A DNA stretch of 64,000 nucleotides, taken from Helicobacter labetoulli. GTDB taxonomy: Bacteria; Campylobacterota; Campylobacteria; Campylobacterales; Helicobacteraceae. Under the pieces are notes generated by a model. It saw only the letters and a list, made by a program, of their open reading frames with translations, had not been told where the DNA came from and did not search any database. This document shows positions 1-64,000 of the stretch, piece after piece (the first letter of the stretch is position 1; each line of letters starts with the position of its first letter). The translations under genes and the position numbers were made by a program. The stretch spans positions 1 to 64,000 of the forward strand of contig NZ_QXJF01000007.1 in the NCBI RefSeq assembly GCF_003670275.1, written 5' to 3'.

Positions 1-1204
1 TACCAGTATAACCTTGTTTAGCTCTATCTATGACTTGGAGAGATTGTGCCACAAGGGCTTGGTCGGATTCTAAGCCTAGCTTTGTTTTTTCTATGTTTTC
101 GTTAATGGCACGAGCCATAATGCCTACTTCATCTTTTGTGTTAATGTTTAGCGGTTGCGGAGCAGTTTTGATTTCGTGGTTCAAATATCTAAAGAATGCC
201 ACCAAAGACTCTTTAATCGTATTGATAGGATTTGTGAAAACCCTAATAAGGAAGAAAATCGCCACTGCTCCTAGCACGATCATTATCGTAGCTAAGATAA
301 TTGTTTCTACAAGACTTTTATTGATAGCTTCTGTGTAGTCAGCTTTATCGGCTGTAGAAACGATAGTCCAGCCAAATGGGAATTGCTTATAATATCCAAA
401 CTCATCAACCACCTGCCCATTTCTCAAGGTTAAGTTATAATCAATAAAGCCTTTTTTATCTTTTGTAAGTGCATCTTTAAGTGCATTCTCTACTTCTTTT
501 GACAAGCCACTTTTCACAAAATCCATATCCTCGTGTGAGAAAATCGCTCCACTTGAATCTGTTAAAAACACACTCATTGAGGGCAATTCTGGATTCTTAA
601 AGGAGCTAAATCTTGTCTGAAAATCACTCACACCAATGTCAAATCCCATAACGCCAACAAACTTGCCATTTTTGATGAGAGGCATTGTAGCGGTCGCAAA
701 AGATTCTCCCTTGTGCTTACCTACTTCACTGACATATACAGGCGTGATGATCCCAGCTTGTTTTGCCTTTGTTTCTACATACCAAGGGCGTTTGCGTAAA
801 TCTATACCGCCCACATCTTCCCAATTTGATGAAAAGGACATTGTGCCGTGTTGATTATAATCCTGCAAAATCACCTTTCCATCATCTTCATATACGATAA
901 ACATTAAGGGATATTTGATGAGTGATGAAGCTGAATTAAGAATAATTCTTTGCTGCACGACATTATTTTTATCAGTATTGACAATATCTCTTGCTAATAC
1001 CCTTAAATGCTCCTGTGCTTCATCGCCCATTGTTATCATAATGCTACGATAGGCTGATTCTAGTGTTTGTGCTTGAATACCTTGATAGATTTCTGTTACA
1101 TCATTTTTTGTCTTATTAAAATTAAAGGCACTAATGATGATAATGATGATAGAGAATATCGCTACTGCCCCGATAGTAAGCTTTCCACTTAATGAACGAA
1201 ACAT
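1..1204 (-). CDS. Methyl-accepting chemotaxis protein, N-terminal part (runs off window)
   Basis: The gene starts at an ATG on the minus strand at 1204 with GGAGAC just upstream and is open to the window edge, so only about 400 residues are present. A transmembrane segment follows the start (about residues 8-28). The periplasmic region carries a KRPWY motif near residue 135, typical of dCache_1 sensor domains, which bind small ligands such as amino or organic acids. A second transmembrane segment lies near residues 295-320, followed by a HAMP-like linker. The cytoplasmic signalling hairpin lies outside the window. The family passes ligand binding to CheW/CheA at the pole. The ligand cannot be told from sequence. 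Confidence 0.9.
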   Translation of the reverse strand, partial: MFRSLSGKLTIGAVAIFSIIIIIISAFNFNKTKNDVTEIYQGIQAQTLESAYRSIMITMGDEAQEHLRVLARDIVNTDKNNVVQQRIILNSASSLIKYPLMFIVYEDDGKVILQDYNQHGTMSFSSNWEDVGGIDLRKRPWYVETKAKQAGIITPVYVSEVGKHKGESFATATMPLIKNGKFVGVMGFDIGVSDFQTRFSSFKNPELPSMSVFLTDSSGAIFSHEDMDFVKSGLSKEVENALKDALTKDKKGFIDYNLTLRNGQVVDEFGYYKQFPFGWTIVSTADKADYTEAINKSLVETIILATIMIVLGAVAIFFLIRVFTNPINTIKESLVAFFRYLNHEIKTAPQPLNINTKDEVGIMARAINENIEKTKLGLESDQALVAQSLQVIDRAKQGYTG

Positions 1205-1305
1205 AATGTCTCCTTGAGGTTTGTTGTTTGTAAGATTTTTGTAAGGTGGGATTCTATCTTTTTGAAGTTTAAGTTTTGTTTATATTTTTGCGTGTTTTTG
1301 AGAGA

Positions 1306-2415
1306 CTATTGAGAGAATGTGTAGCATATACCTAAAAACCGCTCTCCTAGCGTATGCAAGAGCGTTTTAAGCTTGTGAATTTCTTTAAGATAAGTATTAT
1401 ATCCGCATTGTTGTGAAAAAGTCTGTAATAATTCTAGAATCTGCATTTTTTCAATCAACACTTTTGCTTGTGTATCGCAAAAGATTTTTTGAAATCCATT
1501 CTCACATAGGAGGGAATCTAGCAGTGTAAAATCCACATCGTAGGTTATATCCGCATTTTGATAAAGTGTGTGAAAATCCCCACCTTGCTCTAAAAAGTCT
1601 TTTAAACTTAGCACTTGATGGGATTTATAGAATCTTGGGTTATGATGTAGCGGATTGTAGTATTTGGCGTTAGGATTCTGCGTTTGGCTAAGATTCTCCC
1701 TGCCATAGTCAAAGCTCACAAAATAGCTATTTTTATGGGCTTTAGCAAAGCGTGAGAGATTGCAAATAAAATCCTGCCATTGTGGCAGGACACCGCAAAA
1801 CTCCAAAGGATTGCATTTGAGTTTGTCTAAAATCTCAAGGCTTTGTCGCGGTAAAAGGGTGGAGAGATTTTTGGCATTTAGGTTCTGCCAGATTCCACAC
1901 CATTTAGAATCTTGGCTTACACAAAGCATTTTGCCTGAATCTAACACATCGCAAGGGAAGCTATCAAAAAGCTCATTGCTGATGATAAAAAGGTTTGAAT
2001 CTTTATTTTGCGAGAGTGCTTCAAAGCTTTCAACAATCTTAAAGTCCAAAACACAAGAAAACTTTAAGCCTCTCAAATACGCCTTTTGTGTTTGTGCTAA
2101 GGTGGAGAGTGGCTCAATGATAATGAACTCACATTGGGGCAAAACTTCGCTCAAGGCATCAAGGAATAAGGCAATATCGCCTAGCAGATAGCCCTTATCC
2201 GCCCCGATTTCTACAATCCTTAAGGGCAGACTTAGGGCATTAGATTCTAAAAGTGAAAGGATATAAGAGGCAATTGAGCCGCCAAAAAACTTACTCACAC
2301 TCACAGAAGTGTAGAAATCCCCTGTTTTGCTTACCCTGCTAGAATCTGCGTAATAGCCGCTCTCTCCATAAAGGCTTTGGGACATAAATTCGCTAAAAGG
2401 GAGCATTGCTTTCAC
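1306..2415 (-). CDS. MidA-like (COG1565/NDUFAF7-type) SAM-dependent methyltransferase
   Basis: This 369-residue protein has the N-terminal GDFYTSVSVSKFFG stretch (about residues 32-45) and a following IVEIGADKG motif, matching the SAM-binding region of the MidA/NDUFAF7 family. The mitochondrial member methylates an arginine in a complex I subunit; the target of bacterial members is mostly unknown, so a respiratory-complex substrate is an inference. Its ATG overlaps the argD stop by 4 bp, so it is translationally coupled to argD. The C-terminal third is less conserved in appearance. Confidence 0.82.
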   Translation of the reverse strand: MKAMLPFSEFMSQSLYGESGYYADSSRVSKTGDFYTSVSVSKFFGGSIASYILSLLESNALSLPLRIVEIGADKGYLLGDIALFLDALSEVLPQCEFIIIEPLSTLAQTQKAYLRGLKFSCVLDFKIVESFEALSQNKDSNLFIISNELFDSFPCDVLDSGKMLCVSQDSKWCGIWQNLNAKNLSTLLPRQSLEILDKLKCNPLEFCGVLPQWQDFICNLSRFAKAHKNSYFVSFDYGRENLSQTQNPNAKYYNPLHHNPRFYKSHQVLSLKDFLEQGGDFHTLYQNADITYDVDFTLLDSLLCENGFQKIFCDTQAKVLIEKMQILELLQTFSQQCGYNTYLKEIHKLKTLLHTLGERFLGICYTFSQ

Positions 2416-3605
2416 AAGGTTTTTAGGGCAGATTCTAAACGAGAGAATCCTAAGTCAATCTCATCTTTATTTATACTTAAAGGTGGGAGCAAACGCAAAA
2501 CGCCCTTGCCCGATTTCAGCACCAAAACGCCGTGGTTTAGGGCAGATTCTACAATGTTAGGGAGTAAATTAGAATTTTGCGTGTGGATTCCACACATTAG
2601 CCCTAAACCCACTTTATGGCTAAAAATCTGCGGGAATGCCGCCACAAGAGAATCTAGCTTGGTATCAAAGTAACTGATAGTCTCTTTCAATGTCCCATTT
2701 TCGTGCATTTGACTTAGAATCTCAAGCACACAAAGCCCCGCTGCACAGCTTAAAGCATTGCCCCCAAAAGTTGAGCCGTGATCACTTGGGGCAAAAATAT
2801 CAGTGAGTGTTGTTAAAACTGCACCGATAGGCACACCACCGCCCAAACCTTTTGCAGTTGTGATGACTTCAGGGCTAATGTCATAAACTTTTGAGGCAAA
2901 AATCTCGCCGCAGCGGTAGATTCCACTCTGCACTTCATCTATCATAAGGAGAATCTGCTTTTGCTTTAAATGCGAGGCAAGGGCTTGAATCTGGGTCTTA
3001 TCTAAGGGGCATACACCCCCCTCTCCCTGCACGAGCTCTAGTAAAACTGCACAGGTGCTTGAATCTATAAGGTTGTAGATGTCTTTAATATCCTTGGCAT
3101 ACACAAAACCATCAGGGAATGGACCAAAATGCTCGTGCATTTTCTCTTGTGCGGTGGCTTTGAGCGAAGTGATTGTGCGTCCGTGGAAGCTAGAATCTAG
3201 CGTGATAATTTTATAGGCATTGCGTTGTTTGCCATATTTTCTAGCTATTTTTATAGCACATTCATTTGCTTCTGCTCCGGAGTTGGCAAAAAACGCACGC
3301 ATAGGCAAGGGAGCATTATCACGATAAAGTGTGATGAGATTGTGTGCTAGGGCGGCTTGATTTTGAATATAGTAGAGATTTGAAGTGTGCAAAAGCTTTG
3401 CAGCTTGTTTGGTGATGGCTTGAGTGAGCTTTGGATTATTGTGTCCCACACTCACTACGCCAATGCCCGAGCCAAAGTCAATATAATCTCTATTTTGCGT
3501 GTCATAGAGTGTCGCATTTTCTCCGTGTGTGAAAGCGACTTTAAAACGCGAATAAGTGTGCAATACAAATTCTTCGTCAAGCCCTTGTATATGTGAAAAT
3601 TCCAT
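2412..3605 (-). CDS. argD: Acetylornithine aminotransferase, PLP-dependent
   Basis: This 397-residue class III aminotransferase converts N-acetylglutamate semialdehyde to N-acetylornithine in arginine synthesis; relatives also act on succinyl-diaminopimelate in lysine synthesis. Visible features are NSGAEANECAIKIARK (cofactor phosphate region), SFHGRT, the LLMIDEVQSG motif with the PLP-ring Asp, and the Schiff-base Lys in TTAKGLGGG (near residue 248). Length is normal. It is first in a two-gene operon with the MidA-like gene. dapD lies elsewhere in this window, so a dual role in lysine synthesis is plausible but not shown. Confidence 0.93.
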   Translation of the reverse strand: MEFSHIQGLDEEFVLHTYSRFKVAFTHGENATLYDTQNRDYIDFGSGIGVVSVGHNNPKLTQAITKQAAKLLHTSNLYYIQNQAALAHNLITLYRDNAPLPMRAFFANSGAEANECAIKIARKYGKQRNAYKIITLDSSFHGRTITSLKATAQEKMHEHFGPFPDGFVYAKDIKDIYNLIDSSTCAVLLELVQGEGGVCPLDKTQIQALASHLKQKQILLMIDEVQSGIYRCGEIFASKVYDISPEVITTAKGLGGGVPIGAVLTTLTDIFAPSDHGSTFGGNALSCAAGLCVLEILSQMHENGTLKETISYFDTKLDSLVAAFPQIFSHKVGLGLMCGIHTQNSNLLPNIVESALNHGVLVLKSGKGVLRLLPPLSINKDEIDLGFSRLESALKTL

Positions 3606-3739
3606 TACCTTGCCCCCATTGATACCTAAAATATAAAAGGCGTTGATTTTACATTAAGAGTTTAAATTTTTTGTGATATGTGGAGCGATTTTTGCTAATG
3701 TTTTGTGCGAAATACGCCACAGAATACCAAAGGACTTTA

Positions 3740-4339
3740 ATGCAGATTCAGAATCTCAATCATTCTCAAATGCCCATAAACACGAGCTATGTAAGGAATA
3801 AAGATAATTTTAGTATCAGTAATAATGAATCTTATACCACAGATTCTAAATCTTTAAAAGAAGAAAAAACAAAAGAGTATTATCAAAAAAGCACGGCTGC
3901 TAAAATTGACACGCAAAATGTGGGTGAAAGCACCACACAAGAAGTAAAGCAATCAAGCGAGATTGAGCCAAATGCCCCAAAAATGGAGGATTTAGAGGGG
4001 CATAAAAATCGCATTACCTATGGGCTAAAGGTGCTAGAGCTAATGAGTGATGAGGAATATAAGGCATTTTTGTGGGCGAGTGAAGGAATGAGTGAAATGG
4101 AAAAAATGCTTATGGCTCAAAGTCTGTATCGCTTCACAGAGTTTTATCAAGGCAGAGATTCTAAAAATATGGAGCAAAATGGGCTTGATAATCAAAAGAT
4201 TCAAGCACAAAGGGCTTTTGGAGTGGAGCAGAAGAATATTGATGATTTTATTAATCGCTATAAAAATGCCTACGATAAAGTGCTGGAATCTCAATATGCC
4301 TTTAAGATTTCAGGGGCTGTGCCAAATGACTTTATGTGA
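3740..4339 (+). CDS. Hypothetical protein, Asn/Ser/Lys-rich N-terminus
   Basis: I do not recognise a family. A longer frame opens with GTG at 3680, but the ATG at 3740 has AAAGGA about 6 nt upstream and is the better start, giving 199 residues. There is no signal peptide or membrane segment. The first 85 residues are polar and low in complexity; residues 90-199 look like a helical folded domain rich in Tyr, Phe and Met. It stands alone between argD (minus) and tRNA-Met, so context gives no function. Codon use resembles its neighbours. Confidence 0.7.
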   Translation: MQIQNLNHSQMPINTSYVRNKDNFSISNNESYTTDSKSLKEEKTKEYYQKSTAAKIDTQNVGESTTQEVKQSSEIEPNAPKMEDLEGHKNRITYGLKVLELMSDEEYKAFLWASEGMSEMEKMLMAQSLYRFTEFYQGRDSKNMEQNGLDNQKIQAQRAFGVEQKNIDDFINRYKNAYDKVLESQYAFKISGAVPNDFM

Positions 4340-4462
4340 TAGATTTAAGATGTGGCTAGGGCTAGGGAGTGTCGCCGTGTTGTACAAAGCTATTTTTAGA
4401 ATCTTTGGCAAAGTGAGACAAAGTGTGTAAAAGTGTGAAATTGGGCTTTTGTGGAAAAACGC

Positions 4463-4491
4463 TTGACTTATTGTTGCTTTTTGCTTAGAAT
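4463..4491 (+). promoter_or_regulatory. Sigma-70 promoter of tRNA-Met
   Basis: TTGACT at 4463-4468 and TAGAAT at 4486-4491 are separated by 17 bp, close to the consensus spacing. Transcription would start near 4498, giving a leader of about 60 nt before the tRNA. This is the best full -35/-10 pair seen in the window. Confidence 0.7.
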
Positions 4492-4556
4492 TGCGACTTT
4501 TGTTTCTTCAATGCTTTCTGTTAGATTCTTAATCTTTATAGATTCTTGATTTAGAG

Positions 4557-4634
4557 GTCAAAGTAGCTCAGCTGGTTTAGAGTGCTGGTCTCATAAGCCG
4601 GAGGTCGGGGGTTCAAGTCCCCCCTTTGACACCA
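4557..4634 (+). tRNA. tRNA-Met (CAT anticodon), elongator type or tRNA-Ile2
   Basis: A full cloverleaf can be drawn by eye. The acceptor stem GTCAAAG pairs with CTTTGAC; the D arm, an anticodon loop CTCATAA with anticodon CAT, a T stem GGGGG/CCCCC with loop TTCAAGT, and an encoded 3' CCA are present. The first acceptor pair is G-C, not the mismatched pair of initiator tRNA, so it is not tRNA-fMet. A lysidine-modified tRNA-Ile(CAT) cannot be excluded without searching for TilS identity elements. Confidence 0.93.
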
Positions 4635-4714
4635 TACATTTTTTAGCCTATTCATGAAATGCCTAACTATGTTTTTTTTGTTTTCTAGTTTTGTTGTGGA
4701 ATCTAAGTGTATCT

Positions 4715-4739
4715 AAGGCTACTTATTTTAAGTAGCCTT
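4715..4739. terminator. Strong hairpin between tRNA-Met and the yceI-like gene
   Basis: AAGGCTACTTA at 4715-4725 pairs perfectly with TAAGTAGCCTT at 4729-4739 around a 3-nt loop. The gene pair is convergent, so it may stop transcription in both directions. The following T-run is poor (TTTGGGGG on the plus side), which lowers certainty. Confidence 0.5.
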
Positions 4740-4761
4740 TGGGGGTGTTTTATTTGAGAGA

Positions 4762-5322
4762 TTATTTGAGTGGGGCTTCAAGGGCGATTTCCACCTGCGA
4801 CCAAGTAAGATTCTCGTGTAAATCTGCCACTGCTTTTTGCAAGCTTGTACGCGCATTTTCAAGTCCAAACTCACTTAAATCAAGCACACCTTTTGCGACG
4901 AGCTTTTTGCTTACAATCTCATATTGCATCGGCACTTTTTGACTTTTGCCATTCATTCGCACATTTGCCAAAATCGTGCCTTTATCTTTGCCTTCAATTA
5001 CATCTTTGAAAGTTACTTTAATAGGCTCTTTTTTGTTGAAATTATCAAAAAAGTTTTTGCGTAAAGTCTCATCTCTACCCGCGTCATTGGTATTGACTTT
5101 CATAATATCAATAGTCGCTGTGGCGTTATTGAGTTGAGATTCTAGGCTTTGAGTTTTGTTTGGTGTGCCAAATTTAAACTGCACATCATCAAATTTACCT
5201 TTTACACCTATTTTAGCTGGTGTTTTAAATGCTGTCCATTGAACTTCTGCCTTTTGTGCATCAATAGTTGCCGCACACGCTATGCTACCTATGAGAGCTA
5301 TTCCCATGATGATTTTTTTCAT
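4762..5322 (-). CDS. YceI-family periplasmic lipid-binding protein
   Basis: This 186-residue protein starts with a Sec signal peptide (about 18 residues, ending in ACA) and continues as a single YceI domain, a lipocalin-like barrel that binds isoprenoid or other amphipathic molecules in relatives. The motif MNGKSQKVPM and the late VDLHENLTW-like region fit the family. ATG at 5322 follows a GGAG-type ribosome site. H. pylori has a homologous secreted protein. The ligand and role are unknown; relatives are linked to acid and osmotic stress. It is monocistronic, ending at the hairpin at 4715-4739. Confidence 0.85.
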   Translation of the reverse strand: MKKIIMGIALIGSIACAATIDAQKAEVQWTAFKTPAKIGVKGKFDDVQFKFGTPNKTQSLESQLNNATATIDIMKVNTNDAGRDETLRKNFFDNFNKKEPIKVTFKDVIEGKDKGTILANVRMNGKSQKVPMQYEIVSKKLVAKGVLDLSEFGLENARTSLQKAVADLHENLTWSQVEIALEAPLK

Positions 5323-5511
5323 TTTTGTCTCCTTTGAAAAAGTTTATTGCAATACTTGCGATATTTATTTTCCATTAAAAATGCAAATAGCCTTCTAATG
5401 TTATTTAAACTTCAAGTATTGTGAGTAATGAAGTAACGATAAAAATTATAAAGCAGTTTGATAGCGGGTATCATAAATTGGCTCTCACAAATAATGTAAG
5501 CAGAATCTTGT

Positions 5512-5517
5512 TATAAT
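5512..5517 (+). promoter_or_regulatory. -10 box upstream of hemL
   Basis: TATAAT preceded by T-rich sequence lies 30 bp before the hemL ATG. Helicobacter promoters often lack a clear -35 box, and none is obvious here. Confidence 0.5.
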
Positions 5518-5546
5518 GTCAGAAATTCTGCAAGTAAAGGACAAAT

Positions 5547-6842
5547 ATGGAGATTTTACACAGTATTAATGACTTTAATGAAGCAAAGCAGGTTATTCCC
5601 GGTGGGGTGAATTCTCCTGTTAGGGCATTTGGCTCTGTGGGTGGCACACCGCGATTTATCGCTAGAGGCAAGGGAGCGTATATTTATGATGAAGATGATA
5701 ATGCCTATATTGACTTTGTGCAAAGCTGGGGACCATTGATATTTGGACACGCTGATGAGTTCGTAGAATCTGCCGTTGTTCTTGCGCTCAAAGATGGGCT
5801 TAGTTTTGGTGCGCCAACGGAAAAGGAGACAACACTTGTTAAGCAGATTATCTCTCTTACTGGGAGTGTGGAGAAAATGCGACTTGTAAGCTCGGGGACT
5901 GAAGCGACTATGAGTGCTTTGCGTTTGGCTAGAGCATTTGCTAACAAAGATGATATTATTAAGTTTGATGGTTGCTATCACGGGCATTCTGATAGCTTAC
6001 TAGTTTCTGCAGGCAGTGGCTGTGCGACATTTGGGACTCCTAGCTCACCGGGCGTGCCAAGCGATCTTTCAAAGCATACGCTTGTAGCGAGATATAATGA
6101 TATAGATTCTGTGAGAGCGTGTTTTCAAAAGAGCAAAAATGTGGCGTGTGTGATTATTGAGCCGTTGGCTGGGAATATGGGCTTTGTCCCTGCAGATAGG
6201 GAGTTTATCCACGCATTACGAGCATTGTGTGATGAGTATCAAGCACTTTTGATTATAGATGAAGTGATGAGTGGCTTTAGAGCGGGGCTAAATGGAGCAT
6301 TGGGGATTTATGGTATTGAGGCGGATTTGGTTACTTATGGCAAAGTCATTGGGGGTGGTTTGCCTTTGGCAGCTTTTGGTGGGAGGGCTGAAATTATGGA
6401 TATGCTCTCTCCCATTGGCGGTGTGTATCAAGCTGGAACATTAAGTGGCAACCCCATTGCCGTAAGTGCAGGGATAGCTACACTCTCTCTTATCAAATCA
6501 AAGCCAAATTTATACAACGACTTAGAATCTTTGGCAAAAACTTTGGTAGAAGGGCTAAAATCTGTTGCACAGGAATATAAGATTCCATTGCAGGTGGATT
6601 ATCGTGGCAGTATGTTTGGCTTTTTCTTTCATAGTGAAATGGTAAAAAATTTTGATGATGCGAAAAAGAGTGATGTAGCGATATATGCGAAGTTTCATCA
6701 AAAAATGCTAGAAAAGGGTGTGTATTTTGCCTGCTCGCAGTTTGAGACAGGTTTTATTTGCAGTGCGATGAATGAAGCGATGATTGAAGAAGTGATACAA
6801 AAGGCAAGAGAGAGCTTTAAAGAGATACATTTTGAAGGCTAA
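5547..6842 (+). CDS. hemL: Glutamate-1-semialdehyde 2,1-aminomutase
   Basis: This 431-residue enzyme uses PLP/PMP to convert glutamate-1-semialdehyde to 5-aminolevulinate, the last step of the C5 route into haem. Visible motifs are the N-terminal [26 protein letters not shown], the [12 protein letters not shown] motif and the PLP Lys in [11 protein letters not shown] (near residue 267). Length is normal and AAAGGA precedes the ATG. Two small membrane-protein genes follow closely, the same arrangement as downstream of H. pylori hemL. Confidence 0.96.
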
Positions 6843-6845
6843 AAA

Positions 6846-7313
6846 GTGGAAAATATAGATAAAAAGCAGAATCTAGATTCTATTAAGCTTGAAGCAACTC
6901 ACTCAACGCTAGATTCACACTCACAAGATTCAAAAGTATCTAGCCTAGAATCCACACAAGAATCTATACAAGATTCTACACAAAAAGCCACACAAGAATC
7001 GCAAAAACCGCGTTTAAGTGCGGTAGTTAGCGGTGCAAATGAGCTAAGTTTGGGCATATCCATTGTGGTGGCAGTGGCTTTAGGCATTGGCATAGGCATT
7101 GGGCTAGAATATCTAAGCGGGGCTAGATGGAGCTTTTGGCTTGGTGTAGCTTGGGGCATTGGAGCGGCGATTTTAAATATCTACAAAGCCTATCAAAGAC
7201 AGCAAAGAGACGCACAAGAATTAGCCAAAAATCCACGCTATGCGTATAAACCACACAACACATCAAAAAAAGCCCAAGATGATGATGAGGAAGAAAATGG
7301 CAAATACTACTAA
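6846..7313 (+). CDS. AtpZ/AtpI-like small membrane protein with Gln/Ser/Asp-rich N-terminus
   Basis: A GTG at 6846, three bases after the hemL stop, opens this 155-residue frame. Residues 1-55 are low complexity, made of repeated QDS/QES-type units written as CAAGATTCT or CAAGAATCT. Two transmembrane helices follow (about 68-90 and 97-118) with a basic C-terminal tail. The helices and the GARWSFWLGVAWGIGAA pattern resemble AtpI/AtpZ, small proteins that help assemble the ATP synthase ring or move magnesium or calcium. No atp genes lie nearby, so the family call is moderate. Confidence 0.72.
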   Translation: MENIDKKQNLDSIKLEATHSTLDSHSQDSKVSSLESTQESIQDSTQKATQESQKPRLSAVVSGANELSLGISIVVAVALGIGIGIGLEYLSGARWSFWLGVAWGIGAAILNIYKAYQRQQRDAQELAKNPRYAYKPHNTSKKAQDDDEEENGKYY

Positions 7314-7827
7314 AATCTTGCAAATAGGCTTAATTGTTTTAGGCATAGCTTTGCTTGGGGGAATTGTGGCTTGGTTTTTTAGTGTGGGGGCATTATTGAG
7401 CTTTGAGGTGGCATTTTTGGGATTTTTGTTTGTCGTGGGAGGTTCATTTGTAGGTGTGCTAAGAAGAGTAAGAGCCCAACAGCAAGATTGTATTTCTCAA
7501 GATTCTATCTCTTTAGATTCACGGCAGAATCTCACACAAGATTCACAGCCCCAAGATTCACAACTTGCAGAAGAATCTAAAGAGTCTCGCAATCAGGCAA
7601 ATCAGGATAATTCAACCTTTTCCGCTCGTTTTGTGCTTGGCACACAAATGAGCTTTTCACTTTTAAGAATGCTAGGTTATATTGTTTTTACAGGGCTTAT
7701 TTTGTTTTTATTGCATTATAGGCTTTTTGCTCTTATGTGGTTTTTTGCGGGACTATGTGTGGCGCTTGTTGTGCTTGTGGGGCTAGGTATGTTTATGGTG
7801 AAAGCTTGTAAATATACCAAAATGTAG
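7297..7827 (+). CDS. Hypothetical membrane protein downstream of AtpZ-like gene
   Basis: The ATG at 7297 follows GAGGAAG and lies within the last 17 bases of the previous gene, so the two are coupled. The 176-residue protein has two helices at the N-terminus (about 8-50), a hydrophilic linker of QDS/DSQ units (about 58-110), and two more helices at the C-terminus (about 122-172). I recognise no domain. Position after hemL and an AtpZ-like gene matches the small hypothetical genes downstream of hemL in H. pylori, which gives family conservation but no function. Confidence 0.72.
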   Translation: MANTTKILQIGLIVLGIALLGGIVAWFFSVGALLSFEVAFLGFLFVVGGSFVGVLRRVRAQQQDCISQDSISLDSRQNLTQDSQPQDSQLAEESKESRNQANQDNSTFSARFVLGTQMSFSLLRMLGYIVFTGLILFLLHYRLFALMWFFAGLCVALVVLVGLGMFMVKACKYTKM

Positions 7828-7879
7828 TTTAGATTCTATACAATGCCAAAAATCAGCTAAAAAACTTAAGGAGTAAATT

Positions 7880-9088
7880 ATGGGTGTAGAAAGATTTAAA
7901 GTATTTGTTGATGAGTATCAAAAAAGTGGGGAATACAAAGAGCCACTAGGCTTTGGAATCTCACGCGTGGAGATTGGCAAAAAGTCTAAAGCAGTGCTTT
8001 GTGCGACTTATTCTACAATGAATTGGAAAGGTGAAAATCTCGGCACTTATGCGGTGCTATGTCAAAGTGCAAAGGAGGCGGAGCAAATCTCTGCAACTGA
8101 AAATGAAGCGGTGTATGGCATTAATCAAGAGTTTGTTAATAAGGCTTTAGAGCTATATGAGCCGTTTTTAAGCGAGGCTTTAAGCGATCCATCAGCACAC
8201 AAAAATATTCAAGTAATATTAGAGCTTAAAAAACAAGCCAATAAAGGTAAGCTCAAAACAAAAGGTGGCAGGGCAAGATATAGATTGTGTATCATTTATA
8301 AAGATGAAAAGTGTGAGAGTGTGGAATCTGCGTATTTAAAACTTCTTGCACTCTCGCTTGGCAAAGCCCCATTGCGTTCCTTACAGCTTGATGGAATCTT
8401 TGGGCTTTTGCAAAATGTCGCGTGGAGCGGGAATAAACCTTACGAGTTAGAATGGCTACGAGAGAATGAAATCCGCCTAAAAATGGAGGGCGAATTCCCA
8501 CATATTGACTTTGTAGATAAATTCCCACGATACTTAATGCAAGTCATTCCGCAATATGACAATATCCGTCTTTTAGATTCTGCTAAAACACGCTTTGGTG
8601 CGTATCTTGGCAGCGGTGGATATACACAAATGCCCGGAGCAAGTTATGTGAATTTTAATGCAGGTGCTATGGGTGCGTGTATGAATGAGGGACGCATTAG
8701 CTCAAGTGTTGTTGTGGGTGAAGGTACGGATATTGGCGGAGGAGCGAGTATTTTAGGTGTGTTAAGTGGGGGTAATAGCGAGCCAATCAGTATTGGTAAA
8801 AATTGTTTGTTGGGCGTTAATAGCGCCACAGGAATTAGCCTAGGTGATGGCTGTATTGTAGATGGTGGCATTGCAGTTTTAGCTGGTGGGGTATTTTACA
8901 TTAAGCCTGAGGAGGCGGCAAAAATTGCAGAGATTAATGATACCTTTGTCCTTAAAGAAAGCAATCTCTATAAGGGCAAGGAACTCTCTGGCAAACACGG
9001 AATCCACTTTAGATGCGATTCTCAAAGTGGCAAAATGATAGCTTTTAGAAGCAATCGTAAGATTGAACTCAATAGTGCGTTGCATTAA
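7880..9088 (+). CDS. dapD: 2,3,4,5-tetrahydropyridine-2,6-dicarboxylate N-succinyltransferase
   Basis: This 402-residue protein is the long epsilonproteobacterial form of DapD, which succinylates tetrahydrodipicolinate in the lysine and meso-diaminopimelate pathway. The C-terminal half has left-handed beta-helix hexapeptide repeats, with PGASYVNFNAG, DIGGGASILGVLSGG and LLGVNSATGISLGDGC easily seen. The N-terminal 200 residues are specific to this subfamily. AAGGAG stands 8 nt before the ATG. It appears monocistronic. Confidence 0.92.
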   Translation: MGVERFKVFVDEYQKSGEYKEPLGFGISRVEIGKKSKAVLCATYSTMNWKGENLGTYAVLCQSAKEAEQISATENEAVYGINQEFVNKALELYEPFLSEALSDPSAHKNIQVILELKKQANKGKLKTKGGRARYRLCIIYKDEKCESVESAYLKLLALSLGKAPLRSLQLDGIFGLLQNVAWSGNKPYELEWLRENEIRLKMEGEFPHIDFVDKFPRYLMQVIPQYDNIRLLDSAKTRFGAYLGSGGYTQMPGASYVNFNAGAMGACMNEGRISSSVVVGEGTDIGGGASILGVLSGGNSEPISIGKNCLLGVNSATGISLGDGCIVDGGIAVLAGGVFYIKPEEAAKIAEINDTFVLKESNLYKGKELSGKHGIHFRCDSQSGKMIAFRSNRKIELNSALH

Positions 9089-9196
9089 GAATCTTAAGGG
9101 GGAGAATCTTTGTTGTATGGGCTTATGCGATGTGGCACTATTTTTGCTTTAGAAGCTACAAGCTTTAGGCAATTTTTCTAAGTCATAGGATACACG

Positions 9197-10237
9197 ATGA
9201 AAAAACTTTGTATGCTTTTTTGTATGGCAATAGCGGTTAATGTGCTACTTGCAGAGCCACAGGAGACTACTGGAGAAGTCAATCAAACTCCTAGCACACA
9301 AGAGAATGCACCAAGCGGACTTTTAGGCTCACAGTCCCTCACTCCTGCTAATCAAATTACAGGTGCTCCGCTTGATGATATGCTTGAAAATGTTAATGAA
9401 TCAAATACTGCACTTAAATCGGCAATGAGCTTTGCAAAGCAGGGGGATTATGAGAGTGCATTGCAGCTTTTCGCACAATCTTGCGACCAAGGTAATGCGG
9501 CTGGGTGTTTTGGCTCGGGGCTTATCTATATGTATGGGGCAAATTCTGGAGTGCCTAATCCCCAAAAAGCAGTAGATTATTATTACAAAGCCTGTGTGGG
9601 TGGCGATGCGGTTGCGTGTGCAAATCTTGCTATGGCGTATGATAATGGACAAGGTGTTAAGGAAGATAAGGAGCAAGCCTCTCAGCTTTATGAAGTGGCG
9701 TGTCAAGGTGGAGATTCACTAGGCTGCACAAATATTGGCTGGATGTATGCTAATGGGGTTGGTGTGAAAAAAGACTATCAAAAAGCTTTGGCATATTATA
9801 ATAGTGCGTGTCAGCTAGGGAGTGATTTGGGCTGTTACAATCTAGGGCTTATGAGTAATACTTACAATATTTATGGTATGACAAAGGATAAAATGAGCTA
9901 TGTGGAGATGAACTATGTAGCGTGTCAGCAAGGTGATATTGTGGGTTGTGGGAATCTTGGCTGGATGTATGCCACAGGCTCAAGCGGAGCTGAAAAAAGC
10001 TACTATAACGCAGCAAAATATTTTACTCTCGCGTGTGATAGCGGACATATTCAAAGCTGCAATAATCTAGGTGTGCTGTATGATGGTGGATTTGGCGTAA
10101 GACAGGATAAACGCAAAGCCATTGAGCTTTTTGGTTTAGCGTGTGATTATGGTATAGAATCTGGGTGTAATAACTATTCGCTGATGAGAACAAGAGGAAG
10201 TGTGAGTGCGGGGAATAACTTCTTTGGTTTGAAGTAA
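9197..10237 (+). CDS. Secreted Sel1-repeat, Cys-rich (Hcp-like) protein
   Basis: A signal peptide (about 19 residues, ending LLA) leads into a polar spacer and then roughly six Sel1/TPR-like repeats of 36-38 residues from about residue 75. Repeats carry paired cysteines eight residues apart, for example CDQGNAAGC, CVGGDAVAC and CQGGDSLGC, the disulfide pattern of Helicobacter cysteine-rich (Hcp) proteins. In H. pylori these are secreted alpha/alpha solenoids, some reported to bind beta-lactams or activate host cells. It overlaps the next start by one base (TAATG). The partner is unknown. Confidence 0.88.
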   Translation: MKKLCMLFCMAIAVNVLLAEPQETTGEVNQTPSTQENAPSGLLGSQSLTPANQITGAPLDDMLENVNESNTALKSAMSFAKQGDYESALQLFAQSCDQGNAAGCFGSGLIYMYGANSGVPNPQKAVDYYYKACVGGDAVACANLAMAYDNGQGVKEDKEQASQLYEVACQGGDSLGCTNIGWMYANGVGVKKDYQKALAYYNSACQLGSDLGCYNLGLMSNTYNIYGMTKDKMSYVEMNYVACQQGDIVGCGNLGWMYATGSSGAEKSYYNAAKYFTLACDSGHIQSCNNLGVLYDGGFGVRQDKRKAIELFGLACDYGIESGCNNYSLMRTRGSVSAGNNFFGLK

Positions 10238-11022
10238 TGCGTCTTAATCAATATATTGCTCATCATACAAAATATTCTCGGCGTGAGGCTGATAAGCTCA
10301 TAGAATCTGGACGAGTGAATATTGAAAAAACTAAAGCGACATTACAAAGTGTGCTACAAGAGGGTGCGAGTGTTTTTATTGATGGCAAAAGAATCGTGCC
10401 AAAGGAGCAATTTACCTGCATTGTCTATCACAAACAAAAAGGTGAGCTTGTAAGTAAAAGCGATGAGCGTGGGCGGAGAGTGATTTATGATAGTCTTGAA
10501 AGTCGCTTCAAGCATTTTGTGTATGTAGGGCGATTGGATTTTGCAAGTGAGGGGTTGCTTATTTTGACAGATAGCACACCTGTTGCTAAGGCTTTAATGG
10601 AATCTCACTTAGAGCGGACTTATCTTATCAAAATTGATGGTGAAGTTACAAAAGAGATGATAAATGCTATGGAAGAGGGCTTAGTAAGCGAAGATGCAAG
10701 GGTTGGTGGGCATAGCAAAAGTGAGATTGTTGCAATGGAGTTTGCAGCATTTGCATATTATGAGATTTTGAAAAATGATAAAAAATATTCTAAGCTTAAA
10801 GTGAGTATTACAGAGGGAAAAAATAGGGAATTAAGGCGATTTTTTGGGGTATTTGGCAGAGAAGTGTTAGATTTACGCCGCATAGCTTATGGCTTTGTGA
10901 ATCTTAATGCCCTGCCTTGTGGTAAGAAGCGATACTTTACAAAAGAAGAATACAAGAGTTTGCATACATTTTTAAAAGAGCATTCTACAAAGGAAAGCAA
11001 AAAGATTGAATCTCGGCATTGA
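10237..11022 (+). CDS. RluB/RsuA-family rRNA pseudouridine synthase
   Basis: Residues 1-50 form an S4 RNA-binding domain starting MRLNQYIAHH. The catalytic Asp is in GRLDFASEGLLILT, near residue 99, and the late KNRELRRFFGVFG motif is typical of the RsuA/RluB/RluE/RluF group. It isomerises a specific uridine in ribosomal RNA; the 23S site modified by RluB is likely but not provable here. The start overlaps the stop of the Sel1 gene by one base, so the unrelated pair is co-translated. Confidence 0.88.
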   Translation: MRLNQYIAHHTKYSRREADKLIESGRVNIEKTKATLQSVLQEGASVFIDGKRIVPKEQFTCIVYHKQKGELVSKSDERGRRVIYDSLESRFKHFVYVGRLDFASEGLLILTDSTPVAKALMESHLERTYLIKIDGEVTKEMINAMEEGLVSEDARVGGHSKSEIVAMEFAAFAYYEILKNDKKYSKLKVSITEGKNRELRRFFGVFGREVLDLRRIAYGFVNLNALPCGKKRYFTKEEYKSLHTFLKEHSTKESKKIESRH

Positions 11023-11094
11023 TAAGATAATGGTGTGTTGCGAAAGAATAAGCATAAATTTTTAATTACATATTGTATTTTTAAAAAAATGTGA

Positions 11095-11100
11095 TATAAT
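11095..11100 (+). promoter_or_regulatory. -10 box of the methionine transporter operon
   Basis: TATAAT within GTGATATAATCCC lies 30 bp before metN, preceded by an AT-rich stretch. AAAGGA at 11118-11123 is the ribosome site. No S-box or other methionine riboswitch fold is evident in this short leader. Confidence 0.5.
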
Positions 11101-11129
11101 CCCAATTTTTATAGCATAAAGGAACGCGT

Positions 11130-12176
11130 GTGATAGAGCTTCGTGGCATTAACAAAACCTACCCTAATGGCTTTGTAGCACTAAAAAATATAGATTTGAG
11201 TGTGGAAAAGGGCGATATTATGGGGATTATTGGTTATTCTGGTGCGGGAAAAAGCACCCTTATTCGCATTATTAATCGCCTTGAAGAGCCAAGCAGTGGG
11301 GAGATTCACATTGATGGTGTAGATTTGTTGAGTCTCAAGGAAAAGGCATTGCAAAAAGAGCGTCAAAAAATAGGTATGATTTTTCAGCATTTTAATCTTT
11401 TGAGTGCGAAAAATGTCTTTGAGAATGTGGCTTTTGCTCTGCATATAGCAAAGTGGAAAAAAAATGACATCGCTAAGCGTGTAAGTGAGCTTTTAGAGCT
11501 TGTGGGGTTAAGTGATAAGGCGTGCCTCTATCCAAGTCAGCTAAGTGGCGGACAAAAACAAAGAGTGGCTATTGCTAGGGCATTGGCAAATCACCCAAAG
11601 GTGCTTTTGTGCGATGAGGCAACTTCTGCACTTGATACTAAAAGCACAAAGTCTATCCTTGAACTTTTGCGTGATATACAGCAAAAATTAGGCTTAAGTG
11701 TGGTGCTTATCACACATCAAATTGAAGTGGTGCGTGAGATTTGCAATAAGATGTGCGTAGTGAGCGGAGGAGAGATAGTAGAGCGGGGTAGTGTAGATTC
11801 TGTATTTGCCTCGCCAAAACACGCCATTACAAAGGAGTTGATTTCATTTTTGCCCCAAGATGAAGAGCGTGTTATTTCGCATTTGCAAAATAAAGACAAT
11901 GTATATAAGATTATTTTTACAGGTCCGTATGCACAAAGCCCCCTTGTTTCGCAGATGATTCGTAAATTTGATATTGATGTGAATATTTTAAGTGGTAATA
12001 TTGATGAACTTACCACGGGTGAAGTGGGGCATTTGGTCTTAAAATTTATCGCTAAAGATTCTGTTGTGCGAGATTCGCTTAGATGGTTGCAAGAACAAGG
12101 TGTGAGTATAGAATCTTTAGCTCAAGATTCTAGTAATGCTTCTAGCAGTGAAGATTCTGCTAAAGGAGGCAAATAA
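11130..12176 (+). CDS. metN: Methionine ABC transporter, ATP-binding subunit
   Basis: This 348-residue ATPase begins with GTG. It has the Walker A GYSGAGKST (about residues 36-44), the ABC signature LSGGQKQRVAIARA, Walker B VLLCDEATSALD, and the H-loop LITHQ. Residues 260-335 form the NIL domain, which in MetN proteins binds methionine and shuts off transport when the amino acid is plentiful. Its stop overlaps the metI ATG (TAATG). It powers import of D/L-methionine with MetI and the two MetQ lipoproteins downstream. Confidence 0.95.
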   Translation: MIELRGINKTYPNGFVALKNIDLSVEKGDIMGIIGYSGAGKSTLIRIINRLEEPSSGEIHIDGVDLLSLKEKALQKERQKIGMIFQHFNLLSAKNVFENVAFALHIAKWKKNDIAKRVSELLELVGLSDKACLYPSQLSGGQKQRVAIARALANHPKVLLCDEATSALDTKSTKSILELLRDIQQKLGLSVVLITHQIEVVREICNKMCVVSGGEIVERGSVDSVFASPKHAITKELISFLPQDEERVISHLQNKDNVYKIIFTGPYAQSPLVSQMIRKFDIDVNILSGNIDELTTGEVGHLVLKFIAKDSVVRDSLRWLQEQGVSIESLAQDSSNASSSEDSAKGGK

Positions 12177-12886
12177 TGCTTGACTTTTTAAACTTTTTTG
12201 AAAAGCAGTTTTTGGAGCTATTGGGGAGTGTTTTTAGTAACCCTATTGCTTTTTCTCTTGCAAAGTCGTGTTATGAAACAATCTATATGGTGTTTTTCTC
12301 TACATTATTTGCTGTGATTTTTGGGTTACCTTTAGGAGTGTTTTTAAGCGTGATTAAGCCCTCAGGCATTATGGCAGCCCCAAATTTATATAGAATCTTG
12401 AGTGCGATTGTCAATGTAGTGCGTTCTTTTCCTTTTATTGTGCTTATCTTTTTGCTTTTGCCGCTCTCAAAAATGCTCATTGGCACAAGCATTGGCAGCA
12501 CGGCGGCAATTATCCCCCTTGTGATAACAGCTACTCCATTTATTGCACGACTTTTTGAAGGTGCATTTGATGAGGTAGATAAAGGGCTAGTGGAGGCTAC
12601 GATGAGTATGGGTGCGAGTAAAAGAGTTGTAATTTTTATGATGATTTGTGAATCTTTGCCCTCTATTGTTAATGCCATAACAATTACTTCAGTAAGCCTT
12701 GTTGGCTTTTCTGCAATGGCTGGGGTCGTTGGGGCTGGTGGGCTAGGTGATTTGGCTTATCGCATAGGATTTCAGTCCTTTAAACCTGATGTTTTAACTT
12801 ATGCGGTTATATGTATCATCATTATGGTGCAATGTATCCAATCAAGTGGTGATTTGTTTGTCAAGCGTTTGCGTCAATATCGTTAG
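12176..12886 (+). CDS. metI: Methionine ABC transporter, permease subunit
   Basis: This 236-residue inner-membrane protein has about five transmembrane helices. The cytoplasmic EAA-type coupling loop (EATMSMGASKR, around residues 140-150) contacts MetN. The AGVVGAGGLGDLAYRIG segment is strongly typical of MetI. It overlaps metN by one base. Confidence 0.94.
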   Translation: MLDFLNFFEKQFLELLGSVFSNPIAFSLAKSCYETIYMVFFSTLFAVIFGLPLGVFLSVIKPSGIMAAPNLYRILSAIVNVVRSFPFIVLIFLLLPLSKMLIGTSIGSTAAIIPLVITATPFIARLFEGAFDEVDKGLVEATMSMGASKRVVIFMMICESLPSIVNAITITSVSLVGFSAMAGVVGAGGLGDLAYRIGFQSFKPDVLTYAVICIIIMVQCIQSSGDLFVKRLRQYR

Positions 12887-12916
12887 AATCTAAAAACTTA
12901 AAAAAGGAGGCAGTGA

Positions 12917-13747
12917 ATGAAAAAAGTCGTAAGTTTAGCTTTTGCAATAGCTTTGAGTGTGGGGCTTGTAGCCTGTGGAGATGAGAAAGGCTCTCAATCT
13001 AGCAAAGATGAGACTAGTCAAAATGCCCCATTAAAAGTTGGTGCTACTCCCGTGCCTGCTGCGGAGATTTTGGAGTTTATTAAACCTCAACTTCAAGCAA
13101 AAGGCGTGGATATTCAGATTCAAAACTTTACTGATTATGTCGTGCCTAACACTTCTTTGGCAGAGGGAAGTAGTGATGCGAATTTGTATCAACATAAGCC
13201 TTTTATGGATAAAACAAATGAAGAGAAAGGCTATAAGCTTACTGCTCTTACACCTGTATATGTCGTGCCTTTGGGCTTTTACTCACAAAAGGTAAAAAGC
13301 ATTGATGAGATTCCACAAGGAGCAAGCATTGCTATTCCCGGTGATGCGTCAAATATGGCAAGAGCATTCATTTTGCTCCACGATAATGGGGTAATAAAGA
13401 TTAAAGATCCTAGTAACCTTAGCACAACTGAACTTGATATTGTGGAGAATCCAAAAAAGATTGTTTTCAAGCCTATGGAAGCGGCTTCTTTGCCATTAGT
13501 GCTTGATAGTGTTGATGGTGCTGTGATTAATGCAAACTATGCCTTGCAGGCAAAAATGAGCTTAAAATCAGCTATTTTTCACGAAAATGATAAGAGTGCA
13601 TATGTAAATGTGCTAGTGGCACGAGAGGATAATAAAGATGATGAGCGTATTTCTAAGCTGAAAGATGTGCTTTTAAGCAAGGAAACGCGTGAGTTTATCC
13701 TTTCAAAATATAAGGGCGAGATTATCCCTGTGGGCGAGGCAAATTAG
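12917..13747 (+). CDS. metQ: Methionine-binding lipoprotein (first copy)
   Basis: A lipoprotein signal with lipobox LVAC (Cys near residue 20) leads into a NlpA/MetQ binding domain: KVGATPVPAAEIL, FTDYVVPNTSLAEG, QHKPFM and the DAAVINANYA-like motif. The 276-residue length is normal. GGAGG precedes the ATG. The next gene is a paralogue; the two share most motifs but differ in linker and ligand-proximal residues, so they may differ in ligand preference, for example L- against D-methionine or a methionine derivative. Confidence 0.93.
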   Translation: MKKVVSLAFAIALSVGLVACGDEKGSQSSKDETSQNAPLKVGATPVPAAEILEFIKPQLQAKGVDIQIQNFTDYVVPNTSLAEGSSDANLYQHKPFMDKTNEEKGYKLTALTPVYVVPLGFYSQKVKSIDEIPQGASIAIPGDASNMARAFILLHDNGVIKIKDPSNLSTTELDIVENPKKIVFKPMEAASLPLVLDSVDGAVINANYALQAKMSLKSAIFHENDKSAYVNVLVAREDNKDDERISKLKDVLLSKETREFILSKYKGEIIPVGEAN

Positions 13748-13791
13748 GTGAATCTTAAAAAGAGATTCTATAAATAAAAAAGGAGATAAAA

Positions 13792-14622
13792 ATGAAAAAG
13801 TTACTTTCTTTGATTTTTGTGGCGAGTTTGGCGTTTGTTGGTTGTGGTGATGATAAGGATAAGAGTGCGGATTCTAGCGATTCTAACAAGACAGAAAAGC
13901 AAGATAAAATCGTGCTAAAAGTTGGTGCTACCCCTGTGCCACACGCGGAGATTTTGGAGTTTGTAAAGCCTGATTTGGCAGAGCAGGGCATTGATTTGCA
14001 AGTGGTGTCTTTTACCGATTATGTTTTGCCTAATATTAGCCTGAATGATGGCTCACTTGATGCGAATTTTCATCAGCACAAGCCATTTTTAGATTCTCTT
14101 AAAGCGGATAAGGGCTTAAAGTTAGAATCTATTGCAACAATCCACATTGAGCCACTTGGGCTATATTCTAGCAAAATTAAAAGCATTGATGAGCTACCTC
14201 AAAATGCGACTATAGCTATTCCAAATGATCCAAGCAATGGCGGTAGGGCTTTGCTCTTACTTGAGGCAAAGGGTTTGATTAAGCTTAAAGATTCTAGCAA
14301 TCTCACTTCAACTGAACTTGATATTGTAGAAAATGCTAAGGGCATTAAAATTAAGCCCGTTGAAGCCGCACTTTTGCCTCGCACACTTAATGATGTTGAT
14401 GTAGCTGTAATCAATGGCAACTACGCGTTGCAAGCTGGGCTTAAAAGCGGTGATGCGTTGGTGCTAGAGGGTAAAGAATCTCCTTATGCCAATATCCTTG
14501 TCGTGCAGGAATCTAGGGTGAATGATGAGACCTTGCAAAAGCTTAAAAATGCACTGCAAAGCCAAAAGGTAAAAGATTTTATTGAGACGCAATATAAAGG
14601 TGAAATAGTTCCTGCGTTTTAA
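13792..14622 (+). CDS. Methionine-binding lipoprotein (second, tandem copy)
   Basis: This 276-residue paralogue of the preceding protein has a lipobox FVGC (Cys near residue 18), an Asp/Lys/Ser-rich tether and the same binding-protein core (KVGATPVPHAEIL, FTDYVLPNISLNDG, QHKPFL, NGNYALQAG). AAGGAG lies before its ATG. It arose by tandem duplication and remains intact. It is the last gene of the met operon; a hairpin follows at 14630-14653. Confidence 0.92.
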   Translation: MKKLLSLIFVASLAFVGCGDDKDKSADSSDSNKTEKQDKIVLKVGATPVPHAEILEFVKPDLAEQGIDLQVVSFTDYVLPNISLNDGSLDANFHQHKPFLDSLKADKGLKLESIATIHIEPLGLYSSKIKSIDELPQNATIAIPNDPSNGGRALLLLEAKGLIKLKDSSNLTSTELDIVENAKGIKIKPVEAALLPRTLNDVDVAVINGNYALQAGLKSGDALVLEGKESPYANILVVQESRVNDETLQKLKNALQSQKVKDFIETQYKGEIVPAF

Positions 14623-14629
14623 GCCATTT

Positions 14630-14653
14630 TGCAGAATCTTGATAGATTCTGCA
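14630..14653 (+). terminator. Hairpin after the metQ pair
   Basis: TGCAGAATC at 14630-14638 pairs with GATTCTGCA at 14645-14653 around a 6-nt loop. No T-run follows, so it may be a processing or 3' stabilising stem rather than an intrinsic terminator. Confidence 0.35.
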
Positions 14654-14716
14654 GGATACCACTATGACTTCTATTGCTTCAAGTTAAAAAAAGTTTATCA
14701 GTTAATTAATATTTGC

Positions 14717-14722
14717 TACAAT
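14717..14722 (+). promoter_or_regulatory. -10 box upstream of the cetB-like gene
   Basis: TACAAT within TTTGCTACAATCCCG has the TG(C)TA-type extended -10 look seen elsewhere in this window. It lies about 60 bp before the ATG at 14782. Confidence 0.4.
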
Positions 14723-14781
14723 CCCGCCTTTGTCTCATAAATATATAAAATAATTCATACAATAAGTTTAAGGATTAGGGA

Positions 14782-15279
14782 ATGGTTGATTTGGGAAAAG
14801 AGCTAAGTAATTCTACATTGATAACTTCAAAGACAGATTTAAAAGGCAAGGTTGTATATTGCAATAAGGATTTTATACAATACAGCGGCTACAAGGAATG
14901 GGAGATTTTTGGCAAGCCTCACAGCATTGTGCGACATAGCGATATGCCTAGAGCGGTTTTTAAGCTTTTGTGGGATTATGTGCAAAGGGGAGAGGAGATT
15001 TTTGCCTTTGTGAAAAATAAAACCAAAAGTGGTGGGCATTATTGGGTGTTTGCTAATGTTATTCCATCATTTGATACAAACAATCAAATCGTGGGGTATT
15101 ACTCCGTGCGAAGAAAGCCAAATGCAAAGGCGGTGGAGAAAATCGCAGAGGTGTATAGAGAGATGAAAAATGCAGAATCTCAATCTTTAGAGGTAAGTTT
15201 AGCCGTGCTTCATAAGATTTTAGATGAAAGCAAAATGAATTACAATCAGCTTGTCTTAGCGATGCAAGATAAGGCGTAA
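14782..15279 (+). CDS. cetB: PAS-domain energy-taxis sensor (CetB/Aer-like)
   Basis: The 165-residue protein is a single PAS domain with a short helical tail. TDLKGKVVYCNKDFIQYSGY, then a PHSIVRHSDMPRAVFKLLW stretch and NKTKSGGHYWVFANV match the FAD-binding PAS of Aer. In Campylobacter jejuni the bipartite system splits Aer into a soluble PAS protein (CetB) and a membrane signalling protein (CetA). The next gene, 9 bp on, is CetA-like. FAD binding and redox sensing are inferred from the family. There is no membrane segment. Confidence 0.9.
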   Translation: MVDLGKELSNSTLITSKTDLKGKVVYCNKDFIQYSGYKEWEIFGKPHSIVRHSDMPRAVFKLLWDYVQRGEEIFAFVKNKTKSGGHYWVFANVIPSFDTNNQIVGYYSVRRKPNAKAVEKIAEVYREMKNAESQSLEVSLAVLHKILDESKMNYNQLVLAMQDKA

Positions 15280-15288
15280 GGGGACTAT

Positions 15289-16668
15289 ATGAGTAAGATT
15301 AACATCATTTCTGCTGTGCTTCTTTTGGTAGGCATTGGTATTGATGGCTATTGTAATGGATTTAGTTTAGCAAGTCTTATTTTTGCACTCCTTGCTGGAA
15401 TTGTGTGCGTGAGATTCTATATGGCAAGGCACGATGAGCGACTTTTTAAAACTTTGGCTTACACGACAAAAGAATATGCTTTAGGCAAGTTTGATTCACG
15501 CATTACGCACATTAAGGGTAGTGGTGCTGTTGTGGAGATTTGTGAGCATTTGAATGATTTTGCCGACCATTTGGAGGCGTTTTTGCGTGAGGTAAAAAGC
15601 TCCATTGAAAGCTCACAAGAGGGACGATACTATCGCAAAGGACTTGCTGGTGGGCTAAATGGCACATTGGCACAAAATATTGAAGGCATCAACAAAGCTC
15701 TAAGCGCGATTGAGGAAAACGCCAAAGATTCTATCCGCAATGCATTGTCTAAGAATTTGATGAATCTTAGCCTAAAGAGTCAAAACACGAATCTTGATAG
15801 TATAGCAAATACGCTCAATGATGATATTGTCTATATGAAAAAGGTGGATTTAAATATCCGCGATATTCGTGATGCTTCAATAGAAAGCCGTGAATATGTG
15901 AGTAATTTGACAGAATCTATTAGCAAGTTACTCTCACTCATTGAGACAAATAATCAATCTATCCAAAGCCTTGCTGAAAAATCACGCGATATTGGCAATG
16001 TAGTCGCACTTATTGATGATATAGCTAATCAAACAAATCTTTTAGCACTCAATGCTGCTATTGAGGCGGCTCGTGCTGGGGAACACGGAAGAGGTTTTGC
16101 GGTAGTGGCTGATGAGGTAAGAAAGCTTGCTGAAAAAACACAGAAAGCTACAAATGAAATTTCTATCTCCATTCAAAGTATGCAGCAAGAGGTGGGAAGC
16201 ATTGAAGAAAGTGGTGATGAGGTAAGTAAAATCGCCTCTGTGTCTGAATCTAAGCTTCATACATTTAATGAGGTGTTTGATAAAATGGAAGCCAATAGTG
16301 CTTCTTTAGATGAGATATTTGCCCAGCTTTATAAGCAGTTAGTGCTATCAGTAACAAAGCTTGATCATATTTTGTTTAAATCAAATCTCTATCTCTGTCT
16401 TAATACACAGGAGAAAAACGAGAATCTTGCCTCGCTTAATCCCATCTCCCGTTTGCTTGATAATGAAGATACGCAAAGTGTGATTCATACGCTCTTGCCA
16501 CAAAGTAAAGCAGATGAGATAACCCACAAACTCTCTGTAGATTCTACTAAGGCTACATCATTTATTGGGCAGGAGATTACACAAAGTAACTCTACGGAGA
16601 TTATCCAAAGTGTAAGCAGCTTAGAGCAGACTTCGAGTAACTTGCTTGAAAGCTTGAGTAAAAACTAG
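15289..16668 (+). CDS. cetA: Membrane chemotaxis signal transducer, CetA-like
   Basis: Two transmembrane helices lie close together at the N-terminus (about residues 5-45) with no periplasmic sensor domain, then a HAMP-like region. The highly conserved MCP signalling tip is at about residues 245-283 ([18 protein letters not shown]). The C-terminal part has [11 protein letters not shown] near residue 360, resembling the first helix of a chemoreceptor zinc-binding (CZB) domain, but the later Cys/His ligands are not apparent. It should relay redox signals from the upstream PAS protein to CheA. It ends convergent with, and 4 bp overlapping, the peroxidase gene. Confidence 0.9.
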
Positions 16669-17753
16669 AGCGTATTCAAAAATGCTTCAAGTGCTTCAAT
16701 CTCATCTTGGCTTAAGCCAAGTGGTTGAAGTAGTGAATCTGTCTTAGGATAGGGGAGATTTTCTTTTGCCTTGCCCTTTGGGTGGAACATTCCTCCATTG
16801 TAGGCGTTCAACACACCGCGTAGATGTGGAAAAAGCCCGTTATGCATATAGGGAGCTGTTTTTGCGACACTTCTAAGGCTTGGCGTTTTAAATTTGCCTA
16901 TGTCTTCTATTTTGCCTGTGGTGTGGTAGTATCCCAAATCCTCATATTTTCTTCCATAGTAAGTAAGCCCAAGATTATGAAAAGTATCATCGCTAAAACT
17001 TGCTCCATAGTGGCAATTCATACAACGAGCTTTGGTGCGAAAGAGATGTAGTCCCCATACTTCTTTGTCGTTGAGAGCTTGAGCTTGTCCTTTCATAAAC
17101 TTATCAAAACGACTATGTTTTGGCATAAGAGAGCGTTCATAAGTGGCAATAGCTTGGGCTAAACGCTCCGTGGTAATCTCATCACTCCCAAAAGCCTCTT
17201 TAAACATCGCTTTATAACTAGCATCTTTAGCCAATCTTTTGACTGCCTTTTGTGGGGAATACGCCATTTCCTTTGGGTCAGCTATGGGAAAAAGAGCTTG
17301 AGATTCTAAGTCTTTTGCCCTCCCGTCCCAAAACTTTTCCTTTCCAAATGCTGACATTACAACGCTTGGTGCGTTGCGTTTGCCAAGTTGGCGATTATGT
17401 CCATAGCTCACACTTCGTCCATCGGCAAACCCAAGCTCTTTATCGTGGCAATTCGCACAAGCAATTTGTTTGCTTTGAGAAAGGATAGGGTCAAAAAAGA
17501 GCCTTTCCCCAAGCTTTGCTTTAGCTAATGAATAGGGATTAGATTCTGGATAGGGCGGTGTATCTGGCAGGGCGGATAGCTCTTCCCACAACACACTAGA
17601 ATCTACTTGTGGCTTTTGCCATTGAGATTTGGGAGAGAGATACATTTTTCGCAGGGCTTGTATATTTTTTGGCATAGCATAGGCTGAGCTTATGCCAAGC
17701 ACACAAACGATTGCGATTGTCTTGTGTCTGCTATTATGTAAAAAGTTTTTCAA
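16665..17753 (-). CDS. Di-heme cytochrome c peroxidase family (CCP/MauG/MbnH type)
   Basis: A 26-residue signal peptide exports this 362-residue protein. Two haem motifs are present, CANCH near residue 97 and CMNCH near residue 243. The KFWDGRA motif between them and a possible Met ligand in APYMHNG near residue 303 fit bacterial cytochrome c peroxidases more than MauG, where that ligand is Tyr. CCPs reduce periplasmic H2O2 with electrons from cytochrome c; relatives oxidise proteins or assemble copper ligands. Its ATG overlaps the stop of a TonB-dependent receptor by 4 bp, an unusual partner for a stand-alone detoxifying peroxidase. Confidence 0.9.
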
Positions 17754-20371
17754 AATTTATATCCCCCTTGAATCCAAAATTGTCGCCCTATTTCATATAC
17801 TGCCACAGAAGTACTTGAAGCAATACCGGGTATCACCGCACCATTTGTCCCACTTAATGCAGCCTTATTGCGAGTGTTAAGCACATTATAAATATCAAAA
17901 TTCATAAATAAAATATTACCTTTCCATACATTGACTTCAAAGCCAAACCGCATATCCCAAGTAAAAGCCCCATCAAAGTGCATTTTACCATATTGCTTTA
18001 AAGTTGAGCTTGGATTATAGCCCGGGCTTGTTTTGTTTAAAAGCACCATAGCCTCATATCCACCACGATAGCGGAAGAAATTATTAAGAAGCCACCTTGT
18101 TTTCCATACATCAAAAGTATGTGTTGTGGAAAGTCGCAAGGTAAAGGGTCGTGCGAAATTTTCCGTAGGACGATCCCTATACTTGATACGCTCTCCATCA
18201 TAAATAATCTCATCATTATCAAGGTAGGCATCATCGGCGGAGTAGAGATTGTAACTTCGTATTGTTTTTGTGTAGTCAAAGGCAAAAAGTATGTGATTTT
18301 TCACGCCATATAGCTCTAAAGGTTTGGTATTTTGTAGGCTAAGGGTAATGATGTGGCTTTGGCTTTCTCCATCATTTGACCAAGTGGTTATAGAGCTTTT
18401 ATTTTGCTTAATACTTTTCTGCATTACTTCATCTTGTCCGTGGCGATAGATGTATTTAGCACTTAAGCTAAAAAGCCCAAGATTCTGTATTATGCCTCCT
18501 ACAAGCTCATCGCTATAAGGGATATTGAGCCTTTGAAAGTCATAGCTTGATTTGCCCTCTTTTGTTGTGCTTGGTAGCCAAGGTGAAGTAGGATCGCTCC
18601 TCTTGTATTCTTGTGTATTGTTTGCGACAAGCCCATAGAGGCGGTAGCTCAAAAGATTGCGTCCATAGTAGCGATTTACCCCAAAGATAAGCTCACTTTT
18701 ATACTTTTCCCAAGGGGCAGTGTAGTTAAGAGACAATCGTGGGGCTAAAGTGTGCTTTTGCATATAGGTATCGCCATCTAGACGCATTCCAAGCCTTGTT
18801 TGAATCTTGCCTAGCAATTCTAAATCAAGCAGGGCAGAATCCTCAGCATAGATTCCATACGCGAGGTTATCAAGGGCTATTTCACCGATTTTGCTTTCTG
18901 TAACTTTATTAAAATATTGTCCTTGCGAAGGTGTGTTTGGAGATTGACCATTGCCTTGCGTTTGTGTACTAGAGCAGGTCTCAAAGTCAAACATACTATC
19001 AGGACTGCAAGTGCTGCCGTTTAAATTCATAGGATTGCCAAACGCATAGTAGGGATTTTTGCGATTGCGATAAGCGTGCGTGTAGTTTGCCTCAACGCCT
19101 ATGCTAAGCGTATGCTCGCTTTTCCATAAATCCCAAGATTCAAAGTTCATATTTGATTTGTAATTCAGTGTGTTTTGAATCTGCTCCATATCGCCAAATC
19201 CACCCTCACTCGCCCTTGGACTTTTGCTATTTGTCCCTGCCCAGTCTTTGTCTCCTTGTGAATAATACCACGACATAAAGTAGTTTTTCTCACTCTCTCT
19301 TGAGTTTTGCATAAAAGAGTAGCTTAAAGTATTGCTCCATAGCCCTAAATCGCTATCATATAGAGCTTTAATCCCACTTTGAATCCCACCACTTTTCATA
19401 CTATAAAAACTATTTTTTGATGTATTGCTGTAGTAGGTGTTATCTTGGGGCATATAGGCTAGACTTGCTTCAAGCGTTAGCTTTTCGCTTGGATTATAAT
19501 GTGTTTTAATATAGTAGTTATCAATATAGCGATGCTGCTCTCTTGTAGCATTTGCTTCTGTGCCGATATTAAACGAATAGCCTTTTAGCGGGATAAAGCT
19601 TCGTGTAGTAGAAAAGCTTGCGATAATACCTAGATTCTGCGTAGCATAGCCTTCAATATTGGCACGGATAAGGTGCTTTGTAAAATTTGGTTGATAGTTT
19701 TCATTTGAGCTTGTGATAAAGTTTGCCTCTTGGCTAGGGTCTATGAAGTATTGTGTCAAATCACTCCCTGTAAATTGGTAGCTTAGCCCTCCGTGCCACC
19801 CATATAAACCGCCATTATCGCGTCTTGGCTTTCGCACATTGCTTTCTATAACACCACCTGTAAAGCCCCCATAAGCAGCCGAGATATTAGAATCTTGCAC
19901 TTGAATAGATTCTAGAAGGCTTGTATCCACCGCTAAACCTTGACTTCTCCCACTTCTTAACGCATTTGGTCCATTTGTTGTTCCACCATTTGGATCTAGG
20001 TCATTGTTTATATTAAAGCCATCAAGCTGAAAATTGTTTTGATAAAAGAGACCGCCGCTAATGCTTATATTTGCAGGGTCAATTTCACCGGGTGTGGAGG
20101 ACTTGAGCTGGGCGTTATCAAACTGAACATTAGGAATTATTTTTAATATTGAGGTAATGTCGCCATTACCACTCGGGTTGGCATTCAGCATATTTTTGTT
20201 GAGATTTGAGCCACTTTGATAGGTTGTTGTAGGGGGTGTAGCTACAACGATAGAAGTGGAAAGTTTAACATTTCTTTGTTGCGTGGTAGCAGAATCTTCT
20301 GTAGCATACAGGGCAATATGTATTAGCATATAGAGCAAAAATACTCTCAAATAAATGGTATTTGTTTTCAT
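17750..20371 (-). CDS. TonB-dependent outer membrane receptor coupled to peroxidase
   Basis: This 873-residue protein has a signal peptide (ending LYA, about residue 23), a plug domain (about residues 45-190) and a long beta-barrel ending in the aromatic GGYKF. A canonical N-terminal TonB box is not obvious; VKLSTSIVVATPP at 34-46 could serve. Two cysteines in a large mid-barrel loop (CSPDSMFDFETC) may form a disulfide. No haem FRAP/NPNL motif is seen. It likely imports a metal chelate or other large nutrient. The peroxidase gene is its only operon partner. An AT-rich inverted repeat lies in its promoter region. Confidence 0.88.
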   Translation of the reverse strand: MKTNTIYLRVFLLYMLIHIALYATEDSATTQQRNVKLSTSIVVATPPTTTYQSGSNLNKNMLNANPSGNGDITSILKIIPNVQFDNAQLKSSTPGEIDPANISISGGLFYQNNFQLDGFNINNDLDPNGGTTNGPNALRSGRSQGLAVDTSLLESIQVQDSNISAAYGGFTGGVIESNVRKPRRDNGGLYGWHGGLSYQFTGSDLTQYFIDPSQEANFITSSNENYQPNFTKHLIRANIEGYATQNLGIIASFSTTRSFIPLKGYSFNIGTEANATREQHRYIDNYYIKTHYNPSEKLTLEASLAYMPQDNTYYSNTSKNSFYSMKSGGIQSGIKALYDSDLGLWSNTLSYSFMQNSRESEKNYFMSWYYSQGDKDWAGTNSKSPRASEGGFGDMEQIQNTLNYKSNMNFESWDLWKSEHTLSIGVEANYTHAYRNRKNPYYAFGNPMNLNGSTCSPDSMFDFETCSSTQTQGNGQSPNTPSQGQYFNKVTESKIGEIALDNLAYGIYAEDSALLDLELLGKIQTRLGMRLDGDTYMQKHTLAPRLSLNYTAPWEKYKSELIFGVNRYYGRNLLSYRLYGLVANNTQEYKRSDPTSPWLPSTTKEGKSSYDFQRLNIPYSDELVGGIIQNLGLFSLSAKYIYRHGQDEVMQKSIKQNKSSITTWSNDGESQSHIITLSLQNTKPLELYGVKNHILFAFDYTKTIRSYNLYSADDAYLDNDEIIYDGERIKYRDRPTENFARPFTLRLSTTHTFDVWKTRWLLNNFFRYRGGYEAMVLLNKTSPGYNPSSTLKQYGKMHFDGAFTWDMRFGFEVNVWKGNILFMNFDIYNVLNTRNKAALSGTNGAVIPGIASSTSVAVYEIGRQFWIQGGYKF

Positions 20372-20417
20372 TATTGATACTCCAAGTGAAAATGTGAATT
20401 GTAGGTTAAGGACGCTG

Positions 20418-20453
20418 AAAATATTATGAAAACAATTCTTATTTTAATATTTT
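20418..20453. promoter_or_regulatory. AT-rich inverted repeat between divergent receptor and flavodoxin genes
   Basis: AAAATATTA at 20418-20426 is mirrored by TAATATTTT at 20445-20453, an inverted repeat with an 18-bp spacer. It lies 46 bp upstream of the receptor start and 60 bp upstream of fldA. The shape recalls a metalloregulator (Fur or NikR) operator, but the spacing fits neither textbook site. Confidence 0.4.
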
Positions 20454-20514
20454 ACCTTTTGTTATCTTTTATGATATAAGCTAGATTTTCCATTTCAATT
20501 TTAAAGGAGTGTAT

Positions 20515-21012
20515 ATGAAAAAAGTCGGTTTATTTTATGGCAGTGATGGTGGGACAACACAAGAGGTAGCACAAAAGGTTGCCGATAAGCTCGGGGATTG
20601 CCAAATGTTTGATGTGGCATCTTGTAGTGTTGAAGATGTGAGTGGATTTGATAATCTTATCTTTGCTACGCCAACTTATGGCTCTGGAGATTTGCAAGAT
20701 GATTGGGATAGCTTCTTATCTAGCCTTGATGAAAGTGCCTTTAGCGGCAAGACAATTGCACTTTTAGGACTCGGAGATCAGGATATTTATAGTGATACTT
20801 TTTGTAATGGGATAGCCCATATTTATAAAAAAGTTTCAAAGCAAGGCAAAATCGTTGGGCAAACAAGCACAGATGGTTATACCTTTGATGATAGCGAAGC
20901 GGTAGTTGATGGTAAGTTTGTGGGATTAGTCATTGATGAAGTCAATCAAGAAGAAAATACAGAGCAAAGAATTGCAGCGTGGATTGATAGCCTAAAAAAC
21001 GCTTTTGCTTAA
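20515..21012 (+). CDS. fldA: Flavodoxin
   Basis: This 165-residue protein is a long-chain flavodoxin carrying one FMN. The phosphate loop GSDGGTTQEVA replaces the usual T-x-T with the SDGGTT form seen in Helicobacter. PTYGSGDLQDDW and GLGDQDIYSDTFCNG form the isoalloxazine-binding loops. It shuttles electrons from pyruvate oxidoreductase in H. pylori and is essential there. AAAGGAG at 20503-20509 supports the ATG at 20515 over an in-frame GTG at 20509. It ends at the hairpin at 21021-21042. Confidence 0.95.
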   Translation: MKKVGLFYGSDGGTTQEVAQKVADKLGDCQMFDVASCSVEDVSGFDNLIFATPTYGSGDLQDDWDSFLSSLDESAFSGKTIALLGLGDQDIYSDTFCNGIAHIYKKVSKQGKIVGQTSTDGYTFDDSEAVVDGKFVGLVIDEVNQEENTEQRIAAWIDSLKNAFA

Positions 21013-21020
21013 ATTTTAAA

Positions 21021-21057
21021 AACGCCAATTTGCTTTGGCGTTAGAATTTTAATTTTT
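21021..21057 (+). terminator. Rho-independent terminator after fldA
   Basis: AACGCCAA and TTGGCGTT form an 8-bp perfect stem around TTTGCT at 21021-21042, followed by a T-rich run. It lies between convergent fldA and azlD and could serve both. Confidence 0.75.
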
Positions 21058-21407
21058 TACATTGTGCTTATTATGGAGTTAAGAATCTCACTCTGCACCA
21101 GCATCATATAGCTTATTGTTCCACATACAATGCTAAGTACAGGGATTCTAAAAAGAATATGTATGCTACTTACAATAAATACCGCGATAATCTCATTTAG
21201 TCCATAAGGCATTTGTGAGAAGTTTGTATCCTTCAAGCAATACACAATAAGCATTGCAATAATCGCACTAGGCAGCACTTTGCCCAAAAAGACAATGTAG
21301 CTTGGCGTGGATTTGGCAAAAATAATAAAGGGCAAGAATCTGCTTAGAAAGGTATTTAATGCAATAAGAGCAACAAGCAACATAGAATGATAGACTTCAG
21401 GATTCAA
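21057..21407 (-). CDS. azlD: AzlD-type branched-chain amino acid exporter small subunit
   Basis: This 116-residue protein has about three to four transmembrane helices and the family pattern NTFLSRFLPF followed by LPSAIIAMLIVY. AzlD pairs with AzlC to export branched-chain amino acids or their analogues. It starts 11 bp inside the end of azlC, so the two are co-translated. Confidence 0.87.
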   Translation of the reverse strand: MNPEVYHSMLLVALIALNTFLSRFLPFIIFAKSTPSYIVFLGKVLPSAIIAMLIVYCLKDTNFSQMPYGLNEIIAVFIVSSIHILFRIPVLSIVCGTISYMMLVQSEILNSIISTM

Positions 21408-22086
21408 GAGCGCCTCTCTTTAGTGTGAGAATGATACAGATTCCAACAAGGGCTGGAAGCAAAAAATGCTCTGCTTTAAAAATATACAAACACACAAGAC
21501 TAACAAGAATCCCAATAAGTGCGGGTGTTCTCATTGCTTTGTTTCGCCACTGCTCTATAAAAATCACTACAAAAATCGCACTCATTACAAAATCAAGCCC
21601 CTTTGGTTCAAACTCCACCAAACCCCCTAGAATCGCCCCAAGTGTGCAGCCTATAATCCAATAGCTATGATTAAGTAGAGCGATAAAAAAATCAAACCAA
21701 TGCTTATCAATGTGCGGTTTTGGATTTTTGAGATTAAGCAAGGCAAGGGTTTCATCAGTGAGAGAATAAATCATATAATAAGACTTTTTGCCCATTTGCT
21801 TAAAACGATCTAGCATACTGATGGAATAGAAAATCTGCCTTGCATTAATCATTGAGATAAGCACGAAGCTTTCCCATAGCCCAGCACCACTTGCCATAAG
21901 CCCAACAGCGATAAATTGTGTCGTCCCACCATAAATGACTATTGCCATAATAAATGCCCATAATGCCCCATAACCTGCCTTTTGAAGTAAGATTCCAAAT
22001 ACCATACTCATAAACACATAGCCAAGTAAAATAGGAATAGTATGTGGGAATGCGTCTTTCAACGCAGGCAGGGCATTTTTTGGCAT
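21397..22086 (-). CDS. azlC: AzlC-type branched-chain amino acid exporter large subunit
   Basis: The 229-residue protein begins at ATG 22086, one base after the argS stop; a TTG at 22116 in frame is a weaker choice. It has about six to seven helices with GYVFMSMVFGILLQKAGYG and INARQIFYSISM, hallmarks of the AzlC family. With AzlD it forms a putative amino acid efflux complex. It follows argS directly, perhaps only as a transcriptional passenger. Confidence 0.88.
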   Translation of the reverse strand: MPKNALPALKDAFPHTIPILLGYVFMSMVFGILLQKAGYGALWAFIMAIVIYGGTTQFIAVGLMASGAGLWESFVLISMINARQIFYSISMLDRFKQMGKKSYYMIYSLTDETLALLNLKNPKPHIDKHWFDFFIALLNHSYWIIGCTLGAILGGLVEFEPKGLDFVMSAIFVVIFIEQWRNKAMRTPALIGILVSLVCLYIFKAEHFLLPALVGICIILTLKRGALES

Positions 22087-22087
22087 T

Positions 22088-23683
22088 TTACATTCTTGTT
22101 TTTGCTTCAATGCCAAGCAGGGCTAGAGCGTGTGTGAGCGTTTGGCTAACGACTTGCAATACATATAAAATATCGTTTTGATTTGGGGTTTGCAGGATTT
22201 TATGCGTGTTATAAAAGCTATGCAAACTTGCGGCAAGATTCTTAAGATACTCGCATATTTTTTGCATTTCTCTATCGCGGAAGCTTGATTCTAAAATATG
22301 TGTAAGACACAAAGATTCAAAAAGCAAATGTTTTGCAGAATCTTCAACCGCAGAATCAAAGCTTAAACCTTGAATATTTTGCCTCAAATCCTGCATAGTC
22401 ATATTAGCTTTTTCAAAAATTGTGTGGATTCTCGCATTGGCATAGTTAATATAGTAAATGGGATTGCTTGAATCTTGTTTTTTTAGCTCATCAATGTCAA
22501 ATTCAAGGTGTGTATCGGGCTTTTTGGAGAGAAAGATAAATCGCAAGGCATCACTGCCAATATCATCAACAACATCTTTCATAAGGATAAAATTCCCAGC
22601 CCTTTTACTCATCTTATAGGGTTGTCCACCTTTAAGGAGACTTACCATTTGAGAGAGTAGCACCTCAAGCTTATTCTCATCATAGCCTAGAAAATGTATC
22701 GCTGCCTTAACCCTTGGGATATAGCCGTGATGGTCTGCACCCCAAATATTGATATAGCGTTTAAAGTTGCGTTGAAACTTATCTTGATGATAGATAATAT
22801 CCCCTGCTAGGTAGGTTGGCTCACCGCTCTCACGCACGATAACACGATCTTTTTCATCATTAAGACTTGAAGAGGCTATCCATACTTTTGAATCTTTTGT
22901 GTAGATTCCATTATTTTGCTTTAAAGTTTGCAGTGTGGTATCCCAGCGTTCATAGAGGGCTTTTTCACTCACAAAGTTATCAAAGCTAATACCAACTTGC
23001 AAGAGATTGTCTTTAATTTCCTGAAGCATAGCATTTTTGCCAAAATCCGCAAGTGCGGGGATAGAATCTTCACTCTCAAAAATGCTTTCTCCAAAATGCT
23101 TTTGACACTCATAAGCCAAATCTATAATGTATTCTCCACGATAATAACTCTCTGGATATTCCACTTCACGCTTTAAAATATGCTCCTGCCCCGCAAGAAG
23201 TAGAGATAGTCCAAGCATTTGAATCTGCGAGCCTGCGTCATTTATGTAATATTCCGTGGTAATATCATAGCCCAAATGCCTACCAACTCGTGCTAATGCA
23301 TCGCCATACACAGCACCGCGAGCGTGTCCTATATGCAAAGGTCCCGTTGGGTTGGCACTCACAAATTCAAGCAAAATACTCTCTTTTTGTGTAGTCGTTA
23401 CGGATTCTGCCTTGCTTAGTTCATATAGAAAGTCCGTAGAAAGTGTGAGATTAATAAAGCCATTAAGGGATTCTACCTTGCTAAATGCTTTATTTTTAGT
23501 AAGAGATTGTGCGAGTTCTTCAGCCAAAATTTTGGGATTTTGTCTTTTTATTTTTGCAAGACTAAAGGCAAGTGGCGTGGCTAAATGCCCTAAATCCTTG
23601 TTCTTAGGCTTTTCTAGGGCAATCTCATTTTGATTTTCAATGCCACAGCTTTGGGCTAAAACAGCCTTAATGCGTTGATACAT
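22088..23683 (-). CDS. argS: Arginyl-tRNA synthetase
   Basis: This 531-residue class Ia synthetase charges tRNA-Arg. The HIGH signature lies in [12 protein letters not shown] (near residue 115) and the second signature is MSKRAGN (near residue 357). An N-terminal tRNA-recognition domain and a C-terminal DALR anticodon domain flank the core. Its start overlaps the tatA stop by one base. The order argS-tatA-gmk matches H. pylori. Confidence 0.96.
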
Positions 23684-23931
23684 TAGGAATCTTGCTTTTG
23701 AGAATCTGCTTTTACATTTGAGGGGCTAGATTCACTTGCTTGAGTTTGTTTAATCTGCGAGGTTTCCTCTTGATTTTTCGAAGACTCCTCATCTTCCTCT
23801 TTTACCGCTTTTTTAAAGTTTTTAATCCCACTGCCTAAGCCTTTAGCAAGCTCTGGAATCTTCTTGCCACCAAAAAGCAACAACACAATCACTAAAATTA
23901 AAACAATCTGCCATATACTTGGGTGTGTCAT
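23683..23931 (-). CDS. tatA: Sec-independent protein translocase TatA
   Basis: The 82-residue protein has one N-terminal membrane helix, the [16 protein letters not shown] hinge and amphipathic helix, then a charged, Glu/Ser/Gln-rich tail. TatA oligomers form the passage for folded proteins with twin-arginine signals, such as molybdoenzymes. TatB and TatC are not in this window. Confidence 0.95.
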
Positions 23932-23997
23932 AGGAACTCCTTTGTGTTAAGTTAAAATATTATACCAAATCTTGCCTAAATGATTAGCTCCGCCATA

Positions 23998-24624
23998 TTA
24001 GTCCTGCCACTTTTGGATAATATGTGAAAAACGCTCAATCTGCTGATATTTGAGCGAACGCACAATAGAGAGCATAGCTTCCTTAGCGGTATGTATATCA
24101 TCATTAATAATAAGATAGTCAAAATCATCAATATGCTGCATTTCATTATGTGCTTGTATCAGGCGAAACTCAATGGTTTGCAAGTCATCAGTTTGCCGTG
24201 CAATAAGTCGTTGTTTTAGAATCTCTTTGTTCTTTGTGGTGATAAACACGGATTTAGCAAAATCACCAAAATATTCCTTAATGCTGTGATGTCCTTGCAC
24301 ATCTACATCAAAAAGCACAATTTTATCTTGTGCTAGAGCGGCTTTTACAGGCTCTAATGAAGTGCCATAGAAATTTGTATGCACCTCCGCCCATTCTAAA
24401 AAGACATTATTTTTTATATCAGCAAGGAATTTATCTTTATCAACAAAGTGATAATGCACCCCATCAATCTCACCATCGCGGATAGGGCGTGTAGTAGTAG
24501 AGATTGAAAAATACACATCAGGGACAGAATCCATAATCGCCTTTGTAAGTGTGCTTTTACCACAGCCGCTTGGTCCGGATATGATAAGCACGGCTCCTTT
24601 TTGCCCTAAAGATTCTTTGCTCAT
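23998..24624 (-). CDS. gmk: Guanylate kinase
   Basis: This 208-residue enzyme phosphorylates GMP to GDP. The P-loop is GPSGCGKSTL (about residues 18-27), followed by the GMP-binding STTTRPIRDGEIDGVHYHF region and the FDVDVQGHHSIKE segment. Its ATG overlaps the stop of the acidic repeat protein by 4 bp, so the two are translationally coupled, as are the H. pylori counterparts. Confidence 0.96.
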   Translation of the reverse strand: MSKESLGQKGAVLIISGPSGCGKSTLTKAIMDSVPDVYFSISTTTRPIRDGEIDGVHYHFVDKDKFLADIKNNVFLEWAEVHTNFYGTSLEPVKAALAQDKIVLFDVDVQGHHSIKEYFGDFAKSVFITTKNKEILKQRLIARQTDDLQTIEFRLIQAHNEMQHIDDFDYLIINDDIHTAKEAMLSIVRSLKYQQIERFSHIIQKWQD

Positions 24625-26687
24625 TTGCTTTTGTCCTTAAAGCTGATGTTTATGGTTACTTCAAGCCCATCAAGCATTGATTTGAGATTGTTTGAACTCA
24701 AGCTTGAGATACTGCTCTGCACAGAGTTTGCTATCATATTTTTGACAATCTCTTGAGGCTGTGTGCCTTGCTCGTGGTTATTTTGTGCCAAAGAAGATTC
24801 TGCTTGATCGTGTGAGTTTGGAGACATATTTCCAAAACTCTCATCAAGGGCTTCATCATCACTTTCATTTAATTCGTTAAGAGAGAGTAGCTCTTCTGGA
24901 AGCTTCTCGCCGAGTGCTTGAGCGATTTGTGGCTCTTTAAGCGAGGTAAAGTCCGCACTCTCCTCGTCAAGAGATTGAAGAGCTTTGCTCACCTCGCTTA
25001 CTTGCTCTTTATCAAGCACAGGCTCATCTAAAGCAATTTTTTCTACATCATCAAGCAAGTCATTCTCTAACAAACCTTCAGTTAAAAACTCATCATCAAG
25101 CGGCATAGGAGAATCTGTAGCTTCTTGTGTGGTGTCTTGTTGTGTTTCATCATTTGTATCAAGGGAATCTAGCTCATCTAACTCATCAAGGCTAAGTGCT
25201 TCATCGTCCAAATTGCTTAAAGATTCTGTATTTTCTGCTTCCAAATTTTCTTCATTCTCTTCGCTCAAAGATTCTCCACCTAAGTTTTCACCAGCAGAAT
25301 CTGCAGATTCTATATTGTGTTCCATTTCATTTTGAGATCCTATGTCGTCTAACTCCGTTTGTCCTAGCTCATTTTCAAGCCCTGCCAAATCTCCCAAACT
25401 ATCCAAATCATCTAAGTTATCTAACTCGCCCAAATCATTAGCGTTTTGTGTTTGTTTTGTTTCTCCTAGATTGTCATTTCCCCCTGTGTCATCATTGAGA
25501 TTTTCCAAATCATCTAAACCGCCCAGCTCATCTTGTGTAGATTCGGAACTTTGTGTTTCTGCAATTTCTTGTGTAGAATCTAGCCCTGCTATCTCATTAT
25601 CCAAATCCCCCAAATCATCTAAGCCCTGAGATTCTGTCTTTATGTTTTCTTGTGTTGAATCTTTAGAATCTTCTTTTGTCTCATTTGCCAAATCCAGCTC
25701 ATCAAGGTTAAGCTCATCATCTAAGCTTAAAGATTCTGTTTCATCTTGTGTGTCGGTAGAATTCTCTTCAGTTATGGAATCTGCAGTGCTTTTAGTCAAA
25801 TTTTCATCTTGTGTCAAGTCATCTAAACCGCTTAGATCCCCTAAATTATCTAAATCCGCCGTATCTTTCACTTCACTTGCTTCTTTTGTTTTCTCTTCTG
25901 TCTCTTGTGAATCTTCCATAGATTCAGCAGTATCAGTCTTTTCCTCCTCATCATTAAAGCCATCAGGCTCATCAAGGTTGCTTAAATCAAGATCAATATC
26001 CAATCCTTCATCTAAAGTTACTTCAGGGTTTAGCCCATCGCCCGCTTCTATATCAAGGGTTGGTTCTTCAAGTGCCATCTCCTTGTCTGCCGCACTATCC
26101 GCTTGAGAATCCCCATCATCGTTATTTTCCGCTTCAGCAGATTCTTGCTTAATCACATCACTAGAATCTGTTAGGCTAGATTCTGCATTCTCAAGGTTAT
26201 CATCAAGCAAGTTGTCAATCTCTTCTAGCTCTTTATCTAGGTTATCAAGCTCAATAGAGGCATTCTCTGTGCTATCTAAATTTTCTCCATTTAATGCTGC
26301 ATCAAGCTCCGCTCCAAGTGCTGAATCTACTGAATCTAAAGGCGTTTTTTCAGGGTTTTGTGTAGGGGCTTGTTTGTTTAGCTGTGCGGTAAAAATATCT
26401 AAAATGCTTGTTGGCAAAAAAGGCTTTTGCACATAGTCATCAAAGCCTTCAATGCGTGTGCCTTGCTTGTTGTAAATGAGACATTTGCGTTTATCTTTAA
26501 GTGCATCTGTATAGGCTTGTGAATCTAGCCTAAAGCAATCATCATCAACAAGAATATAATCATATTGCTCTAAATCTGTGAGTTGGCTAGATTCTGTTAT
26601 TGTAGTGAGATTTGCCCCCGCTTTTTTGGCTGTGATTTCAACGAGTTTTTGAACGATTTGATTAGTGTTGATGAGTAAAAATTTCAT
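24621..26687 (-). CDS. Acidic repeat (poly-E-like) protein with degenerate receiver domain
   Basis: ATG at 26687 has GGGGA at good spacing; an in-frame ATG two codons earlier is less well placed. Residues 1-105 resemble a CheY-like receiver: beta-3 YILVDDDCF offers a possible phospho-acceptor Asp and VQKPFLPT offers the switch Lys, but beta-1 LLINTNQI lacks the acidic metal-binding pair. Residues 110-620 are extremely acidic and built of short LDDL/LGDL/LDNL units rich in Glu, Asp and Ser. The last 60 residues form a conserved-looking tail. The H. pylori gene at this position is called poly-E-rich protein; its function is not certain to me. Confidence 0.82.
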   Translation of the reverse strand: MKFLLINTNQIVQKLVEITAKKAGANLTTITESSQLTDLEQYDYILVDDDCFRLDSQAYTDALKDKRKCLIYNKQGTRIEGFDDYVQKPFLPTSILDIFTAQLNKQAPTQNPEKTPLDSVDSALGAELDAALNGENLDSTENASIELDNLDKELEEIDNLLDDNLENAESSLTDSSDVIKQESAEAENNDDGDSQADSAADKEMALEEPTLDIEAGDGLNPEVTLDEGLDIDLDLSNLDEPDGFNDEEEKTDTAESMEDSQETEEKTKEASEVKDTADLDNLGDLSGLDDLTQDENLTKSTADSITEENSTDTQDETESLSLDDELNLDELDLANETKEDSKDSTQENIKTESQGLDDLGDLDNEIAGLDSTQEIAETQSSESTQDELGGLDDLENLNDDTGGNDNLGETKQTQNANDLGELDNLDDLDSLGDLAGLENELGQTELDDIGSQNEMEHNIESADSAGENLGGESLSEENEENLEAENTESLSNLDDEALSLDELDELDSLDTNDETQQDTTQEATDSPMPLDDEFLTEGLLENDLLDDVEKIALDEPVLDKEQVSEVSKALQSLDEESADFTSLKEPQIAQALGEKLPEELLSLNELNESDDEALDESFGNMSPNSHDQAESSLAQNNHEQGTQPQEIVKNMIANSVQSSISSLSSNNLKSMLDGLEVTINISFKDKSK

Positions 26688-26765
26688 ATACATTCCCCGC
26701 TTTTATTGCTTTTTGTGTAATAATAACCTATCATTATAGCCAAATCCATAGCACAAAGGAATAAA

Positions 26766-27332
26766 ATGCAAGTAAAAATGACAAAAATATTAAGAAAATA
26801 TGTGATTGTAGGCATATTACACACTTTTTTATTTGTCCAATTTGTCTTTTCTGCCTCAAATGACACATTGTATATGCTACCTTATGAGCAAAAACAAGCT
26901 ATCAATGCATTGCAAGGGGCGTTAAGCAATGCAAAAAATGAGATAAAGATAAGTATTTATAGCTTTACAAATAATGATATTGCCAAGATTTTAAGAGATG
27001 TCGCAAAAAGGGGAGTGAAAGTAGAGATTATCTTTGATAAAGAAAGCAATGTGGATAATAGAAGCTCTGTCATCGGCTATTTGGCAAAGTATAATAACAT
27101 CTCTGTGTGTCTGCTCAGTGGGGTGAAAGCAAGAAATGGCAAGTATTATGGGATAATGCATCAAAAAATGGCGATTATTGATGATGAGATTCTTGCTTTA
27201 GGTTCGGCAAATTGGAGCAAAAATGCTTTTGAGAATAACTTTGAAACCCTACTTTTTACCTCTCAAACTCACCTTGTTCAAAAGGTAAGCAACGCATTTG
27301 AAAAAATGAAACAAAATTGCTTGGGATTTTAG
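26766..27332 (+). CDS. nucT: Phospholipase D-family membrane-bound nuclease (NucT/Nuc type)
   Basis: AAAGGA precedes the ATG at 26766. A signal or anchor segment (about residues 12-30) is followed by one PLD domain carrying a single HxK(x)4D motif, HQKMAIID, near residue 132, then GSANWSKNAFENN. Single-HKD enzymes act as dimers. The H. pylori homologue at the same locus is a nuclease used to break down DNA for purines and is placed in the envelope. It is divergent from the acidic repeat gene. It ends at the strong terminator at 27363-27393. Confidence 0.9.
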   Translation: MQVKMTKILRKYVIVGILHTFLFVQFVFSASNDTLYMLPYEQKQAINALQGALSNAKNEIKISIYSFTNNDIAKILRDVAKRGVKVEIIFDKESNVDNRSSVIGYLAKYNNISVCLLSGVKARNGKYYGIMHQKMAIIDDEILALGSANWSKNAFENNFETLLFTSQTHLVQKVSNAFEKMKQNCLGF

Positions 27333-27362
27333 GGTGAGTGTCGCTTAGTAAGGCTATTTGGT

Positions 27363-27393
27363 AAAAGGAGATTCCATTGCAGAATCTCCTTTT
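27363..27393. terminator. Bidirectional intrinsic terminator
   Basis: AAAAGGAGATTC at 27363-27374 and GAATCTCCTTTT at 27382-27393 form a perfect 12-bp stem with a 7-nt loop. T-runs appear on both strands, so it can end both nucT and the convergent lipoprotein gene. Confidence 0.85.
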
Positions 27394-27433
27394 ATTGTAA
27401 ATATTTATAAGACTATGTGGTAAGAAAATGGGC

Positions 27434-27886
27434 TTATTTTTCTCCGCAATCAAAAACTTGAGCGTGGATTCTATAATTTTGAACAACAACTTTTTTGGTT
27501 AATGCACTAGGTTTGCACTCAAAAGGTGTGCTTCTCCCACCAAAGAAACCAACGGAACTGCACATTAATTGTTCGCGTGTCGGTGCAACCATCGCTCTTT
27601 TGCCATGTGCTACATCAGCGGCTGTGTTTCGCAAGTCATTTAATGCTCCTTCCCTTATTTTTTCATAAGAAGGTTCAATTTTACCCTCAGCACTATCTTG
27701 CCCTTCTGCTTCACCCAAAAGTCTGCAGTTGTATGGTGTGTTTTTGGCTACGGTTACGCTCCTTGCTTGTTTTTCAAGCTCTTTTGGTGCATAAGGCACG
27801 GTTGGTCCAAAACAACCTGTCATAAACAAAGCTAAGGTTGCTCCTATAACGACTTTATGCGTATGAGATACAATTTTTGTATTCAT
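27434..27886 (-). CDS. DUF4156-like outer membrane lipoprotein
   Basis: A signal peptide with lipobox MTGC (Cys near residue 25) leads to a 125-residue mature protein. The pattern NCRLLGEAEG, REGALNDLRNTAADVAHGKRAMV and a late Cys resembles DUF4156, a family of small lipoproteins of unknown role. Five or so cysteines remain in the mature part. AAGGAG precedes the ATG. It is monocistronic. Confidence 0.8.
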   Translation of the reverse strand: MNTKIVSHTHKVVIGATLALFMTGCFGPTVPYAPKELEKQARSVTVAKNTPYNCRLLGEAEGQDSAEGKIEPSYEKIREGALNDLRNTAADVAHGKRAMVAPTREQLMCSSVGFFGGRSTPFECKPSALTKKVVVQNYRIHAQVFDCGEK

Positions 27887-28033
27887 TTTTTCTCCTTGTT
27901 TTGTAGTTTCTCTTAAGAGAGCTGGAGATTCTAGGTAAAAAATACTTAAAATAATATTTATTTAGAAAATATTTACCTAATTTGATTTAAAAAACTTTTT
28001 GTGTAGATTCCAACCCAAAAGAATCTAAGGGAT

Positions 28034-28222
28034 ATGATGAAATACACACAGCAGGATATGGCGCGTATTATTGATGTTACGCCAAAGACTTTGAGAAATT
28101 GGCGAAAGCATAAGCCAGAACTTTATAAGCGTGTGTTGCTAAGTTTTAAATATGATGAGATTGTTGAAGATTTGCATAAGCATATCAGGGAGCTACAAAA
28201 TTTAGAGCCAAAAGAAAGATAG
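28034..28222 (+). CDS. Mini helix-turn-helix protein
   Basis: The 62-residue protein is essentially one HTH: YTQQDMARIIDVTPKTLRNW resembles the first turn of transposase/MerR-type or phage regulator HTHs, followed by a basic and then a helical segment. AAGGGA precedes the paired ATGs at 28034/28037. It stands alone between convergent-type hairpins. It could be a small DNA-binding regulator or a remnant of a longer one. Similar short proteins occur in Campylobacterota, to my recollection, without known function. Confidence 0.65.
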   Translation: MMKYTQQDMARIIDVTPKTLRNWRKHKPELYKRVLLSFKYDEIVEDLHKHIRELQNLEPKER

Positions 28223-28268
28223 GCAAAACATAGTTTTGGCGTAAGACTAAGTAAAAGGATAAAAAACG

Positions 28269-28298
28269 CAACATAGAATCTAAGCAGATTCTATGTTG
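28269..28298. terminator. Bidirectional terminator between the HTH gene and dcuA
   Basis: CAACATAGAATCT at 28269-28281 pairs perfectly with AGATTCTATGTTG at 28286-28298 around a 4-nt loop. TAGTTTTTAG follows on the plus strand and an A-run at 28261-28266 gives a T-run for the minus strand. Confidence 0.8.
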
Positions 28299-28304
28299 TA
28301 GTTT

Positions 28305-30044
28305 TTAGAATAATGGAGCGATGGCAAAGCCCAAGGCTACCGCAAACACGATAGCTATAATACCCGGAAGTATGAAGCTATGGTTAAAGACAAACTTACC
28401 AATGCGAGTAGAGCCGGTATCGTCCATTTGCACCGCTCCAAGTAGCGTAGGATATGTAGGAAGCACAAACAACGCCGACACAGCCGCAAAACTTGCTACC
28501 AAAATATACGCAGAATCCGCATTTGTAGCGGTGATACCGAGTGCAGCAATCACAACCGGCATAATCGCCTTAGCCGTAGCCGCTTGTGAGTAAAGCAACA
28601 TACTTGCAAAAAATAGTGCTACTGCCAAAAGTGCGGGATAATCGCCCACAAGTTTGCCGGCTAAATCGCCAATCTCTGCTTTGTAGCCATCAACAAAAGT
28701 ATTGCCAAGCCAAGCCACACCTAAAACGCACACACAAGCTGTCATTCCCGCCTTAAATGTGCTTGCATCAAGCAGTTTACCGGTTTCTACCTTACAGAAA
28801 ATCACAATCAAAGTTGCAATCATCAGCATAAAGCTCATAATCGCCCCATCGCGTGGCAATCGCACAGGATCAATATAGCTTTTTACCATCGCTGATAAGT
28901 TTGCTAACATTCCATCTTTTTGTGCGAAGTCTAGCAGGATAGAATCTAGCTCCCCTACCATAGAATCTAGCTTAGATTCTATTAGTTCAAGGGCTTTTTC
29001 ATTATGCTCATTTTTAGTAATGGCATTAATCTCATCTTTTGCCGCAACAAAGGCATTTTGTAAGTTTTGTGTATCACTTGGATTTGCCTTAATGGCAGGG
29101 ATAGAATCTAAATAAGTTTTCTTTAAAGATTCTAGCGGTGCAACAAGGTTTTGTTTTTCTAGCTTTGATTGCTCACTATCTTTGAAAGCTAGAAGGGCAG
29201 TCGCCTCTTTTTTGATAGAATCTAGCTCATTATCCACATACACAGGGATATTTTTGCTAACAGAATCTAGCATAGGCTTACGCACAACATCAGATATTGA
29301 AGTCGCATAAATCACCACGCAAAGCACTCCTGCAAGGAATATCCCAACACTTAGTTTTGCACCCTTTTTTAGCTCAATATGTGCTGCACCGCTTGTGGGT
29401 TTTACAAGCCCAGCTTTTAGCCGCTCTTGATACACGGGGTCTTTACTCAAATTAAGTGGGAAAAACTTGCTTACTACAAAAGCAGTTAGCATACACGCAC
29501 TAAAGGTTGTGATAAGCCATACTAAAAGCAAAGTAGGATAGCTCCAGCCTAAAGGCTCTAACACGCCGGTCATATACACTACCGCCGCACTTACCGGACT
29601 TGCGGTAATGGCGATTTGGCTAGAAACCACAGCGATTGAAAGCGGGGCGGAGGGCTTAATATTTTGCTCCTTTGCCACTTCTACAATCACAGGTATCATA
29701 GAAAACGCCGTATGCCCTGTCCCTGCTAAAAATGTCAAAAAGTAAGTAACGCTTGGGGCAAGGTAGTTAATGTATTTTGGATTCTTTCTTAGAATCTTTT
29801 CAGCCACCTGCACCATATAGTCAAGCCCACCGGCAAGCTGCATTGCCGCAATAGCTGCAATAACTGACATAATGATAAGGATAACATCCCAAGGAATAGC
29901 TCCGGGCTTCATACCCAAAAAGAGACAAAGCACAACTACGCCAAAACCACCAGCGTAGCCTATCGCCATACCGCCAAGCCGAATACCGATAAAAATAGCT
30001 CCAAGTAGCACGACAACTTGAAGTATAAGCACTAATATTTCCAT
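28305..30044 (-). CDS. dcuA: Anaerobic C4-dicarboxylate transporter DcuA/DcuB with large insertion
   Basis: The 579-residue protein has the Dcu membrane core (for example PSVTYFLTFLAGTGHTAFS and the late FVLPTYPTLLGAVQMDD). Family members are about 430-445 residues. The extra length is a soluble, helical, Lys/Glu/Asp/Leu-rich insert at about residues 258-392 between membrane segments. The core exchanges aspartate, fumarate, malate and succinate. aspA lies upstream on the same strand, so uptake of aspartate with export of succinate or fumarate is likely. No frameshift is seen. Confidence 0.9.
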   Translation of the reverse strand: MEILVLILQVVVLLGAIFIGIRLGGMAIGYAGGFGVVVLCLFLGMKPGAIPWDVILIIMSVIAAIAAMQLAGGLDYMVQVAEKILRKNPKYINYLAPSVTYFLTFLAGTGHTAFSMIPVIVEVAKEQNIKPSAPLSIAVVSSQIAITASPVSAAVVYMTGVLEPLGWSYPTLLLVWLITTFSACMLTAFVVSKFFPLNLSKDPVYQERLKAGLVKPTSGAAHIELKKGAKLSVGIFLAGVLCVVIYATSISDVVRKPMLDSVSKNIPVYVDNELDSIKKEATALLAFKDSEQSKLEKQNLVAPLESLKKTYLDSIPAIKANPSDTQNLQNAFVAAKDEINAITKNEHNEKALELIESKLDSMVGELDSILLDFAQKDGMLANLSAMVKSYIDPVRLPRDGAIMSFMLMIATLIVIFCKVETGKLLDASTFKAGMTACVCVLGVAWLGNTFVDGYKAEIGDLAGKLVGDYPALLAVALFFASMLLYSQAATAKAIMPVVIAALGITATNADSAYILVASFAAVSALFVLPTYPTLLGAVQMDDTGSTRIGKFVFNHSFILPGIIAIVFAVALGFAIAPLF

Positions 30045-30060
30045 TGTAATCCTTTGATTT

Positions 30061-30557
30061 TTGCATTAAAAAGTTTTAGAATCTACTTTAAAGATTCACA
30101 AGTTTTACTTTGTGTTCAATCTAAATTTGTGTTTTTTAAGATAGCAATTCGCACATAGAGTAGTTCTTGCCTTAAAAAACACAAAAATAAGTATTGCCTA
30201 GTAAAAACCTAGAATCTAAACTCTTGTTATATTAAGCATTTGATGAAATACCTTTTAATTTAAATTTATTTTGAAATCCAAACTCTTAGGCGGTTCGCTT
30301 CGCTCAAACATAACAAGTTGTTAGAATCTAGAATCTAAAACAGCTTGTCATACTGAGCCTTTAGGCGAAGTATCTAAAACTTTAAAATCTAAAAAAGATA
30401 TTTCGCCTACGGCTCAATATGACAAGAATCTAGATTCCATACAAGATACTAATATGAATACTTGCGGAAGTATCTTTAAGGTGTATTTTGGGCTATCGCA
30501 TAATAATGTAGCTACTTAAGCTAATATTGCGGTTTATGAGAAACTTCCCAAAAATCA
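30061..30557. other. Long intergenic gap between aspA and dcuA
   Basis: No credible gene lies in this stretch. It holds a long imperfect palindrome (30344-30426), a degenerate half copy of its right arm (about 30294-30316), five copies of AGAATCT, and presumably the dcuA promoter. I could not assign one clear promoter. Confidence 0.6.
30344..30426. repeat. Imperfect palindromic repeat, REP/dispersed-element type
   Basis: The left arm CTTGTCATACTGAGCC (30344-30359) continues through TTTAGGCGAAGTATCT to 30375. The right arm, AGATATTTCGCCTACGG from 30396, ends in CTCAATATGACAAG at 30426. After reverse complement the arms agree at all but about four positions, over 31-32 nt, with a 20-nt loop. 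The core resembles the GTCATNCTGAGCGNAGCGAAGNATCT-type palindromes dispersed in many bacterial genomes. Confidence 0.7.
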
Positions 30558-30559
30558 AA

Positions 30560-30597
30560 ATTTTAGGCTCTTGCCTTTGCACTCAAAGCCTAAATTT
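30560..30597 (-). terminator. Intrinsic terminator of aspA
   Basis: On the minus strand, AAATTTAGGCT immediately after the aspA stop pairs with AGCCTAAAATTTT across a 17-nt loop (stem about 8 bp), and a T-rich run (TTTTGATTTTTGGG) follows. Confidence 0.6.
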
Positions 30598-30598
30598 C

Positions 30599-32038
30599 TT
30601 ACGCAAATGGCGAATTTTTTTGAAACTTCGCCTTATCTTCCGCACTCATATGAGGATTTAGCATATTTTTTGGTTGGAAAATCTCATCTAACTGCTCTTT
30701 GCTTAAAAGCTTTCGCTCTAATGCGATTTCTTTTACCGGTTTGCCTGTTTGCAAAGATTCTTTAGCGATGGATGCAGAGTTTTCATAGCCGATATATGGA
30801 TTTAGGGCAGTAACGATACCTATGCTGTTATACACAAAGTCGCTACATACCTTTTCATTTGCTGTGATTCCATCGACACATTTGCTTGCAAGGGTAAGCA
30901 TTGCATTTCTCATCATAGAGATAGAGTTAAAGAGTCCATAGGCAATAACCGGCTCAAATACATTGAGTTGTAATTGTCCGCCTTCACTCGCAAAGCTCAC
31001 AGTTACATCATTACCAATAACCGCATAGCACACTTGATTCACCACTTCTGGAATCACGGGATTTACTTTTCCGGGCATTATGGAGCTTCCGGGTTGCATT
31101 TTAGGGAGATTTATCTCATTTAGCCCAGCACGCGGTCCAGAGCTTAAAAGTCGCAAGTCATTACATACTTTAGAGAGTTTTACCGCTACTCTTTTTAGCA
31201 CACCGCTTACTTGCACATAAGCACCCGTATCTTGTGTCGCTTCAATCAAATCATCAGCGGTTTTGAAAGGGTGTCCTGTAACTTCGCAAAGATATTTTTG
31301 CACGATTTTTGGATAGTTTGGGTGAGAGTTTATCCCCGTGCCAATCGCTGTGCCGCCCATATTGATTTCTGTTACAAGACTTCTTGCCTCTAAAACTCTA
31401 GCAATATCCTCGCCCATCATCACCGCAAATGTATGAAACTCCTGCCCTAAAGTCATAGGCACAGCGTCTTGGAGCTGTGTGCGTCCCATTTTTAGCACAT
31501 CTTTAAACTCTTTTGATTTATTTTCAAAGGATTTTTTAAGCACTTCCATATCTTTAGCAAGGGCGGATAACTCATCATAAAGGGCTACATGGATAGCTGT
31601 TGGGTAAGAGTCGTTTGTAGATTGAGAGAGATTCACATGGTCGTTTGGGTGGCAGTGTTGATAATCGCCCTTTTTATGCCCCATAATCTCTAAAGCAAGG
31701 TTTGCTACCACTTCATTGGTATTCATATTTGTGCTAGTTCCTGCACCACCTTGGATCATATCTACGACAAATTGATCGCGTAATTCCCCAGCGATAAGCC
31801 TATCACAAGCCTTACAAATGGCATCTTTTTTTGTGCTATCTAGTAGTTTTAGCTCATTATTTGCTAGAGCTGCCGCCTTTTTTACCTGTGCGAAAGCTTT
31901 AATAAAGCTTGGGTAGCTACTAAGCTTATCGCCTGTGATGTTGAAGTTTTGCAAAGCTCTAAAAGTTTGCACTCCATAATACACATCATCAGCAATTTCT
32001 AGTTCTCCTATAAAATCGTGTTCTACGCGTTTTCCCAT
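30599..32038 (-). CDS. aspA: Aspartate ammonia-lyase
   Basis: This 479-residue enzyme deaminates aspartate to fumarate. The superfamily signature GSSIMPGKVNP lies near residue 316, with GGAGTSTNMNTNEV and LSQSTNDSYPTA earlier in the sequence. AAAGGAG eight bases upstream supports the ATG at 32038 over an in-frame GTG 33 bp upstream. The fumarate feeds respiration or is exchanged by the downstream DcuA. A palindrome and a hairpin sit in its leader or promoter (32064-32105). Confidence 0.95.
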   Translation of the reverse strand: MGKRVEHDFIGELEIADDVYYGVQTFRALQNFNITGDKLSSYPSFIKAFAQVKKAAALANNELKLLDSTKKDAICKACDRLIAGELRDQFVVDMIQGGAGTSTNMNTNEVVANLALEIMGHKKGDYQHCHPNDHVNLSQSTNDSYPTAIHVALYDELSALAKDMEVLKKSFENKSKEFKDVLKMGRTQLQDAVPMTLGQEFHTFAVMMGEDIARVLEARSLVTEINMGGTAIGTGINSHPNYPKIVQKYLCEVTGHPFKTADDLIEATQDTGAYVQVSGVLKRVAVKLSKVCNDLRLLSSGPRAGLNEINLPKMQPGSSIMPGKVNPVIPEVVNQVCYAVIGNDVTVSFASEGGQLQLNVFEPVIAYGLFNSISMMRNAMLTLASKCVDGITANEKVCSDFVYNSIGIVTALNPYIGYENSASIAKESLQTGKPVKEIALERKLLSKEQLDEIFQPKNMLNPHMSAEDKAKFQKNSPFA

Positions 32039-32063
32039 AATAAACTCCTTTGGGTGAGATGGT

Positions 32064-32082
32064 GTTACCACATTGTGATAAC
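32064..32082. promoter_or_regulatory. 19-bp near-perfect palindrome upstream of aspA
   Basis: GTTACCACATTGTGATAAC matches its own reverse complement at 16 of 19 positions. It lies 26 bp before the aspA ATG. It is not a CRP site (the half-sites point the opposite way). Next to it on the upstream side is a hairpin CTAAGGC/GCCTTAG (about 32082-32105). Confidence 0.5.
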
Positions 32083-32213
32083 TAAGGCGTGATTCTATGC
32101 CTTAGAAACTGAAAAGAATCTAAAAGCTATAATTTTTTACATTTTTTTAAGATAAGAGAGATGTTTTTTACAAATCCTTTAAAAAATTTTAAGAAATATA
32201 TCAGCTTTATACA

Positions 32214-32234
32214 CCTTGGGGCAAAACCCCAAAG
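32214..32234 (-). terminator. Possible terminator of the second TonB receptor gene
   Basis: CTTTGGGG and CCCCAAGG form a short GC-rich hairpin with a TTTTG loop on the minus strand, 60 bp after the receptor stop. No T-run follows, so the call is weak. Confidence 0.3.
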
Positions 32235-32293
32235 TTTTGTTTCAAGCTTTTTGTCATTTTGAAGTTTGTAGATTCTAAAAACATTTTGTGTGA

Positions 32294-34492
32294 TTAAAAA
32301 TCAAGCGTTACATTGAGCCAATATCTTCGTCCATCAAGGATAAAGCGGTAGTTGTTGGCATACACTGCAGTATTATTGCTTGTGCCGACATAATCAAAAT
32401 CAATAAAGCTATGATTTAAAAGATTGTAGATTCCAGCATTTAGGCGAACAAAGTCATTAATCCTATATTGTGCGCCAAGGGTTAGCACGACATAGTCTTT
32501 GTAGTATTCTTTGTAAGTAAGTTTACTGTTATTCCCATAAAAATTATTATTTGGCGTTTTTGCTTTGTATTCTGTGCGTAAATAGGCACTAAAATCTTTA
32601 TACATATAGCTTACCTTTGCATTGAGTGAATGCTCGGGGATAAAGGAGAGCTTTTGCCCTTTTGTCTTGCCTGAAGTTACTTCTGTGTCTGTCCAAACAT
32701 AGCTTATATCAAAGCCCACGCCATAAATGGGCTTAATCCCAAAGGTGCTTTCAACCCCTTGTGTATAGGCAGTATCGGCGTTATAGAGTTGATTACAACC
32801 ATTATCATAAATTTTACTACTACTACCACCACAATAAGCATTAAATGCCTCTCCAGAAGTTACTTCCTGTAAAGTGATTTTGTTAGAAAAGTTATTCCTA
32901 AATCCTGTAACGCTAAAATCCACATAGTCATTATCAAACACCAAGCCTAGCTCATAGTTGATTGAAGTTTCTGGCTTTAAGTCCGGATTCCCCAAAAAGC
33001 CTAATTTTCCTTGACTCCCATAGCCATACACACCGCTTACAAGCTGGTTGGTATAAGGGGTTTTATACCCTGTGGATACGCCGCCTTTGAGCGTTAGACT
33101 ATCTGTTATATCAAGCACACCATAGATTCTAGGCGAGATGTGATTGCCAAACTTTGTGTTATAAGTATCACGCAATCCAAGTGTAATTGTAAAAGGCTCA
33201 AAAATATTCCACTCATCTTCTACAAACGCACTTATAGTGTGAAAGCCAAATCTATTTGGATTTGCCGCTCTATCGTGCATTTGCTCACTGCGATACTCTG
33301 CCCCAATATTAAGGTTATTATAGTCTCCTAATGGAAGCAATAATCGTGAATCTAGATAAATATCCTGCCCTATAATATCGCGATTTTTGCCCACATCAGG
33401 ATCGGCGGTGTATTTGCCCACAACCTTGCGTCCAAGATTGCGTGTATCCATATATTGCAATGAAGTTTTCCACTTCCCAAAGCTATAATCCCCATCGTGT
33501 CCAAGTAGCCCTACAAGTTTAGATACATTCAGATAATCAGTATATCCGCCTGTCAGCGTATCATTGCTATTTGTGGTGTGGCGTCCTACTTGTTGCTTGC
33601 GATTATCAAAAGTGATTTTTGTATAATCCACATCAAAGATAAAGGTATTTTTAGAATCTGGCGTGTAGTTTAGCCTTGTGCCGATATTATAAGCATTGCT
33701 TTGAGCGCCAAAGAAGGTTTTGGTTGTGTTGCCATCATTTGTTTTAAAGGTATTTCCCGCTTCAGAGCGATAGAGATCGCGTAGTCTAAAGTTCATACCT
33801 ACTTTTTTGCTTAATGCCCCTGCGGCGTAGAATGAGGCTTGATAGGTGGATTGATAGGTTTTAGATTCAGGGATATTTGCTTCAAGGCTTAGTGTCGCAC
33901 CCCATTTTTCTGGGATTTTTTTCGTTATGATATTCACCATACCGCCCATTGCATCACTGCCATAGAGTGTGCTCATAGGTCCGCGTATAACCTCTATCCT
34001 TTCAATCGCACTAAGGGGGGGCATAAAGGCATTATACATAGATTCCATACCATTATTATTTGTGGCGATTTGTCCGCCCGGCTTGGTGCGTCTGCCATCT
34101 ACAAGCAAAAGCGTATAGTCTGCTGGCATACCGCGTATAAGGAATGAAAATCCTCCAAGCTTCCCTGCACTTGAGTCAATCTCAACGCCGGGCACATTCC
34201 TTACTGCTTCGGCTAAATCGCGATAGGGCATTGTTTGCAACTCTTCTTGGCTGATAACGGTGGTAGAAGCTGGAGCATCTTTGACAAGCTTTTCGCTCCC
34301 TGATGCGGCGGTAACAATAGATTTATTTAGTCTAACATTGCGAGAGGCTGAATCTTGAGATTCTGCTTGTGTGGAAGTTTGGCTTAGTGTATCGGCTAGG
34401 GCAAATGAGCCAAAAAGACAAACTAGCCCTCCTGTTGTTAAGATTTTACCATTCGTTAAAATTCTGCTTATCGTTTTCATTTGAGTTTTCAT
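32294..34492 (-). CDS. TonB-dependent ferric-siderophore-type receptor (CirA/CfrA-like)
   Basis: This 732-residue protein has a signal peptide (ending ALA, about residue 33), a plug domain with LLLVDGRRT, ERIEVIRGPMSTLYGSDAMGG and VNIITKK (about residues 75-195), and a beta-barrel ending in the aromatic NVTLDF. The plug motifs match the CirA/FepA/CfrA group, which takes up catecholate siderophores; haem or other ligands are possible. AAAGGA precedes the ATG. A perfect AT palindrome lies about 60-75 bp upstream, suggesting iron control. It is monocistronic. Confidence 0.92.
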   Translation of the reverse strand: MKTQMKTISRILTNGKILTTGGLVCLFGSFALADTLSQTSTQAESQDSASRNVRLNKSIVTAASGSEKLVKDAPASTTVISQEELQTMPYRDLAEAVRNVPGVEIDSSAGKLGGFSFLIRGMPADYTLLLVDGRRTKPGGQIATNNNGMESMYNAFMPPLSAIERIEVIRGPMSTLYGSDAMGGMVNIITKKIPEKWGATLSLEANIPESKTYQSTYQASFYAAGALSKKVGMNFRLRDLYRSEAGNTFKTNDGNTTKTFFGAQSNAYNIGTRLNYTPDSKNTFIFDVDYTKITFDNRKQQVGRHTTNSNDTLTGGYTDYLNVSKLVGLLGHDGDYSFGKWKTSLQYMDTRNLGRKVVGKYTADPDVGKNRDIIGQDIYLDSRLLLPLGDYNNLNIGAEYRSEQMHDRAANPNRFGFHTISAFVEDEWNIFEPFTITLGLRDTYNTKFGNHISPRIYGVLDITDSLTLKGGVSTGYKTPYTNQLVSGVYGYGSQGKLGFLGNPDLKPETSINYELGLVFDNDYVDFSVTGFRNNFSNKITLQEVTSGEAFNAYCGGSSSKIYDNGCNQLYNADTAYTQGVESTFGIKPIYGVGFDISYVWTDTEVTSGKTKGQKLSFIPEHSLNAKVSYMYKDFSAYLRTEYKAKTPNNNFYGNNSKLTYKEYYKDYVVLTLGAQYRINDFVRLNAGIYNLLNHSFIDFDYVGTSNNTAVYANNYRFILDGRRYWLNVTLDF

Positions 34493-34552
34493 TGTGATTC
34501 CTTTGTGTAAATTATGTGTGAAAGCGGGAGAATAATATAACTCAGCTTAAAA

Positions 34553-34566
34553 TATAATTAATTATA
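34553..34566. promoter_or_regulatory. Candidate Fur-type operator upstream of the second TonB receptor
   Basis: TATAATTAATTATA is a perfect 14-bp palindrome in AT-rich DNA, 61 bp before the receptor start. A -10-like TTATATTATT lies between it and the gene on the minus strand. Fur boxes in Helicobacter are AT-rich with TAATAAT-type arms, so the match is plausible but not exact. Confidence 0.4.
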
Positions 34567-34845
34567 GGAATAGTTATTAAGTTTTTAAAGATAAACCAAA
34601 ATGAGAATTGAGATAGGTTTGTTTCAGGCATTTTAGAATCTTAATAAACATCTAGGCAAGTGAAAAATATAAAAATAATAAGAGTTTTCATAAACTTTAT
34701 GTTGTGTCAGTCAAAGAAGTCAAATGCGGAAAAGGGTTAGAATTTTTAGATTCTAGACAAAATGAGAGTTTGAGCTAGAATCTAAACTTGAGAGATATAG
34801 GGCTTTATTGTTAAAGATTTATTTTGACACGGGTTATCAAACCTC
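34567..34845. other. Non-coding spacer between mnmA and the receptor promoter
   Basis: No open frame of convincing length or coding character is seen. It contains two AGATTCT/AGAATCT words and AT-rich sequence. mnmA ends at its right edge. Confidence 0.5.
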
Positions 34846-35886
34846 TTAGTTCGCTTGAGTGATGACGCCTCCACCCAAAACGCAGTCATCTTGATATAGC
34901 ACTAAGGCTTGTCCTTGAGCCACGCCATAGGCAGATTCTAGTAATTTTGCGTGGATATATTCGCCTTGTATGTTGATTTCTGCTTTTAAAGGCTCACTGC
35001 GATAGCGCACCTTTATATCATACACTCCGCCATCAAAGGCTTGTGGGAGACTTTTATTGAGGGCTTGTATAGAATCTATGGCAAGTTCTTCTTTTGTGCC
35101 GACAATGATTTCATTATTCTGTGGATTAATCGCCTTGACATAATGCGGCTCGTGTGAGCCAAAGACGCTAAAGCCCTTGCGTTTGCCGATAGTGTAGTGC
35201 ATATAGCCCTTATGTGTGCCAACCGCCTTGCCGCTGCTATCCCGCACAATGCCTTTCATATCAACTTTTTCGTGGAGTTTTAAAATATCAATGTAGCTCT
35301 CTTCTACAAAACAAATCTCTTGAGATTCTTTATAAGTCTCTAATGTCCCAAGGAAGGGTAGAAGTTTTAGGGCGGTTTTTTTTACTTCCTCTTTGGTAAA
35401 TGCCCCAAGTGGAAAAATGATTCTATCTATCGCACTTTGTGGCAAGGCGTAGAGAAAGTAGCTTTGATCTTTTGTATCATCAACAGCCTTTGCTATGCGT
35501 TTAATGCCATTAATCTCCTTAATCTGTGCATAATGCCCCGTAGCGATAAACTCACAGCCTAGCTCATCGGCTTTTTGTAGCCCTAAGCCAAACTTCATTA
35601 GCGGATTACACACTGCACAGGGATTTGGCGTCTGCCCTGCTTTGTAGGATTTGATAAACGCATCATAGACATTTTTTTTAAACTCCTCACGCAAATCCAC
35701 TACTTCAAAGTGGATTCCAAACTGACTAGCGACTTGCTCGCAGTTTTTAATGTAAATCTCGTGTTTTTTCTCTTTGTCGTGGAGTTTGAGATATAGCCCT
35801 ATGACTTCATACCCTTGAGATAAAAGCAAATGTACGCAATAGGAGCTATCCACGCCCCCGCTCATAAGCAATGCTACTTTTTTCAT
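34846..35886 (-). CDS. mnmA: tRNA-specific 2-thiouridylase MnmA
   Basis: The 346-residue enzyme adds sulfur to U34 of tRNA-Lys, -Glu and -Gln. The PP-loop is LLMSGGVDSSYC (about residues 6-17). The catalytic cysteines sit in PNPCAVCNPLMKFG and in SQEICFVEE, and GHYAQI lies between. Length is normal. It is divergent from the HisZ-like gene. Confidence 0.96.
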   Translation of the reverse strand: MKKVALLMSGGVDSSYCVHLLLSQGYEVIGLYLKLHDKEKKHEIYIKNCEQVASQFGIHFEVVDLREEFKKNVYDAFIKSYKAGQTPNPCAVCNPLMKFGLGLQKADELGCEFIATGHYAQIKEINGIKRIAKAVDDTKDQSYFLYALPQSAIDRIIFPLGAFTKEEVKKTALKLLPFLGTLETYKESQEICFVEESYIDILKLHEKVDMKGIVRDSSGKAVGTHKGYMHYTIGKRKGFSVFGSHEPHYVKAINPQNNEIIVGTKEELAIDSIQALNKSLPQAFDGGVYDIKVRYRSEPLKAEINIQGEYIHAKLLESAYGVAQGQALVLYQDDCVLGGGVITQAN

Positions 35887-35995
35887 TGAAAACCCTTTAT
35901 TTTTGTAGTTTTTAGTAACATTTGTGGTTACAAAATTTGGGAGTGTAGCATTTGCAAGTAAAAGTTATGTAAATCGCATAAAACGATATTTATGC

Positions 35996-36001
35996 TATAA
36001 T
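35996..36001 (+). promoter_or_regulatory. -10 box upstream of the hisZ-like/purA operon
   Basis: TATAAT within TTATGCTATAATCC carries the extended TATGC-TATAAT form. It lies 50 bp before the start at 36046, in the divergent spacer with mnmA. Confidence 0.55.
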
Positions 36002-36045
36002 CCAGCCTTTTTTGATACAATCTTAGAAATGTGATAGGGGGCAGG

Positions 36046-36903
36046 GTGATTTTAGAGCACGAGCTACCACAAGGGAGCAAGCTATATTTTGATACTTCAG
36101 CAAAGTTAAAACGAGATATAGAATCTTGTGCGATTAGGGCGTTTTATGAGAATGATTATAAAGAGATTGTAACACCTACTTTTAGCTTTTTAGAACATCA
36201 GGGCGATATTTTTAATCGTGAGCTTGTGCGGCTAAGCAGTGAAAGCAATCATCAAATTGGGCTAAGATATGACACAACACTTGATGCTATGCGTATTGTT
36301 ACGAAGCGGATAACGCGTAGCAGTGAGCATAAGAAATGGTTTTATATCCAGCCGGTATTTAGCTATCCTACGACTGAAATTCATCAAATTGGAGCGGAGC
36401 ATTTAGGAGGAGAGAGTTTATCGCCGGTAATGTGCCTAGGTATTGGAATCTTAGCCGAGCTTGGACTAAAGCCATTTTTACAAATCTCAAATATGAAGAT
36501 TCCGCTTTTATGTGCTAAACATAGTGGTGTGAATCTTGAAGTCTTTGCTTCAAATAATGTGGAGCAACTTTTGCAAATGCCTTCATATATCGCAGAGCTT
36601 ACACGCGTAAAAACTAAGCAAGATTTGATTAAAGCCATAGCAAATGCACCTGTGTTTTTAAAAGGGGAGCTTGAAAGGCTGCTAGAGTGTGCGAGTTATT
36701 GCGAGTATGAAAATAGTATTTTTTCCCCTCTTGCGTATGCGCCTAGCTCATATTATGGGGATTTATTTTTTAGAATGTTTTTGGGGAATGCGACTTTGCT
36801 TCAAGGGGGCAAATATAGCGTGTTTGAAGATGGGGTAGAAAGTATAAGCTCGTGTGGCTTTGCGATATATACTGATGAAGTGGTTGAGTGCCTTTTGGCA
36901 TAA
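36046..36903 (+). CDS. HisZ-like ATP phosphoribosyltransferase regulatory subunit (class II aaRS fold)
   Basis: GTG at 36046 has AGGGG about 6 bp upstream; an in-frame GTG at 36031 lacks such a site. The 285-residue protein shows the histidyl-tRNA synthetase-like core (VTPTFSFLEHQGDIF, LRYDTTLDAMRIV, WFYIQPVFSYP) but no anticodon-binding domain. HisZ proteins regulate short HisG in histidine synthesis. Neighbouring purA rather than his genes, it may instead be a moonlighting paralogue. A similar gene precedes purA in Campylobacter, to my recollection. Confidence 0.75.
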   Translation: MILEHELPQGSKLYFDTSAKLKRDIESCAIRAFYENDYKEIVTPTFSFLEHQGDIFNRELVRLSSESNHQIGLRYDTTLDAMRIVTKRITRSSEHKKWFYIQPVFSYPTTEIHQIGAEHLGGESLSPVMCLGIGILAELGLKPFLQISNMKIPLLCAKHSGVNLEVFASNNVEQLLQMPSYIAELTRVKTKQDLIKAIANAPVFLKGELERLLECASYCEYENSIFSPLAYAPSSYYGDLFFRMFLGNATLLQGGKYSVFEDGVESISSCGFAIYTDEVVECLLA

Positions 36904-36910
36904 GTTTTGA

Positions 36911-38182
<1,272 letters not shown>

Positions 38183-38187
38183 GAAGA

Positions 38188-38616
38188 ATGAAAACAAAGT
38201 TTGGTGCGATTGTGAATCTTCGCAAAAATGATATGCAAAGGATTGAGCGTAGCATTATGCAAAATGAAAATAAAATCGCGAGTAAGCAAAGTCAAATAGC
38301 GGCGTTGCAAGAAGAATTTTTAGGGCTTAAAATGCCAAGTGGCGGGGCATTTTATGCTTTTAGGGCATTTGAAGAAACAAAAAATATGCTTTTAGCCCAT
38401 ATCGCCTTGCATTGTGCGGAGTTAGAATCTTTACAAGCAAATAAAGCCCTTTTGCAAGAGCAGTATAAAAAATCGCATATTGAATATGAAAAGGTAAAAT
38501 TTTTGGAAAAAAAAGAGCAAGATTCTATGCTTCAAAAGCTCAAAGAGCAAGAGAGACTTGAGAGTGATGAAATTGCACTTATGCTTTATAGCAATGCAGG
38601 AGGTAGAGCAATATGA
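38188..38616 (+). CDS. FliJ-like coiled-coil flagellar export protein
   Basis: ATG at 38188 follows GAGAAG, 6 bp after the purA stop; a TTG at 38179 is less likely. The 142-residue protein is almost wholly helical and rich in Lys, Glu and Gln, with two long coiled-coil arms, as FliJ is. FliJ is the central stalk of the flagellar export ATPase and binds chaperones. H. pylori has a FliJ-like motility gene directly after purA. Sequence identity to FliJ is weak in general, so the call leans on synteny. Confidence 0.75.
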   Translation: MKTKFGAIVNLRKNDMQRIERSIMQNENKIASKQSQIAALQEEFLGLKMPSGGAFYAFRAFEETKNMLLAHIALHCAELESLQANKALLQEQYKKSHIEYEKVKFLEKKEQDSMLQKLKEQERLESDEIALMLYSNAGGRAI

Positions 38617-39425
38617 ATGTGTATTTGAGATGTGGCTTACTTGCTGTGTTGTGTCTAGGCTCACAGGCTTTGGGAGAGAACTCGCGATTGCTTGATTGCA
38701 GTGCCATTTTTGAAGCGCGCAAGAATGAGGTAAAAGCCCAACTTGATGAGATAGATGAGCGGCAACAAGCCTTACAAGTTTTGCAAAATGCTACGCAAGT
38801 GCTACTTGATGAAAAAGAGCGCCAACTCCAAGATAAGCAAAAAGAGATTGATGAGAAAATCGTTATCTTTGCTGAAGAGCAAGAGAAGGCAAAGGCGGAA
38901 TTAGCGAGTTTGAAAGAGAAAAATAACCAAGAATTAGAGCAAAAAGAGCAGGAATTGCAGGATTTAATCACGCGAAATGAGGAGATTCTAGCCCAAATTA
39001 AACAGGTCAAAGATGATAAAATAGTCAAAGCTTATAAAGGTTTGAAAGAAGCCAAGGCAGCGGCAATTCTCGCCGATATGCCAGAATCTGAGGCTGTGGA
39101 GATTCTCTCTCAAATGGAAGTCAAAGATATGACAAAGATTCTAGGCAAAATGGATACTCAAAAAGCGGCAAAAATCACATCACAAATCCGCCAAGTAGAG
39201 CCAAACCGCTTAAAATCAAAAGATGATGAATCTAAAACTTCACAAAGCCCCAACACACAAGATGAAGATTCTACGCAAACACAGACATTGCAGCAAGAGA
39301 ATGAAGCTCAAGGCGATGAATCTAGCCAAGAGCCAACGCAAGATTCTACAAACGATACAAATCAATCCTCCTTTGATAAATCGCCTAGTGATGAAGCTGC
39401 CACGCAAGAATCTCCCACTCAATAG
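38613..39425 (+). CDS. MotE-like secreted coiled-coil protein with MgtE_N-type domain
   Basis: A signal peptide (about 20 residues) is followed by a coiled coil (about residues 30-135), an MgtE intracellular-type helical repeat (KAAAILADMPESEAVEILSQ and DMTKILGKMDTQKAA, about 145-195) and a low-complexity Gln/Ser/Asp/Thr tail. This order matches MotE-family proteins. The H. pylori gene at this place is linked to motility, and the C. jejuni homologue Cj1496c to invasion and is a glycoprotein. It overlaps the FliJ-like gene by 4 bp. A structural role at the motor is an inference. Confidence 0.8.
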   Translation: MNVYLRCGLLAVLCLGSQALGENSRLLDCSAIFEARKNEVKAQLDEIDERQQALQVLQNATQVLLDEKERQLQDKQKEIDEKIVIFAEEQEKAKAELASLKEKNNQELEQKEQELQDLITRNEEILAQIKQVKDDKIVKAYKGLKEAKAAAILADMPESEAVEILSQMEVKDMTKILGKMDTQKAAKITSQIRQVEPNRLKSKDDESKTSQSPNTQDEDSTQTQTLQQENEAQGDESSQEPTQDSTNDTNQSSFDKSPSDEAATQESPTQ

Positions 39426-39547
39426 CAAAATTACAGAATCTCAGCCCCAAAATGAGCGATAAACTTTTTTTATAAATAACGACTATTCCACTATACAAAA
39501 GGCTACATAGCCCATAAGAAACACTCATTAAAATAACGCTTTTTCAG

Positions 39548-39561
39548 TTGATTTTAATCAA
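39548..39561. promoter_or_regulatory. FNR/CRP-family binding site before the cytochrome-reductase remnant
   Basis: TTGATTTTAATCAA is an exact match to TTGAT-N4-ATCAA, the FNR consensus. A -10 box TATAAT at 39593-39598 lies 31 bp downstream, placing the site centre about 50 bp upstream of the probable transcription start, close to an activating position. It fits oxygen-limited control of a TMAO/DMSO reductase. Confidence 0.65.
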
Positions 39562-39592
39562 GTTTAACTAGAATTAAATCTCCTTAAGTGGA

Positions 39593-39598
39593 TATAAT
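39593..39598 (+). promoter_or_regulatory. -10 box of the torC/torA-like remnant
   Basis: TATAAT in GTGGATATAATGC precedes AAAGGAG at 39606-39612 and the ATG at 39618, giving a very short leader. Confidence 0.5.
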
Positions 39599-39617
39599 GC
39601 AAAGTAAAGGAGAGCAA

Positions 39618-40060
39618 ATGAGCATATTTGCAAGGGTGGCAGTTTGTATAAGTGTGGTGTTTGCATATTCGTATGCCGGAGATGTGAAGTATGCCTCCAA
39701 GGTTAAATCTCTTTATCAAGAGGGGAGTGATAGGGTTGTGGGGAGATTGCTTCCAACAGCTCAAGTGGAGGTGCTAGAGCAAAAGGGCGATAAGGTCTTA
39801 TTAAAGATTGAGGGTTATGCACGGGCTGATAAGCAAGTAGCATTGTATTTTGTCCCTAATCGCAGAATCTTAAATGCGGGATTTTCTAAAAATGCAGATG
39901 TGGAATTTAAGATTACCAAGTCTTTTAAAGAGAGTGAAAGTAAGCAAGAGTGGATAAAAGCCAGTGTCGAGCTATGGAGTGAAAATGTGGATTTGATAGA
40001 GAGTGTGGAGCCACTCTATAAGGAAGCGCAAGAGCTTTTGGAAACTGCTCTGTATGCCAC
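39618..40060 (+). pseudogene. TorC-like c-type cytochrome gene, frameshifted and truncated
   Basis: ATG at 39618 has a strong AAAGGAG site. The protein has a signal peptide (ending YAG, about residue 20) and a domain resembling the haem-site flanking part of TorC-like cytochromes (Cj0265c-type). The haem motif CSVCH is encoded at 40045-40060 but in another frame. CTTTTGG at 40035-40041 needs one more T to join the frames. Right after the haem motif, TMAO-reductase sequence begins, so the cytochrome's C-terminal region is gone. As read, translation runs out of frame and stops at 40133. Confidence 0.75.
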
Positions 40061-41641
40061 GCAAAGCAATATGATAAAGAGTTTATTGAAAACTACACAC
40101 AGGGCTTTGATAAGTTTAGTCAATATCTCTTAGGCAAAAGTGATGGTGTGGTCAAAGATTCTGCGTGGGCATCTAAGATTTGCGGTCTTTCAGCACAAAA
40201 AATAGAATCTTTAGCCAAACTCTTTTTTATAAATCGCACAATGCTAATGTCTGGCTGGGGAATGCAACGCGCTCACCACGGCGAACAAACGCACTGGGCT
40301 TTAGTAACACTTGCGTGTATGATAGGGCAGATTGGTTTGCCCGGCGGCGGATTTGGTTTATCATATCATTACAGTAATGGTGGTTCTCCTACGGCTACGG
40401 CTCCTGTTGTATGTGGCATAAATCTTGGCAATGTCAGTCAGGGTGGTGCGGAGTGGCTTATGCAAGGCAGTGAGAATAACTTTCCCCTAGCACGAATAGC
40501 CGATGCATTGCTGAATCCGGGTAAAAGCATACAGCACAATGGCAAGACAATCACTTATACAGATATTGATTTTATCTATTGGGCTGGTGGGAATCCGCTC
40601 GTGCATCATCAAGATACAAACACTTTCCTTAAAGCGTGGCAAAAGCCTAGAACGATTGTAGTCAATGAGATTTATTGGACGCCAACAGCACGACACGCCG
40701 ATATTGTTATGCCAATTACTACAAGCTATGAACGCAATGACATTTCAATGAGTGGGGACTACTCAAACCTACATATCGTGCCGATGAAACAGCTTGTAGA
40801 AAAGCAGTTTGGAGCCGTAGATGACTATAAAGTCTTTTGTGATTTAGTAAAGGCATTTGGTGTGTATGACAAGTTTAGCGAGAATAAAAGCGAAATGCAG
40901 TGGCTTGAGGAATTTTATAATCAAGCCCTCACGCAATCAAAAGGCTTGTTGTTAGAGCTACCTGATTTTGCGAAGTTTTGGGAGGCAAATGAGCCACTTC
41001 AGTTTGAGATTCCAGTTGAATCTGAAGCATTTGTGCGATATGCGGACTTTAGAGAAGATCCAATTTTAAATCCGCTTGGGACAGATTCTGGCTTGATTGA
41101 GATTTATTCTCAAACGATTGAGAAATATGAGTATAAAGACTGCCCGGCACACCCCACTTGGCTTGAGCCAATAGAATGGCTAGGTATGAAGGATAAGCCA
41201 GCAGAATTTGCACTTATTACCTCTCACCCAGCATTAAGATTGCACTCTCAACTTGCCAATACTTCACTGCGTAAAGAGTATGCTATTGGCGATAAAGAGC
41301 CTATTTGGATTAATCCAAAGGACGCACAGGCTAAGGGCATTAAAACAGGTGATATTGTGAGTGTGAGTAATCAAAGGGGCGAAGTCTTAGCAGGGGCGTT
41401 TGTAACTGATGCAATTAAGCCCGGTGTCGTGCGTTTGTGTGAAGGGGCGTGGTATGATCCACAAGAGCCGGGTAAAGTCGGCAGTATATGTAAAAATGGC
41501 TCACCAAATGTTTTGACTTTAGATATGCCAACCTCTGCTCTTGCTAATGGTAATATCGCACATACAGGACTTGTGAATATCAAAAAATATGAAGGTAGCC
41601 TTGAGCCAATAAGCGTATTCACTCCACCAAAGGGTGCTTAA
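40061..41641 (+). pseudogene. TMAO/DMSO-type molybdopterin oxidoreductase, 5' part deleted
   Basis: From about 40064 the frame encodes YDKEFIENYTQGFDKF, a sequence found in the middle of TorA/BisC/DorA-type reductases, and continues to the normal C-terminus. About 520 residues remain of an enzyme usually near 800-830, so the twin-arginine signal and roughly the first 300 residues are missing. Remaining motifs include GWGMQRAHHGEQ, LPGGGFG, WAGGNPLVHHQD and TARHADIVMP. A GTG at 40148 could start a 497-residue fragment, but without the N-terminal cofactor region it should not be active. Confidence 0.8.
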
Positions 41642-41741
41642 ATCCTCTTCTCAAATATAGAATCTTGGCAGCGTATGCTTAGATTCTATGTGAAGTTTCA
41701 TAGAATCATCTTAAATTAAGCAAGCAATGAGTGATTTTGGC

Positions 41742-41747
41742 TATAAT
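41742..41747 (+). promoter_or_regulatory. -10 box upstream of aroQ
   Basis: TATAAT within TTGGCTATAATAAATG lies 32 bp before the aroQ ATG. AAAGGAG follows as ribosome site. Confidence 0.5.
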
Positions 41748-41778
41748 AAATGTAATTTACAATGCTTAAAGGAGTGAT

Positions 41779-42261
41779 ATGAAAATCTTAGTCATACAAG
41801 GACCAAATCTTAATATATTAGGGCATAGAGAGCCGCATATTTATGGGAATTTCACACTTGATCAGATTCACACAAATCTTCAAAATCAAGCTAAACAAAA
41901 CAACGCAAGTTTGGAGTTTTTCCAAAGTAATTTTGAGGGCGAGATTATTGACAAACTCCAAGAATGTATAGGTGGAGAATATGTCGGCGTGATTATCAAT
42001 CCTGCAGCATTTTCACATACTTCTATTGCCATTGCTGATGCGATAGCAAGCTGTGGTGTGCCTGTGATTGAAGTGCATATCAGTAATATTCACGCACGAG
42101 AGGAGTTTAGGAGCAAAAGCTATACAGGTGCGGTAAGTGCGGGAGTAATTACGGGATTTGGTGCTTTTGGCTATCATTTGGCATTAATGGGAATCTTGCA
42201 AATTGCAAGTGAAGTGCAAGCCTACAAAGCCCAGCAAGCCGCTCAAGCTCAACAAAAATAA
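41779..42261 (+). CDS. aroQ: 3-dehydroquinate dehydratase, type II
   Basis: This 160-residue enzyme makes 3-dehydroshikimate in the shikimate pathway. GPNLNILGHREPHIYG carries the active-site Tyr and Arg region, INPAAFSHTSIAI and EVHISNIHAREEFR hold further catalytic residues. The Ala/Gln-rich tail is longer than the core needs. Its stop overlaps the next start (TAATG), as with H. pylori aroQ-pepQ. Confidence 0.96.
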   Translation: MKILVIQGPNLNILGHREPHIYGNFTLDQIHTNLQNQAKQNNASLEFFQSNFEGEIIDKLQECIGGEYVGVIINPAAFSHTSIAIADAIASCGVPVIEVHISNIHAREEFRSKSYTGAVSAGVITGFGAFGYHLALMGILQIASEVQAYKAQQAAQAQQK

Positions 42262-43301
42262 TGCAGCCTTATTTTATACTTGATGAAAACGCACAATATT
42301 ATGAGTGCGGTTTTAGCTGTGATAATGCTATTGTTGTGCGTGTGGAGGATACGCGGTTTTTCATTACAGATTCTCGCTACACCCTTGAAGCAAAGCAGTT
42401 TTGCAACAAGCATACGGAAGTCATAAGCTCAAATGATTTTATTCAAAGTTTGCTTGGTGTGATAAGTAAGCTTGGTCTTAAACAAATTGCATTTAATCCT
42501 CAAGAGCTAAGTGTGGCGATGTATGAGAAAATTATCTCATCTCTTACAGCTCAAAAATGTGAGCTTGTGGCTCAACCAAACTTTCATCAGCAGCTTAGAA
42601 TCTGCAAAAGTGAAAAAGAAATTGCCCTTATTGCTACATCGCAAAAATTAAACAAAAAGGCTTTCAAGGCATTTGCCAAGCGTATTGCTAAGATTCTAAA
42701 ACAATCCCCGAGCGAAAAAGAGCTGCATTATCAAGTCAAGCAGATTCTAAGCCATTTTGGGACATACGATTTGAGCTTTGAGCCTATTGTTGGTATTAAT
42801 GCCAATGGAGCAAAGCCCCACGCCTTGCCTTCTAGCAAATGTATTTTAAAAAAGAATGATATTTTGCTTTTTGATGCGGGGATTAAGTATAAGCGGTATT
42901 GTTCGGATATGACACGCACAGCGGTCGTATGTAAGGATATACACTTTGGTAAGGAGCAAAAGTTTAAAAACAAGCTTCATAGCAAAATTTATGAGATTGT
43001 TTTGAAGGCACAGGAAAAAACTATAAGCAAAGCAAGAAGCGGTATGAGTGGCAAAGACATTGATGCTATTGCACGAGATGAGATTGAAAAAAGTGGATAT
43101 GGAAAGTATTTTGTGCATAGCACAGGACACGGAGTGGGCTTAGATATACACGAGCTGCCTCGCATTTCACGCTTGAGTGAAGATAGGATTGAAGATAATA
43201 TGGTGTTTTCCATTGAGCCGGGCATTTATCTCCCAAATGAGTTTGGCGTGAGAATTGAAGATGTGGTTGTAATGAGAAATGGACGCGCGGAGATTCTATA
43301 A
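42261..43301 (+). CDS. pepQ: M24-family Xaa-Pro aminopeptidase/dipeptidase
   Basis: The 346-residue protein has an N-terminal creatinase-like domain (residues 1-125) and a pita-bread catalytic domain. All five metal ligands can be read in order: Asp in FDAGIKYKRY, Asp in CSDMTRT, His in STGHGVGLDIHE, Glu in FSIEPGIYLP and Glu in RIEDV. It removes N-terminal residues next to proline. It is coupled to aroQ. Confidence 0.92.
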   Translation: MQPYFILDENAQYYECGFSCDNAIVVRVEDTRFFITDSRYTLEAKQFCNKHTEVISSNDFIQSLLGVISKLGLKQIAFNPQELSVAMYEKIISSLTAQKCELVAQPNFHQQLRICKSEKEIALIATSQKLNKKAFKAFAKRIAKILKQSPSEKELHYQVKQILSHFGTYDLSFEPIVGINANGAKPHALPSSKCILKKNDILLFDAGIKYKRYCSDMTRTAVVCKDIHFGKEQKFKNKLHSKIYEIVLKAQEKTISKARSGMSGKDIDAIARDEIEKSGYGKYFVHSTGHGVGLDIHELPRISRLSEDRIEDNMVFSIEPGIYLPNEFGVRIEDVVVMRNGRAEIL

Positions 43302-43355
43302 AAGTCTAGAATCTTGCCCCTTAGATTCTATGCGATACATTCCAAAAGGGTAGAG

Positions 43356-45317
43356 ATGAAAGAGCAAGCTCTCACACTCTCCCAAATTGCACAAAGTGGC
43401 GATTTAAGTCTGCTTAACACCTATATTACCAAGCGATATGCGATTAATATGGATTTTTTTAGCTCTATTAATGCTAAGCTTTACAATGAACTTCAAGCTA
43501 AGCCTAGTCAATACACGCTTTATTGTAAGGATAATGAGCTGAATATCATTGATATACAAAATAATGCCTTTGTTTATCCAGTGGAAAATGCCAAGCATAC
43601 AATGATTGCTCAAAACCTTAGTTTTGCTGATAATCCTTTAAACAATCCCGCTTTTACACTCTACACTAATCATCTCGCCCTTCACAAGCTAGATTCACAA
43701 AAGATTCCACTCACTGCTCATATCTGCAACCCTATGATTGAGCTTATGCAAAATGATTTTGGTGGGACAAATCGCTTTCATCTCCCTAACAACTTCCTGC
43801 CTAGCAGCACATTTTTTGGGCTTTTGGGCGGTATGTTTTTGCAATTTTTACTTGAAAGGGGCTATTTTTTTCATTCACTGCTACTTTTTGAAGAAGATAT
43901 TGATTTATTTAGAATCTCACTTTACTTTGTGGATTATCCGCTTTTATTTGAATCTGTGAGTGATCGCTCTTGCTACCTTTTTGTGAAGGATTTGCTCCAT
44001 AAGGAATTCGTGCAAAATTATTTCACGCAAAGACGCATTACAAATAATTTTCTCCGCCTTGAGTTGCAGCTTTATGATAGCTCAAAGATTCAGGCTGTTA
44101 GAGATAATGTCGCACAGGCTTATGCGATGAATTCAAGGGGTTGGGGGAGCTTTGATGATGAGATGATAGGGGTGAAAAATACCTTTTGCAATCTCGGTAA
44201 GAGCGAGATTCTGCCCTATCCCATTTTGCATTTGCCACAAAGGGTGAATGTGCCAATATGTGTTGTGGGGAATGGAGCGAGTTTAGATTCTCTTTTGCCT
44301 TTTATCAAAGCAAATATGGATAGAATGATTATTTTTAGCTGTGGGACAGCGTTAAAGCCGCTTAAAAATGCAGGAATTGAGCCGGATTTTCAAATTGAAA
44401 TTGAACGGATTGATTATCTTAAAGGCGTTTTAGAATCTGCACCTTTGGGGGATACCACACTGCTTTGTGGGAATATGGTGCAACCAAGTGCTTTGTGTCT
44501 TGCTAAGGAAGCCTATATGTTTATGCGTGGGGGTAGTGCGAGTGCGTATTTTGGCAGGGCAAAGAGTGTTGTGGAGTTTGCCGCACCTTATGTGGGGAAT
44601 GCGGGATTTGCTCTTGCGTGTTTGCTCAGTGAAGAGGTGCTGATTTGTGGGCTTGATTGTGGGTATATCAAGGGAAAAACAAAACACGCTAAGGGTTCAT
44701 TTTATGGCGATGAGCAAAGTGAGATTCCAAAAAATGCCTATCGTGTGCAGGGCAATATGCAAAGTGAAGTGTATGCTGATGCGTTATTTTCACTCTCTTC
44801 TGCGATGATGACAAAGGCAATTGAAGCTTTTAGTCCAAGGCTTGTTTTGAATCTAGGCGAGGGGGCGTATATCCGCGGAAGTCGCTCTGCTAAGATAGAT
44901 GAGTTTGAGTTAGCCAAAGTAGATAAGGCTCAAGCCATAGCACAGCTTAAGGGTTATATGTGTAAGGACAAGCATAAGGTGCTAAGCGGCGTGGAGCATT
45001 ACACACAAGAGATCAAAGCGTATAAAGAGAATATTTTACAAATGATGAAAGTTAGTGTGCGTGGAAAAAGAGAGCTTTTTGAAAGAATTGATAAGATTCA
45101 GGCTCTAAGTCTTAAAAAGGCGGCAGAAACGCCATTTGTGGGAGTGCTTTTTGAAGGAAGCATCTCACATATTTTGCATAGTATAATGCTATGTGCGTTG
45201 CATATTCCAAATGATGATATTGCTCTATTTTACGCACGATGCGTGGAGCTTGTGGAATCTGGGTTAAACAAAATGGTAATGAGCTACACACTTCTTGCTA
45301 CAACGCATACAAGCTAG
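43356..45317 (+). CDS. Maf/DUF115-family protein (motility accessory factor type)
   Basis: ATG at 43356 follows AAAGGGTAGAG; an upstream TTG at 43314 lacks this. The 653-residue protein has a central DUF115 domain beginning VVGNGASLDSLLPF (near residue 305), with CGTALKPLKNAGIEPDF and CGNMVQP. This fold resembles 6-hydroxymethylpterin pyrophosphokinase and sialyltransferases. In Campylobacter and Helicobacter, Maf proteins transfer pseudaminic or legionaminic acid to flagellin. No other glycosylation genes are near, so the sugar and target are unknown. Confidence 0.85.
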   Translation: MKEQALTLSQIAQSGDLSLLNTYITKRYAINMDFFSSINAKLYNELQAKPSQYTLYCKDNELNIIDIQNNAFVYPVENAKHTMIAQNLSFADNPLNNPAFTLYTNHLALHKLDSQKIPLTAHICNPMIELMQNDFGGTNRFHLPNNFLPSSTFFGLLGGMFLQFLLERGYFFHSLLLFEEDIDLFRISLYFVDYPLLFESVSDRSCYLFVKDLLHKEFVQNYFTQRRITNNFLRLELQLYDSSKIQAVRDNVAQAYAMNSRGWGSFDDEMIGVKNTFCNLGKSEILPYPILHLPQRVNVPICVVGNGASLDSLLPFIKANMDRMIIFSCGTALKPLKNAGIEPDFQIEIERIDYLKGVLESAPLGDTTLLCGNMVQPSALCLAKEAYMFMRGGSASAYFGRAKSVVEFAAPYVGNAGFALACLLSEEVLICGLDCGYIKGKTKHAKGSFYGDEQSEIPKNAYRVQGNMQSEVYADALFSLSSAMMTKAIEAFSPRLVLNLGEGAYIRGSRSAKIDEFELAKVDKAQAIAQLKGYMCKDKHKVLSGVEHYTQEIKAYKENILQMMKVSVRGKRELFERIDKIQALSLKKAAETPFVGVLFEGSISHILHSIMLCALHIPNDDIALFYARCVELVESGLNKMVMSYTLLATTHTS

Positions 45318-45326
45318 ATTCTAGCT

Positions 45327-45864
45327 TCACGCCAAAAAGGTAGCTATAAAGCCCACAAAAAGTAAGGGTAAAATCTTTTGTGTGGAGCGCAAAATTGTAA
45401 GCATAAGTCCAAGGGTAGAGTAGATTAACCCACCGATATGAGCGGATAGAAAAACATTGCATATGTAGGATTGAAGCGAAGTAAGCCCCAGCTCATTTAT
45501 ATCTTCTAGTGTGATGAAGCCTTGAGTATGGAGAAAAGATTCTATTTCTGCAAGCAAAGATGTAAGCTCTATGTCTTTTACCTCAATAAGTGAGCTAAAA
45601 AAGAGTAAAGAGTAGATAAAACACGCCATAAGCCACGCATAGCCTATAAGCATTCCTGTTTTAGCAAATCGCCCTTTTTGTGAAAAAGAGCATAACTCCT
45701 GCTGCAATCCCAATGGGTGCAAGCCAAGTGGGGATATTTGGGATATTATAAACTTTCCAAAAAAGAGAAAAAAGTATGATAAACATCACCCCCACAAATA
45801 GGCAAAATCGCTGGAATCTAAAAAATTGCTGTTCTTTGTAGTTTAGCGTGAAGTCAAATATAAT
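45327..45864 (-). pseudogene. Four-helix membrane protein gene broken by a frameshift, no normal start
   Basis: Two adjacent minus-strand frames together give a coherent protein of about 178 residues with four membrane helices. The upstream frame starts near 45864 (LNYKEQQFFRFQRF) and ends MLFFTKRAIC-stop; the downstream frame continues FAKTGMLIGYAW. Removing one base from the A5G3 run (plus strand 45672-45679) restores one frame. The upstream frame has no ATG, GTG or TTG before the hydrophobic part, only ATT, so the start also looks lost. It lies between the Maf gene and the rplS terminator. Confidence 0.6.
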
Positions 45865-45931
45865 GTCCCTTTTGTGAAAATTCTTACAAGATTAAGAATC
45901 TTATTAGATTCTTGTAAAAGTGGTATTTTAA

Positions 45932-45977
45932 CAAAAAAAACAAATCCCCAAAAAACGCGTTGTCAATTTGGGGATTT
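45932..45977 (-). terminator. Intrinsic terminator of the ffh-rplS operon
   Basis: On the minus strand AAATCCCC and GGGGATTT form an 8-bp stem around a 20-nt loop, followed by a run of eight T. It lies 38 bp after the rplS stop. Confidence 0.8.
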
Positions 45978-46015
45978 AAAACTGAATCTAGGAGTTAAAC
46001 AGAGTGGAGAAAGAG

Positions 46016-46372
46016 TTATTTGCGAAGCTCTTTAATTCTCGCAGCCTTACCGCGTCTTGTGCGTAGGTAGTAGAGTTTAGCACGGCGAACACGACCGATA
46101 CGCAACACTTCTATGCTTTCCAAACTCTCGCTATAAAGTGGGAAAGTCTTTTCTACGCCGATATTGTTTGCACCCATTTTTCTTGTTGTGAATGTTCTAT
46201 CTACGCCATTTCCGCGTATAGCGATACACACACCTTCAAAATGTTGGATTCTGCTTTTATCACCTTCTTGAATCTTTATTCCCAAACGGAGTGTATCTCC
46301 TGCCTTAAATTGTGGCACTTTTCTTTCGCCGATTTGCGCTTTGTTGAAGCTCTCAATATATCTATTTCTCAT
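46016..46372 (-). CDS. rplS: 50S ribosomal protein L19
   Basis: This 118-residue protein lies at the 30S-50S interface. [32 protein letters not shown] and VEKTFPLYS are conserved L19 segments. Its ATG overlaps the trmD stop by 4 bp and it is the last gene of the operon. Confidence 0.97.
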
Positions 46373-47112
46373 AGGCTACCCTTTCTTTTAGTCTTTTTTG
46401 GCATCCGCTCGGTAAAAATGCGATATGTTTGATACAAATCTGGTCTAAAATATTTTGTCTTGCATATCGCCAAGCGTTTTTTTAAGTCGGCGATTTTACT
46501 ATGATTTCCCTTTGAATACACTGAAGGCACAGCTAAATTTTGTAAATTTTCATTTGGGCTTGTGGTAAATGGCGGACTTTTGGCAAAATTTGGTGCTTCA
46601 AGTAAATGCTCCGCAAAGCTCTCTCCTTGCAAAGATTCTGCGTTGCCAAGCACGCCTTGAATCTGCCTTGTAATACTATCGCACAGCACAAGGGCTGGAA
46701 GCTCCCCACCTGTTAGAATACAATCGCTTATGCTAAAGATTTCATTAGCATACATTTCTATGGCACGCTCATCAAAACCCTCATATCGCCCACATACAAA
46801 GCTTATATGGGTTTTTTGGCTTAAGCGTTTAGCATCATTATTGTTAAAAGGTTTGCCACAAGGGCTTAGGAAAATAATATGTGAGTCTTTAAGCGGCTCT
46901 AATGCTCTGCTTAATACATCTGCCCTTATCACTTGCCCTGCTCCACCGCTGATTGGCGGCTCATCAACCTTTTGATATTTGTTGGCAGCATAATCACGGA
47001 TATTGATTGTCTCAATATGTATAAGATTAGCAGTAATAGCGCGTTTGAGAATAGAATCTGTAAAGTAAGATTCTATCAATGCAGGAAAAAGGGTCAAAAA
47101 TGAAAAACGCAT
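46369..47112 (-). CDS. trmD: tRNA (guanine-37-N1)-methyltransferase
   Basis: The 247-residue SPOUT-fold enzyme methylates G37 of tRNAs to prevent frameshifting. Knot motifs [23 protein letters not shown] and [14 protein letters not shown] form the SAM site. The order rimM-trmD-rplS is the common bacterial one. Confidence 0.96.
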
Positions 47113-47121
47113 TACAATCTC

Positions 47122-47676
47122 TTAACTCTCTTGTAGGAGCAAAAAAGCGTTTTGTGTCGCAATGCAATCTGTGCTGATGGAGAGGACATATTGGCTGATA
47201 TTTGGGATATAAAACTGCTTTGGCAGCCCTTGAGAGACAAGCTCGGCGTGTGTGTGGATAAGAAAATAATCAATTTCGCCAATACGCTCTATGTCTTTGA
47301 CAACACCAAGATTCTGTTTTGTATCTGTGGTATCGCTAATAGGCGTATCTATAAGCTCCTGCCATAAGATTTCGCCTTTTTTTAGAATCTGCTTACTTTC
47401 TTCAAGCGTGGAGTAAAGCTCACAATTTACCAATTTTGCAGCAGATTCTCTATTTTCATAGCCTTCAAAAGTAACGAGTTTTGTTGTTGGATTAAAAGTG
47501 TGGATACAAAGTGTGCCTAGGGAAGTTTGAGTTTGCGTTTGGAGATGAAAGGTCGCTTTTGGCACGAAAATAGAGGGAAAATCACTCATAATATGAAGTT
47601 TTAAAGCCCCATTTACGCCCACAAGCCGCCCAATCTTAGCGACTAAAAGCATACAAGTTTTTTTTGAATGTTCCAT
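47122..47676 (-). CDS. rimM: 16S rRNA processing protein RimM
   Basis: This 184-residue protein helps mature the 30S head near S19. The N-terminal RimM domain has VAKIGRLVGVNGALKLHIMSDFP and the C-terminal PRC barrel ends with YIPNISQYVLSISTDC. It lies 9 bp before trmD. Confidence 0.9.
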   Translation of the reverse strand: MEHSKKTCMLLVAKIGRLVGVNGALKLHIMSDFPSIFVPKATFHLQTQTQTSLGTLCIHTFNPTTKLVTFEGYENRESAAKLVNCELYSTLEESKQILKKGEILWQELIDTPISDTTDTKQNLGVVKDIERIGEIDYFLIHTHAELVSQGLPKQFYIPNISQYVLSISTDCIATQNAFLLLQES

Positions 47677-47694
47677 TATTTTGGATTAGCTGTA

Positions 47695-47934
47695 TCAGTG
47701 GGCTTGAATAGCGATTTTATAATTTTTTCCATCTTTAGCTTTTAGCCCTGAGATGAAAGTTTTAAGCGAACCAACCATCTTGCCATCGCGTCCAATTAAA
47801 CGCCCAACATCTTGAGGGTCAGCAAGAATAGTTATCTCGCAAGTATTATCTTCTAAATTTTCAAGCTTGATTTCAATCGCCTCTGGATAGTTGGCTATTT
47901 TTTTTGCGTATTCTCTTACAAAATCTTGAACCAT
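47695..47934 (-). CDS. KH-domain RNA-binding protein (KhpA/YlqC type)
   Basis: This 79-residue single KH domain has the GxxG loop as GRDG in VGRLIGRDGKMVGSLKTF. Such proteins sit between rpsP and rimM in many bacteria, including H. pylori, and bind RNA globally. KhpA often pairs with KhpB (Jag), which is not in this window. Confidence 0.92.
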   Translation of the reverse strand: MVQDFVREYAKKIANYPEAIEIKLENLEDNTCEITILADPQDVGRLIGRDGKMVGSLKTFISGLKAKDGKNYKIAIQAH

Positions 47935-47944
47935 TGTCGCTTCT

Positions 47945-48175
47945 TTATTTTGAAGTGAGTTTTGCTACCCTTTCACTCATCTTTGCACCGACACTTTTCC
48001 AATATTCCAATCGTTGTGCGTCATACTTAACAAGTGCAGGCTCAACCAAAGGATTATAACAACCAATAGATTCTATCCAGCCTCCATCGCGTTTTTTTCG
48101 TGAATCTGTAACTACGATGCGGTAAAAAGGCTTCTTTTTGCGTCCCATTTTAGTAAGTCTAATCACTGTTGCCAT
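47945..48175 (-). CDS. rpsP: 30S ribosomal protein S16
   Basis: The 76-residue protein begins [20 protein letters not shown], the conserved S16 start, followed by [20 protein letters not shown] -10 box lies about 45 bp upstream (48220-48225), so rpsP through rplS may be transcribed apart from ffh. Confidence 0.97.
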
Positions 48176-48219
48176 TTTTTGCTCCTTAATTAATTGTTTT
48201 GGCTCTTTAAAAAGCTGAA

Positions 48220-48225
48220 ATTATA
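48220..48225 (-). promoter_or_regulatory. -10 box upstream of rpsP
   Basis: On the minus strand TATAAT follows ACAT in the 72-bp gap between ffh and rpsP, giving the ribosomal and tRNA-modification genes their own promoter. Confidence 0.5.
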
Positions 48226-48247
48226 ATGTGTTTTGCTTAAAGCACGA

Positions 48248-49591
48248 TTATTTTGGCATACGCATATTGCCCATCATACTCATAAGCTCTTGCATACCGC
48301 CTTTTTGTGAAAGCTTCTTGGCTAATTTTGCCGCTTGGTCAAATTGCTTAATAATACGATTTATATCGCTCACTTCCAAACCGCTCCCTTGAGCGATTCT
48401 CTTGCGTCTTGAGCCATTGAGCAAGTCTGGATTCTCTCTTTCTTTTTTTGTCATAGAATTAACCATTGCGCGGATATTTTTAATCTCATTTGATTTGTCT
48501 AAATCCACATCTTTTAGGGCATTTGCCATTCCACCAAGTCCGGGAATCATTGAGGCAATAGAGCTCATTGAGCCAAGTTTTTTGACATTTTCAATTTGAT
48601 TAATGAAGTCTTCAAAGCCAAATTGTCCTTTTTTGATTTTTTTGGCTATGGTTTTGGCTTCATCTTGATTGATGACACTTGCGGTTTTTTCTGCTAGTGA
48701 GGCAATATCCCCCGCACCCATAAGACGCGAGATAATGCGTTCAGGCACAAAGACATCAAAATCAGCTACTTTCTCCCCACTCCCTATAAATTTCAGTGGA
48801 ACGCCGATTTGATAAGCAATAGATAGGGCAATCCCGCCTTTGCTATCGCTATCAAATTTTGAGAGAATCACCCCATCAATGCCGATTTTTTCATTAAAGT
48901 TCTGTGCAGAGCGGATTCCATCTTGTCCGCTTAACGAATCTGCAACATATAGGCATTCTGCGGTATTGATAGAATCTTTAATTTGTGAAAGCTCTTCCAT
49001 AAGCTCTTCATCAATGCTTAAGCGTCCCGCACTATCTATAATGACAATATCATAATGTGCATTTATCGCTTTTTGCTTGGCTTCTTTAGCCACTTGCAGA
49101 GCATTTTCAGGTTGTGAGCTTTGGCTAGGGGTGAAAATATCTACTTCAATGCTTGCAGCCAACTGACTAAGCTGCTCAATAGCTGCAAGTCTATGCAAAT
49201 CACACGCTACAAGCAAAACTTTCTTGCCTTTTTGTTTGAGATAAAGGGCGAGTTTGGCGCTTGAAGTTGTTTTCCCACTTCCTTGCAAACCCATCATCAA
49301 AATCACGCTTGGTGGTGTTGGTGAGAGGCTAATGCCATAGCTTTTTGTGGATTTTAGAATCTCATTTAAAGATTCTTGGAGGGCATTCATAAAGCTTTGT
49401 TTGCCTATACCATTGCTTTTGGTGCGTTGGCTAACTTCTTGGATAATTTGTTTTGTAGCTTTGTGATAAACATCATTTTTCAGCAAAGTCTTTTTTAGCT
49501 CATCACACGCTCTTTGCAAGGATTTTTCATCATCTGCAAAGCGAATCTTGTTAATAATGCCTTTAAACGAGCTTGTGAGTGTATCAAACAC
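48248..49591 (-). CDS. ffh: Signal recognition particle protein Ffh
   Basis: The 447-residue GTPase targets inner-membrane proteins with 4.5S RNA and FtsY. The G1 loop GLQGSGKTTSSAKLA is near residue 100, DSAGR gives G3 and LSKFDSDSKGG gives G4. The Met-rich M domain lies at the C-terminus (ending SMMGNMRMPK). It is the first gene of the block ending in rplS. Confidence 0.97.
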   Translation of the reverse strand: MFDTLTSSFKGIINKIRFADDEKSLQRACDELKKTLLKNDVYHKATKQIIQEVSQRTKSNGIGKQSFMNALQESLNEILKSTKSYGISLSPTPPSVILMMGLQGSGKTTSSAKLALYLKQKGKKVLLVACDLHRLAAIEQLSQLAASIEVDIFTPSQSSQPENALQVAKEAKQKAINAHYDIVIIDSAGRLSIDEELMEELSQIKDSINTAECLYVADSLSGQDGIRSAQNFNEKIGIDGVILSKFDSDSKGGIALSIAYQIGVPLKFIGSGEKVADFDVFVPERIISRLMGAGDIASLAEKTASVINQDEAKTIAKKIKKGQFGFEDFINQIENVKKLGSMSSIASMIPGLGGMANALKDVDLDKSNEIKNIRAMVNSMTKKERENPDLLNGSRRKRIAQGSGLEVSDINRIIKQFDQAAKLAKKLSQKGGMQELMSMMGNMRMPK

Positions 49592-49731
49592 GATGTATCC
49601 TTTAAGTTAAGTTGAATCTTAATATAGCTTGGGATTCTACTTAAAAATCACTTTTATTATGCTTTTATTTGCTTCAAACTTATATATTTAAGATTTAAGG
49701 GCAATAATCCATAAAATAGCAAGGAATTGTA

Positions 49732-50142
49732 ATGATAAATTTTGAACAATCTCTACGAGAGAATCAGCTCAAAATTACACCACAGCGAATCGCAATGCTT
49801 GATAGGATTCAAAAAAACGGGCATATGAGTGTAGAAGAGCTATATGAGCAGATTCGCTCTATTTTCCCATCTATCTCACTTGCTACGATTTATAAGAATA
49901 TTCACGCACTTTGTAAAGCAAATATCTTGCGTGAGATTAAAGCACCAAAAGATAAACAAAAGTATGAGCTAAGTAGTGATAGGCATTTGCACGTGTATTG
50001 TGAGGTGTGCGGTAAGCTAGAGGATATTAGGCTTGATACGCATTTGTTGGAACAAGATTGCAGTCAAAATAGCGGATATAGCATTTGTGATATTTCCGCT
50101 GTGCTTATAGGTAAGTGTCCGCAGTGTAAAAAAGGGGCATAA
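49732..50142 (+). CDS. perR: Fur-family regulator, PerR-like
   Basis: The 136-residue protein has a winged-helix domain (LKITPQRIAMLDRI, LATIYKNIHALCKANIL) and a metal-binding dimerisation domain. The zinc site is CEVC and CPQC. HLHVYCEVCGKLED has Asp where PerR proteins have their peroxide-linked regulatory Asp, while Fur has Glu, so PerR is favoured. PerR represses catalase, Ahp and similar defences until H2O2 oxidises its His ligands. Its spacing upstream is AT-rich, but I could not define a box. Confidence 0.82.
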   Translation: MINFEQSLRENQLKITPQRIAMLDRIQKNGHMSVEELYEQIRSIFPSISLATIYKNIHALCKANILREIKAPKDKQKYELSSDRHLHVYCEVCGKLEDIRLDTHLLEQDCSQNSGYSICDISAVLIGKCPQCKKGA

Positions 50143-50156
50143 AAGAGTTAGAATTT

Positions 50157-50363
50157 TTAAAAATCCCACCATATCGTGCGTTTGATGTGTTTTGTGCGTG
50201 GGTTGAGATTTGTAAAATAGCCTTTTTTAATGCCATTTTTATCTTCCATCCATTCAAAATTTGGCACTGAAGAAAATTTTTGCATCTCTTCAGCATCTAG
50301 GTTGAAGCCTTTTGCAAGGTTTTTAGAATCTTGGGAGATTCCACAAGTGGCACGGCAAACCAT
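50157..50363 (-). CDS. Small hypothetical protein after the rhodanese-like gene
   Basis: The 68-residue frame starts 21 bp after the rhodanese-like stop and ends 14 bp before the convergent perR stop. It has CRATC near its start and an aromatic, basic end (KHIKRTIWWDF). No clear ribosome site precedes the ATG, so the start may be wrong. Compact operon placement favours a real gene. I do not recognise the family. Confidence 0.45.
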   Translation of the reverse strand: MVCRATCGISQDSKNLAKGFNLDAEEMQKFSSVPNFEWMEDKNGIKKGYFTNLNPRTKHIKRTIWWDF

Positions 50364-50384
50364 AATAAAAAAATACGCAGAGCT

Positions 50385-51077
50385 TTACATTTGACAACAA
50401 TGCGGTACTTCCGTGCTGATGGGCAGTTTCAAATCTTTCCACGCGTTGAATCCACCAACAAGATAATATACATTATTGTAGCCTAGTTTTTTTGCCCACA
50501 TAATCCCTACAACCGCACTCCCCATAGGTGAGAATCCATACTCTCCGCTGTCATAAAACACGATTTTGGCATTTTTATCCTCTCCAAGCAAAGATACAAG
50601 CTCATTTTGTGAGCGAGAAAGCCCATCAGCTTCCCAATTCCATTCACTGCCATTGTCATTAAAACTAGGGCTTAGGGCAAACTCAAAATGCTTTGCACTA
50701 GGGATAAGCCCTAGATTATACACACCGCGTGGTAAAGTCGCTATAATCGTATAAGATTCAAGATTTTTTACAAGCTCATCTGGCAGGATAATGGTATAGC
50801 CAAATTGCTCTGCGCGTTTAAGAACCTGCAAGGCATCTTGGCTTATTTTTTCATCTAGCTTGATGGCTTGAAGTGCTTCCTTAGCCTTTGTAGCTCCCTC
50901 TTCATCGCCCTTTAGCTTTGCACTCTCAAGCGATACAATCATCGGCATAGCTTTTATGAGTTGCGTGTAGTGAGTATCTTCTTGCTCTATTTTTGAATCC
51001 CCACAGCCTATGAAAGCCACACAGCACACCGCCAAAAGTGTGTTTTTTATATTTTTTCCTTGCAGTAAGTTTTTCAT
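50385..51077 (-). CDS. Rhodanese-like lipoprotein lacking the catalytic cysteine
   Basis: A signal with lipobox FIGC (Cys near residue 25) places this 230-residue protein in a membrane of the periplasm. A helical stretch (30-95) leads into a rhodanese fold (IPSAKHFEFALSPS, NAKIVFYDSGEYGFSP, YYLVGGFNAWKDLKLPI). The active-site loop reads FYDSGEYGFSPMGS, with no Cys where rhodaneses have C-x-x-G-x-R. It ends in a CC pair. It is 17 bp from valS. A binding rather than sulfur-transfer role is likely. Confidence 0.82.
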   Translation of the reverse strand: MKNLLQGKNIKNTLLAVCCVAFIGCGDSKIEQEDTHYTQLIKAMPMIVSLESAKLKGDEEGATKAKEALQAIKLDEKISQDALQVLKRAEQFGYTIILPDELVKNLESYTIIATLPRGVYNLGLIPSAKHFEFALSPSFNDNGSEWNWEADGLSRSQNELVSLLGEDKNAKIVFYDSGEYGFSPMGSAVVGIMWAKKLGYNNVYYLVGGFNAWKDLKLPISTEVPHCCQM

Positions 51078-51093
51078 TTTTCATTCTCCTTTT

Positions 51094-53823
51094 TTATGAT
51101 TGCAAAAGCGTTTTAAGCTCGTTTTGAATCTTAGCATATCTTTCTTGTGCGAGACTAAGAGCTTGTGTATTTTGCTCTAGCACAGCTTTTGGGGCATTTT
51201 TGATAAAGTTTTCATTGCCTAGCATTCCTTGAAGTTTTGCTATTTCTTTTTCAAGCTTTGCTTTTTGATTGTTTAAACGCTTGATAATTGCACTTAAATC
51301 AATACCTTTAAGATTCATATAGCTCTCACTTAGCTCACTCACATCGCATACACAGCCATCTTGTTTGCCCTGCACAATGTGCAAACGCGTAACTTTAGCA
51401 AGTTTGCATACAAAAAGCTCTAGCATATCCTTATCAACACTTACATTTAGCTTTACAAAGACTTCCTCCACATTTGCATTGCCAAGCTCTAGCATTGCTT
51501 TTAGTCGGCGGATTGAGACAATCACATCTTCAACAACTTTAAATGTCTGCTCTATACTAGAAAATTCTTCACTTATGGGTTTGGCTTTTGGATAAGGGGT
51601 TATCATAATAGAATCTGCAGATTCTATCTCGCTTCCATTAAGACTATGCCAAAGCCAATCGGTAATAAAAGGCATATAAGGGTGTAAAAGCAGTAATGCA
51701 CTCTTAAAAATCGCCCCAAGCTCATACACAGAATCTTTACTTGCCTTTGCCAGTTCAATACCCCAATCACAAAACTCTCCCCACAAAAAGCGATACAAAA
51801 TACTTGCCCCATCATTGAAGCGATAAGATTCTAAAGCCTGACGCACCTCGCCAATAGCCACTTGCAAACGCACAAACATATACTTACCAAGTGGCGTTTT
51901 TATCTCTATGTCATCTAAGTTTTTAAAGGCTTTGAAGGTTTTGCTTTGAATCTCATCTTGTTGAGAGGCATACATTTTTAGAAACTGCGTTGCATTGTAA
52001 AGTTTGTTTGTAAAATTTTTAGAAATCTCACAGCTTTGAGTGGAGAGCTTCACATCTCGCCCTTGAGCGCATAAAATCGCTAGAGTAAAACGCAAAGTAT
52101 CCGCCCCATAAGTGCTTATCATCTCTAAAGGATCAATGACATTGCCCTTGCTTTTACTCATTTTCTGCCCCTTTTCATCTCGCACCAATGCGTGAAGATA
52201 GACATCTTTAAAGGGCAGGGAGCCTAGCAAAGATTCGCCACTTAGAAGCATTCTAGCCACCCAGAAAAATAAAATATCAAAGCCTGTAATCAGCAAAGAA
52301 TTAGGATAAAAATCGCTTAAATCAGAATCTGTGAAAAGGGCAGATTCAGCAGATTTGGCAGATTCTGTATTTTCATCATCTTTGCTTTCTTGTATGTTGC
52401 CCCAGCCAAGTGTGCTAAATGCCCAAAGCCCCGAGCTAAACCAAGTATCAAGCACATCTTCATCTTGCTTTGTGATGAGTGCATTGCATTTGGGGCAGGT
52501 GGGATTATCGCTCTCACACGCAATCTTTTCTCCGCATTCACAATACCACACGGGGATTCTATGCCCCCACCAAAGTTGGCGTGAAATACACCAATCTTTC
52601 AGCTCTCTCATCCACGCATTATAATTATTCAGCCATTGATTTGGGAAAAACTTTAGCCCTCCCGCATTGACTTTTTTAATAGCCTCTTGTGCGACTTCTT
52701 TTTTGACAAACCATTGTTTTGAGATATAAGGCTCTACTATACTGCCACAGCGATAGCATTTGCCAACCTGATTTGTATAATCTTCAATCTTTTCAACAAA
52801 GCCAAGCGATTCTAGCTTTTTGACAATGCTCTCTCGCGCTTCTAGTTTTTCCTGCCCTTCAAACTCCCCAGCATAGGCATTTAAAATACCTTTTTCATCA
52901 AAAATGGTAATAGATTCTAAATTATGGCGTTTGCCTACCTCATAGTCATTAATATCGTGAGCGGGAGTTACTTTCACACAGCCCGTGCCAAACTCCATAT
53001 CCACCGCTAAATCCGCAATAATGGGAATCTCCCTATTTAAAAGCGGCAAAATCACGCTTTTACCGATACAATCCTTGTATCGCTCATCGCTTGGATTTAC
53101 CATCACCGCACTATCGCCAAAAAATGTCTCTGGACGCGTAGTAGCGACAATAAGGGCTTGTGTGCTATTCTTCATATTTTTGCTATCCTTTATGGGATAG
53201 CGTAGATAGTAGAGTTTGCCAAGATTCTGCTCGTATTCCACTTCAATGTCAGATAACGCACCATCATTGACACACCAATTAATCATATAGTTATCCTGCA
53301 CGATTAAGCCTTGATTATACCACTGCACAAAGGCTTTTTTAACCGCGTTTTGCAAACCCTTATCCATTGTGAATCTTAGACGCGACCACGCCGGAGTGAT
53401 GCCTAGATGACGCATTTGATTAAGGATTGCGCCCCCGCTTTGCTCTTTCCACTCCCACACTTTTTTAATAAAGGCTTCTCTACCCAAAGATTCTTTACTT
53501 ATGCCTTCTTGTGCGAGTTGTTTTTGCACGACATTTTGCGTGGCAATCCCTGCGTGATCAAGTCCGGGTTGATAGAGCGTTTTAAATCCGTCCATTCTTT
53601 TAAAACGCGTGATAATATCCTGCAATGTAAAAGTGAGTGCGTGTCCTATGTGTAAAACACCTGTAACATTAGGTGGGGGCATCATAATACAAAACTTTTC
53701 TCCATTTTGAATATGTTTGTTCCCATCAATTTCAAAATATCCCCGAGATTGACAAATATTATAGAATCTAGATTCTATATCTTTGGAATTGTAGCCCTTT
53801 TTTTCCTGTGTCGTATTCTTCAT
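51094..53823 (-). CDS. valS: Valyl-tRNA synthetase
   Basis: This 909-residue class Ia enzyme has the HIGH signature in PPPNVTGVLHIGHALTF (near residue 55) and KMSKS in KGQKMSKSKGNVIDP (near residue 552). A zinc-type cluster (CECGEKIACESDNPTCPKC) and an editing domain lie between. The C-terminal coiled coil (KAKLEKEIAKLQGMLGN) is typical of ValRS. It heads a minus-strand operon with the rhodanese-like gene, and is divergent from fliW. Confidence 0.97.
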   Translation of the reverse strand: MKNTTQEKKGYNSKDIESRFYNICQSRGYFEIDGNKHIQNGEKFCIMMPPPNVTGVLHIGHALTFTLQDIITRFKRMDGFKTLYQPGLDHAGIATQNVVQKQLAQEGISKESLGREAFIKKVWEWKEQSGGAILNQMRHLGITPAWSRLRFTMDKGLQNAVKKAFVQWYNQGLIVQDNYMINWCVNDGALSDIEVEYEQNLGKLYYLRYPIKDSKNMKNSTQALIVATTRPETFFGDSAVMVNPSDERYKDCIGKSVILPLLNREIPIIADLAVDMEFGTGCVKVTPAHDINDYEVGKRHNLESITIFDEKGILNAYAGEFEGQEKLEARESIVKKLESLGFVEKIEDYTNQVGKCYRCGSIVEPYISKQWFVKKEVAQEAIKKVNAGGLKFFPNQWLNNYNAWMRELKDWCISRQLWWGHRIPVWYCECGEKIACESDNPTCPKCNALITKQDEDVLDTWFSSGLWAFSTLGWGNIQESKDDENTESAKSAESALFTDSDLSDFYPNSLLITGFDILFFWVARMLLSGESLLGSLPFKDVYLHALVRDEKGQKMSKSKGNVIDPLEMISTYGADTLRFTLAILCAQGRDVKLSTQSCEISKNFTNKLYNATQFLKMYASQQDEIQSKTFKAFKNLDDIEIKTPLGKYMFVRLQVAIGEVRQALESYRFNDGASILYRFLWGEFCDWGIELAKASKDSVYELGAIFKSALLLLHPYMPFITDWLWHSLNGSEIESADSIMITPYPKAKPISEEFSSIEQTFKVVEDVIVSIRRLKAMLELGNANVEEVFVKLNVSVDKDMLELFVCKLAKVTRLHIVQGKQDGCVCDVSELSESYMNLKGIDLSAIIKRLNNQKAKLEKEIAKLQGMLGNENFIKNAPKAVLEQNTQALSLAQERYAKIQNELKTLLQS

Positions 53824-53861
53824 AAAATGCCTTTGTGGTATTTAATTTGCTTTAGGTGTAT

Positions 53862-53867
53862 TATAAT
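53862..53867 (+). promoter_or_regulatory. -10 box upstream of fliW
   Basis: TATAAT in GTGTATTATAATACC lies 32 bp before the fliW start in the divergent spacer with valS. Confidence 0.5.
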
Positions 53868-53898
53868 ACCAAATTGCTAAAAACAAATGGAGGTAAAA

Positions 53899-54321
53899 AT
53901 GACTTATGAGCTAAAGATGCCAATTTTGGGCTTTGATGATGTTACAAAGGTGGAGCTAGAGCAGATAGATGAGACTTTTAGCAAGCTCCACTCACTTGAT
54001 GGAACGCGTCCTTTTGAAATCACGCTTGTAAATCCCTTTTCACTTTGCGAATACAACTTCACTATTCCAACCGCTGATGAAAAGCTCCTTGATTTAGATG
54101 AGACAAGGGGCGATAGGGTGCTTGTATTTTGTGTAGTGGTGGTGCAAAAGCCTATTGAGAATTCTATTGTGAATCTTATGGCACCTTTTGTGTTTAATCC
54201 AAGCAATACATCTTGCTTGCAGGTTACCACTCTACCTGTGGCTGAATATCCGCAGTTTAGCAAAGTCCAACCCCTTAAAGAATTTTTATCTCCTGAGATT
54301 TTGCAAACACTTAGCAAATAA
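53899..54321 (+). CDS. fliW: Flagellar assembly factor FliW
   Basis: ATG at 53899 has GGAGG 7 bp upstream and is preferred over the in-frame ATG at 53887. The 140-residue protein has the FliW core (LPILGFDDVTKVE-type start, PFEITLVNPFSLCEY, APFVFNP). FliW binds flagellin and the CsrA repressor, freeing flagellin mRNA for translation. Helicobacter may have two FliW proteins; this is the copy next to valS. Its stop overlaps the helicase start (TAATG). Confidence 0.9.
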   Translation: MTYELKMPILGFDDVTKVELEQIDETFSKLHSLDGTRPFEITLVNPFSLCEYNFTIPTADEKLLDLDETRGDRVLVFCVVVVQKPIENSIVNLMAPFVFNPSNTSCLQVTTLPVAEYPQFSKVQPLKEFLSPEILQTLSK

Positions 54322-56351
54322 TGCCACTCTCTAATCTTAACCCCGAGCAGTTAGCTGCTGTTAGCGCTCCAAGCGGACATAATCTTATTATCGCTTCAGC
54401 TGGGACGGGTAAAACCTCTACCATTGTGGGGCGTATAGCCTATCTTTTGCAGCAGGGTTTTAAGCCTAAAGATATTTTATTGCTTACTTTCACAAATAAG
54501 GCAAGTAGTGAGATGATTGAGCGAGTGGGGAAAATCTTTGGCTCTAGCCTTGCTAAAGAGATAGAATCTGGCACATTTCACGCCGTGGCGTATCGCTATT
54601 TGCGACAGATGAAAAATATCCATCTTAAACAGCCTAAAGAATTGCAAATGCTCTTTAAAAGTCTGTATGAAAAACGCGTTTTTAGCCAAGATTCTACTAA
54701 GCCTTATTCCGCACAATATTTGTATGAGATATATTCTCTTTTTGTTAATGCCGCATATAAGGGTGGTTTTGGGGCGTGGATAGTGGATAAAAACCCACAA
54801 CAAGAGTCATATATTGCCATTTATGAAGACATAATGGAGGAGTTTCAAACACTTAAAAGCACACATCATTATGCGGATTATAATGATTTGCTTTTGCTGT
54901 ATCGTGAATCTTTACTAGAGCTAGAATCTCCACTATTTATGGAAGTGCTGTGCGATGAGTATCAAGATACAAATCCTTTGCAAGATTCTATCCTTGATGC
55001 GCTTAGACCCCAAAGCTTGTTTTGTGTGGGGGATTATGATCAAAGCATTTATGCCTTTAATGGTGCGGATATTAGTATTATTAGCGGATTTGGAGATAAA
55101 TACATAGATTCAAAAGTTTTTACGCTGAGTAAAAATTATCGCTCAAGTAAGCATATCCTTGATTTGGCTAATAAAGTGATAGAGAAAAATGAACGCGTAT
55201 ATCCCAAAAGGCTAGAGGTGATTAAGCAAGGTGAGTTTGCACCACCAAAGCTTGTGTGGTATGATGAGCTATTTTTGCAGTATCAGGGCATTGCTAAACG
55301 CATAGCTCTAAGCAATACGCCTTATGAAGATACCGCCATTATTTTTCGCAATAATTCTAGTGCCGATGGGATTGAAGCGAGTTTAAGAGAGCTTAATATC
55401 CCTTCAAAGCGTAAAGGAAGTGTGAGCTTTTTTGACACAAAGGAAGTGAGCCTCATACTTGATATTTGCTCCCTTACGCATAATCCACGCGATATGATGG
55501 CACATATCCATACGCTAAGCTATGGAAAAGGCATAGGCAATAGCATTGCTAAGGATATTTATGAGGCGTTGTTTATCTTAGGTGAGGGGGATTGCCATAG
55601 GGGTATGTTTGAGCCAAAAAGTGGTATAAAAGCCTATCAGCAAAGAGCCAAAAACACTCAATTAGGCTTGTTTGATGATTTTTTTGCTTTAGAATCTCAA
55701 GGTAGGTTTAATGAATACATCACAGAGGGTTTTGCTTCGCACCCGCTCTTGCAACACCCAAAGATTCAAAAAGAGGGAGCTATATTTTTAAGTGATTTTT
55801 ATGAAATGCTTCATTCTATTAGGCATATTAAAGAGCCAAAAAGTTTGATTGAACGCATTGTGAATGCAAAATTTTTTACTGATATTATGCAAAATCTTGC
55901 TAAAACTCGCTCTAAAACAAAAGATGGCAGTATAGATTCTGCAAGGTTTGATCAAGCTCTAGAATCTATTAAACGCAAATGCGCTCTCTTGCTTGATCTT
56001 TCAAAAAATCACAATGATTTGGGCAAATTTTTAAATGCGATGATTCTAGGCTCAAGTGAAGCTAGTGAAGGCAGCGGGGTGAATCTACTCAGTATCCACG
56101 CAAGCAAGGGCTTAGAGTTTCAAAATGTATATGTGGTAGATCTTATGGATGGGAGATTCCCAAATCGCAAGTTGATGAGTAAAGGCGGGAGCTTGGAAGA
56201 GGAGCGGCGGCTGTTTTATGTGGCAATTACTCGTGCAAAAGAGAATCTGATTTTATCTTTTGCTAAAAAAGATAATGTAAAAAACATTGATTACACCCCA
56301 TCAATCTTTTTATACGAGGGTGAGTTATTAAATAAGGATAGTGTGGTTTAA
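54321..56351 (+). CDS. UvrD/Rep-type superfamily 1 DNA helicase
   Basis: The 676-residue protein has the SF1A motifs: I ASAGTGKTS (residues 25-33), Ia LLTFTNKAS, II VLCDEYQDTNP (near 208), III GDYDQSIYAFNGAD, IV region LSKNYRSS, V LLSIHASKGLEF and VI VAITRAKENL. It unwinds DNA 3' to 5' in repair and restart. It is coupled to fliW by one-base overlap, likely without functional link. Confidence 0.92.
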   Translation: MPLSNLNPEQLAAVSAPSGHNLIIASAGTGKTSTIVGRIAYLLQQGFKPKDILLLTFTNKASSEMIERVGKIFGSSLAKEIESGTFHAVAYRYLRQMKNIHLKQPKELQMLFKSLYEKRVFSQDSTKPYSAQYLYEIYSLFVNAAYKGGFGAWIVDKNPQQESYIAIYEDIMEEFQTLKSTHHYADYNDLLLLYRESLLELESPLFMEVLCDEYQDTNPLQDSILDALRPQSLFCVGDYDQSIYAFNGADISIISGFGDKYIDSKVFTLSKNYRSSKHILDLANKVIEKNERVYPKRLEVIKQGEFAPPKLVWYDELFLQYQGIAKRIALSNTPYEDTAIIFRNNSSADGIEASLRELNIPSKRKGSVSFFDTKEVSLILDICSLTHNPRDMMAHIHTLSYGKGIGNSIAKDIYEALFILGEGDCHRGMFEPKSGIKAYQQRAKNTQLGLFDDFFALESQGRFNEYITEGFASHPLLQHPKIQKEGAIFLSDFYEMLHSIRHIKEPKSLIERIVNAKFFTDIMQNLAKTRSKTKDGSIDSARFDQALESIKRKCALLLDLSKNHNDLGKFLNAMILGSSEASEGSGVNLLSIHASKGLEFQNVYVVDLMDGRFPNRKLMSKGGSLEEERRLFYVAITRAKENLILSFAKKDNVKNIDYTPSIFLYEGELLNKDSVV

Positions 56352-56383
56352 AGGTTTCTGTCAATAATAATCCTAGTCTTTCT

Positions 56384-57700
56384 TCAGTATTCTAACCTTT
56401 TGTTGTCTTCTTGAAAGCATTTATCAATAATCTTTTTGTGTTCTTGTAGCTCTTTTTCTTTTTTGATGTCTTCTTGTGGGATAAGTTTGAAAGTTTTTGC
56501 GGCATTTTCGCAGTCTTTGATTTTATAATATCCCCACGCTAGAGAATCTAAATACGCCGGATTGCGGGGGGAAATCTCAAGGGCTTTTTTGACATATTCT
56601 ATGCCCTCTTGCACATCAATGTCATAATCAATCATCAAATAGCCCAAAAAATTAAACAAAAATCCTAGCTCGGCACTTTGTGAATTTTGCAAAGTAGTAT
56701 CAATGCGTTCATCTTTTGGTATATCTTTGTTGGGTGTTTGCATAAGTTTTATGGCATTTTTGAGGTTTTGAGTGATATTTGCTATGGCATTTTTGTCTTT
56801 TTTGTTGCTAGATTCAAAAGTATAAATTTGCTCTAAGGCTAGAAAATAGGGGTTTTTATTCTCATCATACGCATATTTTGCTTGTTTTGCAGCGTTTGCA
56901 TAATCTTGTTGAGCAATATAAAGCTCTAGGAGAATCTCCGGCTTAAATGGGAATTGTGAGGCAATTTGAGAGGCTTGTTTAAACTTCTTTTGATGAGCGT
57001 AAATAAGAATAAGATTCTGGGCATTTTCAATGGTAGGCTGGGCTTGAAATGACTTTTCAAAAATGTTTTCAATCTTGGGGAGTTGCGAAAATTTGCCATA
57101 CACTTCAATGCTAAATTTACAAAAACTACCAAAGCAACCATAGGTTTCAATATGAGAATTAAGTAGCTTTAACGCCTTCTCTTTTTGGGATTGGCTTAAA
57201 TACACAGCGACAATTTTTTGCAATACATCTTGTGATTGACTTGTTTTATATGCAGATTCAAAGTGGATAAGGGCATTGTTAAAATCCCCAAGTGTCGCAT
57301 AAAGTGAGCCTAAAATATCATTAAGCAGGGCAGAATCTTCACTCTTAGCAATAATTTTTGCTTCCTGCAATGCCTCTTGTGTCAGTCCCAATTTGAGATA
57401 AGAATCTAAAAATATCTTATGTATGACAAGATCTTTTTGCCCACCTTTTGCAATATATTCATTAGCAAAATCAAGCGTGGCATTGGGATTATTGAGCGTT
57501 GAAGAGAGGATTATGGCTTCTTTAAAATACTCTAGCTTTTTGGTTTCCTCATATAGCACAAGATACAAATCCCTTGCTTTATCAAATTGATTTTGTGCTT
57601 CGTATTCAATGGCTTCAAAGATGTAGCTATCCTCATCAAATGCCCCATAGCACGAGCCTAGAATCATAAGACATAGAGTTAAAACACGCAAAATATTCAT
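56384..57700 (-). CDS. Secreted TPR-repeat protein
   Basis: ATG at 57700 overlaps the YkgJ-like stop (ATGA) and follows AAAGGA, so the longer frame starting ten codons upstream is rejected. The 438-residue protein has a signal peptide (ending CYGA, about residue 23) and tetratricopeptide-like helices to the end, clearest at YATLGDFNNALIHFESAYK and NPAYLDSLAWGYYKIKD. Such proteins scaffold complexes in the periplasm or outer membrane. The partner is unknown. It is the last gene of the xth operon. Confidence 0.85.
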   Translation of the reverse strand: MNILRVLTLCLMILGSCYGAFDEDSYIFEAIEYEAQNQFDKARDLYLVLYEETKKLEYFKEAIILSSTLNNPNATLDFANEYIAKGGQKDLVIHKIFLDSYLKLGLTQEALQEAKIIAKSEDSALLNDILGSLYATLGDFNNALIHFESAYKTSQSQDVLQKIVAVYLSQSQKEKALKLLNSHIETYGCFGSFCKFSIEVYGKFSQLPKIENIFEKSFQAQPTIENAQNLILIYAHQKKFKQASQIASQFPFKPEILLELYIAQQDYANAAKQAKYAYDENKNPYFLALEQIYTFESSNKKDKNAIANITQNLKNAIKLMQTPNKDIPKDERIDTTLQNSQSAELGFLFNFLGYLMIDYDIDVQEGIEYVKKALEISPRNPAYLDSLAWGYYKIKDCENAAKTFKLIPQEDIKKEKELQEHKKIIDKCFQEDNKRLEY

Positions 57701-58104
57701 ACACTTTCCTTTAGCTTGATACCCTTGCACTCATTGCATAGGGTCTGTAAGTTATTCTTATCAAAATTCTTATGTGCCTCCCAAAATGGATAAGTGCGAC
57801 ATTGCTTTGGACGATGGGCATAAATACTGCATTGCTTAGAATCTGTGTCAAAAAACACACACGCCAATGCGTTTTGATAGGGTTTTTCAATAAATGAGAA
57901 TCTATATCCAACTTTCCTTACATAGCTTTTTGTAAAAGATTCAAATTCTAGTGCGAGAAAAGAGGCAATTTCTTGCATTTCTTTAATATCTACAAACACA
58001 TAGCCCGAATCCCCCACACAGCACTTGCCTCCACAGCTTTCACAAGCGGAGTTTTCAAAGCTAAAGGGATAATCTTTATCGGTATTCATAGAAGCTTTTT
58101 GCAT
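57697..58104 (-). CDS. YkgJ-family cysteine-cluster protein
   Basis: About 135 residues from ATG 58104 (58089 is also possible; the longer frame to 58143 runs inside the upstream gene). The pattern CESCGGKCC, CVFFD, CSIYAHRPKQCRTYPFWE and CNEC is that of the YkgJ zinc/iron-binding cluster family (UPF0153). The biochemical role of the family is poorly known. Start overlaps the preceding gene and stop overlaps the TPR gene, so it is locked in the operon. Confidence 0.85.
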   Translation of the reverse strand: MQKASMNTDKDYPFSFENSACESCGGKCCVGDSGYVFVDIKEMQEIASFLALEFESFTKSYVRKVGYRFSFIEKPYQNALACVFFDTDSKQCSIYAHRPKQCRTYPFWEAHKNFDKNNLQTLCNECKGIKLKESV

Positions 58105-59314
58105 CGCTTTTGTAGATTCTATTAATGTATTCAACCTGCCCATCTTTCACGCATTCATTAAAAAAGCGTTTGCCTTGGTTGATTTGAGCGAGTATGAGCT
58201 GCTCCACACCCACAGCAGTGGCATAATTTACCCAATCATAGCGTAAATCACCACCTAAAAGCGAAGTGTATTCTATAAGTTTTGGATTTTGATTATTAAT
58301 CACATTAGCGATAAAGAGATTCTTGCGATCTTCTTTTTGGATAAGCAATAGAATCTGTGGGTGGAAGTTTGTTTGGACGGAGAGAAATTTATCAGGCTTA
58401 TTTTTGGCAAGCCCAAGTTGCGAGGCTACAAGTCCCGTTCTTGCTGGAGGGGTATTGAAAAATACTATATTATTGGCAATTAAACGATCGTGTTTGCTTA
58501 ACTTTTGCATAAAAGTTTTAGCAGATTCTGAATCTATTTCTTCTTCAAAGACAACACGGCTGCTCTTGCTTTTTAAGATTTCACCAAGCGTTTTGCCAAT
58601 AAGGCTTTTGTCATTATAGGCAATAATGTTTTTATGCCCAGCAAGAGAGAGCAAAAGCTCAATTTGTGTCTCATAATCAATCCCACCAAAAATAAGATTT
58701 TTAGGCACGGAGCTTATTTGAATCTGTTTTTTGTTAATTGTGGGGATATAGGTGGGCAAACTTATATCAAGTGTGGCAAACTCTTGCGCTCCTTTTGGTG
58801 TGAGAATGGCAATGACAAAATCATAATTTTCTTTTGCGATGTTTTTGTAAGTGCTGTTAAGATTTGATCTGCTTTCATCGCCGCTATCAAAAATCTCAAA
58901 CACAAAGTCATTGCCCCGCGTCATAAGGTAGGCTAAAATAGTATCAATGCTACTTGCAGAATAGCGTCCAATGATTTTTTTAGGCATTAGGAGGGCAAGT
59001 TTAATTTTTCCGCTTCCTTGCAGGGTCGGTGGCAACATTTGATCAGCAATACCCAAATCCCCAAGCACAAAGGAGAGTTTAGAGCGAAGCTCGGTATTAT
59101 CTATACTAGGATCAAAAGATGCGACAAATGAGAAAAACTCGCCCTTAGCAAAATAATTCAACAAGCAAGAAGTGCTACATTTTTCTGTGCTTATGTTTAG
59201 AATCTCCTGCTGTGGCAAGGGCAGGGGCGAGATAATATAGCTTTTAGCAAATGAGCTTATGCTAAGTAGGGTGCAAAAACACAAAGCAATGATAGATTTT
59301 ATAGAAGTATTCAT
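58076..59314 (-). CDS. Periplasmic binding-protein-like exported protein
   Basis: This 412-residue protein has a signal peptide (ending FA, about residue 23). From about residue 105 a type I periplasmic-binding fold is suggested: KLALLMPKKIIGRYS, DFVIAILTPKGAQEF, KNIIAYNDKSLIGK. The layout resembles LppC/LpoA-type activators or ABC-sensor proteins, but there is no lipobox and I see no decisive motif. It overlaps the UDG-like gene by 4 bp and the YkgJ-like gene by up to 29 bp. Confidence 0.7.
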   Translation of the reverse strand: MNTSIKSIIALCFCTLLSISSFAKSYIISPLPLPQQEILNISTEKCSTSCLLNYFAKGEFFSFVASFDPSIDNTELRSKLSFVLGDLGIADQMLPPTLQGSGKIKLALLMPKKIIGRYSASSIDTILAYLMTRGNDFVFEIFDSGDESRSNLNSTYKNIAKENYDFVIAILTPKGAQEFATLDISLPTYIPTINKKQIQISSVPKNLIFGGIDYETQIELLLSLAGHKNIIAYNDKSLIGKTLGEILKSKSSRVVFEEEIDSESAKTFMQKLSKHDRLIANNIVFFNTPPARTGLVASQLGLAKNKPDKFLSVQTNFHPQILLLIQKEDRKNLFIANVINNQNPKLIEYTSLLGGDLRYDWVNYATAVGVEQLILAQINQGKRFFNECVKDGQVEYINRIYKSDAKSFYEYR

Positions 59315-59937
59315 AATTGTCCTTTCGCGATTAGAAAATCATTGTGGGCTTGTGTTTTAAGGGAAGGATTCCGCACAAGCTCATTTAGTGCATAGGTAAT
59401 TAAAAATTTTTTGTTATTGTGCCATAAGATTCTACTATGTTCCAAACGATTGCCCAAAATATACTCACTCACCACATCGCCTAAAAGCACACAAACTTTA
59501 GGAGCTAGATTCTGCAGCTGTGTGAGCGCATAGTCCTTGCAGCTAAGAATTTCACTTCTTTCAAAATGGGGGTTGAGCGGATCGCATTTAATGAGTGAAA
59601 GAATAGAGACTTGTGAAAGGGGGAGCTTAAAGATATTTGTAATGATATTTTGCAACATTATTGCACTTTTATTTTGCACAAATGCTTGAGTGTCGCTCAC
59701 AAGTGGAATCTCGCTTATAAAACAAATGCTTGCTTGAGGGTTGATAAGCCCGATACTTGGCTCTTTGCAATGCTTGATTCTATTACAAAGGGAGCAGTTT
59801 TTGATAAGAGCATCTGTATTGTGCGTGGGAAGTGCATTTGGCTGTGGGCGAAAAAGTGTATTTGTGTATCTTTCTCCACAAGCTTGGCGTTTGTAGAGTT
59901 GCTTTAACTGAAGGAGTTTTAGAATTTGTGCTTTCAT
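59311..59937 (-). CDS. Uracil-DNA glycosylase family-4-like protein with altered active site
   Basis: The 208-residue protein keeps the four cysteines of iron-sulfur UDGs: CSLC near residue 48, KCDP near residue 118 and SCKDYALTQL about 15 residues later, followed by APKVCVLLGD. The first catalytic motif, normally GEAPG, reads SEIPLVSD, and the second, normally HPSxxLRNP, reads ALNELVRNPSLK without His. It likely binds a 4Fe-4S cluster but may not excise uracil. The neighbouring xth encodes the next enzyme of base-excision repair. Confidence 0.78.
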   Translation of the reverse strand: MKAQILKLLQLKQLYKRQACGERYTNTLFRPQPNALPTHNTDALIKNCSLCNRIKHCKEPSIGLINPQASICFISEIPLVSDTQAFVQNKSAIMLQNIITNIFKLPLSQVSILSLIKCDPLNPHFERSEILSCKDYALTQLQNLAPKVCVLLGDVVSEYILGNRLEHSRILWHNNKKFLITYALNELVRNPSLKTQAHNDFLIAKGQL

Positions 59938-59942
59938 AGCGT

Positions 59943-60698
59943 TTATATATCCATATTTAAGCCAACAGGGCAGTGATCACTCCCAAAAATATGTGGATAA
60001 ATCGTGGCATCTTTGAGATAAGACTGTAAAGAAGCAGAACATAAAAAGTAGTCAATACGCCAACCGGTATTATTTTCCCTTGCTTTTCCCATATAGCTCC
60101 ACCAGCTATATGCTCCCTCAAGCGTGGGATAAAAATGGCGAAAAGTATCAATAAATCCAGATTCTAAAAGCTCACTCATTTTACCTCGCTCTTCATCAGT
60201 AAATCCGGCATTTCTACGATTTGTCTTTGGGTTTTTTAAATCAATTTCTTTGTGGGCGACATTAAGATCTCCACAAATCACCACGGGCTTATGTTTCTCA
60301 AGATTCTTCACAAATGCCCTAAAGTCATCTTCCCACTCCATACGATATTCTAATCGCTCTAGCTCACGCTTGGCATTTGGCGTATAGACATTTACAAGAT
60401 AGAATCGCTCATATTCTGCGGTAATGATTCTGCCCTCTTTATCGTGATGGCTAATCCCCATATCATAGCTCACTTGTAAAGGTAGAATCTTACTTAGCAC
60501 CACAACACCAGAATACCCCTTTTTCTCCGCACTATTCCAATATTCACTATACCCTTCAAAGCTAAAATCACCCTGCTCTTTTTGCATTTTAGATTCTTGA
60601 ATACAAAAAATATCCGCATTCACTTCATTAAAAAAATCCATAAAGCCTTTATTCATACACGCACGCAGTCCATTGACATTCCACGAGATAAGTTCCAT
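59943..60698 (-). CDS. xth: Exodeoxyribonuclease III (AP endonuclease)
   Basis: The 251-residue protein opens with the conserved WNVNGLRACMNKGFMDFF, then DIFCIQESKMQ (metal Glu), VNVYTPNA, ICGDLNVAHKEIDL and the terminal GSDHCPV with catalytic His. It cuts DNA at abasic sites and trims 3' ends. It starts the five-gene operon running to 56384. Confidence 0.96.
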   Translation of the reverse strand: MELISWNVNGLRACMNKGFMDFFNEVNADIFCIQESKMQKEQGDFSFEGYSEYWNSAEKKGYSGVVVLSKILPLQVSYDMGISHHDKEGRIITAEYERFYLVNVYTPNAKRELERLEYRMEWEDDFRAFVKNLEKHKPVVICGDLNVAHKEIDLKNPKTNRRNAGFTDEERGKMSELLESGFIDTFRHFYPTLEGAYSWWSYMGKARENNTGWRIDYFLCSASLQSYLKDATIYPHIFGSDHCPVGLNMDI

Positions 60699-60738
60699 TA
60701 TAGTCCTTGTTATAAGATAATATGTAGATTCTAATTGA

Positions 60739-60815
60739 TGGCGACCCTTGAAAGATTTGAACTTCCGTTGCCACCGAGAAAGGGTGGTATCCTTGGCCAG
60801 CTAGATGAAAGGGTC
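60739..60815 (-). tRNA. tRNA-Glu (TTC anticodon)
   Basis: Reading the minus strand, GACCCTT pairs with AAGGGTC as acceptor stem, the anticodon stem CCACC/GGTGG encloses CTTTCTC with anticodon TTC, and the T arm GGAAG/CTTTC encloses TTCAAAT. The 3' CCA is encoded. A -10-like TATACT lies 7 bp upstream, so transcription may begin at or very near the mature 5' end. Confidence 0.93.
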
Positions 60816-60821
60816 AGCGGA

Positions 60822-60827
60822 AGTATA
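60822..60827 (-). promoter_or_regulatory. -10 box directly before tRNA-Glu
   Basis: TTTGCTATACT on the minus strand forms an extended -10. The expected start falls close to the tRNA 5' base at 60815. Confidence 0.45.
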
Positions 60828-60895
60828 GCAAACTTTATTTAAGATTTTGCTACAATGCGCGGCTTGAAATCAATGCAAAAAGTGAAAGGATAACA

Positions 60896-62011
60896 ATGTT
60901 TTCTACAAGATTTTTAGTATTTCAAGTGGCTTTTACCGCGTCTCTCGTGGCATTTTTGAGTGGGTGTTTTGGCACGCAAGCAGAGCCAAATCAAGCCCAA
61001 AGCCCTTATGTAAAGGAAAGTAAAAAAAGTGAGATTATCACGCTAAGCTTTGTTGGCGATAATGTGCTTGGGGATTATTATGGGAGCAATGGCGAGACAT
61101 TTAATTGGCGTTTTGCACAACAAAAGGGGGATTATAGCTATTTTTTTGCTAAGGTAAAAGAGGTTTTAGGAAATGATGATATGAGTTTAGGCAATCTTGA
61201 AGGACCTCTTACAACACACAACAATGATAGATTGGTAAAACCATTTGCCTTTAAGGGCGACCCAAGCTATGTGAAAATATTACAAGAAGGAAGCATTGAA
61301 GCGGTAAATATTGCTAATAATCACACACGCGATTATGGTGTGAAAGGATTCCAAGATACACAAAAACATCTTAAAAATGCAGGGATTTATTATAGCGGGG
61401 AAGGGGTGCTGAGTATTTATGAAATTAAGGGTAAAAAAATCGGTATGGCAGGACATAGAGGGTGGAATCTCGCTATCAAGCCTCAAGTCAAAGCTGAAAT
61501 TGCAAAATTGCGTGAGATGGGTGCGGATATTGTGATTTTTACATTCCATTGGGGTGAAGAAAGGGAGCATTATCCTAATAAGATTCAAAAAGAAATAGGT
61601 AGATTTGCTATTGATAGCGGTGCGGATTTAGTCATTGGGCATCACCCGCACGTGCTTCAAGGTATAGAGGAGTATAAAGGCAAAAAGATTGTGTATAGTC
61701 TAGGGAATTTTGTCTATGGCGGGGCAAAAAATCCCGGCGATAAAGATAGTGTGATTTATCAGGTGCGTTTTGCTTTTGGTGAATCTAGAGCAGATTTAAA
61801 AAATATGGCGGGGGAGTATATTTATATTGATAATAAGAGGCTTAAAAAAGTAGCAGATTTAGAGCAATGGAGCGAACTGCACAGCTTTGTGCCGGTTTTG
61901 ATTAGCGGGGTGAAGACTTATAACAATTATCAGCCTATTCTCGCTCAAGGTAGCGATAAAGAGCGTATTATCCAAAGAATGACAACCTACTCTACGCCTC
62001 TAAATAAGTAG
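60896..62011 (+). CDS. CapA-family lipoprotein (metallophosphatase-like fold)
   Basis: A lipobox LSGC (Cys near residue 23) and a 348-residue mature domain identify this protein. LSFVGDNVLGD, LGNLEGPLT, VNIANNHTRDYG, FTFHWGEEREHYP, VIGHHPHVLQG and YSLGNFVYGG are the metal-site motifs of the CapA/PgsA family. CapA of Bacillus takes part in poly-gamma-glutamate capsule export; no pgs/cap BC genes are near, so that role is unproven here. A TACAAT box at 60851-60856 lies 40 bp upstream. Confidence 0.88.
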   Translation: MFSTRFLVFQVAFTASLVAFLSGCFGTQAEPNQAQSPYVKESKKSEIITLSFVGDNVLGDYYGSNGETFNWRFAQQKGDYSYFFAKVKEVLGNDDMSLGNLEGPLTTHNNDRLVKPFAFKGDPSYVKILQEGSIEAVNIANNHTRDYGVKGFQDTQKHLKNAGIYYSGEGVLSIYEIKGKKIGMAGHRGWNLAIKPQVKAEIAKLREMGADIVIFTFHWGEEREHYPNKIQKEIGRFAIDSGADLVIGHHPHVLQGIEEYKGKKIVYSLGNFVYGGAKNPGDKDSVIYQVRFAFGESRADLKNMAGEYIYIDNKRLKKVADLEQWSELHSFVPVLISGVKTYNNYQPILAQGSDKERIIQRMTTYSTPLNK

Positions 62012-62050
62012 TGGGGAGAGAAAATACTAGATAAATCTCAAGGAATAATA

Positions 62051-62662
62051 ATGCAAGAGTATTTACAAGGGCTTTTTGTCGCTTTTGGGTTGATTAGTGC
62101 TATTGGGGCGCAAAATGCCTTTGTGATTAAATGTGCCATTCAAAAGCAGCATACTTTTTTGGTATGTGCTGTATGTGTGGGCTGTGATGTGGTATTTATG
62201 AGTATTGGTGTGCTAGGCTTTGGCTCTTGGCTCTCTCAATTTGATCTCTTAAGCAAGATTTTGGCTTTGTGCGGAGCTGTATTTTTATGCTACTACGGCT
62301 TTTTATCGCTTAAATCCGCTCTGTATCCACAAGCACGGCTAGATTCTATACAGGAGAAGATACGCATTCCGCACAAGGCTATTTTGCTTCAAACCCTTGC
62401 TATCACGCTTTTAAATCCCCATATGTATTTGGATACGATTGTTTTGCTTGGTAGCGTTGGTGTGAGTGTAGAATCTCAATTACATTTTTTGTTAGGCTGT
62501 ATCAGTGCCTCTGCGGCGTGGTTTGCCCTGCTTGGCTTTGGGGCAAATGCTCTATCATCTTATTTTACTTCGCCAAAAGCCTTTGTTTGGCTTGATGTAT
62601 GCGTGGGCTGTGTGATGTTTGGTATAGCTCTTAGCCTTGTGGTATGGGTGTTAAAGAATTGA
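62051..62662 (+). CDS. LysE/ArgO-type amino acid exporter
   Basis: The 203-residue protein has six predicted helices. The start GLFVAFGLISAIGAQNAFVIKCAI and ITLLNPHMYLDTIVLLG are LysE/ArgO hallmarks. It probably exports basic amino acids such as lysine or arginine. Its last 32 bases overlap the convergent end of murG. Confidence 0.9.
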   Translation: MQEYLQGLFVAFGLISAIGAQNAFVIKCAIQKQHTFLVCAVCVGCDVVFMSIGVLGFGSWLSQFDLLSKILALCGAVFLCYYGFLSLKSALYPQARLDSIQEKIRIPHKAILLQTLAITLLNPHMYLDTIVLLGSVGVSVESQLHFLLGCISASAAWFALLGFGANALSSYFTSPKAFVWLDVCVGCVMFGIALSLVVWVLKN

Positions 62663-63686
62663 TATGAGTGAGAATCTCCCTTGCACCATTTGGCTTAATC
62701 TTTGCCATAACTTGACTTGATTTTTGTTCCAAACTTTCGCCCTGCAAGGATTCTATAAATTCTAGCACACCTTGCACCTTAAGCTCACTTTCTCTTATTA
62801 CCAAGCCTAGTCCCTCATCAGCAAAGCTTTTTGCATTAAAATATTGATGGTCTTTTGCCGCATAGGGATAAGGCACAAATATGCCAATAAGCCCATTTGC
62901 TGCCATTTCCCAAAGGCTTGAAGCACCTGAACGAGCAATGCATAAATCCGCTTTTTGCAGACGCATCACAAGATTTTTATCAAAAGCAAATAAATCAACT
63001 TTATTTAAGATTCCAAGATTCTCATATTCTTGCCTTATGCGTTCAAAATCACGCTCTCCGCACTGGTGAGCGACATTTATGCCTTTTTGTAAAAGCAAGG
63101 GAGTAAGCTTTAAGGCAAAGTCATTAATGCCCTTTGCTCCTTGAGAGCCGCCTAGAAAAAGGATATTTTTACACTCCTGCCTTATGCGAGAAGTGGTGAA
63201 AAACTCATCACGCACAGGATATGAAGTGTGAATAAAGTTTTTAGAATTTGAGCTAAAACTACCAAAAACTGCCTTGGCAAAGGGAGTGAGAATCTCATTA
63301 AGTTTGCCTTTGATGGCATTTTGTTCGTGGATAAAAAGGGGGATTCTAGCCATAATCGCACCCATACTCGCCCCACCTGCACTGAATCCACCAACACTTA
63401 TTATATGTGTAACTTTATGGGCTTTTAGAATCTTCCTAGCTTCCAAAGTGGCTTGAAGCTGCTTAAAAATGGATTTGAGCTTATGCAAGCCGCTTTTATT
63501 GACCACACCACTAGATTCTAAAAAATAACATTGTGTGAAAAGCTCACTATGTTCAAACCACGCTTTATCTTGCCCTAAGGTTGAGCCTATATAGATGGCT
63601 TTAAGATTTTGAGATTGTAGTTCTTGTGCTAATGCTTTGGCAATGGCTAGATGTCCGCCTGTTCCGCCACCTGTGATTGCAAACAT
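62631..63686 (-). CDS. murG: Lipid II synthase (undecaprenyl-PP-MurNAc-pentapeptide GlcNAc transferase)
   Basis: The 351-residue GT28 enzyme adds GlcNAc to lipid I at the inner face of the membrane. The N-terminal glycine loop FAITGGGTGGHLAIA, the second loop LGGSQGAKGIND and the UDP-GlcNAc site CIARSGASSLWEMAANG followed by PYPYAAKDHQYFNA are all present. It is divergent from gltX. Confidence 0.96.
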   Translation of the reverse strand: MFAITGGGTGGHLAIAKALAQELQSQNLKAIYIGSTLGQDKAWFEHSELFTQCYFLESSGVVNKSGLHKLKSIFKQLQATLEARKILKAHKVTHIISVGGFSAGGASMGAIMARIPLFIHEQNAIKGKLNEILTPFAKAVFGSFSSNSKNFIHTSYPVRDEFFTTSRIRQECKNILFLGGSQGAKGINDFALKLTPLLLQKGINVAHQCGERDFERIRQEYENLGILNKVDLFAFDKNLVMRLQKADLCIARSGASSLWEMAANGLIGIFVPYPYAAKDHQYFNAKSFADEGLGLVIRESELKVQGVLEFIESLQGESLEQKSSQVMAKIKPNGAREILTHINSLTPIPQG

Positions 63687-63794
63687 ATTCTTCCTTTTTG
63701 TGGGATTAGATTCTAAGATTTAAGAGGCAAAAATGTCAGCTAAAAAGTTAATATTGTAGTGAAAAATATCAAATAAGGCATTAAGTTAAATTGC

Positions 63795-63800
63795 TATACA
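63795..63800 (+). promoter_or_regulatory. -10 box upstream of gltX
   Basis: TATACA(AT) in TTGCTATACAATCCC lies about 30 bp before the ATG. AAAGGTG is the ribosome site. Confidence 0.45.
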
Positions 63801-63826
63801 ATCCCAAAATTTTATTTTAAAGGTGA

Positions 63827-64000
<174 letters not shown>

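Follow-up and report, generated by a model that had tools for sequence, protein, structure and literature searches.

The locus lies on the forward strand of the window, the 64,000-nucleotide stretch of DNA that was analysed, and belongs to a 126.6-kb contig in a 2.09-Mb assembly of 42 contigs, whose source genome is within, or adjoins, the Helicobacter cinaedi/canicola/magdeburgensis complex (described in PMC9465070). Two gene remnants meet here. The first (39618-40133), found by tblastn and by a weak match to TorC (TIGR02162), derives from a monohaem c-type cytochrome gene (torC/bisB, Cj0265-like), and the second (40064-41641), found with TIGR00509 and Pfam profiles, is the C-terminal part of an N-/S-oxide reductase gene (torA/bisA, Cj0264-like).

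Cytochrome remnant and T run

The cytochrome remnant begins with an ATG at 39618 and encodes about 140 N-terminal residues in the original frame, followed by an out-of-frame tail. Using tblastn, residues 1-141 of the 197-aa H. cinaedi protein corresponded to window 39618-40040 with 87% identity. The cytochromes of the relatives contain one CXXCH at residue ~144, the single motif that marks a monohaem cytochrome of the Cj0265/BisB type, whereas the window frame 39618-40133 ends without any CXXCH and its product lacks the haem motif. The codons for the motif (CSVCH; TGC TCT GTA TGC CAC) are still present at 40046-40060, starting one base later than the 40045-40060 given in a preliminary description of this DNA, and are now read in the reductase frame only.

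Comparison with seven relatives revealed a frameshift at the sequence CTTTTGG (40035-40041), where the T run (40036-40039) counts four T in the window and five in each of the seven relatives carrying the gene. Since the run is one T short, the cytochrome frame never arrives at CSVCH, in agreement with the earlier proposal that one added T is needed to reach the haem motif. The possibility that the T run forms a canonical -1 slippery heptamer was rejected by eye, as G CTT TTG is unlike X XXY YYZ.

Deletion junction and reductase remnant

Directly after the haem codons, alignment to the relatives placed a deletion junction with a 2-bp CA microhomology at 40061-40063, which narrows the interval of about 40060-40066 proposed before. 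Base-by-base alignment gave a missing block of 1066 bp compared to H. cinaedi and 1067 bp compared to H. magdeburgensis, a little less than, but close to, the roughly 1.2 kb first estimated from family lengths, and CA was present at both breakpoints in the alignment with these two species. The left and right DNA alignments met at window 40062-40063 in all relatives that carry the pair. The orthologues found intact at this locus align to the window right up to this point from either side, so the junction is not a product of chance, and the suggestion that one large deletion fused the cytochrome and reductase genes is borne out. The missing 1066 bp were found nowhere in the whole assembly, while the identical search recovered the segment in seven relatives. 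The haem codons are joined in frame to the reductase, as had been described; 1066 leaves a remainder of 1 when divided by 3, which brings the two genes into phase, and an in-phase joining has a chance of 1 in 3.

The T loss lies 22 bp upstream of the junction, and a private T>G change is found 3-5 bp beyond it. As the intact operon holds only 13 runs of five or more, the clustering of the T loss and the junction is weak evidence for one combined event. Recombination at an import boundary was discarded as the cause of the junction, given that no step in identity was seen (93.6% in the 250-bp bin of the junction versus 94.4% in the next). The 2-bp microhomology would fit an ordinary illegitimate deletion.

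Open from ~40022 to 41641, the reductase frame includes the CSVCH codons, with AKQYDKEFIENYT immediately after them; its first start codon, a GTG at 40148, gives a 497-aa ORF. The loss amounts to ~326 residues when measured on the H. cinaedi reading (856 aa) and to ~299 on the H. magdeburgensis protein (829 aa), consistent with the first 300 or so reported as missing. Compared to the intact H. cinaedi protein, which matched TIGR00509 (BisC/TorA subfamily) with 1088 bits over profile positions 1-768, the window fragment reached 752 bits over positions 246-768 of 772 and stayed below the curated cut-off of 1017.55 bits for a full-length match. The Pfam Molybdopterin match of the remnant covers positions 182-352 of 353, and the C-terminal molybdopterin dinucleotide-binding domain (PF01568, Molydop_binding) is kept, with 89.4 bits against a cut-off of 26.8.

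By alignment, Ser147, Tyr114, and Trp116 of DMSO reductase (1eu1) correspond to H. cinaedi residues 221, 188, and 190, all within the deletion. Ser147 of the Rhodobacter sphaeroides enzyme is the molybdenum ligand, and Tyr114 and Trp116 are active-site residues. The Tat signal is also gone from the window: the relatives begin MSNISRRQILQAMGKGLAVFALVPFVGC, with the Tat-type start RRQILQAMGKGLAVFALVPFVGC, and the Tat motif RRQ and a lipobox-like VGC are also within the lost part. No promoter or terminator signals peculiar to the remnant stood out, the site count being no higher than in shuffles, and searches of plasmid and E. coli collections gave zero matches.

Intact operons in relatives

The comparison with close relatives that the preliminary description had proposed identified an intact cytochrome-reductase operon at the matching position in 7 of 10 genus relatives; in the other 3 no reductase match was obtained, the gene being wholly missing. 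The intact pair of H. cinaedi CCUG 18818 and H. magdeburgensis MIT 96-1001 has, in order, a monohaem cytochrome of 197 aa (Cj0265/BisB-like) and a molybdoenzyme of 829-856 aa that is exported by Tat (Cj0264/BisA/TorA-like). Their reductases are 99% and 98% identical, respectively, in amino acids over the kept fragment, and the orthologues share the upstream neighbourhood of the window, but they retain the 1066 or 1067 bp and the five T that the window has lost. Downstream, the H. cinaedi reductase is followed by a miaB-like gene, whereas aroQ follows in the window.

A synteny break lies at window 41747-41779, directly past the reductase remnant, and the order from reductase to aroQ is common to the window and one other relative, in which about 3.7 kb of extra DNA lies between the two genes. 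Between 30589 and 41747 of the window, tracts that range in length from a few hundred bases up to kilobases differ in their identity to H. cinaedi CCUG 18818, from ~80% to 100%; judged by these alignments, the swings are the pattern of frequent recombination inside the complex.

Outside the genus, Campylobacter jejuni Cj0265c/Cj0264c belongs to the same family and keeps the ancestral order, with a monohaem cytochrome ahead of a Tat-exported bisMGD reductase. The C. jejuni and C. coli orthologues show ~60% identity over the fragment and have a one-CXXCH ORF upstream. In contrast to Cj0265c/Cj0264c, both window genes are truncated and joined; the haem motif has fallen out of frame, and the reductase has had its N-terminal third deleted. 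The Campylobacter concisus BisA/BisB system, a working respiratory pair for methionine sulfoxide and N-/S-oxides, has an 855-aa catalytic subunit and a 189-aa monohaem cytochrome (PMC10653797), sizes similar to those of the intact relatives (829-856 and 197 aa). Unlike this system, the window pair should not work, as predicted from its sequence.

Probable inactivation of the operon and alternative readings

We consider it very probable that, in this one genome of the species, the locus represents a recently inactivated operon of the Cj0265/Cj0264 type (BisB-BisA, also called TorC-TorA), that is, a recent pseudogene. The 1066-bp deletion, with its 2-bp microhomology, took out everything from the C-terminal part of the cytochrome through the intergenic gap to the end of the first third of the reductase; this third included the Tat signal and the region holding the molybdenum ligand. 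One T was lost 22 bp upstream, either separately or in the same event as the deletion, and the order of the lesions cannot be told. Pseudogenisation of the pair looks like ordinary gene loss and not like the birth of a novel fusion enzyme or of a switch.

In the reductase remnant, 5 private substitutions were nonsynonymous, 36 were synonymous, and none created a stop; under neutrality the expected shares would be about 69%, 27%, and 4%, respectively. The ratio of nonsynonymous to synonymous changes resembles those of intact relatives (0:21 and 6:43), and from this likeness and the lack of stops we infer that the loss is recent. Continuing selection on the fragment would be another possible source of the low ratio. 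Two of the private substitutions, Gly453Cys and Ile378Leu (numbered by alignment column), alter sites at which the other seven sequences are all alike.

Because the deletion takes the Tat signal and the equivalent of Ser147, TMAO/DMSO reductase function is predicted to be lost, and such activity is expected neither from the two fragments nor from a chimera made by read-through. The TMAO reductase of C. jejuni requires TatC (PMC4148689), and Cj0265 is the expected electron donor to Cj0264 (PMC10653797); the strain would not be expected to obtain a functional TMAO/DMSO reductase or a haem-bearing partner from this locus. Two further PF00384 proteins are encoded in the genome, NapA (1453 bits, cut-off 904) and a TGA-containing protein that by eye resembles formate dehydrogenase, and thus no gene for a replacement N-/S-oxide reductase was found elsewhere in the genome. 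The literature searched gave no account of a TMAO reductase in H. cinaedi. These results suggest a metabolic difference within opportunistic and animal-associated Helicobacter, in which the strain should not respire TMAO or DMSO and close relatives with the intact operon may do so. They also indicate that the 497-aa ORF should not be named TMAO reductase in annotation, and the locus has little bearing on open questions of mechanism.

It is improbable that the pair is really intact and that the deletion, the missing T, or both are errors of assembly or sequencing. Homopolymer miscounts are a known error type and the lesions are known from the 42-contig assembly alone, but the absence of the missing block from that assembly argues against an artefact, as do the position of the junction deep in its contig, far from the ends, and a microhomology too short for repeat collapse. 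Moreover, when 36 H. cinaedi proteins were mapped to the window, frameshift or deletion breaks were seen in only the cytochrome and the reductase, indicating that homopolymer errors are not common. The remaining flags among the 36 were differences at the ends of proteins or of the window and one in-frame stop, which interrupts a 152-aa ORF on the reverse strand (21060-21515) that is open in H. cinaedi and H. magdeburgensis and is perhaps not a genuine gene.

Still less probable is a cytochrome-reductase chimera expressed now or recently with the T run as an on/off switch, both parts of which had been put forward in the preliminary description. In its favour, the junction keeps the haem motif exactly in phase with the reductase, and the stop-free remnant bears the marks of purifying selection; nevertheless, the in-phase joining is a one-in-three outcome, and the chimera would have a Sec-type cytochrome N-terminus without a Tat signal or molybdenum-ligand region. 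A natural fusion would carry CXXCH and the reductase domains in a single intact ORF that relatives conserve; no relative encodes one, CXXCH was found in 0 of 58 related reductase ORFs, and most of these have a separate upstream cytochrome ORF, so the intact and widespread fused protein for which the relatives were to be inspected was not seen. Phase variation fares no better, since the run has four T here and an invariant five in the seven relatives, and not a long tract with length varying between strains. Known phase-variable tracts are far longer than four T. We give an equally small chance to a sequence of events in which the deletion first gave an expressed in-frame haem-reductase chimera that was later silenced by the T loss, whether because its product was harmful and selected against or because the run acted as a switch. 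The least probable reading, that the C-terminal 497-aa fragment is made from GTG 40148 and keeps some non-catalytic role, would agree with the low ratio and zero stops in the window lineage, but a young loss accounts for these equally well, the fragment has neither a signal peptide nor the molybdenum ligand, and Gly453Cys and Ile378Leu fall at otherwise invariant positions.

Other short related reductase frames, of 179, 119, and 648 aa, were observed in Breoghania, Cupriavidus, and an uncultured Campylobacter, and are possibly further broken copies.
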